Shown here: positions 1 through 64,000 of the stretch, in pieces
Numbering within the stretch: the first letter of the stretch is position 1
Layout: each line of letters opens with the position of its first letter
Program-made: the position numbers and the translations under genes
Assembly: GCA_013368315.1 (NCBI GenBank)
Contig: JAACJM010000103.1
Span: forward strand, 232,375-296,374
Length of the DNA: 64,000 bases
DNA from: Tetrapyrgos nigripes
Taxonomy: Eukaryota > Basidiomycota > Agaricomycetes > Agaricales > Campanellaceae
Direction: 5' to 3'
The notes under the pieces: generated by a model
The model's database searches: none
Told to the model about the DNA's origin: nothing
What the model saw: the letters and a program-made list of their open reading frames with translations, nothing else

Positions 1-289
1 CATGTGTACCCTTCTTCTCATATTTACATCAGCAAAAGCCTAGTTACATGTAAATACCTTTATCAGTGCTAAATGCCTGTAAACGAGATTGCTACATATC
101 TAGACCTCAAGGAGGTACCCTAAACTTTAGATGACCAAAATGATAAATGGCCTTTAGATACATTGAATGATTATTCATTCCGAGAAGCTCTGGATTGATT
201 GAAAGCAATATAAAGACTATAAAGGACTACATACCTGTTGGAGCTTCAAGATAATTCATGAGTACTTCCACAGTTCTAAAAAATTGCTT

Positions 290-660
290 ATTGTGTCAAG
301 GCTTTGAAGAGTGTAGAGCCATCTAAAGGTCATCAAGAGTTGTTTGCTTTGTCAAGCATGCAAAGGATTTAGAGCCATCCAAAGGTTACAAAGCATTGTT
401 TACCTTATTAAAGATCCATCAAAAGATAGGCAAGGATTGTTCACATTGTTAAGGATTTAGAGCCATTCAAAGGTTACAAAGCATTGTTTACCTTATCAAA
501 GATCCAAAGGATTCAGATCCATCCAAAGATCAGCAAGGATTGTTCACATTGTTGAGCCTGCAAAGGTTTTAGAGCCATTTAAAGGTTACGAAGCATTGTT
601 TAACTTATAAAGGATCCAAAGGATTTAAAGCCATTTAAAGGTCAGCAAGGATTGTTCACC
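290..660. repeat. imperfect tandem repeat block
   Basis: A motif of the form aaggatttagagccatccaa followed by aggt-acaaagcattgtttacc or a caaggattgttcacc variant recurs at about 366, 453, 564 and 608, with spacing of roughly 45-110 bp. The copies are degenerate, so this looks like an old minisatellite or internally repetitive transposon end. No coding capacity was recognised in it. Confidence 0.6.
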
Positions 661-1650
661 TTTTCAAATATTCAAATGATGTTGAAAGTTGCATAGCTAT
701 AAGAGTGTTTTGCAAATAGTGAAGGCATAACAGGATCACAGCCATTTCAGCTACCCATCAGGATTTGTTGCTTTTCCAAGACCATATGATACCTCAGACC
801 TTGTCCATTGTATGGATCCAGGAATGCATATACAGTCAAAACAATTCACAAATTCATTACATAGAATAGTAATAATATACAGCAGTAAGAATAGCAACAA
901 CAACAATGGAGCTATGATCCAAAGATGGGGACAAGCGATGATAAAAGAAAGCAATAGAGAGAAAGGACAAATGATACAAAGGGAAAGGACTGGTGATACA
1001 AACAGATAGGTGATGATGATACAAAGAATGGGACAACCAGTAATGAAAGAAGGGAAAAGCAATGGTGATCCAAGATCAGGTTGGGAGTGATGTGCAGAGT
1101 GTGAGTGTCAAGAAACTATGAAGATATTATATGGTAGTACACTAGTACTAGTTGCAGTGTTCACTGGCAGAGCATTGAGTAATCATGAGAGAAATATGTC
1201 AATCAAAGGTGATAGGACAGGTAAAAGAACAAACTCACTGAAGAGAAGAGAGAAACCATCTGTGGAATGGGAGATGTCAATGAAAGAAGAAAGAGAGTTG
1301 ATGAAACACTCACAAGCAATTGGGGCAAGGCAAAGAAACCTGGAAAAAACATCAATGCATATATCAATTGCAACACTATAGACATACACACCTTCGCCAT
1401 GGTAGAAAAGCCAAGAGATATTTTCCATTCAGGAATGTGGAGACATACCAGCCAGCCACGCAACTTTGTCATCTAAAGAAATGTCAATAACAAAAGGAAG
1501 AAAGTAGAATAGACACACTCACTCTAACCATAAGCAAACAATCAAGAAAACTGAAAGAAAAATTCAACATGTATATCGGTCATGACTTGGACAGCACTCA
1601 CTGACAGTAACTTTGGAGGGGGAGCCCTTCCTCGAGACTGAGGGAAGTGT
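661..1650. other. no gene recognised; A-rich low-complexity stretch
   Basis: This stretch is purine-rich on the + strand, with runs such as aaagaaag and gatgatac. Its short open frames look compositional. It may belong to the same decayed repeat as the flanking sequence. I see no domain, splice pattern or terminal repeat. Confidence 0.4.
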
Positions 1651-1662
1651 TAGAGCTATTCC

Positions 1663-3010
1663 TCATCTAAAGTCTGAGAGACACACCTTTGTCTTATGTT
1701 GATCTGAAGAAGACTCTGCAGAAGGCTCTGACAGTGGAGCAGTTGGGCCTGCAGTCCCAGTAGAGGTGCTGGCAGCATTGGCATCAGTGTCATCAGTGTT
1801 GTCAGTGTCATTGTCAGCATCAGAAGGTTCTGTACCTTCAGTACCATTGGCCTCTGCTGCTTGAGCAGCTTTTGCCTTTCTAACTTTCACCTTTCCAGCT
1901 TTTGCTTTCTCAGGCTCCTTGGCAGCAGCAGCCTCCTCTTCCATGATCAATTTGTTGCAAGTTTGCCACTGGTTGAGGAACGAGTCTTCATCATCATCAT
2001 TTTCAAGTCCAGGAAGCATCCAGCCAACTGTCCTGAAGAGGACAATGTGTCAAGCAAGGGTAAGGAACAAGTAGAATGTCACATACCAATTCCAGTCCTT
2101 GTTAAACTTCTTATTGATTGGTCATTCATCCTCAAATAAGCCAGAGACAAGGTCAAATGCTGTGTGCTTGTGTACAGCACTGTCGTCCAGGTGCCAGTGG
2201 TTGGAATCACTTAGAGCATACCATGCCTAGAAAAAGGGATATGTGTGAGAACATGACGATTGAGTGAAGAAATACACCAAACCATTAAGGTGGTGTACGC
2301 AATCTGAGAATATGTCACCACCCTGATGCCAAATTGCCATCCCTTCCCAACGTGGAGGACTCTAAAATGTTCTGCTGATGTGGGATCGAATCATGTAGCA
2401 TTACTCTCCCTGCAGAATAAGTGAACCCAGACCTGTCAATCAGTCAATCAGAATACAGTAGAAGTAAAGATAGGCTATCAACATACCTTGTAAAGAAGAT
2501 CACTTGTGAGAAGGTGTTTCCCTGCATGCCTGGCACCTTGTGAGGCCTCCTCCCCTGCATCCCAGTAGAAGAAGAACAGAAAGTGCTTGTGACTAATTTT
2601 GACGGTGTTTTCCTGGACCTTGGAAATGAATCTGTAAGGAAGTTAGTCCATATACATGCATGCATGAGAAGAAGATACTCTTTGGGATTCTTAAGGAAAG
2701 TGTCGAGCTTCGTAGGTGGAACCAAGAGTTGGGCAAGCTGAGGATGGTTCCATCCTCATTCTTCACTTTTGTTTGCTTTGGGATTGATGGAAGGGTTGAA
2801 CTCAGAGATGCAGAGGTAGTCACAGGTGTAGTCGAGTATCGGAATCTTGAGTTGAGCTATGTCTTGAGAGATAACGCTGCTGACTGCTTTATTCAGTGCA
2901 TAGAACACAACGAACTTCTGAAATTGATTACCTACCAGGAATGCAACATTGATGAACTCAATGTTTCTCCAAGTAATACTGAGGAACTTGAATCATCAGT
3001 CTGAACAAAG
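1663..3010 (-). pseudogene. decayed coding remnant, family not recognised
   Basis: The minus strand carries discontinuous coding-like segments. At 1663-2019 there is an acidic, Ala/Glu/Lys-rich stretch (EEEAAAAKEPEKAKAGKVK) followed by a Thr/Asp-rich tail. At about 2450-2940 a region reads NQFQKFVVFYALNKAVSSVI and then continues in a second frame with NSWFHLRSSTLSLRIPKSIF. The frames change several times and no single splice model repairs them, so I read this as a broken gene, possibly the accessory ORF of a transposon. I do not recognise the family and do not assign a function. Confidence 0.35.
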
Positions 3011-3439
3011 ATGAACCCTGCAGATGAACACACTTTCTAGCCAGTCTGTTGCCTCTAGTCCAACTCTTTAATCTTGCACCATACAAGGAGTTTTTCTGAA
3101 TCAGCATGAATGAGTAGACCAGCAATACTAGCCATGGACATGTCAACGTACCATTATGACGTTCTCATATCTATCTCAAAGCAAGTGAGTACAATACCAT
3201 CACAACCATCAAGATTTAAAAACATACAGAACATTCTGAACATCAGCGACAGATCCTCCTTTTCCCAAGGATCCTATCAAAAGCCCATGGCTGTTTTCAC
3301 CGATGCTATTTCTATTTTAACATACGCGTAATGAGGGAGACAGCTCATTTCAAATGTGATAGAAGAACTGAAAAGACAAACCGAAAATGTATATTCTTCG
3401 TGCCACTCAGGCTTGCTACAGTGATACAATCATCGCTGT

Positions 3440-4567
3440 CAAGGGGGAGGCGGACCGCATATCCGGTACATAGGGTAGGGAGAGGGGGAGTCAGGTCTGG
3501 CCAAAAGTTTTTCTGACTGCACCTAAAATAAGGTATTTTGAGCTTGTTTTTTGGTAATTAGCTATAGTTGTGCAATTTCAAGACTTTCCTACCTTTTTTT
3601 GACTATCTATTCTGCAAGAAGGTGCAACTACACAACAAATACTTGTCACAAGTAGAGTTGAGATGAGCCTGGACATCTTATCTCTTCTCTTTTTGGCAAT
3701 ATCAAGTTAGGGCTTATAGTATTTTATCTATGAGTCATGTGACTGTAGATATACTATATAAGGCAGGCAGAAGGGGAGGGAGTACTCCGCACAGCGGGGC
3801 GCGGAGCATATTTGCCAGCCATTTTTGTGCACTCTTAAATGACGGATAGTTCACACAATTTTGGGTGAGATAAAATTAACTGTATTAGCTGCCAAAAAAG
3901 GGGTCGCAAAAGCTCAAATTATGTGCTCAAATTTTTCCATGCTAAACTTTTTATTCATTCATGACCAAAAAAGGGAAGCAAATAGTATTCAAATTCTGAT
4001 TTGTGAGAAAATGCGAAAAAGGTATGATCACTATTTGTGTGCCGGATTCCGGCGAGTAAAAGGAAAAGCACTGCGGATGGGAAAAATCTAAACTTAAATG
4101 ACGGATTTTTGCTCGGCACCGGACCTACTCCATATAGCACCGATTTGAGGCCAATATTCCATATGGAGTATGCCCGGCTGTTGAGAAAAATCGGTAATTT
4201 AAGTTCGTGTTTTTCAATGCCCCAGTGAATTCATTTTACTCGCCGGAATCCGACACACAAATATTGATCATACCTTTTGCGCATTTTCTTACAAATCAAA
4301 ACTCGAATACTATTTACTTCCCTTTTTTGGTCACGAATGAATAAAAAGTTTAGCACGGAAAAGCTTAAGCGCATAATTTGAGCTTTTGCGACCCGGTTTT
4401 TTAGCAGTAAATACGACGGATTTTATCTCACCCAAAATCATGTGAACTATCCGTCATTTAAGAATGCACAAAAATGGCTGACAAATATGCTCCGCGCCCC
4501 GGTGTGCCGGGTGGTGCTAAAAATTTTTTCGACCCCATGCAAATTTTTGAAACCCGCCTCCCCCTTG
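3440..4567. mobile_element. fold-back DNA transposon, CAAGG-terminated
   Basis: The ends are perfect 14-bp inverted repeats (CAAGGGGGAGGCGG at 3440-3453, its complement at 4554-4567). The flanking 8-mers atcgctgt (3432-3439) and gtcgccgt (4568-4575) match at 6 of 8 positions, consistent with an old 8-bp target duplication. Internally, about 3786-4115 is the near-perfect reverse complement of about 4150-4515, so most of the element folds into one long hairpin with a short tip near 4120-4145. It has no transposase. The termini and target length match the elements at 39841 and 49798, so this is probably a non-autonomous relative. Confidence 0.75.
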
Positions 4568-5464
4568 GTCGCCGTTCACTATATGATTGTTTTCGAAAAG
4601 CATGTTCGTTCCACCAGCAGAGAAGCCTTTTAAAGAAGCAGATAGTCTAATATCCGGACCTCGCTGCATGACCAAGCTCGTTGTTTGGTATCAGATATGC
4701 AATATTGTTACATTCTATGAGTCCATTCATTGCTGCATCCGCCTCAGTCATCTCACCCTCTCCCAAATTGACCATCAAATCCGGGAAACATTTTCCAATC
4801 AGTCCTTTTGTTTTGCATAGCATCGTGGTTGGTGATGGGAACAAGAACAGTATTGTTAAAGAGTTCGTTGCAATTGTTAGGTCTATGTTACAGGTACAGA
4901 GTGACATCGTAGAAGAACCGTTGCTAGTCGATACATTTCATAACGGAAGGAGAGAGAGAGAGGGATAAAAGTAAGACGAAAAGGATGTAAGGGTCCAGTG
5001 ACCGATAGAAAGGTGGTAATAGCAGTATCGTACGTGACAGAGTCACAGACAGAGAGAGCTGGAAATTGCAGCAACGTCGCCAGGACGTGCTACCTGAGCT
5101 CTAGAATGCGCGCATACTAAGCGCGGAGACGTGAGGAACTCGACGGGCTGCTTCAGATCAAGCAAAAGGCGTAGTAGAGCACAGCGATGGGCCGACCAAC
5201 CACGACTGTATGCCCATCACATGGTAGATGGAATTTGGGGCACAGTAGAGTCGTATTTGGCGTTGACCGACGGGAGTGAGATGACTCGTAGTCAATGGAA
5301 AAGATGCCTGGGATACGCGCATCACGTCAGGAGAGACGGGCTGGTTGCGCGGTAGAGTTGTTTCGGAAGGTCATAGTGTAGACCGGTACGAGGATAGAAG
5401 TCATAGAAGACAATGAGAAGGCAAAAGGTGGGTGTATGCGCATCCCTGACTATGCAGAAGCCGC
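4568..5464. other. intergenic, nothing recognised
   Basis: No ORF here shows domain features, splice structure or a repeat partner elsewhere in the window. The right part (about 5100-5464) probably contains the 3' untranslated region of the minus-strand gene ending at 5465. Confidence 0.4.
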
Positions 5465-6083
5465 TCACGCCTTAAGGACGGCATAGATGGTGATACCAGC
5501 CGCGATAGCGAAGAAGCTGACGACCAAGAGTGCCCACAGACACCTCCAGGCCCATTTGAGTTCGGCCTTGCGCATATGATCGATGACAGCCTGGCGCTCT
5601 GCTTCGGTCTTGTCAGGAAGCCAAGCAGAGGGAGCATCGGTGGAGTGGGCAACGGCTTCTGGAGCACGGAGTGGAGAGAGAAGGATGAAGGCACCGAGAA
5701 TCCAGAATGGAGGGAATACTAAAGGCAATGAGGTACGTTAGTATCTAGGTAGGGGATAAAGAAAAGGTAGACTCACAAAAGCCAAACTTGAATAGATACA
5801 TCGCGAGCGTGAGTGGTTCGTCCTTCTTCGTGTAGACTGGGGGTTCTTCGTAGGCTGGTGGAGCCATTCCCAGCTCAACATCCCTCTCGGCATTTTGGGC
5901 TTCCAAGTCTGAAAGTGAAAGGCGACGGTCATGTCGACTTTCATGCGTTGACGACCGAGAGAGAGAGAAGGTGTATCCGAGGGAAGAGGAGTCGATAAGT
6001 TGGGTGGAAGAAGATTGCTGGTTCGCTGCTGCAGCAGGAAGAGGAAGAGAAGAAGAGGCGTTGTCGTGGTTCATCGAAGACAT
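5465..6083 (-). CDS. two-TM fungal membrane protein, function unknown
   Basis: Two exons (6083-5777 and 5718-5465) join across a 58-nt intron that starts GTGAGT and ends TTTAG. They give 186 aa with an uninterrupted frame. The first ATG (6083) starts a Ser/Asn-rich cytosolic-looking region, followed by a proline-rich segment with a PPAYEEPPVYTKKDEPLTLA motif. The exon junction falls inside the first hydrophobic segment (YLFKFGFLFPPFWILGAFIL). A second hydrophobic segment lies near the C terminus (WALLVVSFFAIAAGITIYAV), after a KTEAERQAVIDHMRKAELKWA linker. The layout (PPxY-like motif, TM, charged linker, TM) resembles conserved uncharacterised fungal proteins. PPxY-type motifs can bind WW-domain ubiquitin ligases; a role here is inference. 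Confidence 0.75.
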
Positions 6084-7079
6084 GATTGTTTATGGTCGTT
6101 ATAGGCGATGTCAAAGATGTGGAGAAGACTGTGGGGAGTGTTGATGAAAGCATGATGGCCAGAAGTCAAGGTTTTATAAACGCCGTCAGTGTCAATCCCA
6201 ATCTTCTCGATGGGAAAAAAGTTGAACCAAAAAAATCCAGATTTGGAAATTTCTTGGAGTGGCAAACAGGTGCAAATATCCGCGTTTTCCTTGACAACCA
6301 ACCTATTGGGGGCGATTAGAGGTTTGCAAGGGTCCAACTCCGTGGAGAGGCGTCGGAACTTCGGCGGCGAAACCAATTACGAACCTTTTGAAGTGTCCTG
6401 GAACGAAACTCAGTAAGTAAAGTACTCTAAAGCTTTTAGCCTATTTTCTACCATGAAGCTGGCCATTTGCCGATTATCTCCTTTTCTATGACCATTGGGC
6501 TGGCTTTGGGGTGTCTGGTGGATTATCGACCAGTGCACACTGATGAAAGAGCTTGTTCAGCGTCGGTAATTGGTGCGTGAGATACTTGTCAAAGAAGGGG
6601 CCGAATTTCCGAAATAACGCGTTTTCCTTAATTGGGCTTCCCACGCCCGACAACAACACTTCCGGCGAGCGCAACTCAACGACGACAATACCATTCCGCA
6701 ACTTTCTATACTCAGCATATTTCTATATGCAAAAGGCATATATAACATGAGTTAGAATGGTCTCAACAGGTTCTTCCGTTGCTGGGCTAGAGCAGGTGGC
6801 CAGGTACCCAGTTTTGGCCAAATTCGCACTTGCATCGCGAAAATATTCGCTGTTCTACAACATCTGTTTCCACGGTTCCAACGGTCATATCAGGGCCACA
6901 CTTTGTAACGAGCACAAAATCGAAGAGTAAGAGTGAGTTGCGGCGGTGTAATTTCAGAAAAACCGGATGGTGGCCAGGTATCTGATTATAAATAGTAGTC
7001 ATTTCAAGCACGGTCGCGGCTTTCCCCCCAAAGTGAGGTACCTTAGTTCGTCTGCAAAAGCAAATGAGGGGGCGGTGTC
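6084..7079. other. intergenic, nothing recognised
   Basis: This is about 1 kb between the 5' end of the membrane-protein gene and the start of duplicated unit 1. Only short frames are present, none with recognisable motifs. It holds the promoter of the minus-strand gene starting at 6083. Confidence 0.4.
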
Positions 7080-7656
7080 GTCGTGGTGCCAGCTTCGGCA
7101 GTTCGGCAGTTCGGGAGTCGGTGTCATGTGATACCGATATCGTCGGGAGTGGAGCTGCGGGCCGGGTCACAGCAAGCCGCCGTCCGTGCAGAAAAAAATT
7201 TTCGGTACCATAGCTTCATTACTATACGAGCCAATAAATACATATACTCCTACCTAAAACCTTGCTCAACCCGAAGATAAATAACAAAGAATGTGTCCAA
7301 AAAAGGTCCAAATGCGAATTCCTTCCGTTAGCCAATCAGCGCTCAGACCACGGCACCCTCGTTTCTATCGCTCATTGGCATGAAATCTGAGTCCCAGTCG
7401 CGCGACGCCGTACTTTTCAATTTATCGTTGAACTCCTGCTCGCTGTCCATCGGCCTTCCCACATGAAAGGCGTTGTAGGTAAACATAGCGAGTACGACCA
7501 TCGTTCCATCGAATAAGACTGCGGTTGAATCACACAATAATAAAAACAACATCAGCTTGGCATGAGCGAAAAATCAATGCAATTGCGAATCCCCTACCGA
7601 AAGGCCACTGACTATGAATGATTGTTCCCTCGATCCCGTCCGCGAGTTCCGCAGCT

Positions 7657-7735
7657 TGTAAAGGATTAGGTCAGCCTGCGATGAGACCCAACCTCCAACT
7701 GGACCAAAAGGCCACAATATTCGGTACGTGTGAAT
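7657..7735 (+). repeat. Ngaro terminal repeat A1
   Basis: This 79-bp left terminal repeat begins tgtaaaggattaggtcag and ends at gtgaat. It is identical to A2 at 13988-14066. Confidence 0.92.
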
Positions 7736-8111
7736 ACTCCGCGATAAGCCTGAGGAACGAGGGCTTATCTAAGGATAAGCTAGAAAGAGCATGGGAAAGG
7801 ACGAGCCTGACCTGGACGCGTGTCAACGTGTCAACGTCGCGTCCTCGTCGTCTTTGCCTCGTCCCTTCGCACATGCTCTCTCCTAGTTCTCCTCTTTTTG
7901 CTTTTAGCCCTCGTCCTTCTCGCAAGTCTTATCTATCCTCAAAAGGCTGCCCACGCGCTATCCTGGACTCCCTGTCCAGGTATAGTAAAATTAGTGACAT
8001 CATAAAGGAACGAGGTCCCTTCTAGCACGAAAATTGCAGCCGCCCAAGCTACTCGCCATGTGTTAAAAGTCTCTGGCACCTGGACGACATTTCTTATCAC
8101 CTCCTACCATC

Positions 8112-9437
8112 ATGCCCATCATTAATCGCGGCTCTTCGCTCAGACCTAACGGTTTTGACCCTACAAAACAAAAAACGCACAAAAACGCGGCGACGACAGA
8201 ACTGCTTAAGAAGCTCACCTTGGAGGAGAGGCTGAAGGCGAACTCGGAGATTGAGAAGAAGAATGGATTGAAGAGACAGGCGAAGTTGAAGAAGGCGAGA
8301 GGAGAAGTTGCAGACGACATGTCGGACACTGCATCCCTCATCACAATCGAGGATAGCGAATACGAAAGCATCAGGAAGAACCCCGATCTTTATGATCGTT
8401 TCAAGTCTTTCCTCCCCGCCCGAGTTATCGAGTGGGTCAGCAGGAAGAACGCTGAGGATAAAGCTGCTGGGAAAGGCGCACCGAGTAAGCATGCTTTTGC
8501 TCCTGCCGTTGAGACGGTTAAACGCGACCCCACTAACGCGGCCGATATCACCTTTCCGCCTGAGCTCTTCCTCGCTGCCAACCACGGTTACCTTCCCCTG
8601 GGCCTCTTCCACAGCACCCGCATCCGGCGCCTCGCAACGATTGGTGCCAACCACAACACTCGTACGATCTATCCTGATGGTACCAGTGCGAAGTTGCGCA
8701 TCTGGGACGTCAACGCGATGGTGAAAACTCTGGAGTTCGAGAACGACGATTTCGAAGGCCTCCCTACCTATGTCCACTACATCGACGCCATGGCAACCTA
8801 CACGGAATTCGTCACAGAATGGGAGAAGAACAAGGAAAACGGACCCCACTCCCAGTTCATCTTCGCACACAGTGGCTTCTGGTGCAAAGATTCCGAAATC
8901 GTCGACCTTTACCCTTACTGGAAGCCTGCCGAGAAGCAACTCCGTCTAGACTGGCATGACCAACGTCTCGGGTACGATCCAACGACATACCGGAACAAGT
9001 TGGAGAGATGTTGGACTAGGTCCACTCTGGAGCAACTCGGATCTTCCTCGCGAAACGCTGGACGCGATAACCGCCGTGAGGATCGCGGTGAGTCTAGCTC
9101 CCGCAGTTCTCGTCACACTCCCTTTCCGAAAGGCAACATGCGGGACGCCAACGTGTGTTGCCTACTCTGCGGCGATCGAGGTCACCGAGTCTCTCAGCAC
9201 CCCAAAGACAAGGCCACCCTCTGGGCAAAGAGTGACGGAAGGGCGATGCTACACCCGGTCAACGGTAAAACCATCTGCATCCCTTTCAACGTCCTTGGCC
9301 CACGAGGCGGTAGAGGCCCAAACCAACGAGTCTGCGCTGGAGACTGCGGGAACGTTCACGCCTGCTCTTTCTGCGGTAGCGCTGACCACCACGCTTTCTC
9401 AGGCAAGTGTGGAGGAGGACGCCGGTCCTCAAACTAA
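8112..9437 (+). CDS. Ngaro-like element ORF1, gag-like nucleocapsid protein
   Basis: This single 441-aa open frame starts at the first ATG after the 5' repeat region. The N-terminal third is basic and Lys/Glu-rich (about residues 30-65). The middle is a globular capsid-like region (about 75-300) with a PPELFLAANHGYLPLG stretch. The C-terminal part has an Arg/Ser-rich linker and two cysteine/histidine clusters: CCLLCGDRGH near residue 350, and CAGDCGNVHACSFCGSADHH near residue 415. Zinc knuckles of this type bind RNA in gag proteins. It precedes the RT ORF, which lies in a different frame, and their ends overlap or abut near 9400-9470. RNP packaging is inferred from position and zinc knuckles. 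Confidence 0.8.
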   Translation: MPIINRGSSLRPNGFDPTKQKTHKNAATTELLKKLTLEERLKANSEIEKKNGLKRQAKLKKARGEVADDMSDTASLITIEDSEYESIRKNPDLYDRFKSFLPARVIEWVSRKNAEDKAAGKGAPSKHAFAPAVETVKRDPTNAADITFPPELFLAANHGYLPLGLFHSTRIRRLATIGANHNTRTIYPDGTSAKLRIWDVNAMVKTLEFENDDFEGLPTYVHYIDAMATYTEFVTEWEKNKENGPHSQFIFAHSGFWCKDSEIVDLYPYWKPAEKQLRLDWHDQRLGYDPTTYRNKLERCWTRSTLEQLGSSSRNAGRDNRREDRGESSSRSSRHTPFPKGNMRDANVCCLLCGDRGHRVSQHPKDKATLWAKSDGRAMLHPVNGKTICIPFNVLGPRGGRGPNQRVCAGDCGNVHACSFCGSADHHAFSGKCGGGRRSSN

Positions 9438-9469
9438 CACCACTCTCTCACTGTCCCAGGATATCGTTA

Positions 9470-11636
9470 TGGTCGACGATACCCTCTCTAAGGACCGTCT
9501 TTCTGCCTACACCCTTGCCGCCTCAACACCCGATCCTCTCATATACACCAACCTCTACCCTTTTGTCCATGAACGTCTTACCCATCCCAAAGCCAATCCT
9601 ACCCATACCGAAATCTATGAACGCATTGTCACTCCCTACAACGCCGATGCCTTTGAACAAGACCTCTCCACTTATGGTCTTACCAACACCTTTCCCCATC
9701 TGGTACGAAACCTCCGTCAGGGTTTTGCCATTGGACGTTTACCAACACTAAAAACAACTGTCATCATGCCCAACCACAACTCTTGCAATGTAGGGGAAGG
9801 ACCACAGGTGGTTGAGGAGTACATTGATGGTGAAGTTGCAGCAGGTCGTTTCTCGGGCCCTTTTTCCATGTCCACTATGAAGATGATCATGAAGGGTCAC
9901 TTCGTCGCCTCTCCTCTGATTGTCGCCGAGTCGGAACAAGGCCTAGGACTGCCGATGAAGTATCGAGTTTGCCGGAACTTGTCCAAGGAGGTCAAGGGTC
10001 AACCTTCTATCAACTCGTACATCAGTAAGGGGGATTTCCCTACTAGATTCGATACCCCAGTCACAGTCGCAGATTTGGTGAGTTCTGTTTCCTCTTCTAC
10101 CTTCTACGATGCGACGGCATCCTGTTCTGCGGTGTACCACACCATTCTACTTCTACAACGTGACGGCGTTTTGTTCTATGGTGTTTAACACCTTTCTACT
10201 TATACTACGCGACGGCGTCTTGTTCTACGGTGTTTAACACCTTTCTACTTCTACAACACGACGGTGTCTTGTTCTACGGTGTTCAGCACCATTCTACTTC
10301 TACAACGCAACGGCGTTTTGTTCTACGGTGTTTATGACGTGACAATGTCTTGTTCTACAGTGTACAACACTATCCTACTTCTACTTCTACCTTCTACCTC
10401 TACATCTATGGGACACCCGCTTATACTTGTTCGCAGATTGCGTCTGCCCCAGAAGGTACCCAAGCGTGTGCCTTGGACATCAAGAAATTCCATCGTACCT
10501 GCCCAGCTCTTTCCCACCATAAACCTTTCCTTGTCGTCCATGTCAACGGCAAGTTCTACGTTGACCACTGTGTTCCATTTGGCTGTGCATCTGCTAGCAG
10601 TATTGCAGGCATGATTGCCAACGCTACCCTCGCGATCTGGGCTGCGAAGGGTGTCAGTCCAATCAAACGTTGTGAAGACGACTTCAAAATTCTACGTACA
10701 CCTGTCGGTGTTTCTCCCCCAACCTACTCTTATGACAAGGAACACATGCTGGAGTTAATAGAGCATCTCGGGATCCCTTGGCATTCTGCAGAGGACAAAG
10801 GCGATGCAGAATTTGTCTTCACCACCACCTTCATCGGCCTGCAGTGGGATCTACCTCAGCGGCTGGTCTGGCTACCAGAGACAAAACGTTTGAAGTACGT
10901 TTTTCGCCTTGATCGTTTCCTCTTCGCATACAAAGGCCAACTCTGCGATCTCAAGCCAATTGAGAAGGTACATGGTATTCTCTGCCATTGTGCCTTCGTT
11001 TACGTCCAAGGACGCTCTCGTCTACCATCCCTCTCCAACTTTGCTACCCTTTTTAAGGGAAGCTACCACCGACGTCTTAGTACCCCTACTCGTGTGGTTA
11101 AAGACATTGAGTGGTGGCTCGAAGTGCTCTCGACTCCTTGCTCACCTCGTACACTGCTGCCGAGAACTGAAGCGAAGGACCTATACCTTTACGTTGATGC
11201 TAGTACATCTTGGGGCATTGGAGTTGTCATTGGGAAACAGTGGGCTGCCTTTCGGCTACACCCCAACTGGAAGGAGATGTGTCCAGGCAGGGACATATGC
11301 TACCTGGAGACGATAGCAGTAGAGCTCCTCCTCTACTTCATTGAAGGTTTTGGCTACCAGAACGTCAACCTCCTGGTGCACTCCGATAACCAAGGAACTA
11401 TTGGTGCTGTCAAGAAAGGTCGTAGCCCTAACGCCTGGATCAACCACTCTATCCGTTGGATCTACGACATCATTCTTCCCCTACATATGTCTATTACCCT
11501 GCAATACGTTGCATCTGCCGAAAACCCTGCTGACCCTATCTCGCGCGGAGAATTGGGTGACCTACCTCTTTCCAAGAAGCTCCTTCTCTCGTTTGTTATA
11601 CCCGAGGAGTTGAGACCATTCCTTACTTATGTTTAA
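9470..11636 (+). CDS. Ngaro-like element ORF2, reverse transcriptase / RNase H
   Basis: Two exons (about 9470-10077 and 10437-11636) join in phase across a 359-nt GTGAGT...CGCAG intron, giving TVADL-IASAPEGTQ. The start at 9470 is a plausible ATG; the frame is open further upstream, so translation could also begin by frameshift or reinitiation. RT motifs: ALDIKKFHRTCP (catalytic Asp of motif A), FGCASASSIAGM (motif B) and CEDDF where YVDD-type motif C is expected (Tyr replaced by Cys, both Asp kept). RNase H follows: YLYVDASTSWGIG (Asp), LETIAVELLL (Glu) and VHSDNQGTIGAVKKG (Asp), ending in a VASAENPADPISRG motif typical of DIRS-group elements. Its product would copy element RNA into DNA. Confidence 0.85.
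10078..10436 (+). repeat. minisatellite inside the RT intron
   Basis: The RT intron is filled by about six copies of a roughly 49-bp unit built around ttctacggtgtttaacacc and ttctacttctacaacacgac (copies start near 10124, 10173, 10222, 10271, 10320 and 10352; the last two are shortened or altered). The donor GTGAGT (10078) and acceptor CGCAG (10432-10436) keep the coding frame, so the array is tolerated only if it is spliced out. Confidence 0.75.
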
Positions 11637-13263
11637 AAACCCATTCAAACGCTCTCGGTCATCGTCGGGTCCTAACGATGTCCAGGATGATGTGGCACCG
11701 CGCACCTCATTATTCCGAAATTCTCTCCGTTCTTCTAAACGTCCGAATACTAGCACAGATTCGGTTTTTTCTACTGTATGTGATCCTACCTCCCAGGTGT
11801 TGACATGTTGTTAACAATCTCTTTCACTGCAGATTTTACACCGCAACCCCTTGAAAAGGGCGCCACGCTCTAATTCTATACCCGAAGTCTCCATAGCTTC
11901 CTCTTCAACTCTTCCCACATCTACCCCTACACCCGTTGCCTCAACCATCACCTCTACTGATCATATTCCTGATGTGCTTATCGTCTCTACCCATACCGCC
12001 ACCCGTTCCCCAGTCAATCACACACATCTTTCTACCCGCCCTGCTCGTAAAGCCAACGAAATCAAACCTTCGGATCTACGGCCACCTGTCCTTGCGAAGC
12101 ATCGGATCACAGACTGGGAGACTCCCTTCTCACTACAACAGAAGGAGATACATTCATCCAAGTTTCCCCAAAGGGTCATCTCATCTGCAGAAAAGGCCAT
12201 AGCTGGTTCTACCGTCGATGTCACCAAAGAAACCTATGCCGCAGGTCTAACCCGGTTTACGCAATACTGCGATGAACTGAATATCGACGAGAATCTACGG
12301 ATGCCTGCCGATAAGATGTTGATAGCGGGCTTTGTGGGTGAGCATATCGGTAAGGTCTCCGGCTCTACAATCTCGAACTGGTTGTCGGGTTTGAAGGCTT
12401 GGCATGAGACAAAGGGCGCTCCTTGGTGTGGAGATGACCGTTGGATCAGGATGGCTCGCAGGACCGCTCACCGTGAAGGTGTCATTCACAAACGCAAACC
12501 CTGTTCCCCTGTCACCCTCCGTCACCTCATTGTTCTTCATAAAGCCCTCGATTTCTCCATTCCATTCCACGTCGCAGTATGGGCTGTAGCCATCATCACA
12601 TTCTGGGCATGTCGGCGTCTCGGTGAGACAACTATCCCTTCCATTGCCAAATTCGACCCCAAGTTCCATGTCACCGGTGAAGCTGTTTTCTGTCACTTTC
12701 AACAACCGGATGGTACTCATGCTGTCTCATTCCACATCCCCTGGACTAAGACAACCCATGGGAATGGCGCTGATGTTATTGTCTCTGGCCTTATTGACGA
12801 TCCGGAAGGTATTTGTGGACTCAAGGCTTTAGCTCTCCACCTCAACGTTAACAAGGACGTTCCGAAATCTTATTCACTGTTTGGGTACATTGATGAGCAG
12901 GGTAACCCTCAGCACATGGTCAAGGACAAGTTCCTTGAACTATGTTTCGATATCTGGACTCGGGAATGTATCTGCAACGTCCTCGGCCACAGCTTCAGGA
13001 TTGGTGGTGCAGTCCACCTTCTCTCTCTTGGCCTTGCACCGGAATACGTTGCAGCAGTTGGTGGTTGGACGTCTCTTGCTTTCCTTTTGTATTGGCGCCG
13101 CATAGTGGAGATTGTGCCCGTTGCTATCCACAAGGCTATGGAATTGGAAAAGGTGAAGAAGGCTATCGAAGACTATCGTAAAAAGCAGTCCATTTCTAAT
13201 ACTATGATTGAGACCGTTGCCTCTGGACTTTCTTGTACCCCGAATGACTTCTTAGATGATTAG
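11629..13263 (+). CDS. Ngaro-like element ORF3, tyrosine recombinase
   Basis: The first exon (about 11629-11776) starts at MFKNPFKRSRSSSGPNDV. A GTATGT...CTGCAG intron ends near 11832, and the second exon runs to the stop at 13263. An N-terminal Ser/Thr/Pro-rich region is followed by a SAM-like core-binding domain (TKETYAAGLTRFTQYCDELN) and the catalytic domain: first Arg in FWACRRLGETT, HxxR in LGHSFRIGGAVH, and the candidate Tyr nucleophile in FLLYWRR. These are the residues expected of tyrosine recombinases that integrate circular DNA of DIRS-order elements. The ORF lies downstream of RT, as in Ngaro elements. The first exon overlaps the last bases of the RT ORF. Confidence 0.88.
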
Positions 13264-13741
13264 AATGTATTTCTTGTCCGGTACTCACTCTACCATGTAC
13301 ATGTGGTCTTTTCTTGTTCAATAATTAATGTGTCTTGTCAACATGGTTTGCCTGATTTATATCTTTCTCGCTGCGCTCTTTTGGGGGTCCAGCCACCTAC
13401 TATCTTAGGCATCTGTGCGTTGGAGCTCCACTCGTTTTGGGTGCTCCAGATGGCTTAAGATTTTGTCTTCTGGACCCTGGAAGCTCAGGTCTTGACCTTT
13501 GAGGTTTCTTTCCTTTGGGTTCTCCTTTTTAGGAACCCTTTCGCGTTCTCGACGCGTTTGCAAGCTATCACGATTCTAATCACGTGATCTGTCGCTTGCG
13601 CAGAACCTCTCAGGCCAAGCCCTCAGGCAAACCCCTCACAACTAGCATCTAAACTACTAGTTGTAGGTTTCTAGAGTATTCGGAATCTCACCGAATACTC
13701 ATTTCCCTTCTTTCTCCTTTCGTGCGGAAAACCTAGCTTAT

Positions 13742-14111
13742 CGTCGCAGGCTCTATATATGGAGTAAGGGACGTGACCCTTACATTACCTCCCCTTCGAG
13801 GCAATCTCCTTTCTGGGTTCCTCAGGCCCAGATCGGTGTCCTTATATAGAACACCCCGAATCGTTTCAGGTTTCCCACGCCTGTCCCGATCCTCAGCCAC
13901 TGGTTCCGTGAAGGGCGAAATCCCGAGGCCCTATGAAAAGGGGAGTTCCTCGAGGATCGAACCAGTGACCGTTTGTACCGAATATTCTGTAAAGGATTAG
14001 GTCAGCCTGCGATGAGACCCAACCTCCAACTGGACCAAAAGGCCACAATATTCGGTACGTGTGAATGCCGTCGCAGGCTCTATATATGGAGTAAGGGACG
14101 TGACCCTTACA
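13742..14111 (+). repeat. Ngaro B1-A2-B2 terminal block
   Basis: B1 (13742-13784) begins cgtcgcaggctctatatatg. A2 (13988-14066) and B2 (14069-14111) follow in that order. A2 equals A1, and B2 equals B1. The block marks the 3' end of the element and lets reverse transcription rebuild a circular intermediate. Confidence 0.9.
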
Positions 14112-15437
14112 CAGCTCTATAGATGGCTCTGGAAAGAAAGAAGAATGTATTCAAAGGGGAGTTTGATTCGTCAGTTCTTAGCAGGTCAGTTGATCGCAGC
14201 AATTCTCTCGTCATCCTCACCGAACGAATAGAAGGGAAGTATTGACGGCCAGAGCATAGGTAAGCTGACGGATAGGGCCATGGAATCGTTCTTGAGTTTC
14301 GTTGGTACTCATAGGCCATACGAGTTTATTATGAGCATGTCGTCGGAGGAAGTCCAGAGCAAGGGAAGATAGCGATAATGACTGGCGAGACCGGAAGTAG
14401 TATTAGTAACGAATTCGAACTTGAACTGACGTGCAACCGTGATGATTAAGACACACCAAGCGAAGCCACGATGCATTGCTATACAACATGATTTTTCTCC
14501 CTATTCGTATGCTCCAAGCTCAGAAAAAGGGCAAGGTGTAGGTAGTACTTGACGTATAATATTCAGAAGTGTGGGGGAAACATCGTCGCCTGAAGCCAGA
14601 CTGCCTCCGGTTGCTTGGTAAACCAAAGCGGGTAAGTCGCAGGTGAAGAATATCTTGGTATCTGGAAGAGTCGTTGTCAGACACATCTTCGAATAATCCG
14701 ACCGAAAATGATAAAATTTACTGCGAGGAGTGGTGTGGGTGCCACGATGGTCAGAACGATTCTAGTGACGAAGGCACCGGGGGAAAGACGATCCTTGGGT
14801 AAGTGGCTTTTGGAGGTTCAGTTGGACCCACTTACTGCAACGAAAATGCCCCAGAGTTGAGGAAATCATGACTAGACCACACACACCCGTACCAACCAGC
14901 CGTTTCCATAGCTCCAGCAAGGATGACGGTTTAGAGAAGGAACTAACGCCGATAGAAAACCGCTTGCACGAAGTGAAGGACTGTAAAAGATTATTAAATC
15001 ATTGGGCGACGCTGGATGAGAAGAGGTTTGAATCGGACGTATTTAGTACGTACCCGTAGTGATACCGAACAACGCCATAAACATTGTGCTAATCGTGAAG
15101 TTGGGGGTGTATCCGTAAGGGTTTTCGTCGTCGCCACTGATGGTGTTTGTGTCGGCTCGAGGGAGCAGGGTGAGCATGGTTGTGTATGTATCAAATATAG
15201 CTAAGGAAGGAGGTAGTCTCGATGATCCAGACTGACGATACATACTGGACACTCATCGTGTGTATGTATGTAGTCTGGTGTCAAGTGATAGGGCGCGGCC
15301 GCGCCAGAAATTAATGACCAATCTAATTTGTTCTCACGACGTACTTCCTCTCCTGTCCATCACCCGCCGCCCGACTCGCTGCATTCTGGACTCGAAATCT
15401 CACTCAGCTCTCTTCATCAACACTCATCAACGTCAAT

Positions 15438-15840
15438 ATGTCAAATAAAGTCCGAAAACCACGCAAGACCGCTACTAAATATAACCTCAGTACCGCTGAT
15501 ATTCCTATCATACCTACTGCACCACCCGACGCGTCAAACTACCGCTTTGTACCATATCCTCGGCCTACGCAAGCTCCTGGCTCTTCAAATGCTGGACCAA
15601 TACGTAGTCCACGCCGTTCTAGTCCAAGAAATCCGGGGTTTGGTCAAAACGCCGTTGACAGAACAGCTTCTCATCTTAACACTTCTCCGGCTTCTGGAAC
15701 CCCACTTCCCATCACTTCTACTTTCTATACTCCTTCATTCTCCTCCTTTCCGGGCTCAGATACACTACCAGCTGTACCAGACACTCCGTCAACGCTTGTA
15801 AACTCGTCATTCGATGGATCCGTACTCGGAAGCCCTATCT
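15438..15840 (+). pseudogene. truncated Pro/Ser-rich ORF of the helicase element
   Basis: The ORF opens at ATG 15438 just inside the left inverted repeat (MSNKVRKPRKTATKYNLS) and continues with a Pro/Ser/Thr-rich, probably disordered sequence. The frame stays open to 15959, but from about 15840 it runs antisense to helicase exon 2, so only the first 130 or so residues look genuine. I read it as the 5' end of the second gene of the parent transposon. Its function is not recognised. Confidence 0.5.
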
Positions 15841-15849
15841 CAATTCCAT

Positions 15850-16372
15850 CAAAATCAATGTTATTCAGATCGACGCAGATCAGCTGCCACATCTTGCAGT
15901 CGCAGATGAGCGAGGCAAGGTCGTCCTTCTTGAGGCGATACTCGGTGATCTTCTCGTGACAGTAGGAAAGGCCTTGTAGGCCAAAATCGTTACATTCTTG
16001 AATCTATATATGTATGTAGTGAGAAAGTCAGCTGTGTGTATTGTATATCAATCAAATACATACAATGCTAGTGGCTAGACCCTTAGTTGGAGTGACAACG
16101 ACTGCTACTGGTCGCTCACGTACGACAAATGCGGGATACAGGTGCGGATTGGACCGGATTTCCATATGTACGAGGAGAGGAATGATGTACATGCTGGATT
16201 TTCCCTCGCCAGTAGCAGCAAAAAGTAACAAGTTCTCTCCAGAGAGGACTCTGGGGATGTTCTCGAGCTGATAGTCACGAAGCCCATTAGGCCATTGAGG
16301 AACTCGCCGAGAAATGACAGATTTGAGTGCATTGAGACCTTCGGAGTCAGTCCATGTGGGTGTGAGAGCCAT
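15850..16372 (-). pseudogene. RecQ-like superfamily II helicase fragment (element-borne)
   Basis: Exon 1 (to 16064) contains LRDYQLENIPRVLSGENLL, the P-loop ATGEGKSS (motif I) and RPVAVVVTPTKGLATSI (motif Ia). A GTATGT donor follows, and after an intron (acceptor at 16004-16005) the frame resumes with IQECNDFGLQGLSYCHEKIT and DCKMWQLICVDLNNIDF. That order matches fungal RecQ-like helicases. Everything after this, including DEAH motif II and motifs III-VI, is missing, so it cannot be an active helicase. The likely start is the Met at about 16372. The gene is at the right end of the transposon and reads inward. Confidence 0.75.
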
Positions 16373-16570
16373 AAGACCAAAGGCGAGATGACTAGAAACG
16401 AGTTCTGATGTGTTTTGAAGATCCTGGGGTAGGTAGTCGAGAATAAACGCGTATAAGTATGGAGCAAGCTTTGAGGACACGACGCGGTCAGAGCCTGAGT
16501 GACTGTGGGAACAACTTAGCTTAGTCACTAATTTCTGGCACGGCCGCGCCTCAGAGAAAACAATAAGACT

Positions 16571-18412
16571 AGGAAGGAGGTGGAAAGGTGGCACACGAGT
16601 TGTTCCAACACGACATAAGTAACCTGCCAGTGGCATTAAGTAATTTGACGTCTAGTTGTATCCTGTTCTCCGCAGTTGTTGCAGAAGAATAATTGGTTTT
16701 GGATTGCAGACACCTCTCCGTCGTGCGCGCTAAGGACCAATTGCCGTTCAATACTTATTGTCCCAGTGTTAAAATTTGACTTGTTCGGGGATCTACAACC
16801 TCAACAATGAAAATCTCCAGCCTCGGTCGTGGCACCTATGCTGGCAATCCATAAAAAGTACGTCGAGCTCCACTTTTGGACTTGCTTTGAATCGTTCTCT
16901 TACATTATTCAAGCAACTCATTGCTTACAGGGGCGACGTTACTACTTGTATCACTTCTGAATTAGTACTTGATTTCTTCAAGTTTCCAAAAATCCTAGAA
17001 TTGACCTACTCCTGGCTGATATAAATCACTTGGAAATCTCTTGGAAATCTCGCAGCGCCATCATCCGCGCTCTGTATTGGCTTACTGAAGTCGGAAGAAT
17101 AGGACCGAGTATCTAACAAAGCTCTTGGTTACTCATTGCATCCTGAATACCTAGAGGACAATCGAAGGACGATTCGCGCCAAATTCGCGCAGTACATTTA
17201 CGGCCGTCGGCCGTCGGGGAGCAACGACGTCCATCCGGTCCGGTCCGGAACGGGACTAGGTGCTTATTCAAACTCCGACAACCCATACCACCATCTCCTC
17301 TGCAGTGTTCTCCAAGTGTTCTCGATTTCCCCAGCTTTTTACTTTGTGTCCTATCTGAAACCAAGTTCTAAAACTAATAAGGAAAGACTCGAGTGCAATG
17401 TGTGAAGTAAATATGGAGCATCGGTATCATACTTTTGTGACGTGAGTCCTGGTTTTCCCTATAAAGGTTTTGATCGCAATTATCGTTATGACAGCTTGTT
17501 TGTATGTCCTTCTCTGCGGAGAGTGACGTGGAGCTTGTAACCATACATATAAGTATCTATTCTATGCACCGTTATTGACAAGTTGGTTTCGTCGTCTTTC
17601 TCATTATTATGCTCACGTAGGTGTATGCGTCATCCTCCCCGTCAGCAATGGCATGAATATCGAGGTACGGTAAATAAATCAAAGTCCGAGTCTGCCATAG
17701 AAATCGGCTTCGATGTCTTCTTATCCTTATTCCTTTCGTTTGTATAATTCAATTTTTCTAGAGCAAATCTTTTCACCAGTAAACTTACTATGCCCGAACT
17801 ACCAGCCTGTGCTCTCTTGCTGCTATCGTTTTATTTACCCGGGAGTCTACTGTGGCTGTGGTTTGGTCAGCTCTACCCCGTATGTATTTTCTTTCCCTTT
17901 CGTCTTACTAACTTGGTTCATAATGAAGTCAACTACAGCCAAGGGCGATAACTTACTCTACGTCGACGTGCCAACAAGTCAACTCTCATACGGAATGCAA
18001 CACCTGTAAGGGGTTTCGGTTGGGTCCCGAGCCCGAAGCTGGGAAGGAGGCCGCCTATGGGCGCTTGTTCTGCAAATCTCTGCCTCGTCTTACCAATCGT
18101 CGCCGCACTAGCCGCTGAGGGCCGAATTCTGTAAATGGCCCGCTGTACAATTTCAAGAACAGGTGAGTCGTTGAACATACGCCTTGAGCGTTCAACTGAT
18201 GTATGTATATCAGTTGCAGCTTACTAGGAGAGCTGACATTGACCGGACGTTTAGTCATCTAGGTGTGGCTTGAAGCTTGTCGCCCTCAGGCACCGTATTA
18301 TCAATGTTCATATTGTCTCGCATCTACCTCTATCGTTTTTACTCTGGGTAAATTCTTTCCAATGCTTATAAGGAGGCAGCCAAATGTCAACCATTGCTAT
18401 CAAGTCTCATTC
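16571..18412. other. non-coding part of duplicated unit 1
   Basis: This sequence is colinear with unit 2 (22330-22450, 24115-24450 and 36941-37620). It preserves empty sites for the copia element (about 16693-16720) and for the 2-kb repeat pair (about 17308-17345). No coding gene was recognised. It contains the upstream region of the secreted-protein gene. Confidence 0.55.
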
Positions 18413-19255
18413 ATGTTCATGTTCAACAGCCTTTTGCTCACTGCTCTTGTCCTGGTTCCCACTTGGGCCGCAAGTATGGCTCGTGGAGATGATCCTCAGG
18501 GATGTGCAGACCTCCTACCAGATTTCAGTGCTTTGCCGTGAGTCTCTCTCTCTCCAGATTATACTACGATCTGATTGGCATTCTGGTCATAAATTCTGAT
18601 GTATTTGCATATAGGAATAAGACGAGCAGCGGAAAATTCATGATTCTCTTCAATTCACAGGCAGTTGAAGGCGGGGTACGTCAGTTGGTAGTGTCTTGTC
18701 TTTGTTCTTGGCGCTTATGGTGTTTCTCAGGAAGCGAGATTAGAAGAGCTCGTCAAAAACATTCAAGCATTCGTAGCCACGGGTGCTGAGCCTGATACTG
18801 TACGTTTCTCAGCCCCATCGTAAATTTGGATGTATATTGACTGGGATGGATGGTATTGATTAACCTCACAGCTTACTTATCGTCCAGTTCGTGTAGTGGA
18901 CAACAACGGTAACCCTACCGGCGCATATGTCAACATTGTAAGTCTTGAATCTTGTAGTACGAATATTGGCCACCAAACGGACTCATGTGTCACGTCGTTG
19001 ACTCATAGGAAGAGTACACAGGTATGCTACTCAAATTGGTCTTCCAGTGATAGGAAGCTGATATTTCCTTCATTTTATGTTATAGATAAGAGTGCTTTAG
19101 TGTCTCATTTGCAGAGCGCAGCAGGCTGTCAATTTTTGCGAGAATCACCTCCTTTGATCGCTTCACAAACCTTTACAGTAGTAGACGGTAAGTTATTCTA
19201 TGAAGCTACCGCGAATGCTGTATGATCTCATTAAATTCTGACCACAGAGTACTAA
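18413..19255 (+). CDS. small secreted protein, copy 1 (147 aa)
   Basis: Seven exons (18413-18537, 18615-18675, 18731-18799, 18872-18937, 19009-19021, 19086-19187, 19248-19255) total 444 nt and splice cleanly with GT-AG borders. One exon is only 13 nt. The product begins with a signal-peptide-like MFMFNSLLLTALVLVPTWAA. The mature part has two cysteines and the segments SSGKFMILFNSQAVEGG, LEELVKNIQAFVATG, SALVSHLQSAAG and SQTFTVVDEY. Its basic-hydrophobic beta / helix / beta pattern faintly resembles peptidase inhibitor I9 / propeptide folds, but that is only a suggestion. The paralogue at 37624-38438 has identical exon lengths. Extracellular location is inferred from the leader. Confidence 0.75.
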
Positions 19256-19392
19256 GCTCTACTGTCAATATTCTTAATGCCTATGACTCGAACGGTAGCG
19301 TACTTTGTTTCCAGCTGTATATCTTGTTCTAGGCATACTATAAAATGTTGAATCCAAAAACCTTGATATCGCAGAGTGGACGATTAAAGTTA

Positions 19393-19734
19393 CAGCTATT
19401 TCAGGTACATACAGTGACCGACAAAACTGATGTCACCCCCGTTACCAGATTCAATTCAAAAACTCAATTACTATTAGGGGGTGACATCAGTTTTGTAAGG
19501 CGCGACTCAAAATTTTCACGCGTCAAAATCTGTCCAAATCTTCCGAGCCCAATCTTCCGCAGGCTCCATCGCCCTCAATTCTGTAGATTTTTGGACAATT
19601 CTTGCACATTTTGGCAGTGTGTATCGATCGGTAGGTCCTTCCAGAATTTTAGAGTACTTGGAAGGTTGGGCCGGAGGGTTTCCAGACGCGCGGGAAAAAA
19701 AATTGGGTCGCGCCTTATGTACTTGAAATAGCTG
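19393..19734. mobile_element. 342-bp TA-flanked MITE (Tc1/mariner type)
   Basis: The 16-bp inverted repeats are cagctatttcaggtac (left) and its complement with one change (right), flanked by TA at 19391-19392 and 19735-19736. The paralogous region near 38570 has a single TA, so the insertion is direct. Inside, acagtgaccgacaaaactga (from 19411) followed by tgtcaccccc resembles a Tc1-type terminus, and gggggtgacatcagtttt at 19477-19494 is its inverted partner, forming a hairpin. It has no ORF. Confidence 0.8.
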
Positions 19735-19799
19735 TAAAAAGCAAAAAGAGAGCGTACGTATTACGAGGCCTTTAGGCTGAGTTAATTTATGTCGCAGTG

Positions 19800-20150
19800 G
19801 GTATTCGCTACAGAGATGATCAGAAGTATGTACTTACATTTTTGGCTGTGATGTCGTAGAAAGTGATAGTCCTGTCATCCCATTTCCGAGTCGGAAATGT
19901 TGGCAAAGGAAACCTGACGCATGAAATCGATATCTGCCATGTTTATATGCTCACCTCTCGCGTCATTTATCATGGCCACCGATAGGGGCAATGGAGAAGT
20001 CCGACGGAGTTTTAAAGTTGGCCGGAAAACCGGCATATACTTTTTTACCTTCTAAAGCCTTCAAGAAAGCGCAGGGATGGATATTTACCGGGTTTTCCGG
20101 TGATTGGGAGACCTTGCATTAGCTTGTACCGGGATGTCGCAGGAGATAAC
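19800..20150 (-). pseudogene. glutathione transferase remnants (exon-1 relics)
   Basis: 19840-19910 is the counterpart of exon 1 of the intact GST at 38662-39469 (complement encodes TITFYDITAKN next to a gtaagt donor), but its start and the entire second exon are gone. A second relic at 20080-20150 reads SPNHRKTR-like sequence before a gtaaat donor, the counterpart of WSPNTWKIR; the same relic occurs at about 39690-39780. The catalytic and C-terminal GST domains are absent. Unit 1 therefore lacks a functional GST. Confidence 0.6.
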
Positions 20151-20199
20151 TTCCATATCACAAGAAGGAGCCTCGGGAAGGAAGGAAAGAAAGCCTCGT

Positions 20200-20560
20200 T
20201 CCCCTTACCAAGTATGCCCTGCTTTGTAATTTCATGCGATTAGGCATTCATAGACTAAGACTGTCAGATGGTACAGTGAGACGAAGTCTTATTACGCGTT
20301 TTCCTCTTCTAAGGTCTTCTATTCCAGGTTCTGCTCAACGATTCGATTAACTTGGTCCCTGTTATTAAGTCATGGATGCAATCGAGAGGACTTGATTGAC
20401 CGCAGCGACAAGCGACTGCTCAAAGCATGGACGGTACGACTGCGCTTGCAAGCTCGAGAATGGCTTCGGGATGCGCAGCAGGAAAACATCTGCGTATCTA
20501 TCCTTTTCCAACTTTCTTCCTTTCGTAGTTAGGTTCATCGATGTCGACATACCTTAGTCT
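20200..20560. repeat. repeated tail segment, copy 1
   Basis: The segment beginning ttaccaagtatgccctgctt recurs at 41366, at 45203 and, in its second half, at 46742. It marks the junctions between duplicated units and gives the empty site for the PHD-bearing element at 39841-41357. No gene was recognised. Confidence 0.65.
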
Positions 20561-20876
20561 AGTTTTTAGGCGGAATTGAATATCATTTTGTAAACAAATG
20601 TGGGGGCTGCCAGCGTCGGCAGTTCGGGTGTCCGAGGTCCATGTGACACCAACATCGTCGGGAGTGGAGCTGCGGGCCGGGTCACAGCAAGCCGCCGTCC
20701 GTGCAGAAAAAAAGTACGCAAGAATTCGGCACCATAGCTTCATTGCTACGAGCCAATGAATACATATACTCCGACCTACTAAAACCGTGCTCAACCCGAA
20801 GATAAATAGCAAAGAATGTGTCCAAAAAAGGTCCAAATGTGAATTCCTTCCGTTGAAAGATTTCGTCCAATCAGCG

Positions 20877-22311
20877 TCAGACCACGGCGGCACCCTCGTT
20901 TCTATCGCTCATCATCAAATCCGAGTTCCAGTCGCTCGACGCCGTACTTTTCAATTTATCGTTGAACTCCTGCTCACTGTCCATCAGCCTTCCAACATGA
21001 ACGGCATTGTAGGTAAACATAGCGAGGACGATCATGGTTCCATCCGGAATAAAACTGCGGTTGGATCACGCCACAATAAATAAAAACAACATCAGCTTGA
21101 CATGAGCGAGAAATCAACGCAATTGATTGCGAATCCCCTACCGAAAGGCCACTGAGTATGAATGATAGTTCCCTCGATTCCGTTAGCAAGTTCCGCAGTT
21201 CTATAGATGGCTCTAAGGTTTGATTCCGTTAGTTCATGCAAGGTCAGTTGATCGCAGCAATTCTCTCATCCTCACCGAACGAATAGAAGGCAAGTGTTGA
21301 CAGCCATACGCATACTAGATGAGCTTTCGGATAGGGCCTTGGAATCGTTCTCGAGGAGTTTCGTCGGTACTCATAGGTCGAACAGGCTTTCTATGAGCAT
21401 GTCGTCGGAGGAAGTCGAGCGCGAGGATAGCAAAGATGGCGATGATGACTGGCGAGGCCGGAAGTATTAGCTACAAGCTGGCGCGCAACTATGATGATTA
21501 AGACACACCAAGTGAAGCCACGATGCTATACAACATGATTTTTTCTCCCTATTCGTATTCTCCAAGCTCAGACAAAAGGGCAAGGTGTAGGTAGTACTTG
21601 ACGTACAATATTCAGAAGCGTGGGGGAAACATCGTCGCCTGAAGCCAGAGTGCCTTGAGAAACCAAAGCGAGTAAGTCACAGGTAAAGAATATCTTGGTA
21701 TCTGAAAGAGTTGTTGTCAGATATATCCTCGTATAATCCTAGTAGTTGATACAACTCACACCAGCAAGGCTTCACCCAGCTATAAGCCGTCCCCAGTCTT
21801 CGAATAATCCGACCGAAAATGATAAAATTTGCTGCGAGGAGTGGTGTGGGTGCCACGATGGTCAGAACGATTCTAGTGGCGGAGACACCGGGGGAAAGAC
21901 GATCGGTGGGTAAGTGGCTTTTGGAAGCTCATTTGGACCCACTTACTGCAACGTAAATGCCCCAGAGTTGATGACATCGTGACTAGACCACACACGTCCG
22001 TACCAACCAGCCGTTTCCATAGCTCCAGCAAGGATGACGGTGTAGAGAAGGAACCAACGCCGACAGAAAACCGCTTGCCCGAGGTGAAGGACTGCAAAAG
22101 CCATCATTAAATCATTGGGCGACGCTGAATGAGAAGAGGTTTGACTTGGACGTACTTAGTACGTACCCGTAGTGATATCGAACAACGCCATAAACATTGT
22201 GCTAATCATAAAGTTGGGGGTGTATCCGTAAGGGTTTTCGGAGTCGCCACTGGTGGCATTTGTGTCGGCTCGAGGGGGCAGGGTGAGCATGGTTGTGTAT
22301 GTATCAAACAT
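20877..22311 (-). pseudogene. RTA1-family membrane protein copy 2, frameshifted
   Basis: The start ATG is at 22311. Exons encode the leader with NPYGYTPN, then VLHLGQAVFCRRWFLLYTVI, WYGRVWSSHDV, IVLTIVAPTPLLAANFIIFG, DTKIFFTCDLLALVSQ, ELANGIEGTIIHTQWPF and a tail ending at 20877. This is the standard RTA1 order of TM segments and loops, although the exon carrying the later GGIIFQL-type segment is poorly preserved. In the last exon ccatccggaat (about 21041) has two extra bases against ccatcgaat in copy 1. This shifts the frame just after the QWPF exon and creates an early stop. A possible functional truncated protein cannot be excluded. Confidence 0.75.
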
Positions 22312-22450
22312 AGCTAAGGAAGGAGGTGGAAAGGTGGCACACGAGTTGTTCCAACACGACATAAGTGACCTGCCAGTGGCATTAAGTAATTTGACGTCTA
22401 GTTGTATCCTGTTCTCCGCAGTTGTTGCAGAAGAATAATTGGTTTTGGAT

Positions 22451-22696
22451 TGTTGAATTTTACGTTCGGTGTAGGCGAGTGAAAAGACTTCGGAGCAACA
22501 AGAAGTAAAATTCAGATAGGCAGGGAACCCGTTGCAAGCGCACGAGGTTCCCAATTCGTACATAACAGTATATATCTAGCTAAATAGGGGTTTTCGCAGT
22601 CAATCGTATTTACAATTAATATATCAAACTCGTTAACGGAGGTGTCGATGCATTTCCGAGCTTCCGAGCTCATCAGCGGAAACCCAAAATCCAACA
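22451..22696 (-). repeat. LTR of TR-GAG (3' LTR)
   Basis: This is a 246-bp direct repeat of 23869-24114. It begins tgttgaattttacgttcggt and ends aatccaaca on the + strand. Confidence 0.9.
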
Positions 22697-22813
22697 CACC
22701 CCCATGAGCGAAGGAAGCGAGCAAAAGAAAATGATTCATCGTACACCCCCGGAATGAAAAAAATGGTCAGCTACCTTTCATCATATACCCCCAAGAATAC
22801 CAAAGAAAATCAG

Positions 22814-23680
22814 TCAATATACATAGTCGACATCTTCAACCATCATCGAATTTCCTATAACCATCATTGCGTTTCCCTTCTTCGATTCCAGCCAGGCCTT
22901 TCGCTTCTCGCAATTCTCCTTGTAATGTCCCTTTTCATCACAGAACCAACAAGTAATTTGCTCAACCGGAAGCGAAGTTTTGTTAACACTGAGAGCGACA
23001 TTGTGAAGAAGATCTTTCGCATTCGTTGTTATAGTCGTTTGTGGAGTGGGAATAGTACGAGTGAGTTGACGAGTTTCTTCAGCTAACAGCTGTGTTGTAA
23101 CGTGGTCAAGAGTGAGGTCACTGGATGGAGTATTGTTGAAATTAATGATGAGAGAGTCGTAAGAAGATGGGAGACCCATAGTGAGTGCAAGGATAATGTC
23201 CAGATCTGGAACTATAAGCCCAGCCTCCTCCATCTCAAAAACCTGACTCTTCACCTCTCCAATCCAAGCAGACATCTTCTGACCTTTCTCCTTCTTCATT
23301 GTCAAAAACTTGCGCTTGAGGGACAAGAATGCGGCAAATCCACAAGCGCAGTGAACAGCCTTCAAGTCTTCCCAAACGACAAGTGGGTCCTTGCTGCGCA
23401 TGTGGGACAACTGCCCAGGCTCAACTCGGAGAATCATCTCAGCGCGTGCCTGCGCCATCTTCGTTGTCAATCGAGCATTCAATCTATTCGTCGTATCCGC
23501 CTCTATGTCCTCCTGCTTCCGCAGCTTTCCTTTGTCATCAACCTGGTCAATCATGACCTCAATGACGTCGGTCCATAGCTCCTTTCGGATAAGCTCGGCC
23601 TCCATGCGCATGGACCAAGCAGTGTAGTTTGAGTCATTGAGTTTGGCAAAGCAAGAAGTGGAAGAGGAGTCATCAGACAT
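22814..23680 (-). CDS. copia-type Gag polyprotein
   Basis: The 288-aa single-exon ORF starts with the copia gag signature: FAKLNDSNYTAWSMRMEAEL (N-terminal DUF4219-like segment), then the UBN2-type capsid region with AVHCACGFAAFLSLKRKFLT, KMSAWIGEVKSQVFEMEEAG and LTMGLPSSYDSLIINFNN. A CCHC zinc knuckle (CWFCDEKGHYKENC) lies near residue 245. The reading frame is intact. It would form the virus-like particle shell and package element RNA. No pol follows. The ORF may supply Gag in trans or simply persist because the insertion is fairly young. Confidence 0.9.
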   Translation of the reverse strand: MSDDSSSTSCFAKLNDSNYTAWSMRMEAELIRKELWTDVIEVMIDQVDDKGKLRKQEDIEADTTNRLNARLTTKMAQARAEMILRVEPGQLSHMRSKDPLVVWEDLKAVHCACGFAAFLSLKRKFLTMKKEKGQKMSAWIGEVKSQVFEMEEAGLIVPDLDIILALTMGLPSSYDSLIINFNNTPSSDLTLDHVTTQLLAEETRQLTRTIPTPQTTITTNAKDLLHNVALSVNKTSLPVEQITCWFCDEKGHYKENCEKRKAWLESKKGNAMMVIGNSMMVEDVDYVY

Positions 23681-23868
23681 AGTGAAGGTGGTAGGTCTTC
23701 GTTGTCGTCTTCAAGATTTTCATCAGTTCATCAGGGAGAGTCGTCAATGTACAGTTTTTGTTGTCTGTACGGATAGGGGGTTCGTCGTGTAGGACTAGAC
23801 AGATGCTGGTTGTCGAAGCGTAGGTCTAGAACGGTGAGCGTAAGATATGGGATGTGCCTGTGTGCTTG

Positions 23869-24114
23869 TGTTGAATTTTACGTTTGGTGTAGGCGAGTGA
23901 AAAGACTTCGGAGCAACAAGAAGTAAAATTCAGATAGGCAGGGAACCCGTTGCAAGTGCATGAGGTTCCCAATTCATACATAACAGTATATATCTAGCTA
24001 AATAGGGGTTTTCGCAGTCAATCGTATTTACAATTAATATATCAAACTCATTAACGGAGGCGTCAATGCATTTCCGAGCTTTCGAGCTCATCAGCGGAAA
24101 CCCAAAATCCAACA
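23869..24114 (-). repeat. LTR of TR-GAG (5' LTR)
   Basis: Partner of 22451-22696. Against that copy it shows mainly CpG-to-TpG/CpA changes, for example gcgcacg to gtgcatg. Confidence 0.9.
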
Positions 24115-24119
24115 TGGAT

Positions 24120-24452
24120 TGCAGACACTTCTCCGTTGTGCTCACTAAGGACCAATTGCCGTTACTTATTGTCCCAGTGTTAAAATTCGAGTTCTTCGGG
24201 GATCTACAACCTCAACAATGAAAATCTCCAGCCTCAGTCATGGCACCTATGCTGGCAATCCATAAAAAGTCTTGTTTACCTCATGTCCAGAACACTGCGC
24301 CAGTCTTGCATCCTGAATACCTAGAGGACACAGGTGTTGGCCGTCGGTTGAAGGTTCCCGACGTCGACCCAGTCCGGTCCGGAATGAGACTAAAGTGCTT
24401 ATTCAAACTCTGACGGCCCATACTACCACCATTTCCTCTGCAGTGTTCTCAA
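24120..24452. other. non-coding part of duplicated unit 2
   Basis: This is colinear with about 16700-17315 but has internal deletions relative to it. No gene was recognised. Confidence 0.5.
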
Positions 24453-26472
24453 TCTAGCGGTGCATTTCATGTGCCAGTCCCCGACTCCATTTGAAGCAGC
24501 GTCTTGTTTCCCTTTCATTTTCTCTCTTGTCTACATATCTATCATGATCAATCAAAGATAAACAGAAAGGTATGGACACTCTTTTCATTTCAACTCCTTA
24601 TTATCGGAATTGATACCCACTTGTGTTACATTTTGATATTCTTCATATATGTCAAAAGAATTGGTCAAGGTATTCAAATTTGTTTCAATACCTTTCATTT
24701 GTGGGACAAACTCAGGCCATCGATCTCTTTCCTCCAAAAACTGTGGTCAATACAAATCAATCTGGTCAAAAATTATGTTTTTTGAGGATTCTTGTTCACA
24801 TCCAGAGTCTGAATCAACTTCTGGATGGTCAAAAATAATGTCAACAATGGTGCCAAACAAACTGGTCAAAATTTTTTAAACCATGGTTACATGATCTTCA
24901 TCCCCAAACATAGAAACACAACTTTCGGGCCTATAGAATAAAAATAGTTGAGCCAGATCCTTGTCAGGCAAACTGAACAATATTCTCAGTTGAGTGATAA
25001 AAAAATGGGAAAGGAAAACAGATAATGAGTTGGACTTTCCTTGAAAACCTACAGTCTGAATATGATAGTCAACTAAATCATTTTTCATTATGGTATCCAC
25101 TGGAATACAAATTACAAGTTCAGCCAGAAATTGAGATGATTGAGAGTCAAAAGAATGGACTATGACATCAACAGTGGCAGGGGTCATTAGCCAATGTTTG
25201 AAGCCTTTGACGGCCCAGATTGAACCATTAAATATAAAATCTTTTGGCCAAGAAGATGACAAAAGCCCTCACTGAATTCACAGTCTATTATTTGACACTT
25301 GGCTTGATACTCATGGACAGACAAAGTCACAATAGACAAGTTCTCAGCAAGAGCCAGCTTTTCAGCAACAAAATTGGCAATGAAACAAGCTCTCAACACT
25401 TTTGATTGCTTTTTAGGTGCACTATGGTCAACACACTAGTGAATATGGAGAAGGTCTATAACAGACAAACATTGTAAAGACTCAGACAACATTGGAACAA
25501 GAAACAAAGGGGAAGCATTGGCAGTGAGACGAAGACATTGGGAGAGAGTCATGGTGGTAACAGTGAAGAAGCAGGTCACAGCACATGTCTGGACATTAAT
25601 CAAGATTAATCAAGTGACATGTAAGTGCCCTTTTATTATTGCTGTTTGATGAAGTGGTTAGATTATCATTTTTCCCACTGCGAGCTCCCAGTCATATCCT
25701 ATCATTTTGCTCCTCTGTCTATTCTCTGCTAGCCTTAGGCAACCCCCTAGAATCAAAGCATCATTGATGTATACCTCCATACATTTTGACATCTGTTTTA
25801 CAGACTTATTTTTATTAAAATTCCATTTTTCTTCTGCACTTCACACAGGACATCAAACAGTAAGGTTCTGCCAATCCCACTGATTTTTCTCACAGCATGA
25901 CTAAATGACACTGAAGAAGAAGTATGCTTGAGGCTGCAAAATCAAAGTAAGTGGCCAAATTGGACCAGGTATCCCAAAGACAATGAGTACACAAAAATTC
26001 TATCATTTAACCATTGACCTGAAGAATTGGCACTAAATCAAGACATTGACAGGGAAAAGACTAGTAAGTAGCCTAGTTTTTTCAACTACAAGTGCAGCCA
26101 AGGAGGAAATTCCAAGCGAGTAAGGGTTCTAGGGGTCAAAGCTGGATTCTCCCACTGCACGCTACACCAACTACCCAAAAAGCTCATAATGCATACTACA
26201 CATGTCTCAAAATCATATATTAGCTGTATAGTACCTCAGAATACAGAGGGATAGCACCAGGGAGCCTCACCAAAGGGCAGGAGCTCTGGCAGACATATAC
26301 CCAAATTGGGACATATGACATATGTGCCATGAGCTGAAGAAGCTGATGGAACAGGATGGAAACAAATGACCTCGCGCAGAGATCTCCGTTTCAAAATTTA
26401 AACCCCCCTTGCCAGGACCGGCTGCTCAATCGGTGGGACATGTCCCTCTCCTCCCTCCAGTCGGAGTCAGGT
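24453..26472 (-). mobile_element. unknown 2-kb repeat, copy X
   Basis: This is the first of two head-to-tail copies, starting tctagcggtgcatttcatg. Its end runs through tttcaaaatttaaacccccc to a GC-rich tail with small palindromes (gggacatgtccc). The pair X-Y interrupts sequence that is continuous in unit 1 (about 17308-17345). The minus strand encodes a decayed protein of unknown family in two overlapping frames: 25399-25187 (FIANFVAEKLALAENLSIVT) and 25262-24876 (FLAELVICIPVDTIMKND, FLSHFFITQLRILFSLPD). No terminal inverted repeat or target duplication was found. X differs from Y almost entirely by transitions. Confidence 0.6.
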
Positions 26473-28956
26473 TCTAGCGGCACATTTCATGCACCAGTCC
26501 CTGACTCTGTTTGAAGCAGTGTCTTGTTTCCCTTTTGTTTTCTCTCTTGTCTATATATCTATCATGATGAATCAAAGATAAACAGAAAGGTATGGACACT
26601 CTTTTCATTTCAACTTCTTATCATCAGAATTGACATCCACTTGTGTTACATTTTGATACTTGCCTTAAGTAGGCCAGTGAAGCTCTCACTGGCATGTACA
26701 AATCTGATGGGCATTATTTTTTCATTCCTCATTAGAAAAAGTAAAAGTGCAGAACTTAATGCACTCGTTGTCTGGCCTGTGGTAGTTACTAGTAAGAGGA
26801 TATAGTAAAAGTATGTGTCATCATATCCTTCTGAGGGAACTTTGCTGAAATATGTGAAAGAAAAAACAAGAGAGAGAAAAAAGAGATGAAGGAGGTGGAG
26901 AGTCCAAAATTAGATTAATGATGTCATAGTTCAATGGGATGATAGACCTCATTGAATTGTTAGATAAGCTAGAGGGCCACAAAACAATTGATTTTGATAC
27001 AGCAAAGTAAATACAAGTACAAGACTCAGAGGCTACAGAGATTACAGAGATTAGTTCTAAACTGAGGAGTCTGAGTCCTGACTCAACACCAGAGCCAAAG
27101 AGGGTAGCGTCAACCAAAGCCAAACCACTGCTTGACAGGAACTGGGGCCAGTATGTAGATGTGGAAGCACCAAACAAAGCCAAACCACCGCTTAAATGGT
27201 GAAAAAGGTCCAATAAAGTATGAACCTCATTACATTCAGATTCGTAATTCTTCATATATGTATTTGAATTTGTTTCAATACCTTTCATTTGTGAGACAAA
27301 CTAAAGCCATCGATCTCTTTCCTCCAAAAACTGTGGTCAATACAAATCAATCTGGTCAGAAATTACATTTTGTGAGGATTCTTGTTCACATCCAGAGTCT
27401 GAATCAACTTCTGGATAGTCAAAAATAACATCAACAATGGTGCCAAACAAACTGGCCAAAATTTTTTGAACCATGGTTACACAATCTTCATCCTCAAATG
27501 TAGAAACACAACTTTCAGGCCTATAGAATGAAAACAGTTGAACCAGATCTTCATCAGACAAACTGAATAACATTCTCAATTGAGCGATAAAAAAATGGGA
27601 AAGGAAAACAGATAATGAGTTAGACTTTCCTTCAAAACCTGCAGTCTGAATATGATATTCAACTAAACCATTTTTCATTATGGTAGCCACTGGAATAGAA
27701 ATTACAAGTTCAGCCAGAAATTGAGATGATTGAGAGTCCAAAGAACAGACTATGACATCAACAATGGCAGGGGCTGTTAGCCAATGTTTGAAGCCTTTGA
27801 CAGCCTAGATTGAACCATTAAATATAAAATCTTTTGGCTGAGAAGATGACAAAAGCCCTCACTAAATTCATGGTTTATTATTTGACAATTGGCTTGATAC
27901 TCATGGGCAGACAAAGTCACAATAGATGAATTCTCAGCAAGAGCCAGCTTTTCAGCAACAAAATTGGCAATGAAACGAGCTCTCAACACTTTTGATTGCT
28001 TTTTAGGTGCACTATGGTCAACACACTGGTGAATATGGAGAAAGTCTATAACAGACAAACATTGTAAAGACTCAGACAATGTTGGAATGAGAAACAAAGG
28101 GCAAGCATTGGCGGCCAGACAAAGACATTAGGAGAGAGTCATGGTGGTAACAGTGAAAAAGCAGGTCATGGCACATGTCTGGACATTAATCAAGATTAAT
28201 CAAGTGGCATGTAAGTGCCCTTTTATTATTGCTGTTTGACAAAGTGGTTAGATTATCATTTTTCCCACTGCAAGCTCCCAGTCATATCCAATCATTTTGC
28301 TCCTCTGTCTGTTCTCTGCTAGCCTTAGGCAACCCCATAGAATAAAAGCATCATCAATGTATACCTCCATACACTTTGACATCTGTTTTACAGACTTGAT
28401 TTTATTAAAATTCTATTTTTCTTCTGTGCTTTGCACAGGACATCAAACAGTAAGGTTCTGCCAATCCCGCTGATTTTTCTCACAGCATGACTAAATGACA
28501 CTGAAGAAGAAGTATGCTTGAGGCTGCAAAATCAAAGTAAGTGACCAAATTAGACCAGGTATCCCAAAGACAATGAGTACACAAAAATTCTATCATTTAA
28601 CCATTGACCTGAAGGATTGGCGCTAAATCAAGACATTGACAGGGAAAAGACTAGTTTTCTTTCATACCTAGTAAGTAGCCTAGTTTTTTCCACTACGAGC
28701 GCAGCCAAGGAGGAAATTCCAAGCGAGTAAGGTTTCTAGGGGTCAAAGCTGGATTCTCCCACTGCACACTGCACCAACTACCCAAAAAAAGCTTATAATG
28801 TGTACTACACATGTCTCAAAATCATATATTAGCTGTATAGTACCTCAGAATACAGAGGGATAGCACCAGTGAGCCTCATCAAAGGGCGGAAGCTCTGGCA
28901 GACATGCCTGAATCGGGACATATGATATGAGCTGAAGAAGCCGATGGAACGCAATG
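26473..28956 (-). mobile_element. unknown 2-kb repeat, copy Y (tail displaced to 36822-36937)
   Basis: Y repeats X from tctagcggcacatttcatg. The same two-frame minus-strand protein is found at 28097-27777 and 27741-27337. Y has an extra 585 bp or so (about 26659-27245) absent from X. Its last 115 bp are separated from the rest by the hAT insertion and reappear at 36822-36937 (tttcaaaatttaaatccccc, then the GC-rich tail). The protein family is not recognised. Confidence 0.6.
26659..27245. mobile_element. 585-bp insertion in copy Y, origin unknown
   Basis: Copy X reads ttttgatattcttcatatatg continuously. In Y ttttgata and ttcttcatatatg are separated by about 585 bp that starts cttgccttaagtaggcc and ends cagattcgtaa. 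The insert has a small hairpin near its left end (ccagtgaagctctcactgg). I see no clear terminal repeats and no target duplication, so it could instead be a segment lost from X. Confidence 0.5.
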
Positions 28957-31900
28957 GTAACAAATAGTGTTGCGCTGAGCTGAGTCTGGGTTAAACTCGA
29001 GCACTCGGCTAATTTGGCTCAAGCTGAGCTTGAGCTCGCTGACAAATCCATCCCCAATAGGAGGATGCCCCCTGTCCCCGCTCTTGCTCTACTCATATGC
29101 CATCTGTAGACGTTCGGGTCTACCACTAAGCTTCGAAATGTATGTAATTTCCGTTATATAGTCTATTGAAGTCTCCACACCAAAAATACTGAGTTGCTCG
29201 GATGTTTTACAAGTATTATAGCGGGATCTGAGACTACTGAGTATGTATTAGTGAATAGATGTAAGTACTAGACTACATTATGGCAATGATTTAGGGCACA
29301 GTAATGATTATGCTATGGAATAAGTCTTATACATCACATTCTGTTGCAGGAATACCATAGGAAGCATTGATCAGCCCTGCAATATCCTGAATTTGGCCGT
29401 TGATCAACATATCCCTCAACTTTTCTCGAGGCATGTCCGTCATAGTAGGTTCTGTCTCTGTGCATGATCCATCTGGTGCCTCCTCACCTAGCTCAGATGG
29501 CCGAGCAACCCAACTTTTGGTGAAATTGAGTCGATCTTCTCGATACATAGCTTTCAGAATCTGTAACACTTCCATAAACACAGGATCAAGTCATGAGCGT
29601 TGATCAGCATCAGTCTCTTTACTTGAAGAGAATGCTCGCTCGCATGGGACTGCAGATGCTTGGACAGGTATCACGTCGAGAGCAAGCTGAAATATGATCG
29701 GAAAGTTGATCTGGGAATTTTGCTAAATATTATAAGTAAGTGAAGTATGATACTGCGGCTTTAAATCACTTACATTATCCCAAAACTGCACGAGATCAAA
29801 TTTTTGAAGCTTCTCTCTGTCCGTAATGATCCCTTCATTAACCCATTTTTTGTATTCCTCTTGTGCTTGAAGCCGATCTCGCATGACAGCTTCAATTTCA
29901 AGTTCCTCAGCTGTCAAGCCATCTGTTGGGTCTACTGGTTCTTCGAGTTGAGCATTGTTTTCATTTATGGTGGATTCAGAAGAGATGGTTTGGAGAGATG
30001 ATGAATGCGAAAGGGCATTGAGAGACTCGGTGAAGTCATTGAGGAGAGTGATGCCAGCGTTCAGACTATGAGCAGCATCTGAACCGCCAAAATCAATGGG
30101 AATGTGATTGGGAATCTTTGTTACAGCACATTCATGTCGGATCGCAGTTTGATGTTTTGTCATCTGGTGAAAATTACTATGTTCAATATCAAGGTACATA
30201 GATTCATGGAAGAGGAAACTCACAATGTCAAGGATTGCTGTTTTTGCAGCTTCGGATTGCTCTGCAGGCCATTCGCGTTCAATCCAGCTTGTCTTAGATA
30301 CAGGATTAACAACTGCAAAAGTTTTTAGAGTAATACAATGCAAATAAGATGCGAGTTACTTACACATTGCAAATGAATACATATGTGTTGAACGAGCCTT
30401 ATCAACGTACTCTTCGATCTTCACAATTGAAGCCATGAGCATATGGGAAAGATAGGGGTACACTGTCTTGAGGGTTTTGAGATTTGATAGCAGGCTCTCG
30501 TATGCAGGCAGAGCAGCTGAAAGAGTTGGAGTCTTTTGCATTGATACAATCTGCTGCGAGACATGAAAGGCTTTGAGCACCATTCTGATATCATGCAGAA
30601 GGTCTAGCTCAAGCTTTGTCAACAGCAAGGACTTGAGATCTTCATTTCCAGGCTGATGAGCAAATTCATGGATGTACTTAAATAGAAGTTCAATTTTTTA
30701 AATGATTACAAGCAAGAGCAAAGAATAATAGAGATCCTCACCTTGTACAGCTCAAGGAGTCGGTCAATCATGAAGTATAATGATGACCACTGTGTATCAA
30801 CGTCACAGAGAAGAACAACCACTCTCTGCATTGACTCAAGGGACTGGAGCTCCTTTTCTGGCACTCCTTGCTCTCATAAAATGTCTCTAGCTTCTTCACG
30901 GGCTGAAATAATGGACTGGCGTAAACCCTCACAGCGTTTATGAGAACTACGGCAGGCATTGACAAGCTTTCAAGCGCAATTTACAAGGTCCTTCTTCAGT
31001 GCGTCATATTGCTCCTTCTTGATACCAGGTGGCGGATCATCTGGGAGATCATCGAGTATGTCTGAATAATCAACGCCGTCATCGTCATCGAATCCAATAT
31101 CACTCGTAAGTTTTGATAGACCAGTCTTAACAGAAATGTTCACAACATGCGGAAAGCATCTTGTGAGCACATATCATTGAGTCAATGCAATCAAATTATG
31201 CACAAGGACTTACCGGACCCTATTCCCTGTAGAGCTAAACTCAACCCCGATGTCTGCGAATAATTGCTTGAGAGAACGCATCATCGTATCGTTATTTGAT
31301 GCATTATCGAGCGTGATCATGCCAATCTGAACATTAATTAGACTTCAATCAGCTTCCATTTGAAGGAATTATTCACAGAAATACATACTCGACATTCAAT
31401 GCCATATTCCTGAAGAATGCAAAAGAAAGCATTAGCCATATTGGGACCACTATGGCTACCATCAACGTATCGAAAGGCAATTAACTGGGATCACATCACC
31501 AAATGGCCGTGATTGTATATCAGGTAATGAGAAGTAATGGCCATGAATCCCCACAGAACACCATTCAACCACATGTCTGAGGTGTAGGAGATACGACCAA
31601 GGGAGCGCTATGAAGCAAGGATATCATTAGTACTTGTATCATTAGTAGATTTGCTTATCTGACCTTCATCTCCTCTCGAGTGTTCTTGAAACAGTTTTCA
31701 AACTGTTCAAATATCAGCTCCGTGATTTTCTTGCGATGTGGAATGTCCTTGAGGTCAAGATCAACACCAATGTACTCCAAGAGATCCCGAAACTCCTGGC
31801 ATTCAACGACGTTGATGGACTGCAGGTATGCCATCAACTCTAGTTTCAAACGTTGAATGTTGAGAATTTTTTAGAAACACATACCTGATCATCAGCCACC

Positions 31901-32430
31901 AGCCACCGCACCAATAAAGACCAAAACCACTCTCTATTAATCGGTTCACCTGGTTGACGTGCGTATCCTGAGGTGCTTGTCTCGGATGATCCAATCTTCT
32001 CCCAACCCTTGAGCTCAAATTTGCAGACATACTCCTGATACTCTTGGAGATGGTACTTTGTCAAATGATTGCGGATGTTTTGCGTTATCCCACCATTCTC
32101 AGAGTTCTTCCAGATGCCGCATTTTGAAGAACTTATAAACATACATCAATCAGAAGGAAAAAAAGAACGAAATTAAAATGAACACATACCCCGGAGGACA
32201 AAATCAGCATGCAATATTTTTACCATCCTTCGCCCTTGGTTTCTCATTATAGATATGACCGGGCGATGAGACATCAATGACCGGAATAGTATCGTCATTA
32301 GTCGCAGTGATAAACCACCATACGTCTGTGGCAGTAGCTTTGACCCTTTCGCGTTTCGATTCAACAGATTTGAAGATGTTCGTTGTGAGGGCCGGATGGT
32401 CATGCGACTCAGAGAAAATGTCCGTGGTTA

Positions 32431-34066
32431 CAGTGGCCAAAAAAATTGTCCACATGTTTGGCACTTTTGGAAAGATTGCTGATTTAAGAGCTATTGAGCA
32501 GAAATCTCAAAACATGGCTGGTGGTAGCAAGAAAGCCTTTGATTAGAGCTACAATAATCTGTCTGTTTTGTCTTATTTGGCCACATATCTGCGGAGTTAT
32601 GATTGATTTAAAATTGTATGTCATTTGGACAATTTTTTGAGTTGCCACTTCAAAATCATTATTGCAATAACCTGATGTGTTATACATGATGTCATGGGTG
32701 GAGCTGTACAGTAATGTGATGTATACACCACAATGATGTCATAGCTGCCAGCTGGAGCATACATAGCAACATACAGATGCTCTACAGCCTCTATGAAAAT
32801 CATGGGGTCCCTCATATCAGCCCAGAAAGACAATCTCTACTCTCTCCTCCAAACTGCCCCTCCCTCTATCAAATTTTCAGCTCAGACTGAAGTATGAAAG
32901 CAGAGTGTTGCTTTTATAGGTATAGAGACATGTTCTGATAAAGGAAACCATTGGATATAGCACTTTAGAAAGTTAATACCCAGCTGAAAAATGGCCACCT
33001 CTGGATCAACTCCCATATTATTAATGCTTTCCAGGATTTTGTTACTTAAGATGGTCATATAGTGTTTGCAATCTATCTTCCCCTTCATCTGGACCATTTT
33101 TACTGCTTACTGTTGCCCCATACCCTACCCCATCATGTCATTTTCTCTCTCAAATGTCATCATTTCTGTCACATCTTGCTGTACCATGAATTTATCTCTC
33201 TTTTCTCACACATGCTGGGGCATATTTGCCCCAAAATAATTGGTTTTGGTCTTATCTGAGAAAATAACCCACTTCTAGCCTTCTACAGCCCGGTCTTTTT
33301 ACATCTGTGCAAACTTCAAGTGAGCCTTGCTGCAAGTCACTGTAAGTTTGCACTTGTTCTGTGTTTCGGAGATCGCCACAAGACGTTTTCAGGAATGTTT
33401 TGGCTGTTATAGGTTGGGACAGGTTGTCCAAGAAGAGCCTTGATGTTTCAGGCCACTTGTGTAGCCATCTGGCTTTACCAGAATGGATTTTTTTCCAATC
33501 TAACCTCTTCACAAGTAGTAGAGAGCCTCCTAGGACACCCTGCTGTATTGTTCTCATTGTCTGTATTTGTCTTTTAAGCCACAAAAGCAACTCTTGGCTT
33601 CCATACTCCAGTCTGAGCTGCAATTTTTGCAGATGGAGAGGCAGTTAAGAGGAGAGAGTAGAGATTGTCTTTCTGGGCTGATATGAGGGACCCATGATTT
33701 TCATAGAGGCTGTAGAGCATCTGTATGTTGCTATGTATGCTCCAGCTGGCAGCTATGACATCATTGTAGTGTATACATTACATTACTGTACAGCTCCACC
33801 CATGACATCATGTATAACACATCAGGTTATTGCAATAATGATTTTGAAGTGGCAACTCAAAAAATTGTCCAAATAACATACAGTTTTAAATCAATCATAA
33901 CTCCACAGATATTTGGCCAAATAAGACAAAACAGACAGATTATTGTAGCTCTAATCAAAGGCTTTCTTGCTACCACCAGCCATGTTTTGAGATTTCTGCT
34001 CAATAGCTCTTAAATCAGCAATCTTTCCAAAAGTGCCAAACATGTGGACAATTTTTTTGGCCACTG
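32431..34066 (-). mobile_element. Tc1/mariner element with about 0.42-kb terminal inverted repeats
   Basis: The ends are cagtggccaaaaaaattgtc (left) and its complement (right), flanked by TA at 32429-32430 and 34067-34068. The inverted repeats are exceptionally long: 32431-32852 pairs with 33646-34066 with few differences. The 0.8-kb centre encodes a decayed transposase on the minus strand. The element splits the hAT transposase N terminus, so it inserted after hAT. Confidence 0.9.
32882..33625 (-). pseudogene. Tc1-like transposase remnant
   Basis: Reading the minus strand with frame changes gives, in order, a helix-turn-helix-like region (KRLDWKKIHSGKARWLHKWP), AHLKFAQM and KDRAVEG, then KWVIFSDKTKTNYFGA around the first catalytic Asp (usually SDETK, here Lys for Glu). 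KGKIDCKHYMTILSNKILES and NNMGVDPEVAIFQ follow, the segment before the second Asp. Several in-frame stops (KDRAVEG-stop-KWV) and lost blocks, including the DPKH and final Asp regions, show it is dead. Confidence 0.8.
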
Positions 34067-35095
34067 TAAATCTGGTATTGGACCTGCACTGGTAACAGAG
34101 GCAGTAGGGGTGGGAGCAATGGAAAATGTAGGACACGAACTATTTTCTTTTTCACTCGGACAGGACCTAACATTGTGCCTAGTCTGGTCCTCTGAGTCAT
34201 TGTTTGTCCGTTTGCGAGATGTCCGAGTATTCTGAGTAATTGAATGAGCAAGTGGAGAAGGTGTTTGCAGTGATGTATGGGGAAGGGGAGAGCCGTTACT
34301 AGTATTAGGAGTGGGGGTATATGGTGTGTGAGGGAATGGACTCCACCCAGAAATCTGAGAGCCGTTCACATAGTATGCGTAGGGAAGCCTCTGAGCAGAA
34401 GACTGAGGAGTAGTGGGGACAGCAGCCTGGAATGCAGAAGGTTCTGAATGCGGTCCATCAGTGCTTATGTTTGAGTTTGATGTTGATGGGTGTGTAGGAT
34501 GAGGATACAGAGGATACGGCATATAGCCATAAGGGTTGTAATAGTCACTCATCGAAGCAGGAACAAAAAAAGCTTAAAAAGTTTGAGCTTTTAAATTACA
34601 AGACTCGTTGCTAACGTTTGAGATCCACATGGAACTCATAGCCGAATTCGAAATTTAAAGTTATGATAAGCTTTTTAGGTAGTTACAAACAGGGTAGAAG
34701 AGGAAGGAGAGCGACGAGGAGGAGAGGACGCATTGTCGCCCCTATCCCAGCTTGAGAACAAGCATGCCATAACTATGAGGTCATATCCCAGTGCCGCTGT
34801 GATCCGAGTGATGGGACCTTCCATATATGGGTCCGAGTTGAGCTCGAGCGGAACTCACGGCGTGAGTTGACTCAGCTCAGCGCAATATATAAGTATGGAC
34901 ATATATGTCGTCATATCATATGATATATGCATGACCAGAGATCTTAGATCGATCAATAGAAAAGGCGCGCCGCCGGCATTTGGGGTTGCGCACAAGAGGG
35001 CCCGCCATTCCCTCCCCTCCCCTCCCTCACAGGCTCGGGGGGTCCCCCGAACCGGGGAGTCTCAGGCGGGCACACTAAAGCCTCGTTGTGCGCGA

Positions 35096-35305
35096 GTTAG
35101 ATGTTCTCAACCCTAACCTTTAACCAGTGCAGCTGCGCTGCAGGGCCTCCGGCCCCCCTAACTCTAACCCCGCCTCTTTGAGGTTTTGGCGGCTTTGCCG
35201 CGGGCCTACGGCCCAGAAACCCGAACCCTAACCAAACCCTAACCAAAACCCTAACCAAACGAACCCTAACACTAAGGCGAGGCTAGCGCCTCGCCTCGAG
35301 GTGTA
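35096..35305. repeat. telomere-like repeats and short GC hairpins within Q
   Basis: Interrupted ccctaa repeats occur at about 35112-35130, 35157-35170 and 35221-35272 (aaccctaaccaaaccctaac and further copies). Between them are compact palindromes: ggcctccggcc, gggcctacggccc, gcggctttgccgc, and ggcgaggctagcgcctcgcc at 35276-35295. Confidence 0.7.
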
Positions 35306-35316
35306 ATAAAAAAGTA

Positions 35317-35385
35317 CAAGTACAGGATCGAACCCACATTCTTTGCTCCAGCTTGACACGCTTAGCCAGTAGGCTACCAACACTT
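35317..35385 (-). ncRNA. tRNA-derived sequence (pseudo-tRNA or SINE head)
   Basis: On the minus strand this 69-nt sequence has a good acceptor-like pairing (aagtgtt with tgtactt), a D-arm-like hairpin tagcc-tact-ggcta that includes an A-box-like motif, and a 7-nt loop gtgtcaa closed by agc/gct, placing GTC at the anticodon position. It has a perfect B-box (ggttcgatcc), and a T run lies just downstream (35316-35308). The T-stem does not pair properly and the variable region is odd. I read it as tRNA-derived rather than a working tRNA-Asp. Confidence 0.5.
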
Positions 35386-35542
35386 ACTTTGTGTAGTAAA
35401 TGACAGGCATATAACGGTATATTGTGCGTTTTGGGAGAAGATCGGGTCTGATCGGTTCTTTTGGCTCCAGACCGGTCACGCAGATATCACGGTATATGAC
35501 GACATATGTGTCCGGACTTATATATCGCTCAGCGCAACACTA

Positions 35543-36811
35543 CTATTCGTAACCTAGAAGCGATAGGAAAAATGTCAATGAATCAAAACTTTCGCAAATC
35601 TGTACTGTTGTCCGAGAAAATTTACACAACTCGAGTCTATGATATAAACCTTCAGTTTATCAAACTTAGAGGGTTTTCCGAAGGATGTGGATACAAGCCG
35701 TGGAGGGCCGATGAGGGACGTTTTGTGACGGCGTATTGGCGGGGAAGTGATATATGTCACAGGTGTGACACATCGCCGCGTCAAAGATTTGCCGATGTGC
35801 TGAGCCTCTCATCTCCTAAACTGAGGTCGCAAATGCATGAAAAGACTGATACAACGACTCTTATTGCATTCTACTGTAGTTACTTACTGTCATTTCTAAT
35901 GTACATCAATTGCGTGTAAGGTACCATAAACAGGTTGACATGGAAACAAATGAAAGCTTAACGACGAAAACATGAGTGACTGCGACGAAAACATTGAGAG
36001 CGGAAGCGAGAAAGCAAAGTACTGGAAAGCAACTTCAAAGTAAAGAAAGGACGGTGGCAAAATGAAATGGAAATCATGATGGTCCATGAAACTGTTGTTG
36101 CGAGAAATGATACATAAGCTGCCCCTGCGGCCATGAAGGTGGAATCTGAGCTTGCAGAGGAATTGGCTGATGATGAAAGGAATATTGGGGACACGGTGAT
36201 GGAGGAGGATGTGCTGGAAGAGCTCCAGTGTTTGGAAGTTGCTGGACAAGGGGCAGATAAATAAAGTAAAGAGAATGAATTAAAGAGAATAAAGAGAGGA
36301 CCGTGTGGCTGAGCTGGGCCCTGCCCACCTCAGTGAAGGGTGAAGGTGCAGCAGGTTGACGGCGGCGAAGAAAAGAAGCGACACTGAAGCTTCTGACGCG
36401 TCGAGCGGAGTTTGAAATGCTTCATGCCGAGAAATTTGAGATTTCGACTCGTTCGCTGAGTAGGTACTCAAAACTCTTTAGATTTGACCATAAAAAGTAG
36501 TCATAAAGATACAAATGCCCACCATAATGTACTAGAACAAGCCTTGAATATTTTCCTCAGAGGAATACTGCGTTCTAAATTTTTTCACTTCTGTCACGCT
36601 CGCGGAAATGCAGTTTTTCCGTCATTTTCAGCCCATGGCAAACGTCTCGGTGAAGATCTGGTAAATCTGGTTACATATACATGCAGATAATGTATCAAGA
36701 TATCTACTGTATAAGTTCTATGAAGGGAGATGGGGGAGGAACGAAGATATGAACAGATTTCTTCAGAATCTATCACTTCTAGGGTCCATATCACTTCTAG
36801 GTCACGAATAG
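35543..36811. mobile_element. element R: 1.27-kb TA-flanked TIR element
   Basis: The inverted repeats are ctattcgtaacctagaagcg at the left and the complement of tatcacttctaggtcacgaa at the right, 23 bp long with 2 differences. They are flanked by TA (35541-35542 and 36812-36813). The TA is the last dinucleotide of the hAT right end, and removing R joins the hAT terminus directly to the hAT target duplication. The open frames inside (35575-35919 on +, 36328-36074 on -) show no recognised domain. A second copy of tatcacttcta lies at about 36768. Confidence 0.78.
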
Positions 36812-36821
36812 TAGTAACAAA

Positions 36822-36937
36822 TGACTTCATGCGGAGATCTCCGTTTCAAAATTTAAATCCCCCTTGCCAGGACCGGCTGACCGATCGGTGGGACACGTCC
36901 CTCTCCTCCCTCCGGTCGGATCGGATCGGAGTCGGGG
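36822..36937. repeat. displaced tail of 2-kb repeat copy Y
   Basis: This matches 26366-26470 of copy X, from gagatctccgtttcaaaatt through the gatcggtgggac segment. It proves that everything between 28957 and 36821 is inserted sequence. Confidence 0.8.
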
Positions 36938-37623
36938 ATTTACCCAGCTTTTGCCTTTGTGTCTTGCCTGAACCCCTCTGAAAATAAGGGCAGAATCGAT
37001 TGCAATGTGGATAGGACACTGGAATATAGAGCATCGGTACCGTACTTTTACGACGTGATATTCCTGGTTTTCCCTACAAAGTTTTTGCTCGCAATTATCG
37101 TTATGACAGCTTTTTTGTATGTCCGTCTCTGCGTAGAATTACGTGGACCTTGCAACTGCGTACCTTTCCGCAGAGGAGATGCCTGAAAGGAATATTGGGC
37201 GAAACAACGGTGCGTTTCTCTAAAATACATACTTCTATGGGGAGCGACCTCACCGCACCGACATCACCGGAAGATGATCTTATTAATAAGCTAGCCTGCT
37301 AGCTTGAGTCTGCCTAGGAAGCCAAGCACGAAGAGTCTGTAAATCTTCGACAAATGTTCAGCTTCGTCTTAGGTACCAATCGTCGCACTAGCGGCTGATG
37401 GCGGAATTCCGTAAATGGCTCGCTGTACAATTTCAAGAACAGGTGAGTCATTGAACATATGCCTTGAGTGTTCAACTGAAGTATGTATATCAGCTGCAGC
37501 TTAAGAGAGCCGATATTGACCGGACGTTTAGTCATCTAGTAGGTGTGGCTTGAAGCTCGTCACCCTCAGGCGTCGTATTTAAGGAGGCAGTCAAATGTCA
37601 ACCATTGCCATCAAGTCTCATTC

Positions 37624-38438
37624 ATGTTCAAGTTCAGCAGCCTTTTGCTCACTGCTCTTCTCCTGGTTCCCACTTGGGCCTCAAGTGTGGCTCGTGGAGA
37701 TTATCCGCAGAGATGTGCAGACCTCCTGCCAGATCTCAGTGCTTTGCCGTGAGTCTCTCTCTCTCCACGATCTGATTGGCATTCTGGTCATAAATTCTGA
37801 TATATTTTGCATATAGAAATAAGACGAGCAGCGGAAAATTCATGATTATCGTGAATGTACAGGCAGTTGAAGGCGGGGTATGTCAACTGGCAGGGTCTTG
37901 TCTTTGTCTTTGGCGCTTACTGTGTTTCTCAGGAAGCGAGATTGGAAGAACTCGTCGAAAACATTCAAGCATTCGTAGCCACAGGTGCTGAGCCTGATAC
38001 TGTACGTTTCTCAGTCTCATCGTAAGTTTGGATGTATATTGATTAACCTCACAGCTTACTTATCGCCCAGTTCGTGTAGTGGACAGCAATGGTAACCCTA
38101 CCGGCGCATATGTCAACATTGTAAGTCTTGAATCTTGTAGTACGAATATTGGCCACCAAACGGACTCATGTATTATGTCGTTGTCTCATAGGAAGAGTAC
38201 ACAGGTATGCTACCCAGATTGGTCTGGCAGTGATGGGATGCTAATATTTCCTTCACTTTGTGTTCTAGCTAAGAGTGCTCTAGTATCTCATTTTCAGAGC
38301 GCAGCAGGCTGTCATTTTTTGCGAGAATCGCCTGCTTTGATCGCTTCACAAACCATTACATTAGTAGACGGTAAGTTCTTCTATCAAGCTAGCGCGAATG
38401 GCTCATGGTCTCATTAACTTCTGACCACAGAGTACTGA
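37624..38438 (+). CDS. small secreted protein, copy 2 (147 aa)
   Basis: Paralogue of 18413-19255 with the same seven exons and the same lengths (125, 61, 69, 66, 13, 102 and 8 nt). Exons lie at 37624-37748, 37817-37877, 37933-38001, 38055-38120, 38192-38204, 38269-38370 and 38431-38438. The signal-peptide-like start is MFKFSSLLLTALLLVPTWAS. The mature protein carries RCADLLPDLSALP, SSGKFMIIVNVQAVEGG, FVATGAEPDTLTYRPVRVVD and ends in VDEY. Cysteine positions are kept. The changes include conservative ones (for example DNNG to DSNG), and the frame is open throughout, suggesting both copies are or were recently functional. The family is not recognised with confidence. Confidence 0.75.
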
Positions 38439-38661
38439 GCTCTACTGTCAATATTCTTAATGCCTATGACTCGAATGGTAGCGTACTTCGTTTCCAGCTG
38501 TATATCTCGTTCTAGACATACTATAAATGTTGAATCCAAAAACCGTGACATTGGAAAGTGGACGATTTTCTAAAGTTAAAAGGCAAAAGAGAGGTACGTA
38601 TACAAGGTATGTATATAGTGCACAAGCTATCGATTTCTATCTTGTAAGTATACAAATACTT

Positions 38662-39469
38662 TTAAAGCTTCTCGTACTTCTCCAATGATTGCAAGAACTT
38701 TCCCCATCTACCATTATTCCAACTGGCAACGTCCTTCCATTCTGTGCTGTCTGAACCCAAGACAACCTTGGTCCACATCAAATACGCTCCCAACGCAAAG
38801 TCGGCAAAAGTCACGGTCTTACCACAAATAAACATATCTTCCTTTTCAAACCATTTCTCCATCTTCGCAAAGCCCTTTTCGACCTTTTGCCATTCAACCA
38901 CTTTCTTCTCTCCGCTCGGATACACCTCTTCCATGGGAATGGGCATTTTAGCCCTCAAGACTTTCTCACTGGGTGGATTCATGAGCCACGTCGTCGCAGG
39001 CATCAAGAATTGGAACATCGGCGCCAAGAAAGGCCAGGTCAAGACGTCGCTCCAAGGTGCCTGGAGCGTCCGAGTCTCGGGAGGGAAGAGCATGGGTCGA
39101 TCGGGATAGGTATCGTCGAGATATCGAGCTATGAGAACAGAATCGCTGATACCGCGCTTAGTAGTTGGATCATAGACTGCGGGGAGAGTATAGCACGGCC
39201 CAGGAGAGCCATCGGGGTAGGTATCAGTCGGCTGAATACTGAGCTTCTCCATCTCGCCTTTGATATCGGGGTATTCGACCCAGACTACCTTGTATGGAAT
39301 ACGTTTGTAGTTTAGAGCGTAGCTACGAGCCTCAATACCGTAAGTATCCGCTGTGGAGGGGATCAGAACTTGAAGTATGTACTTACCGGATTTTCCAGGT
39401 ATTGGGAGACCACGGCAACCCATTTTTGGCTGGGATGTCGTAGAAGGTGATAGTGCTATCATCGGACAT
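38662..39469 (-). CDS. glutathione S-transferase, Ure2p-like / fungal GST
   Basis: Two exons (39469-39387 and 39322-38662) joined across a 64-nt intron give 247 aa. The N-terminal thioredoxin-like half reads STITFYDIPAKNGLPWSPNT, WKIRYALNYKRIPYKVVWVE, then TLPAVYDPTT and ISDSVLIARYLDDTYPDRP. The SDS-type motif binds the gamma-glutamyl part of glutathione in this family. The helical C-terminal half contains KGFAKMEKWFEKEDMFICGK and VTFADFALGAYLMW. Conjugation of glutathione to electrophiles is the family role; the substrate is unknown. Unit 1 keeps only relics of this gene. It lies convergently downstream of the secreted-protein gene. Confidence 0.88.
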
Positions 39470-39479
39470 GTTAGCAAAG

Positions 39480-39832
39480 GGAAGTCTGACGATGAAATCG
39501 ATATCTGCTACGTTTATATACTCGTTTCCCATGTCATTTATCAGTAATATCCATCAGATTATTTTATGGTTACCGAGGATAGGGGCAATGGTGACAGATC
39601 CGACGGTGTTTTGAAATTAGCCGGAAAGCCGGCATATGCTTTTTTGCCTTCTAAACCTCCTCCTACTTTTCCAAGGCTTTCAAGGAGCGCAAGAATGAAT
39701 ACTTACTGGGTTTTCCTGTTACTGGGAGATTATGCATCACCCTGTTCCAGAATGCTGCAGGAGATAACTTCCATATCTCAACGGGAAGGGCCTCAGTGAA
39801 GCAAGGAAAGAGGGCCTCGTTCTTTCCTTGCT
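39480..39832 (-). pseudogene. second GST exon-1 relic and intergenic sequence
   Basis: At about 39690-39780 the complement carries a GST exon-1-like segment (SPSNRKTQ next to a gtaagt donor) with no second exon. The same relic is present in unit 1 at 20080-20150, so it predates the segmental duplication. Nothing else was recognised. Confidence 0.45.
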
Positions 39833-39943
39833 AGTAGGGACAAGGGGGGGGGGGGGGGGCCGTGATGCCGTGACATCGGGTTGGTCGGTTGGTCGGTCGG
39901 TCGAGGGCCGAGGTCTTAAAAAATTTTTGATATGAAATTTTTT

Positions 39944-40167
39944 TGAAGGGTCTAGAAGGGTTCTCAAAGTGTTTGCAACCTAATGTCGGTGTTCCTGACG
40001 CTAGAGACTTTGTCCCTACATCATACCTGTTCTGGCCCACTCGGAAATCCATCTCATGTCCTAATATAGATAGCTTAAGCCCCGACAGAAAGAAGCACGT
40101 ACACAAACGTCTAAGAAGAGAACTCGCCTTGTCATATCTGAAGGACACAGTTCAAGACTGGCCCTAA
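39944..40167 (+). CDS. possible upstream exon of the transposon gene
   Basis: An open stretch encodes PTSYLFWPTRKSISCPNIDS and KKHVHKRLRRELALSYLKDT and ends in a stop just before gtatgt. It has no ATG in a good position. It might be a 5' exon of the PHD gene that has been damaged, or part of an ancestral transposase. No domain was recognised. Confidence 0.3.
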
Positions 40168-40231
40168 CGTATGTAACAGTAATTTTGATAGACGGTTTTG
40201 AAGGAAAACTCACTTGATCTTGACTCCGAAC

Positions 40232-40996
40232 AGGCGACAAATGTGTACGAGGTATCTGAGCGAGAGAATCAAGAACCTATCATCAGCGAACCTGCGACGA
40301 GCGAGATTGAAGCCACCTTACCATCAGTTTCTAGAGTCCGTGCGTCTGGTAGTTGAAGGTTCCGAGTCCGACTCGGAGCAGGAAGATGAAGACCATCTAA
40401 ACTTATGGACTGATGGTCGAGTCCCATCTCAAGGTAGGTGTCAGTGCTGATGTTGAACTGATCTGGACGATACTAACTTACCAAACAGAATTACCGGTAA
40501 TGGCAGATCTCAGCCTTGTTGTGAATGATACAGACATGAGGCATACAGTTACTCCTGCTATAGAAGGTGAGTAATGTCAATTGGTATAAGGACATCATAA
40601 CCGAACACATTTTTAGATTTCCAGAGTGCAAATGTTGATCCCGCCAATGAAGAGAAAGGGATAGCAGAAGAAGAGCCATCTCTAGAGAAAGAATCGTCAA
40701 GACGAACAACAAGAAAACGTACTACAACACAAAAAGCAACTGAACAGGTCTCTTATGGTACCTGTATCTGCGAAGACACCATTCTTGATCCCAACGACCC
40801 CTTCATCATTAAATGTCGCGCTAACGGGTGTGAAACAGGATATGTAAGTTCTCGTGAAATTGACAAGGCTATTGACAGCTTACCAGTGTCATTTAGTACC
40901 ATCTGAGCTGTGCGGGTCTATCCAGACAGAGCTCTGACTGGATTTGTGAAGCTTGCAAAGCTCAGCATCCTCATAAAAGGAGTAAATGTTGGTAGA
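40232..40996 (+). CDS. PHD-finger protein encoded inside the transposon
   Basis: Four exons splice in frame (introns about 40433-40488, 40567-40617 and 40843-40895, all GT-AG). The N-terminal part is basic (MCTRYLSERIKNLSSANLRR) and then acidic (EGSESDSEQEDEDH). A Lys/Arg-rich stretch (SSRRTTRKRTTTQKATEQ) is followed by a C-terminal PHD finger: CIC, CRANGC, YYHLSC and WICEAC supply a complete C4HC3 zinc-ligand set with the expected Trp before the last pair. PHD fingers commonly read histone H3 tails. The start Met at 40232 is uncertain because an exon may lie upstream. Targeting of the element to chromatin is speculation. Confidence 0.65.
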
Positions 40997-41365
40997 ATAC
41001 TGTCTTGATACCATTGTCAGTAGCCGGTAAGTAGAGCTTAGCAGGGCTGGACAATTGATCCAATCGTGGTGTTTGCAGTACCATTGACTTTCAATTTTTG
41101 ACATTCGTAGTCTATATATGCAAAAGAAAGAGTATTTATAATGTTTTAGGGGGTTGGGAGCGACCGCGAAAGGCTTAGGGACTGATGTACTGGCAGCGTG
41201 GAGCTGAGACGATGACGCGGCTGGCTCATTACACGTGGAAACTTGCCTTATATGGTTTATTATGTAACTGGTCGCTCGGTCGGTCTCTCAGTCGAGACCT
41301 TGAAAAAATTTTCGACCCGATATCTTTTATTCAAGATTTGCCCCCCCCCCCCCCTTGAGTAGGGA

Positions 41366-42126
41366 CCTTACCAAGTATGCCTTGCTCTGTAATTTCATGC
41401 GATTAGGCATTCATAGAATAAGACCATCAGATGGTACAGTGATACGAAGTCTTACTACCCGTTTTCCTGGTCTAAGGTCTATTCTAGGTTCTCTTCGCTC
41501 AATGAATTTGGATTCGATTAACTTGGTCCCCGTTGCTATAAGTCCTGGATGCAATCGAGAGCGCTTGATTGACCGCAGCCACAAATGACTGCTTAAACCA
41601 TGGACGGTATGACTGCGACTGCAAGCTCAGAGAATGGCTTCGGGATGCGCAGCAGGAAAACACCTGCGGCCCGCAGCTTCCCATTGCCCTATTGCATTCA
41701 ACTATTCAGTGCCCTTTTTTGGTAATCTGGCCCTCTAATCACCCGGAATGTCAACAGTTGTAACATATTCTGCAGACATAGCGCGCCGTTTCCCTGATGT
41801 CCCTTTTTGCTGCGCTATTGATCGCTTATAATTATTGTCAGTCCTCCGGCAGATCCCATTCAGAATCCTTATTGCAGTGCATGCATTATCACTACCTGCA
41901 ATGATCGTGGCCATTCCGCGTAGATACTTATCCAGCGACCCAAGCTTACAGCGAGGCTCTCTTCATTTGCTGCGGTTAGGCTTGTCGCCGCCACCTTAAA
42001 ACGCCACCTCTTCATCCACCGTTCGTCAGTTTCTTTTCTCTTCTCTGCTTCAACCAAGTTTCAGCTGCTTCGTCTGTCTTTCACGCCCAAAAATTCTACT
42101 AGACCAAGACAAACCTATCGAGCAGT
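41366..42126. other. repeated tail segment and RTA1 copy 3 promoter region
   Basis: The first 400 bp repeat the tail of unit 1 (20205-20480), and parts repeat at 45203 and 46742. The segment from about 41770 to 42126 is similar to 46960-47500, upstream of RTA1 copy 4, so the promoter was duplicated with the gene. Confidence 0.55.
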
Positions 42127-43586
42127 ATGTTGGACACATATTCCCAAGCGCTTACTTCCCGGGTGGAAGATGGCAACTCTACTGGTCCTGAGCGCCATGC
42201 GCTCCTGGAAAGCCCTTACGGATATACACCAAATGCCTCGCTTAGTACTATGTTTTTGGCTTTCTTCATTATCGTGACTGGTAAGTCGAAAAAATTCGTG
42301 CATGGTATACGCGTCCTACAGTTCGAAGTATTGATTCATTTGATTTGCAGTCCTTCACCTTGTTCAATCTATCTTTTATCGTCGATGGTTCTTGCTCTAC
42401 ACCGTTGTGCTGTCCGGACTTCTTGAGATTGCTGGATGGATTGGACGTGTATGGTCGAGTCATGATGTCCTGCAGAGTAATCCTTACATGATTCAGTACG
42501 TCGCTTCCATATTCCATTTCAATTGTGTCATGCTCACCAGTATACGCTTCTAGAATCGTGTGCACGATCATTGCACCTACGCCATTGCTAGCGGCCAATT
42601 TCGTTATGTTTGGTAGAATCATTAGGAGGCTTGGAACGACTTATAGCAGACTCAGACCGAGATTGTGTAAGTAACAACTTGTTCCACCACGTCGGTTACT
42701 TACACTCTGCCACATCGACAGACACGAAAATCTTTTTCAGCTGTGTAAGTCCGGCTCTCATGAATTCATCTACTCAACAAAACCACCCGTTAACGCTTAA
42801 TGATTCAGGATATTATCGCTCTCGTCGTTCAATCAGTTGGAGGTGCCATCGCTTCTGGTGATGACAAACCCCAGAGTACCGTCGATCTCGTATGTATGTT
42901 TGCCATCATCCCCGTTCGTCTGATACTCAAAGCATCCTCAGGGAAGTAACATTATGTTGGGCGGTATCATCTTCCAGCTGAGTGAGTCAGACTCGACTAA
43001 CTACTTACTTCCTCGCTGACTTTCGTTCTTACCCACCGCAGTAATCATAACGTGCTTCTGCGTTCTTGCATACATGTTTTTCAGAGCACATCATGAGGAC
43101 AGGCCCGTACGTTCTACAGGCCCCGAGGAAACTCCACGAGGAAAGATACACGGGAAAATTCAGCTCCTGATCTGTGCTATTGGGTTCAATACAGCTTTGC
43201 TCTTCGTTCGGTGAGTAAGATTGAAGTTGGTTCTACGACTAAGTATATGAATAATCTTGGGACTTCAGTGCCATCTATCGAACGGCAGAGCTCGCAGACG
43301 GGTTTCAAGGCAAGATCATCACCACTGAATGGCCTTTCCGTGCGTACCCTTCTCATATTTACAATTAATGTAAAGCTCAATCATTTCAATCCGAAAAATA
43401 GTCGTATTTGACGCCCTTTTTGTCCTCCTCGCAACCTTTACCTACAACGTGTTCCATGTCGGGAGACTGATGGAAACCGAGGAGGAGTTCATGCTCGAGT
43501 TGAAAGGGCCCAAGTCACACGTATCGAACTCTTCTCAGAGTGATATTCCTTTGACCGGAAAAAGATGGGAATTTCAACAGGTTTGA
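42127..43586 (+). CDS. RTA1-family multi-TM membrane protein, copy 3 (intact, 326 aa)
   Basis: Nine exons (42127-42280, 42351-42495, 42554-42666, 42722-42744, 42809-42889, 42942-42981, 43042-43210, 43269-43339, 43402-43586) sum to 981 nt and splice without a stop. The RTA1 order is complete: ESPYGYTPN before TM1, YRRWFLLYTVVLSGLLEIAG, WIGRVWSSHDVLQ, IAPTPLLAANFVMFGRIIRR, FFSCDIIALVVQSVGGAIAS, GSNIMLGGIIFQLI, LFVRAIYRTAELADGF and TEWPFLVFDALFVLLATFTY. A hydrophilic tail follows. The family comprises multi-TM lipid-translocating exporter-like proteins linked to stress and drug tolerance. It is the only undamaged RTA1 copy in the window. Confidence 0.9.
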
Positions 43587-44750
43587 TTCGACTCATTGAC
43601 GACATTTCGTATTTATGCAATGGCCAGGGCAGTAAACCTCTCTCTACATACTAAGTATTCTACATTGTATCCTATTTAATATATTTAAACAAGCTCTGAC
43701 TGGCCACAAATTCTGGATGTTTGTTTTGAGGATCCTCGTGTTACCTCTATGACGCTATTAGTGCCCCCGGGTCGCGCTGACGGTGCTTGATGGTAAACTA
43801 TGCAGAGGCTCGCAACTACCTCCTCCGCGTTCCGCTCCTCCTTTGGCTTTTGGCGTTGTATGACCATTTCTGCTCATGCCACCACTGCACAATCATTTCT
43901 TCGTCCGCGTGACGCTATCATCAAGAATGCTCAGGATCCCTAGGTTCATATTGTATTTTGAGGCTTTCATTTCTTCTTTCTTTTTGATTTTACATTCACC
44001 CAAATTCTCATGCCTCGCTATCATTATCCTTCATATACCCCGCCTCCGTCCTCTAGCTCATCATTTAAGAGATATCTGCATGTCAATTCTAGTATTTCTT
44101 GGACAATGGGCAGTAGTACAGGCCATAGAGTACAGCCAGTGCCATATGTTGTCTCTACAGTCTACATAATGATGATGTCTGTACGATCCGTACATTATCT
44201 TTAAGTGCAGACAGTGACAGTACTGTTAAATTTCAACCTGAAACATTGAGAAAATTGATGACAAGGGCAGGAGCACGATGGCGAGAGCGTGACAGCAAAG
44301 AGAGAAGCAGCAACAAAATATACAATTGTCCTATGTAGTGTACAGTGAGGCAATTGGATAAAGAATAGAATGTAAAAAGAAAGTAAAGTTTGTGTACTAT
44401 ACAGTTTTATGGAAAAGTCCGAAACCAGCTGTCTCTGGCAGATTGTAATTCCAACACAAGTGACAAACTTGAAGAAGAATGAGCAACAGTAATGGATCAG
44501 ATAACGGCACGAAAAACTTGCATTGGCGACAGTACAGATAAGTCCCGTTCTAGTCTCAGAGGTCGAGTGGAATGCCTCTGGGCAGCAGACAGTCAATTTA
44601 CTACCTAGACTACTCTGGGTTTTGATCCAGACAGTTAAAAGTCAAGCTCTCTCCGGTGCCATCATTGGTGTATGCAATTGTGTCGCTAAGTGATAACGCA
44701 GGGAAAGTGTCAATGAAAATGCATATAAAAGTCCCGGATGACCTGGGCCA
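43587..44750. other. intergenic, nothing recognised
   Basis: Up to about 43735 the sequence matches the region after RTA1 copy 4 (to 49272). Beyond that only short frames occur, none with recognisable motifs. Confidence 0.4.
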
Positions 44751-44753
44751 ATA

Positions 44754-44875
44754 CTAGTGATGTGTGGGCCTGGGCTTGGGCCTGGTTTGGTGAGGCCTGA
44801 GCTTCGTAAATTTGAGGCCCAAGCCCAAAGAGGGCCTGGCTGGGCTTGGGCCTAAGCCAGGGCCTTTTAGTGAAA
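44754..44875. repeat. solo hAT-like terminus with subterminal repeats
   Basis: tagtgatgtgtgggcctggg followed by repeated gggcttgggcct motifs resembles the TAGTG termini and subterminal arrays of the hAT elements at 28965 and 50061. No matching right terminus was found nearby, so this is probably a truncated element. Confidence 0.4.
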
Positions 44876-45329
44876 ATTTTTGTATACTTGCAGCCTACAT
44901 GTAGACATTTTTTTCTGTTGGAATAAGTCATTAGTGTTCCTCAAACCTTCTCATTATTTACTCATTCTTGATCTCATTCTTTTTTGTCAGATTTTAATAT
45001 AATTTATGCATTGTGAGAGCATTTTGGCAGGAAAATGGCCAAAAATTCCTCAAAAACCTTTGCAATATGCAATTCAAGGTGAAGCAATGTGAGATATTCA
45101 ACTGTACTTGATTCCTTAGCAGAATCAACTCTGGTTTTTCCCCTAAGGTTCTAGGTCTTCTTCGAGCCTCTTCAACGCTCGTGGCCTGGTCCCTTACACT
45201 TACCAAGTATGCCCTGCCTTGTAATTTCAATGATGCATTCAGGTATCTATAGACTAAGACTGTCAGATGGTACAGTGATACAAAGCCTCACTATGCATCT
45301 GCCTCGTTTAAGGTCTTCTATTCTAGGTT

Positions 45330-46017
45330 ACAATTGCCGAGCAGGGACAGGTAGGTTTTTTGACCTCAGGCTCAAGATCGAGAGGATGCACCTTTCTGTA
45401 GAACGTCGGCAGTGCTCTCGCTAGCAACAAGAACACGACTCGGAAGCACGTGCCTCATATACTCTCTTATCATCTCTTCACCCTTAGTTCTTCTTCCTGT
45501 GCTCTGCACAGGCACTCCAATAGAATTTCCAATGCATCTTCTGGCCAATGAGGACGACTTGGGCTTCAAGGATCTCTTGACAGACTCAAGAAATGTCAAG
45601 AGATTCTTGGAGCCTGAGCCATCTTTTCCATGGATAGGGAGGGAATAAGCTGGTCTTGGTCCAGTTCCGAGGAGTGTGCAAGGCAGAGAAGACTGTCCAG
45701 GTCCCAGAAACCCAATGACAGTCGGGAAAACGGCCTGTCCCAATCTCTGGTATTGCAGTCTTCTCTGCCTTGCACACTCCTCGGAATCAGACCAAGACCA
45801 GCTTATTGCCCGCCTATCCACAGAAAAGATTCGAGAAATGTCGAGAGATTCTTGAAGCCCTAAGGGCAGAGAGACAATACAGTAAGAGAGTACACGAGGC
45901 ACGTGCTTCGCATTCTTGTTGCTAGTGAGAGCATTGCTGACGTTCTGCAGAAAGGCACATCCTCTCGATCTTGAGCCTGAGGTCGAAAACCCTACCTGTC
46001 CCTGCTCAGCAACCATA
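45330..46017. mobile_element. 688-bp fold-back MITE
   Basis: The two halves are inverted copies. From gagcagggacaggtagg (45340) to ctgtccaggtcccag (45700) the sequence is largely complementary to 45735-46008 read backwards, including caaggcagagaagac against gtcttctctgccttg. The direct repeat taggtt flanks it (45324-45329 and 46018-46023). The uninterrupted paralogous sequence is at about 41479-41500 (tctaggttctcttcgc). It has no ORF of its own. Confidence 0.75.
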
Positions 46018-46120
46018 TAGGTTCTCTTCGCTTAACGAATTTAGATTCAATTAACTTGGTCTCCATTGAAGTTAAGCCATGGATGCAATCATCAAGAGGA
46101 CTTGATTGACCACAGCCACT

Positions 46121-46733
46121 CAGTCTTGCCACGGTCTGGGTCATGACCCCATTGGCCACTGACCCGCCCTGGACCAACCCCGATGACCCTGTACAGCCAC
46201 TGACCCTGGCCCGACCCAGCCTTCAAGGGTCGGGTCAAGGGTCAGGTGTTGGAGAGGAGGGCCGACCCTGTCCGGCCCTCAGGACCTTGGCTTTCTGTAT
46301 GACCTAGAGTGGCCACTTTAAACGGCCATCTTGATTTGTCAGACAGAATTCTGTATACAGTAATTAGCTAACTTAGTGTCCTAGACACCTGTATAGTGAT
46401 GTACCACTGTAACAGCAATGCTCGGCAAGTTCCGAGATTGTTCCCATAGCTTGGGATGTTGAGCTCAGACACGATTGAGCTCCTTTTGGCCTCAAGTACT
46501 GTATTATAGATTAATCTACATAGATAAAAAGGGTATTCATAAGTATTTATGGGTTTTTTTGACCTACCTCTCAAGAAAAAAAATATCAGTGTGGACCAGG
46601 GCTGACCAGGGCTGACCCCGGCCAGCAGGGTCAACACAGCCACTGACCCTGGCCTGACCCAGCCCTCGAGGGTCGGGTCAAGGGCCAGGAAATTTGAGGA
46701 GGGCCAGGCCCGGCCCGGACCGCGGCAACACTG
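46121..46733. mobile_element. 613-bp hAT-type MITE
   Basis: The termini are CAGTCTTGCCACGGTCTGGG (left) and the complement of CCCGGACCGCGGCAACACTG (right), matching at most positions. A perfect 8-bp target duplication cagccact lies at 46113-46120 and 46734-46741. The empty site is in the repeat copy at about 41576 (accgcagccacaaatgac). Subterminal gggtcgggtcaagggt motifs are repeated at both ends. It is non-coding. Confidence 0.88.
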
Positions 46734-46741
46734 CAGCCACT

Positions 46742-47501
46742 GGCACAAGTGACTGCTTAAAGCATGAACGGTATGACTGCGACTGCAACTTGAAGCTCAG
46801 AGAATGGCTTTGGGATGCGCAGCAGGAAAACACCTGCGGCCCGCAGCTTCCCATTGCCCCATTGCATTCAGCTATTCAGTGCCCTTTCTTGGTAATCAGG
46901 CCCTCCATCACCCGGAAATTAGAATGCCAGCAGTTGTAAGAGTTTGCATATTCTGCAGATGTAGCGCGCCGTTTCCCTGATGTCCTTTTTGATCGCCTAT
47001 AAGATCCTAGTCAGACTCCTTATTGCAGTGCATGCACTACCACTAGGCTCAAAAAAAGACACGATTTAATTGACTGGGTTTCCCGGCTTGTCAGCTTGTG
47101 CAAGCTGCATTGATTTGGGTGTCAATTTTCGGTGAAAAGACTCAGCTTGTTGAACATGTTCGAAAACAGATCGAGATGGCCGCCACTTGTGGCTTGACAG
47201 CAGCTAAACGACAACTTGCCTCCCTTTATTCAGTTGTACAAGCCGGATCAAGCCAGGCGATATAAACTTGATTAGTTCTGATCACTACCTGCAATGACTG
47301 TGGCTATTCTGCGTAGATACTTATCCAGCGCCGCCCAAGCTTACAGGTCCCTTCAGTTACTGCGGCTAGGCTTCTCGCCACCTTAAAACGCCACCTCTTC
47401 AAGCATCCACCGTTCGTCAGATTTTTTTCTCTTCTGTCCTTCAACCAAGTTTCAGCTTCTTCGCCCGTCTTTCACGTTCAAATTCTACTAGACCAAGCAG
47501 T
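46742..47501. other. repeated tail segment and RTA1 copy 4 promoter region
   Basis: 46742-46980 repeats 41585-41810, and 47290-47500 repeats 41885-42120. Between them lies about 230 bp (47045-47280) with no counterpart in the other copy and no recognised feature. Confidence 0.5.
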
Positions 47502-49120
<1,619 letters not shown>

Positions 49121-49350
49121 TACGACCTATTGACGACATTACGTATTTACGCAATGGCCAGGGCAGGGCAGTAAACCTCTCTATATAGACTAAGTATTGT
49201 ACATTGTATCCTATTTAATGTATTTAAACAAGCTCTGACTGGCCACAAATTCTGGATGTTTGTTTTGAGGACCTTTTTCTCGGTCGAACCTCCGGACCAG
49301 AAAGTCAGAAGGCCAAAATAAGAGAAGACCAGTAACTCGGAATAACTCAC

Positions 49351-49490
49351 GTCGAAGGCGGGCAGCTGGATCCAACAAACAACCGAGTAATGCAGGGTTT
49401 CAGACAGTCATCCTGAGTCTCAGCGTTGATGCCACCTTGTAGGACAGCGGCGCCAGCAGCGAGGATAAGTGCAAGCTTGGTGTAGGACAT
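49351..49490 (-). pseudogene. first exon of a secreted cysteine-rich (CFEM-like) protein, truncated
   Basis: The exon from ATG 49490 to a gtgagt donor (49350-49345) encodes a clear signal peptide (SYTKLALILAAGAAVLQGGI) and the start of a cysteine-rich domain: CLKPC, then a spacer and SCPPST. The C-x3-C spacing after a leader is what the N-terminal half of CFEM domains looks like, but the diagnostic downstream Asp and cysteines are not found. Sequence beyond about 49272 belongs to the duplicated RTA1 block, so the rest of the gene was probably lost when that block arrived. Confidence 0.45.
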
Positions 49491-49797
49491 GAATTTCTTC
49501 GCGAACCAATTATTGGTGAGATTTGAAGTACTTATATGTAGTAGGTCAACTAGCGCTTTTATAACGATCTTGTGGCCTCATTGGACGTTGGTTAGAAAGG
49601 CTAGCAAAATACTAGATATGGTGATCTACAGTCAGTCAGATCATTGTATGGGATACGGATTTGGTTGTTGACTAAGTCTATCATTGACTTGCCTGGCGCC
49701 ATGGAGAGTGTCAAGCTTCAAGAATCAAGATTTGCAGAGACAACTGGCCATGACTTGGTTATCGAAAGTGGCAGTCGGACCATAAGTAAATCCATCC

Positions 49798-50795
49798 CAA
49801 GGGGGACCGAAAATTTTGATTTCGTACACTACGTCGAAAAATTTTTTAACGGCCTCTGGGACCCGACCGACCGACCGATACCTACTAAATAGGGAAGGTA
49901 TGCCTATATATGGAAGGTGCAACGTGATACTGACCTTCCATTTTTGGCTTACCCTTGGCTCGGCGCTGTGCGCCTCGCAGGGAAGCCCTAATCCTAACGC
50001 GCTGGGGTGGCCACACGGGTATCTAGACATTGGTACTCGGGTGGCGGGTGTCGGGCCAACTAGTGAGAAGCAGGGGTTTGGGGGGTCGTGGGGGGTCGCG
50101 GGTAGGGGTCTCAAGGGTACGGGTATGGATTTCAAAACCCGTGCTGACCCTTACCCGTAAGGCAGACCCGCCGTACCCGCCATCCAAAATTTTGTACCCG
50201 TAGTTTACCTCAATATATTCACTACTTTGAGTACGTTCTATGTAATTCTTTAGTACATAGTTCAATAATAGTATTTTGCCACCACGACATCCAAATATGG
50301 GTAAGTGACACGTCGCTGTTCACACGCCGGAAAGCCTTGATCACTGTGGCTGAATGCTTGAACAAAGCAAAACTGATGTATCCCACCTTCAAAAAATAAT
50401 ATTCCATAGCGAGTAGTTGGATTTAGATACATAGTTACATTATATATATATACTTGTGAACTGACAGGTTACCCGCCAGGGGTACAAACCCGTACCCTTC
50501 TGACGGGTAAGGGTTTTCGCGGGTAGGGGTACCGGTACGCCCAAAAATACCCGGGGGATATCCCTGCAGTTCACTAGGGCCAACTCATTGGATGTATGCC
50601 AAATGGCTCAATCACCTTCCAAGACAGCTCTGGATGACAAGAACTAAGTCAAGAACTATAAAAGGACCCATAATTACACTGATACAAGCCTGTAAACCAT
50701 AAAAAATTTCACACTTCCAAAAATTTTTAACGACCTCAATGACCCGACCGACCGACCCCCAGAGTGTACCGGTCCGCAATCCCAGGTCCCCCTTG
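49798..50795. mobile_element. CAAGG-terminated non-autonomous DNA element
   Basis: The 11-bp inverted repeats (CAAGGGGGACC and complement) are flanked by a perfect 8-bp target duplication atccatcc (49790-49797 and 50796-50803). Subterminal cgaccgaccgacc and aaaaattttt motifs near both ends are shared with the PHD-bearing element at 39841. No transposase is encoded. A smaller hAT-type MITE is nested at 50061-50576. Confidence 0.9.
50061..50576. mobile_element. 516-bp hAT-type MITE nested in the CAAGG element
   Basis: A perfect 8-bp duplication gggccaac lies at 50053-50060 and 50577-50584. The termini are TAGTGAGAAGCAGGGG and the complement of ccctgcagttcacta, paired with mismatches. Repeated gggtacgggta / acccgtaccc motifs crowd both ends. 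It is non-coding. Confidence 0.85.
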
Positions 50796-51037
50796 ATCCA
50801 TCCTTAACTTGCCAGGGAGAGACGATCGCAATCTACTTGACTCAGACCTGCTCTACTGCTCGAACTTTCTCCACAGCAATAACTAGTTCAAATTGCTAGG
50901 TGAGGATGAGCCATAGACAATGCAGAGGATGTGCAGATGGACGGAGGGTTGAAGGAGAGTGTCACAGCCGTGACAGTGACATGTACCGTTTGCTCGTACG
51001 CACATGCCAAAAGTAATCCTTTCCTTTATAACTCTCT

Positions 51038-52133
51038 ATGCAAACTTCGTACAGCGTCAAGGAAGAGTACATCCCATTCTCAGTCAACGATGAAACATTC
51101 CAGACATACTGCAAAATAATTACCCCAGATCACTCAAATTCCAACGAGAACCTGGTCCACAACCTGAGTGACGGCAGAGACAACAGCAATGGGACTGTCA
51201 TCGTTCTACACGGCGGACCAGGCTGCTCGCACGACTACCTACTCCCTCTCGCGGACCTTTCCCTTCCTCCATACAACCTCACCGTAATCCTCTACGATCA
51301 ACTCGGCACTGGACTCTCTACCCATCTCCCATCCAAGCACATATCATTTTGGTCAATAGACCTTTTCATATCAGAGTTGGAAAATCTTTTATCACATTTT
51401 CACTTGCATGATGGAATGTCAGAGGCTTCTTCGAATTCGAATTCCTACAACATCATAGGCCATTCCTGGGGAGCTATCCTCGCTGCAGAATTCATCGTCA
51501 GACGACGACAATTGCGACCTCCGGCTCCGACGGGGCTCCGAAAACTCGTTTTAACAAACTGTCTCGCTAGTGCATCGCTGCGTAACGCTGCTATACGTTC
51601 TCTTCGACAAAAGCTCCCAAAAGACGTGCTGAAGACGCTTCAATTCCATGAAGAAGCTGGGACTACTAAAAGTGTGGAATACCGCGCTGCGATGGATATT
51701 TTTTGGCAATGCCATGCGTGTAGGTTGGATCCTTGGCCTGAGGAAGTGACGCGGTCGATCAAGTATTGGCCAGAGAGGGATCCTACGGTGTTGGATTCGA
51801 TGTGCGTTTTGTTGGAGTCGTCTTCATTGCGTAAACAAAAGTTGAACATTCACTCAACTAACTAACTTGACCTCTACTTATTTCTCCAGGCGCAACGGCC
51901 CAGAAAACCTCTCCACAGGCTGGGACATCACTTCTCGAATCCATTTAATGGCGCATATACCTCTCCTTTTGATAAGCGGCGAATACGATTTCATGACAAA
52001 CCCAGTCTGCGAACCCTTCTTTTGGGGCGCTGACAAGGCAAAATGGGTCAAGTTTGCAAACAGTAGTCATACACCTTTTTGGGAGGAACGGGAAAGGTTT
52101 ATGGAGGTTGTTGGGCGGTGGTTTGTTATGTAA
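51038..52133 (+). CDS. prolyl iminopeptidase-type S33 peptidase (alpha/beta hydrolase)
   Basis: Two exons (51038-51801 and 51890-52133) with an 88-nt intron give 335 aa. The oxyanion-hole motif LHGGPGCSHDYLLPL is near residue 55, DQLGTGLS follows, and the nucleophile elbow GHSWGAILAAEF carries the catalytic Ser. The acid residue is in SGEYDFMTNP and the His in ANSSHTPFWEER, so the triad is complete. The cap-domain segment includes KLVLTNCLASASLRNA. Family members release N-terminal proline or hydrolyse prolyl amides; the exact substrate is unknown. The length is typical. There is no signal peptide, so a cytosolic location is likely. Confidence 0.9.
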
Positions 52134-52631
52134 GTTATGTTGACTTGCGATGGACTATGGACGGTAGCTATAGGACAGTAGGACTGCCAGCCTTGCTTGC
52201 AAGTTTGCGCTGGCAGCGACTATAGATCCGGAGCCTCAGCACAGAACATGTGACGTAGTACAACAAGGCACATATTTCTTATTATTACTTTGTGTTTACA
52301 GAGGAGTAGCGACGAGAACCGCCTTGAGCGGTAGGATTACGATACTAGGAAAACTGGTGAATGGGACTGAGACTGAGACTGGAACTTGTGAATATGTAAA
52401 AGGAAATGTTGTGTCTGTGGATATACGGCTGAGGAATGATGATGATGTTGGAAATTGGGATGGAAAGCTAAGAAGAGAAGGAGAGGGTAGGGCCTGAGAG
52501 GAGAGAAAGGAGTAATCTGAGGAAAAAAGACAGCGAGGAGACTGGAAGGTTGGAAAAGAAACACTGTTATGTAATGTCCTCGTAGAACCCATCTGCAAGC
52601 GTTCCTGGTCTAAAACCCAGATGGCCAACGT

Positions 52632-54978
52632 TTAAGCCTCAGCATCCTCTTCAAAGCCTTCAACAGGGCATTCCACCTCCACCTTCCCTCTAAGAAACCT
52701 TTAGCAGTGTCGTCGAGCACGATGTCATTACGCTTCTGGACGTAGACCTGCAAACAATTGTCCATCAGAGATCAGCAACGTCAAAAAGTGAAGGTATAAA
52801 AAAGAACAGATAACGGAGAAACATCACATACAGTCTTATCAGTAACCCTCTGCCTCAAGGTCGCAATCTCTTCGGCCTCAATCGAGCTCTCCAACAACTC
52901 GGAAAGGTCTTCGACAGCTTTCTCCAAATCCCTCTGATTATCCTCAAACAACTCCTTCTCGTTGCCTGGAGCGAGGTAATAAGCCATAGCATACGTCCAC
53001 TTGAGGGTCATACGGCACTTTTCCGCCTCTTCTACGGCTTTCTTCATGAATTGAACCTATACAACAGACAGACAATATATTAGAGAACTGGCCAAACAAC
53101 GACTAAAGTGAGAATACAGAATGGAAAAAGAGTAACACACCTCTATCCAAGTCAACTCGGACGTAAGCTGCATATCCTCCATCTTCTTCTCTGTCTTGGC
53201 GTAGAGGTCTACAGAGAGTTTGGCGGATTGTTCGTGGTTGGCCCAGCGGTTGTAGTACTGGAAGACAAGAAAAAAAAAGAAACTAAGCGTTAGACAAAGA
53301 AGTCCTAGGAACGATGGGCACTACACATACATGAAGATATCGTTCTAGAGAAGCACGACTCTGGCTTTGGACATCTCGAGCATCGACACCAGCCTTCTCG
53401 TCGTAACGGTTGCAAGAGTACCATTGAGTGCCGTGTTCAGACCATGGACCTAATATAAAAATGGAATGTGAGTAAAAAAAAAAGGCAGGATATATAAAAA
53501 CCTGTGAACACGCACCCATGCAAACCCAGCAGAACTCATGTTTACACTTCTTACAAGTCATATGGCTATGAAGAAAATCGTCAGTCAAGATCCTAGAAAA
53601 AGACAGTAAAAAGAAGGAAAAAAACGCACTTGCAACCTCCATTCTTCTCAATCGTACTCTGACACTGACTACACTCCTTTGTATTACTCTTGATCCAATT
53701 CGCCGTCTCACTATCATCCTCACACTTCTTCAACCACATCTTCGCAACCCCACAAACCACAGGACGATGGTCACTCTCCACAGTACATCCAAAGCAAAAC
53801 TTGTGTTCCTTCTTCAACAATGAAGCCGATGGCTGAGACTTTGGATCCTCCGAGACGGGAATTCCCCGAGAACCACACGACACCGTAGGGACTATCGTCG
53901 TCAAACTCGATTTACTCGCCGCCGTGGGACATTTAACTGTCCTCGTGCATCCAGGGTAGGGACAAAACTTGAGCGAGGAAATAGAAGCAACAAAGTTGCG
54001 TGCCAGCAATTCCTGGAATCGATTCCAGGCTGCTTGGTTGGCTTTGAGCTCCTTTGGGTCGAGAGGTGGGCTGGTGGAACCTTCAGGAGGTAAAAGGACA
54101 TTCCGAATGAAAGGATCCGGAGCAACCAGTGCGCAGCCCTCTGCCATACAACGAATCGCGTGTTCGCCTTCGTCTCGGATTTTCGAAGTGATGTATGCGG
54201 CCCAGCACCCTGAACAGGAGAGATGACCGCAATCGAGGGAGAGAGGATGAAGTTCGGCAGAGTCGTCGAAACAGATGGGGCATACAAAGGGTTCTGGTTC
54301 TTCGGATTTGGAAGACGCTTGGAAGGACGGAGGAGGAGGGTGTGAGTGGGATGCGGTGGATGAGGGTTTGGAAGAGGAACCTCCTCTCGGGAGACAAGCC
54401 CTGATAAGAGTTTGGAGGATGACCGAGTGGTGCGTTTGGTAGTGCCGACGATGACACGGAATGAGTCCTAGCGGAAGGCGGAGAACTGGTGGGTTCCGGA
54501 GCTGTCACCCCTGCCTCAACAACGACCGTCGTCAGATTGTCCATGTATTTCTCAATAAGCCGTTCCTTATTCCAGTTGGAGTGGCGAAGCAACAACGCTG
54601 CTGTGGATTCCTTTGCCGAAAAACCCATCAGAACTGACTAGATATCCCGTAAAAAAGCCCAAAACTCACATCGACGCCGGTAATGCCAACGACATGGTCT
54701 ATATCCTGCTTCATAAGCTTCTCTACATCGGACTGAGTCAGCGATTGGTAGTCGATTTCATACGCCTTTTTCTTGCTGCCGGTGTCTACTCTAAAGTCAT
54801 CGTTGTAGTCATCCATGTCCATCTCGTCCTCTGAAGCTGAACGGGTGTTGTCAGCACGCGACTTGCACGACGACGTACGACATGGGGTGCGTCACTCACC
54901 ATCGTCCTGGGTTCCGTCTATCATCTCCTCATCGTCGTAGTATTCTTCGTCGGAGTCGAGTTCGTAGTCTGAGGACAT
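52632..54978 (-). CDS. Ariadne-type RBR E3 ubiquitin-protein ligase
   Basis: The multi-exon gene starts at ATG 54978 ([20 protein letters not shown]). In order: an acidic N terminus, a UBA-like region ([40 protein letters not shown]), a Ser/Pro linker, RING1 ([20 protein letters not shown], then CSGCW) and IBR ([14 protein letters not shown] and [16 protein letters not shown]). RING2 follows with [14 protein letters not shown], spliced to [18 protein letters not shown]. Its active-site Cys is in GGCNHMTC. The Ariadne domain is present ([52 protein letters not shown]). In this family ubiquitin passes through the RING2 Cys to substrate, usually with cullin-RING partners. All hallmark cysteines appear intact. 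Confidence 0.92.
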
Positions 54979-55310
54979 GGTGGTTGGAGAGAGAAAGAGT
55001 CTAGGGTCGTGGTCGTCGCGAGTAGCAATGTGAAGCGAAGCTGTGGTCTCCAGCCGAGGCGGGACTAAATATGACTGATCTGTCACGTGCTTCGGCCCGG
55101 GAGTTTGCTTGGGCCTCCCTCGAGGCTTGAGCTGGCTTGAGCTGGACTTTTGAATTGTATTATCTGCAGTACAATGGCAATAGAAATACAAATGACAGCG
55201 AAGAATAGCCAAAACAGCCAAAAACGCCGTCCGTGACAACCGTTCACCAGCCTATATATAGACCAACGTCTACAGAACCTCCGACAACATCGAAGCAGCC
55301 CAAAGCTGCT

Positions 55311-56666
55311 TCACCTAACAGCCAGGTACAGCCCCTCTACCGCTACGCCAGCCTGCCACACTCCCAACCTCCTCACTGCTCTCAACGCAGGAGGTGCCGT
55401 AACCACCAGGACTAAAGCAGGTATCACCAAAACAATCAAAAGTAGAGAAAAAATCAACGTAATCGCTGGTTTGATGACTAGGAAGTAGAACAACGCCTGG
55501 TAGGACGTAGGGTCCGTAAACATCGCGTAGGTGTTTTTGTAAAATGAGGTTTCGAGTTCGAATTCCTCGGAATGGTTGTTGCGGCCGTGACTGTGGCCTG
55601 CTTCGATTTCCGACGCAGTTGGAGCCCGGGGACGAAGGCGGCTGAAGATGGGTCTTGGAGGATAGGGTGGAGGGTAAGGAAGTGGTGAGTGGAATTTGGT
55701 TTGCAGGTATAGCTGGAAAATGAGGGAAAAAGTTAGGGATCTGGTGACCTTGGAGAGAAGCAAGTCATACCTCTCCACGAGCGAATGCTCTCGCTCCAAT
55801 GAGATTGAAGAAGCATAGTACAGCACCAAGAGGGAGAGCCATGAGTAACACTGTCCCAGTCTACATACCACGAAGATAAGTAAAAAAGTCAACCCAGCGA
55901 TAACGAGTATGTAGGCACACACCAGCGTAAAAACGAACAGATAGACCCAAGCCGCCAATGCATAGGGAAAGTTCACCATCAGCAAATGAAAGAGCGACAT
56001 ATAGTAAGGCTTCCTCGTCAATGGGCGGAAATACTTCTTCATTCCAGCAACGGAAAACCACCTCCTTCCAGTACGAGCAGACTCTGTCGGAGGGGAATGC
56101 ACAGCTGGCAATGCACAGTCTAGCCTCGTATATCCCTCATGCTCGCCAGCTCGCAAAAGGAACGCAGTAGCGTCACCTTCTTCATCGTAATCTGGATCGT
56201 ATTCCACTTGGAATAAAGACCGAACGGTTTGCGCTAATGAAGGACTTTGCGAGATGGATGAAAGGATGCTGGTATGGGATATAGACTGCCGGCGGTCTCT
56301 ACCAGTGCGATGCCCATTTTGTGTACGACAGATTGGACTAAGAAGAGGTGTTGTTTCGGATGGGTCGTGTGGTGGGGCACCTTCGGTGGTATGACGTTGT
56401 ACAGGGGATACTTCGACATCTCCATCGTGCTCCGAGTTGTTTAGAGGGTGAGGTGAGGCGTCGGAGGGAGAATCTGGTGAAGCTGTTTGCTGTGAAGCGC
56501 TTGATTGGTGAGGAGATGTTTGTATGTGCCGGATGTTGGTTCGTCGAGGTCGTCGTGTACGACGAGAGCGAGAAGGATATGGAGGAGGTGGGTCATTTGG
56601 AACATCTTCAGGTAGACCAGCGACGTCTACGACGTCTGCAGGGTCCAGAGGTGGTGGCGAGGCCAT
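55311..56666 (-). CDS. fungal sensor-domain-like multi-TM membrane protein
   Basis: The best model has three exons (56666-55923, 55860-55771, 55712-55311), 411 aa. The introns are 62 and 58 nt, and neither breaks the reading frame, so a single-ORF reading would be misleading. Splicing restores WVYLFVFTLTGTVLLMALPL, GAVLCFFNLIGARAFARGEL and YLQTKFHSPLPYPPPYPPR. This is the pattern of fungal proteins with a putative sensor transmembrane domain. The N-terminal 200 residues are Ser/Pro/His-rich and disordered (PPPPYPSRSRRTRRPRRTNI). A second TM pair near the C terminus (LVIKPAITLIFSLLLIVLVI) follows. The ligand, if any, is unknown. Confidence 0.8.
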   Translation of the reverse strand: MASPPPLDPADVVDVAGLPEDVPNDPPPPYPSRSRRTRRPRRTNIRHIQTSPHQSSASQQTASPDSPSDASPHPLNNSEHDGDVEVSPVQRHTTEGAPPHDPSETTPLLSPICRTQNGHRTGRDRRQSISHTSILSSISQSPSLAQTVRSLFQVEYDPDYDEEGDATAFLLRAGEHEGYTRLDCALPAVHSPPTESARTGRRWFSVAGMKKYFRPLTRKPYYMSLFHLLMVNFPYALAAWVYLFVFTLVCAYILVIAGLTFLLIFVVCRLGQCYSWLSLLVLYYASSISLEREHSLVERYDLLLSKVTRSLTFSLIFQLYLQTKFHSPLPYPPPYPPRPIFSRLRPRAPTASEIEAGHSHGRNNHSEEFELETSFYKNTYAMFTDPTSYQALFYFLVIKPAITLIFSLLLIVLVIPALVLVVTAPPALRAVRRLGVWQAGVAVEGLYLAVR

Positions 56667-57865
56667 TAGATAGTAATTAGTCAAATTCAACTCGGGAACA
56701 CATTTGACAAGCACGGCATTTCAAATTACTTATGGATGCCGCAGCTTTCTTCGTTTCCCAAACAACCGACACAAGTATCCAGGAAAAATCAAATATTCTT
56801 GGGCTCTCGGAGGTCTTGCCACTTGGAATGGACCCAGTTTCTTTGACTTTCCTTTCCCGACGCCAGTCACTAAAACAGCGTCACTGAAACAGAAGTTGCT
56901 TGCTTGCTAGATATCTGCCTTGGACTATGGTACTCAGGTAGGCTAAACCGTTTCACAAGACACTCTGACCGTCTCTGCGAAACCCTGGCGAAACCGCGTC
57001 TGGACACATCCAGTCCAACTTCCCAAACAACAGGTCTAGGTGCTCACTTCCGCGTGGTACTCGCAGACCAGATACTCCTACTACACCAGGTGAGGACCAG
57101 TCAGTAATGATATCGTCAGACGTCTAGTACTAACCCTTCGCTACCCTCTACAGGCTCTAGGATATTCATGCAGCTGTATTTTTCAGTCAGTATCCAATTG
57201 CAAACTAAGCATGTTGTTTGCGTCAGGTAGCGTCATCTGCGGTTGCGAACTGGGACGAAGAGGTATAGTCTATACCTTTCTGTACTATATGCGTGAAGTT
57301 GACCGCAAACTTGTAGCTTGTTCTGGCTTCCTTCAAATACTCTCATGAATGTATCGAGGCACTGTCTCCTTGGGTGTGCTCCTGAGGGCGCCTCCTGCCA
57401 ATCTTTCTCTTTGGTCTCCTACTTCACTGTTTCTTCTTCCTTGACCTTCCATCTGATTCTTATATGGTCCAGGCCCGCAGCAGAACAACTATTATGGAGG
57501 CGCTATCCTCAAATCGGACGTTGGATGTTGTTTGGATGGAAATGTAGCTACCTGCGATACAGGCGGAAGGTGCTCTGAAAGCTATTGCGATGGCAGAGAG
57601 TCATGGTGTCCAGGGTCGTAACCCTCTTCTTTCCATTTGGATTAGAATCGTCTTTTTGTACAAAACGCCATAGAAATGCATATGGATCAGCTGCCCACTT
57701 AGTCAGACGCGTCTGGGCCCGTGTACTTTTTCGTGCCCTTCTTTCTATTGTGTACTTCTCTGACTGAGGCTGGAAGACTGCTGGTAGGAGAACGGAAGTA
57801 GGTGTGTACGAGCCCGTCCTGGAGGTAGATGGTGTAATTTGATTGGGTAAGGTCTGGACCCACAG
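56667..57865. other. intergenic with one possible cysteine-rich exon
   Basis: This holds the divergent upstream regions of the minus-strand sensor-like gene and the plus-strand low-complexity gene. Apart from the candidate exons at 57155-57630, no coding signal was recognised. Confidence 0.4.
57155..57630 (+). CDS. possible small cysteine-rich protein (fragmentary model)
   Basis: Three stretches look like exons of one cysteine-rich protein: GYSCSCIFQSVSNCKLSMLF with VICGCELGRRG (about 57158-57260), CLLGCAPEGASCQSFSL (about 57362-57412), and after a ggtccag acceptor YYGGAILKSDVGCCLDGNVA with TCDTGGRCSESYCDGRESWC, PGS, stop (about 57490-57622). The paired and evenly spaced cysteines suggest an extracellular disulfide-rich protein. 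The first exon, signal peptide and exact splice sites could not be fixed, and the frames are short. Treat this as a pointer rather than a gene model. Confidence 0.35.
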
Positions 57866-60800
57866 ATGTCAGCAAGAATAAACAAGCTGAAACCACGCAA
57901 ACGCAACACGCATCGAGAAAGGACCGTCACTGAGCTTACTCCCTCCGTCGACACTTCTTTCTCTACTACCACCACTACCAACAACAACAATCTATCCGAC
58001 ATCGACCTCGCTGCTGCCAACAGCGACCAGCTCCTTCCCGCCTTTGTGGCCGCGTCAGCAGCCAGCACAGCAAATCTGAACCAGCCCAACAGCATGCTCC
58101 CTGGAAACTTCGGTTTTGGGTTCAACAACTTTGTAGGCCCCATGCATTCAAACATGCAACAGCAGCAGCAGCCTTTCTTTCATCCACAGCAGCAGCCGCA
58201 GCCGCAGCACAACATGCAGTCTATCCCACCTCCAGGCCAAAACGACCTCGAGATCCTCGAAAACCTCAAAGAAACCATAAAAAAGGGCCAACACGATTTC
58301 TACAGGGCCCTTCCACAGCCTCAAGCGCTACAAAGTATCTATCTTGGTCCTTCAAAAGTCCCTCATCCAGAGCAAGCCAACGGTTCGCGAGACATTGACC
58401 AAGCACGTAACGCCGATCCTGTGAGCCCTTCTCGTGCGCCGACTATTGTGCCTCAATCCTAGTCGTTTTTTTCGCTCCAACATAGCTAATCACTATCTAC
58501 AGAGCTCCTCCATCGCTCATATGGCGGTAGACAACGTCAACGGTCCTCAATCTGCTGGTGTCAAGTCTGAACCCGATTTACACCTTCCTGTGGATTCTAA
58601 ACCTCCCGTGACGCCGGCGAGATACGATCCCAAGGAGAATCTCAACTCTTCATCAGCAAATACAAACAGTGTCTCAAGTGCAGACGGGGTGGCCCCAGGT
58701 TCAGATAACATGGCTATTTCTGCCCCTCCTCCTGTAGCCAATGGTAGCAGCCCAGATGTTCGTCCTCCCGGTGATCGCAACGACCCGCCTCCCTTGTCCA
58801 ACAACCACTCTAGGTACTACGACCCAAGAGATCGAGATAGAGACAGGGAATTCCGAGAACGCGATAACTACCGTGACAGGGATTGGGAGCGCGAGAGAGA
58901 CAGATATCGTTATGGTAGAGACGACCCCCGACGTCTTTCTGATGCCCGAAGACCAGATGCGCGTCATTATGAACCAGAATATGACCCTCGTCGTCGGGAC
59001 TATGACGATGACCGTCGTCGTTTACTTCCACCTGATGACCGAGACCGCTTTGTTCCTCGTGCCGACGTTCCATTGCGCCCAGATGATCGCCTTCCACCAC
59101 CACCTCGGCGTGATGATCGCGTGGACCGTCCTTACCCTGATGAGCGTCCCTTTGCACGACCTCCACTACTTTCTGATGTTCGGCCTCCTGGACCTGATTC
59201 TCGCCCTGTTGCGGATCCTCGTGATAGTCGTGACGGTCGTGCTGCTCCTAATTCCTCTGCTCATGGACCAGCCATGGATAACAGGTCTGCTCCACTCCAA
59301 CCTGCTTTACCCACCTCTAGAGCTGCAGAACATCCAGGACTACCACCTTCAGAAAGCCACGGTACTCGACCAACTCTACCTACGGCAACGTCTGCAACGT
59401 CTACTGAAGAGAAAAGTTCACCTATACGTCCTCCACCAGCGCTTGAAGAGCGTATCGGTCGTACCCCAACTTTGCAAGAGCGTCTTAATGCACCTCCAGT
59501 ACGACCAGAAAACAACGGGCGTCAGCCAACGCTTGAAGAAAGAATCTCTCAGGCTCCGGTTACTGCAAACCAGTCTACTGGGAATCCTAGATCCTCTGCT
59601 CCCTCTACACCTTCAGACCGCGATCGACCAGCAGCTAGACCAGCAGATGGGGCTCTCAATGGGCGTGCAGACTCTGGAGATGCCTCTCGTCCGTTGGGCC
59701 AACCTCCAGCCTCAAATGATCGTTCTGCTCGCCCACTACCTCCAGGAGAAGAACGTGGACGCACAATGGACCGAGTTCCACTTCGAGGTGTTACGCCCAG
59801 TAGGCCGCCTGCCCCACTTACAGGTGGTCCAAGGGCACCATCGGTGGCGAGAGATGACCCATTACCTGCAAGAATTTCCCCAAATAAACCTGACACTTAT
59901 CGTCCTCCACCACCCCATGATACCTCTCGGGATAGACACGCTCTTCCTCCTCCTGTACGTCCGGGAGCAAATAGCTATCGTCCAGATGACCGGGTTTATG
60001 ATGACCGTCGAGCTCATCCTGCCCCAATGGATATCGATGGTCCCTCAAGGTATTCTGCAGATCCTAGACGGTTCACTCCTCCTGTGACAGGCGCAGACGT
60101 GTATAGAGACCGACAGAGACGTGGTTTGACACCACCACCTAGAGATCATCCACCTTATGATGACCGTGATCGTCGTTTGCCGCCTAGTGCTGGCCCAGAG
60201 AGGGAGTTTTATGAAAGAGACAGAAGGAGAGAGTGGACTTCGGCAGCAGAGGAAGAGGCTTACTGGAAGTCACGAGGAGGGTATGAGAGGGATCGTTACA
60301 ACCGTGATGGGCACAGCTATCCACCAGCACCACCTCCTGCTTCGCGTAATGCTGGTTGGGAACCTCGAGGAGATCATGAACGCAGAACGTCAAACAATCC
60401 ACCTACTTCAAGTTACCCTCCATCAGCAGCTCGAGACCCTCACCCTCCTGCAAATGCAAGTTTGAGCTCAAGATTGACAGACGCACCTCCATTGGCTGAG
60501 GATAGAGATAGGGATAGGGATAGGCCATACAACGGCAGTGGGAACCGCTACGCACCTTCTATCGTTGCTCTATCGGCTACCAATGCTGCTAACGCACCTC
60601 CACCGCCTCCCTTCCCTCGAGTTCGTCTCAGGAGTCCGAGTCCACTTAGACCACCGTCTAAACGTCCCAGGGATGAATTATATTCTGCGCCGACGACAAC
60701 GGCATCTCCGTACCCTCCTCCCCCTCCTCCTCCTGCTTCATCATCGTATAACAGGAGACCGGATTATGTGCCTCGTGGTGTGAGCCCGACTCTGCCTCCA

Positions 60801-60989
60801 CCTCCTCATTCTCATTCTGGGCCATCTGGTGGAGGGTATTATGATCGGGATTATAGAAGGGAGTCTTACAATGGGAATGGGTCGTATGAGAGACCACGGT
60901 CTCCGCCTAGGTCTGCGTATCCGAATAACTACCGGCCCGACCCGAGGGATGATAGGAGGTATATGCCGCCGCCTCCTCTGCCTAGGTAG
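57866..60989 (+). CDS. 1013-aa low-complexity Arg/Asp/Pro-rich protein, probably nuclear
   Basis: Two exons (57866-58420 and 58503-60989) join in phase 0 across an 82-nt intron (gtgagc...ctacag). Exon 1 has a basic start (MSARINKLKPRKRNTHRERT), a Gln-rich block (MQQQQQPFFHPQQQPQPQHN) and the one conserved-looking segment, DLEILENLKETIKKGQHDFY followed by RALPQPQALQSIYLGP. Exon 2 is dominated by RD/RE and Pro repeats (RDRDREFRERDNYRDRDWER), repeated LEERI...PTLQERL motifs near its centre and a PPPRD-type C terminus. Such composition is common in RNA-processing and transcription proteins, but no domain supports a specific role. Upstream exons are possible because a cccacag lies directly before the ATG. 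Confidence 0.75.
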
Positions 60990-61614
60990 ACGGGGGTGTC
61001 AGCTGGTATGTATCTAGTGAGTGAACGTTTTGGTTCTTTTCGGAGACCTTTTCGGCTGATGTCATGACATAGAAGTTATATAGATCCGTTGAAAGATTTA
61101 AGACCAAAACATCTACTTTGCGCATCTTCTACTTCTTTTCATCTTCTTTCAAATCTTGTTTTATATCTTTTTCTTTTTCTGGACTACAGTTTGGGTTTTT
61201 GGATTTGTACTGCGTACATCATATTCTGACCCAAAACATACCAGTTTGATACGGGTCTTTAAGGAACCGTGCCAGTACATATCAAAAACTTTGCACATGT
61301 CGCTATCGCTTCTATCCCTCTCTCTTTCTTTGCGTGCCTTTCTTGTCGGTTTGACTATCTTGCAAAGTATCTCAAACTATATTCTTCAATAACTATGTAT
61401 ATCGATGTATACAAGCACGGAGTAAGAGTACAAAACATGAATTTATGACGAATTTGACTACCAAAGTAGTGTCAAGAGTAATTGTCGCACCATATGGTTT
61501 CGTCCCATCTGTCTCAGGCCCTCTGCTAATTTCATCTTCTTCGTTTCACACCATCATGTTGGCAATGATAAAAGGCCAGGGAATCGAAGACATCTTCCAT
61601 CTTGTCTGTCCCTC
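60990..61614. other. intergenic, 3' UTR and promoter region
   Basis: This is AT- and CT-rich sequence between two plus-strand genes, with a tctttttctttttctgg pyrimidine tract near 61170. No coding feature was recognised. Confidence 0.5.
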
Positions 61615-64000
61615 ATGATACTCCAACTTGTCTGGACGGGGCTACTGCCAGCACTTTTTTCCCTCTCTCGAGCAGCAGTACTCGTCGATTTTCAAGTTGC
61701 TCAACCACCACCAGTACCTCAAGATGCTAAACAGTGTACTATCCAGGTCTTTGAGTACGTTCTGCTGTCTTTAGAACGAACACTTGGCTTGTACTGACTG
61801 TTTCCTTGCCCTGCAGACGAGTATTTGCGTTCTCGTTTGGCGAGTGAGTTTTCGGTGTAACTGTTGAGGCTATCTTCAGTGGTTTCTGATGCATCTGTCT
61901 TCTTGTATTCTTCAGTGCGGAGGTAGTGAATTATACGTGCGTTATTGTTATCCTTGTGTTCACCCTCTTGGCTCACTTTTGCTCGCTTTCGATGTTGCAG
62001 CCCACCGACAGATTGTGGTGAACCAGGCTCATGGGCCGCAGTTACCCTCAACTTTACTGTTACATCCAATGGCACTCAATTCGACCGTCTGGGGATTTTG
62101 ACTTTCCAAAACGTAGAAAGTATGGAATATCCATTACCTCTCGCCGAATTGGTTTCTGACGATGGCATGGCGTTTTCCAGTCTGGCGGACTTCTACTCCT
62201 GAACCGACTCGAGGTGAGTTGATATCGTTATTGAGGTGTGCTAGGCTGATTGTTCTCGTCGGTGTCGTTGATGAACAGGAGACGGAATTATCTGGGAATA
62301 CATCAAGGACGTCACCCGCTTTACACCTCTTTTCGCAGAACCTGGAACCTTCATCATGCAGTTGGACAACCTCATTCAAACGGGACTTGATGGGAACTAT
62401 TCCAGTATGGTAGATCGATTCACTTCGTTTCAGATCTTACTCAAGTCGTTTGGTAGCTGTCATGCACGCAACGTTCTATGAATCATCCCAGAGCACCCTA
62501 CAGCAGGGCAAGCGAGTGAGTAACACCCTTCTCATTACCTTTATTAGCCAGGCTTACGGATACCTCATTCTGTCCAGACGCTATCATTCCTCTCTCGACG
62601 TTGGCAAATGACACTGGGAACGATGCTCAGTTCCTCCTGCGTTCTCGGTAAATAGACACAAAGATTTCATGAATGGATAGGTTACTGACTTTCGTCATTC
62701 ACAGATCAACGTTACGATACCTCAAAACACAGTCGAGCTGTACGCAGAGCTGTTTGCCTCGGGTAAATGGACAAGAGGAATTCTGGGTGAGTACCTCATG
62801 CCTCATTAGAGGACTTGGCAAGTAAATTGACTGTGTGGTTGGGTGCAGTACTTCAATGTTCCGAATGATAATATAGACGATTTACCACCAGGTTTTGCCC
62901 TTGGCGGTGGACCATTCCGTGAAGTAAGGGAGAGTCTTTCTTCTCGCTTTTCATGTAGCTGACCTATTGTGTATCGTCTTCCAGGTGAGGCTTCTTATAG
63001 ATGGGCAAGTCGCAGGTGTAGCCTTCCCCTATGCGACAATCTTCACTGGTGGTATCGTACCCACTGCTTGGAGGTGCGTTGACCTTGTAAGCTGCTACAA
63101 TGTAAATAACTCTTTGACAGGCCAATAACGTCCTATGGCGCACTGGATCTGCCAACATACTTCCTCGACCTTACCCCATTCATCCCGGCACTGGTAGACG
63201 GAGAGGCACACGAGTATACCATTGATGTCATCTCAGCAGAACAAGACCATACCATTCTTCAAAACTGGTTTGTCTCCGGGCTCCTGCAAGTCGTTACAGA
63301 CCCAAGTGGTGCTCCAACGACAGGGAACATCACTTCACTTTCTGCAGACCCATTCCCAGTAACGACCAGTACTGCTCAGACACGCAGGAACGGGTCGGAT
63401 GTTATCATCAACGTCTCTGCTACTCGCACAATCCATGTCGAGCTGACATCGTGAGCGGTAGTGGTAAGACTACTCACGTTGTATGGCGTCAAGACCTGCA
63501 GTACTCCAATATTCAGAGTTATCTGGATGATACTGCAATTCAGGTATGTGCTGCACATTGTCCTGCGTCGTCCGCAGTACTCATGCTATATTTTCAGAAT
63601 GTTGCCCAACTGTCCTCTGGGACGGTCTCGTCCACGCATAATGGCGTCGCGGCGGTCACGGATACATTCTCTTATCCCCTCAATATAATATTACTACACT
63701 GACCCCCGATGGAAGTAACTGTAAGTCGCGGATATATCTGTGGATACCATTCTGACCGCCCTTGTAGTCACTGCGGCTTTCGACCATTCTTATGTTCGCG
63801 CCTATTGCCCGCGCCATTCATCCTGGGCTCTACCATCAATAATCACCAGATAGCCAGTATGTCCTTCACTTCCCCACTTCCCCACCTTCGCTAACGTTCC
63901 CAACCCCCTCTTCCCAGATGGATTCTTCCATAGCGCTTCGACAGGCAACTCTGGTAACGGCACCAACGACAACATTTTCAGCTATAAAGACACCGCTGGC
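61615..64000 (+). CDS. PNGase A-type peptide-N-glycosidase, 3' end beyond the window
   Basis: The gene has many short exons. The start MILQLVWTGLLPALFSLSRA is a signal peptide. After the first introns the frame reads QVFERVFAFSFGDAEVVNYT, DCGEPGSWAAVTLNFTVTSN, GTQFDRLGILTFQNVEIWRT, STPEPTR and DGIIWEYIKDVTRFTPLFAE, then PGTFIMQLDNLIQTGLDG. Later blocks include VELYAELFASG, GGPFREVRLLIDGQVAGVAF, PYATIFTGGIVPTAWRPITS and LPTYFLDLTPFIPALVDG. This block order is that of the PNGase A family, secretory-pathway enzymes that release N-glycans from glycopeptides. Several N-x-S/T sites are visible. The C-terminal exons lie outside the window, so intactness cannot be judged. Confidence 0.88.

Follow-up and report, generated by a model that had tools for sequence, protein, structure and literature searches.

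An 8-bp target-site duplication is a criterion of the P superfamily of DNA transposons, in which the P element and THAP9 transposases are proteins of about 750 aa; further criteria are an N-terminal THAP domain and strand transfer that depends on GTP. hAT elements duplicate 8 bp as well and are marked by the hAT fold and dimerisation domain. PHD fingers of the ING type read H3K4me3. In internally deleted P elements, the KP protein provides a precedent for short products with a regulatory role (PMC7776569). In the RAG1–RAG2 system and RAG-like transposons, a PHD finger lies on the second protein, together with a kelch domain, and RAG2-like PHD fingers are described as binding methylated H3K4 (PMC7204232). 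Ginger1 transposases carry extra C-terminal domains, and Ginger1-9_HM is described with both Ulp1 and PHD (PMC2836005). PiggyMac/Tpb2, a domesticated piggyBac derivative, has a C-terminal cysteine-rich finger that is reported to bind histone H3 (PMC8086355). Zisupton elements are described as making 8-bp duplications, and elements of the Kyakuja-Dileera-Zisupton (KDZ) group in Agaricomycetes as carrying TET/JBP genes (PMC12730594).

The element considered here is 1,517 bp long and lies in a stretch of 64,000 nucleotides from the mushroom Tetrapyrgos nigripes (the window; contig C100:232375-296374), which belongs to a genome of 98.5 Mb in 587 contigs. It is very probably a non-autonomous, internally deleted derivative of an Agaricomycete cut-and-paste transposon with one large P-like transposase ending in an ING-type PHD finger, which would tether the complex to chromatin. 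This reading draws on the anatomy, ends and duplications of the element, on exons and introns shared with full-length relatives, on annotated homologs in which PHD and transposase occupy one open reading frame, and on constraint in the PHD sequence.

Of the known systems, P elements and THAP9, RAG, Ginger1, PiggyMac/Tpb2 and the TET/JBP-carrying transposons come closest to the family. The transposases of P elements and THAP9 are about half as long as those of the mushroom family (about 1,600 aa), which has a C2HC-spaced zinc finger and no THAP domain, CAAGGG ends, additional C-terminal cysteine-rich motifs and a PHD; no similarity is detectable by PDB sequence search. Whereas RAG-type systems place the PHD on a separate protein, the mushroom family has it as part of the transposase. 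With Ginger1 the family shares a transposase with extra C-terminal domains, but Ginger1 has a Gypsy-integrase-type core and 4-bp duplications. PiggyMac/Tpb2 is comparable in its C-terminal finger, which is C1-like instead of a PHD and attached to a piggyBac core; histone binding by the mushroom PHD is only predicted. The TET/JBP-carrying transposons are likewise Agaricomycete elements with chromatin-related cargo (PMC12730594), but this cargo is a dioxygenase and not a reader domain, and their transposases belong to other superfamilies.

The window element and its parts are as follows.

39833..39840, unstranded: left target-site duplication AGTAGGGA; identical flank in contig C309
39841..41357, + strand: whole non-autonomous element, 1,517 bp, CAAGGG...CCCTTG ends
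39841..39859, + strand: 5′ terminal inverted repeat, CAA then 16 G
39882..39905, + strand: 5′ subterminal GGTCGGT-type repeats, mirrored at about 41270-41285 near the 3′ end (two-end alignment)
40128..40166, + strand: what is left of the coding region for the transposase C-terminus; its peptide LVISEGHSSRLAL matches IISSAHSTRNAL in the full-length protein of C101
40234..40433, + strand: acidic-linker exon; the ATG at 40241 is the start in the NCBI model
40489..40566, + strand: linker exon
40617..40843, + strand: exon encoding the PHD finger's first half (CxC ... CxxxxCET)
40897..40995, + strand: last exon, encoding the finger's second half (YHLSC ... CEAC) and ending in a stop codon at 40993-40995
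41341..41357, − strand: 3′ terminal inverted repeat, 14 C then TTG
41358..41365, unstranded: right target-site duplication AGTAGGGA, an exact 8-bp match to the left copy

The borders proposed in the first-pass annotation, 39841-41357 with a perfect 8-bp duplication, are confirmed by the exact AGTAGGGA on both sides and by termini that read CAA+G16 and C14+TTG. Seven CAAGGGG/CCCCTTG pairs spaced 150-12,000 bp apart occur in the window, and an exact 8-bp outer repeat encloses two of them, this element and a second one at 49798-50795. Further pairs at 3440-4567, which contains long inverted repeats, and at 36247-36866 have unmatched 8-bp flanks. The window also holds tandem arrays at 10101-10345 and 292-715, whose repeat units measure about 49 and 56 bp. 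Contig C309 carries the identical insertion with identical flanks, 97% identical to the window copy, and is probably the other allele. The annotation had also pointed to a preserved empty site in the duplicated segment that would make the borders certain. At this place, near 20202, the element is indeed absent, but the sequence is a diverged paralog lacking 18 nt, including the target octamer; it is therefore not an exact empty site, and the paralog alone does not fix the borders. The insertion lies between divergent GST and RTA1-like genes, both directed away from the element, the GST start codon being about 370 bp distant and that of the RTA1-like gene about 770 bp.

The four exons from 40234 to 40995 form one frame from the ATG at 40241, encoding 198 aa with a C4HC3 PHD at the end. 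The remnant at 40128-40166 has no in-frame ATG, and a stop lies upstream at 40071-40073. Splicing of the exons 40617-40843 and 40897-40995 brings together all zinc ligands, so that the complete finger announced earlier stands; other observations speak against a clear gene. The Pfam PHD model remains below its curated cut-off (E 0.0096 for a 110-aa piece, 0.0024 for the finger alone), and the NCBI gene model P0100 (D9758_011526, Tetrapyrgos nigripes), 186 aa, runs into the PHD intron and loses the second half of the finger. On inspection, the window and C309 copies both lack 2 bp at about 40341, in the linker upstream of the PHD, relative to a copy on contig C3; ATG 40241 is therefore in a frame other than the one that the C3 copy keeps open. 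Exons 2-5 of the C100 and C309 copies differ, by eye, by two silent changes only. The undescribed transposon-encoded function that had been suggested for this copy gives way to the appearance of a decaying relic.

Twelve family fingers were aligned, and all have the C4HC3 zinc ligands, nine having been chosen by that pattern and three (window, C101 and C4) not. Searched against the PDB, their profile matched 22 sequences at E ≤ 0.01, of which 20 are from the ING family (best E 3e-8), a closeness judged against the PDB only and not against all host PHD families. These 20 include the yeast ING-family proteins Pho23, Yng1 and Yng2. The aromatic residue before (Y/F/W)H, which aligns with the ING Trp, is W in ten of the twelve and Tyr in the window and C101 fingers. 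By zinc ligands and nearest sequences, the family PHD can be assigned to the ING type, and an ancestor of the family likely captured such a finger.

A DNA search of the genome gave 30 matches, and a search with the window PHD protein produced 50 rows at E ≤ 1. Additional copies with like termini, by which the first-pass annotation could be judged, are present: the genome has relatives at other sites whose ends are of this kind and whose 8-bp duplications differ. A scan of the collected loci, with one flank mismatch tolerated, yielded 15 elements between matching flanks of 8 bp; in two rows the flanks differ by one base, and C100 and C309 count as separate rows for one site. Two are full-length (C101 and C4) and 13 are short; a PHD match is found in ten of the short ones and none in the other three, a ratio that is biased because loci were mostly collected through PHD matches. 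On C3 (L010, C3:759800-769000), a relative with duplication CCGCACCT is 91% identical over query positions 6-695. A second element, with long transposase-like ORFs, imperfect inverted repeats and the separate duplication GGCAGCGT, is nested within it and interrupts it. This nested transposase was rejected as the direct parent of the window element, being part of a separate element with its own duplication; the PHD motif was not found in it, and the PHD is therefore not universal in the family. Two 6.7-kb loci (L013 and L015, on C170 and C451) have CAAGAGGGGG/CCCCCTTG ends and duplication GTGTTTAA; they were rejected as autonomous elements, because their ORFs resemble, by eye, a Gypsy-type retrotransposon inside an element of the window kind. 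The C147 copy retains the 5′ subterminal sequence, the cysteine-rich C-terminus and the PHD.

Matches to the transposase itself occupy 54 rows on 33 contigs (counted by hand). The C101 model has nine exons and 1,620 aa, with one in-frame stop in the linker before the PHD. From the N-terminus, it has a C2HC-spaced zinc finger, a P-element-like RNase H core and, towards the C-terminus, cysteine-rich motifs, followed by an acidic linker and a final ING-type PHD. C101, C4 and C253 each have the core and, about 2-3 kb further downstream on that strand, the PHD; C1 has the same order, but its PHD match is weak (E 0.17). IISSAHSTRNAL precedes the last introns in C101. The C253 element (32953-40523) aligns with the window element in the 5′ subterminal region (75% over 49 nt), at the 3′ end (66% over 91 nt) and in the PHD exons (74% over 137 nt); it is degenerate, and its target duplication was not seen. 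The support that had been sought for the first reading, a longer relative that combines a transposase with the same PHD and ends, is thus provided by C253; C101 and C4 provide it too, with ends that have diverged further. Since PHD, exons and ends are shared with these relatives, the window element is what remained after deletion of nearly all of the transposase gene but its tail. The reading as an accessory targeting protein of a larger autonomous family comes close; the PHD, however, is no separate protein but the transposase's own C-terminal domain. The C101 and C4 fingers (pN 0.225, pS saturated) are constrained like the rest of the protein. The C4 transposase has a stop inside the match; with lesions in every full-length copy examined (C101, C4 and C253), a demonstrably active source was not found.

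Beyond T. nigripes, 99 transposase homologs were found at E ≤ 0.001 among 7,994 candidates scored, all from Agaricomycetes wherever named and annotated as hypothetical or PHD-type proteins. A strict C4HC3 pattern stands near the C-terminus in 12 and the core of the pattern in three more, so that in 15 of the 99, from other Agaricomycetes, the PHD shares an open reading frame with the transposase. The motif is absent in the other 84, many of which are partial or truncated models, and PHD loss is possible. A literature search, judged on titles and abstract openings, found no description of a PHD-bearing Agaricomycete transposase family; most subscription papers and Repbase were outside its scope, and the family may be recorded there.

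The placement near P elements draws on several observations. The catalytic core is an RNase H core of the P type, and 8-bp duplications flank the window element, C101, C4, the outer and inner copies on C3 and several short elements. The Pfam P-type RNase H model is below its cut-off; PDB sequence searches matched no P element with the transposase profile and gave no useful match with one homolog. Pfam detects no THAP domain in the C101 ORFs or in five homologs, and a C2HC-spaced finger takes its place; the family is therefore called P-like and not a classical P element. It is improbable that the transposase belongs instead to hAT or KDZ. In favour of this, hAT and Zisupton elements likewise make 8-bp duplications, and Agaricomycete KDZ elements carry other chromatin genes, TET/JBP (PMC12730594). 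Among the Pfam models, none of KDZ reached E ≤ 0.1 in the five homologs.

Several short derivatives bear on what the PHD does in such elements. The second window element (49798-50795) has CAAGGGGGACC/GGTCCCCCTTG ends and the exact duplication ATCCATCC, without a PHD or transposase match. Its 998-bp family, a short non-coding element that multiplied recently, has 25 full-length rows in the genome at 89-100% identity, none with a PHD. A 675-bp element (L059 52-726; C28:662451-663125) with duplication CGCGGGTA lies inside one of the 998-bp elements; its family has eight copies at 99-100% identity with a frame-shifted PHD relic. Very similar 1.6-kb elements occupy different sites on C62, C304, C107 and C59 (L030, L031, L032 and L034), the last with no matching duplication seen. 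This C62 family encodes the N-terminal zinc finger and the PHD without the catalytic core, and NCBI annotates one product as P0101 (232 aa).

Such products, PHD-only in the window element or zinc-finger-plus-PHD in the C62 family, could act in trans as repressors or regulators, like KP. The retention of both domains in the C62 family and its annotated protein speak for this, as do the window and C62 PHD sequences (pN 0.32, pS 0.89) and the silent nature of the two changes between the C100 and C309 exons. Against it, the window copy has the 2-bp loss in its linker and no start in the transposase frame, 16 bp are missing from the end of the zinc-finger exon in C107, and CC replaces CxC in the C62 PHD. 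In addition, the 675-bp and 998-bp families have spread without an intact PHD, and limited searches at E ≤ 0.01 found only own-species records for both the window-type protein (68 candidates) and the C62-type protein (261 candidates). A functional short protein is thus unlikely overall, a regulatory role being possible for the C62 family. Since short derivatives spread without needing it, the PHD of the window copy is most plausibly a passenger, and its exons have presumably lost any role. With its ING-like sequence, the domain may plausibly have come from a host at some point, but the suggestion that the short element itself took up PHD exons of a host chromatin gene retains next to no credibility. 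Full-length transposases of this genome have the same exons, intron position and adjoining HSxRxAL stretch at their 3′ end, which contradicts such a capture, and the 15 homologs have the PHD inside the same protein.

For the internally deleted P-like element, a mode of action can be proposed. Deletion would have left the ends on which the transposase acts and, by their position, the last exons with the PHD; the element would be moved in trans, if at all. The full transposase would bind the CAAGGG ends and subterminal repeats, and its P-like core would cut and join DNA. From its likeness to ING fingers, the PHD of the complete protein would most likely recognise the tail of histone H3, probably as H3K4me3, and would thereby, ahead of insertion, tether the transposase–DNA complex to open chromatin or active promoters. 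Precedents for such docking are the RAG2-like PHD fingers, the PHD of Ginger1-9_HM and the PiggyMac finger; the Tyr in the window and C101 fingers, at the position of the ING Trp, counts against it. We infer mobilisation in trans, histone binding and targeting from these likenesses; the PHD tail may help choose insertion sites. More tentative, and one that we would sooner doubt than accept, is the stronger proposal that this P-like lineage steers insertion to active promoters with its own ING-type H3K4me3 reader and that the insertion between the GST and RTA1-like genes is a product of this. The position is compatible with promoter targeting, though a single site is no test.

If true, a single chain would unite what RAG1 and RAG2 do on two. 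A large mushroom transposase family has so far been listed as hypothetical proteins only, without a transposase name or Pfam domain, and its P-like naming extends to mushrooms a fold best known so far from animals. The PHD-type predicted genes P0100 and P0101 are explained as transposon remains, not host regulators. A built-in histone reader would make the target choice of a DNA transposon directly testable.
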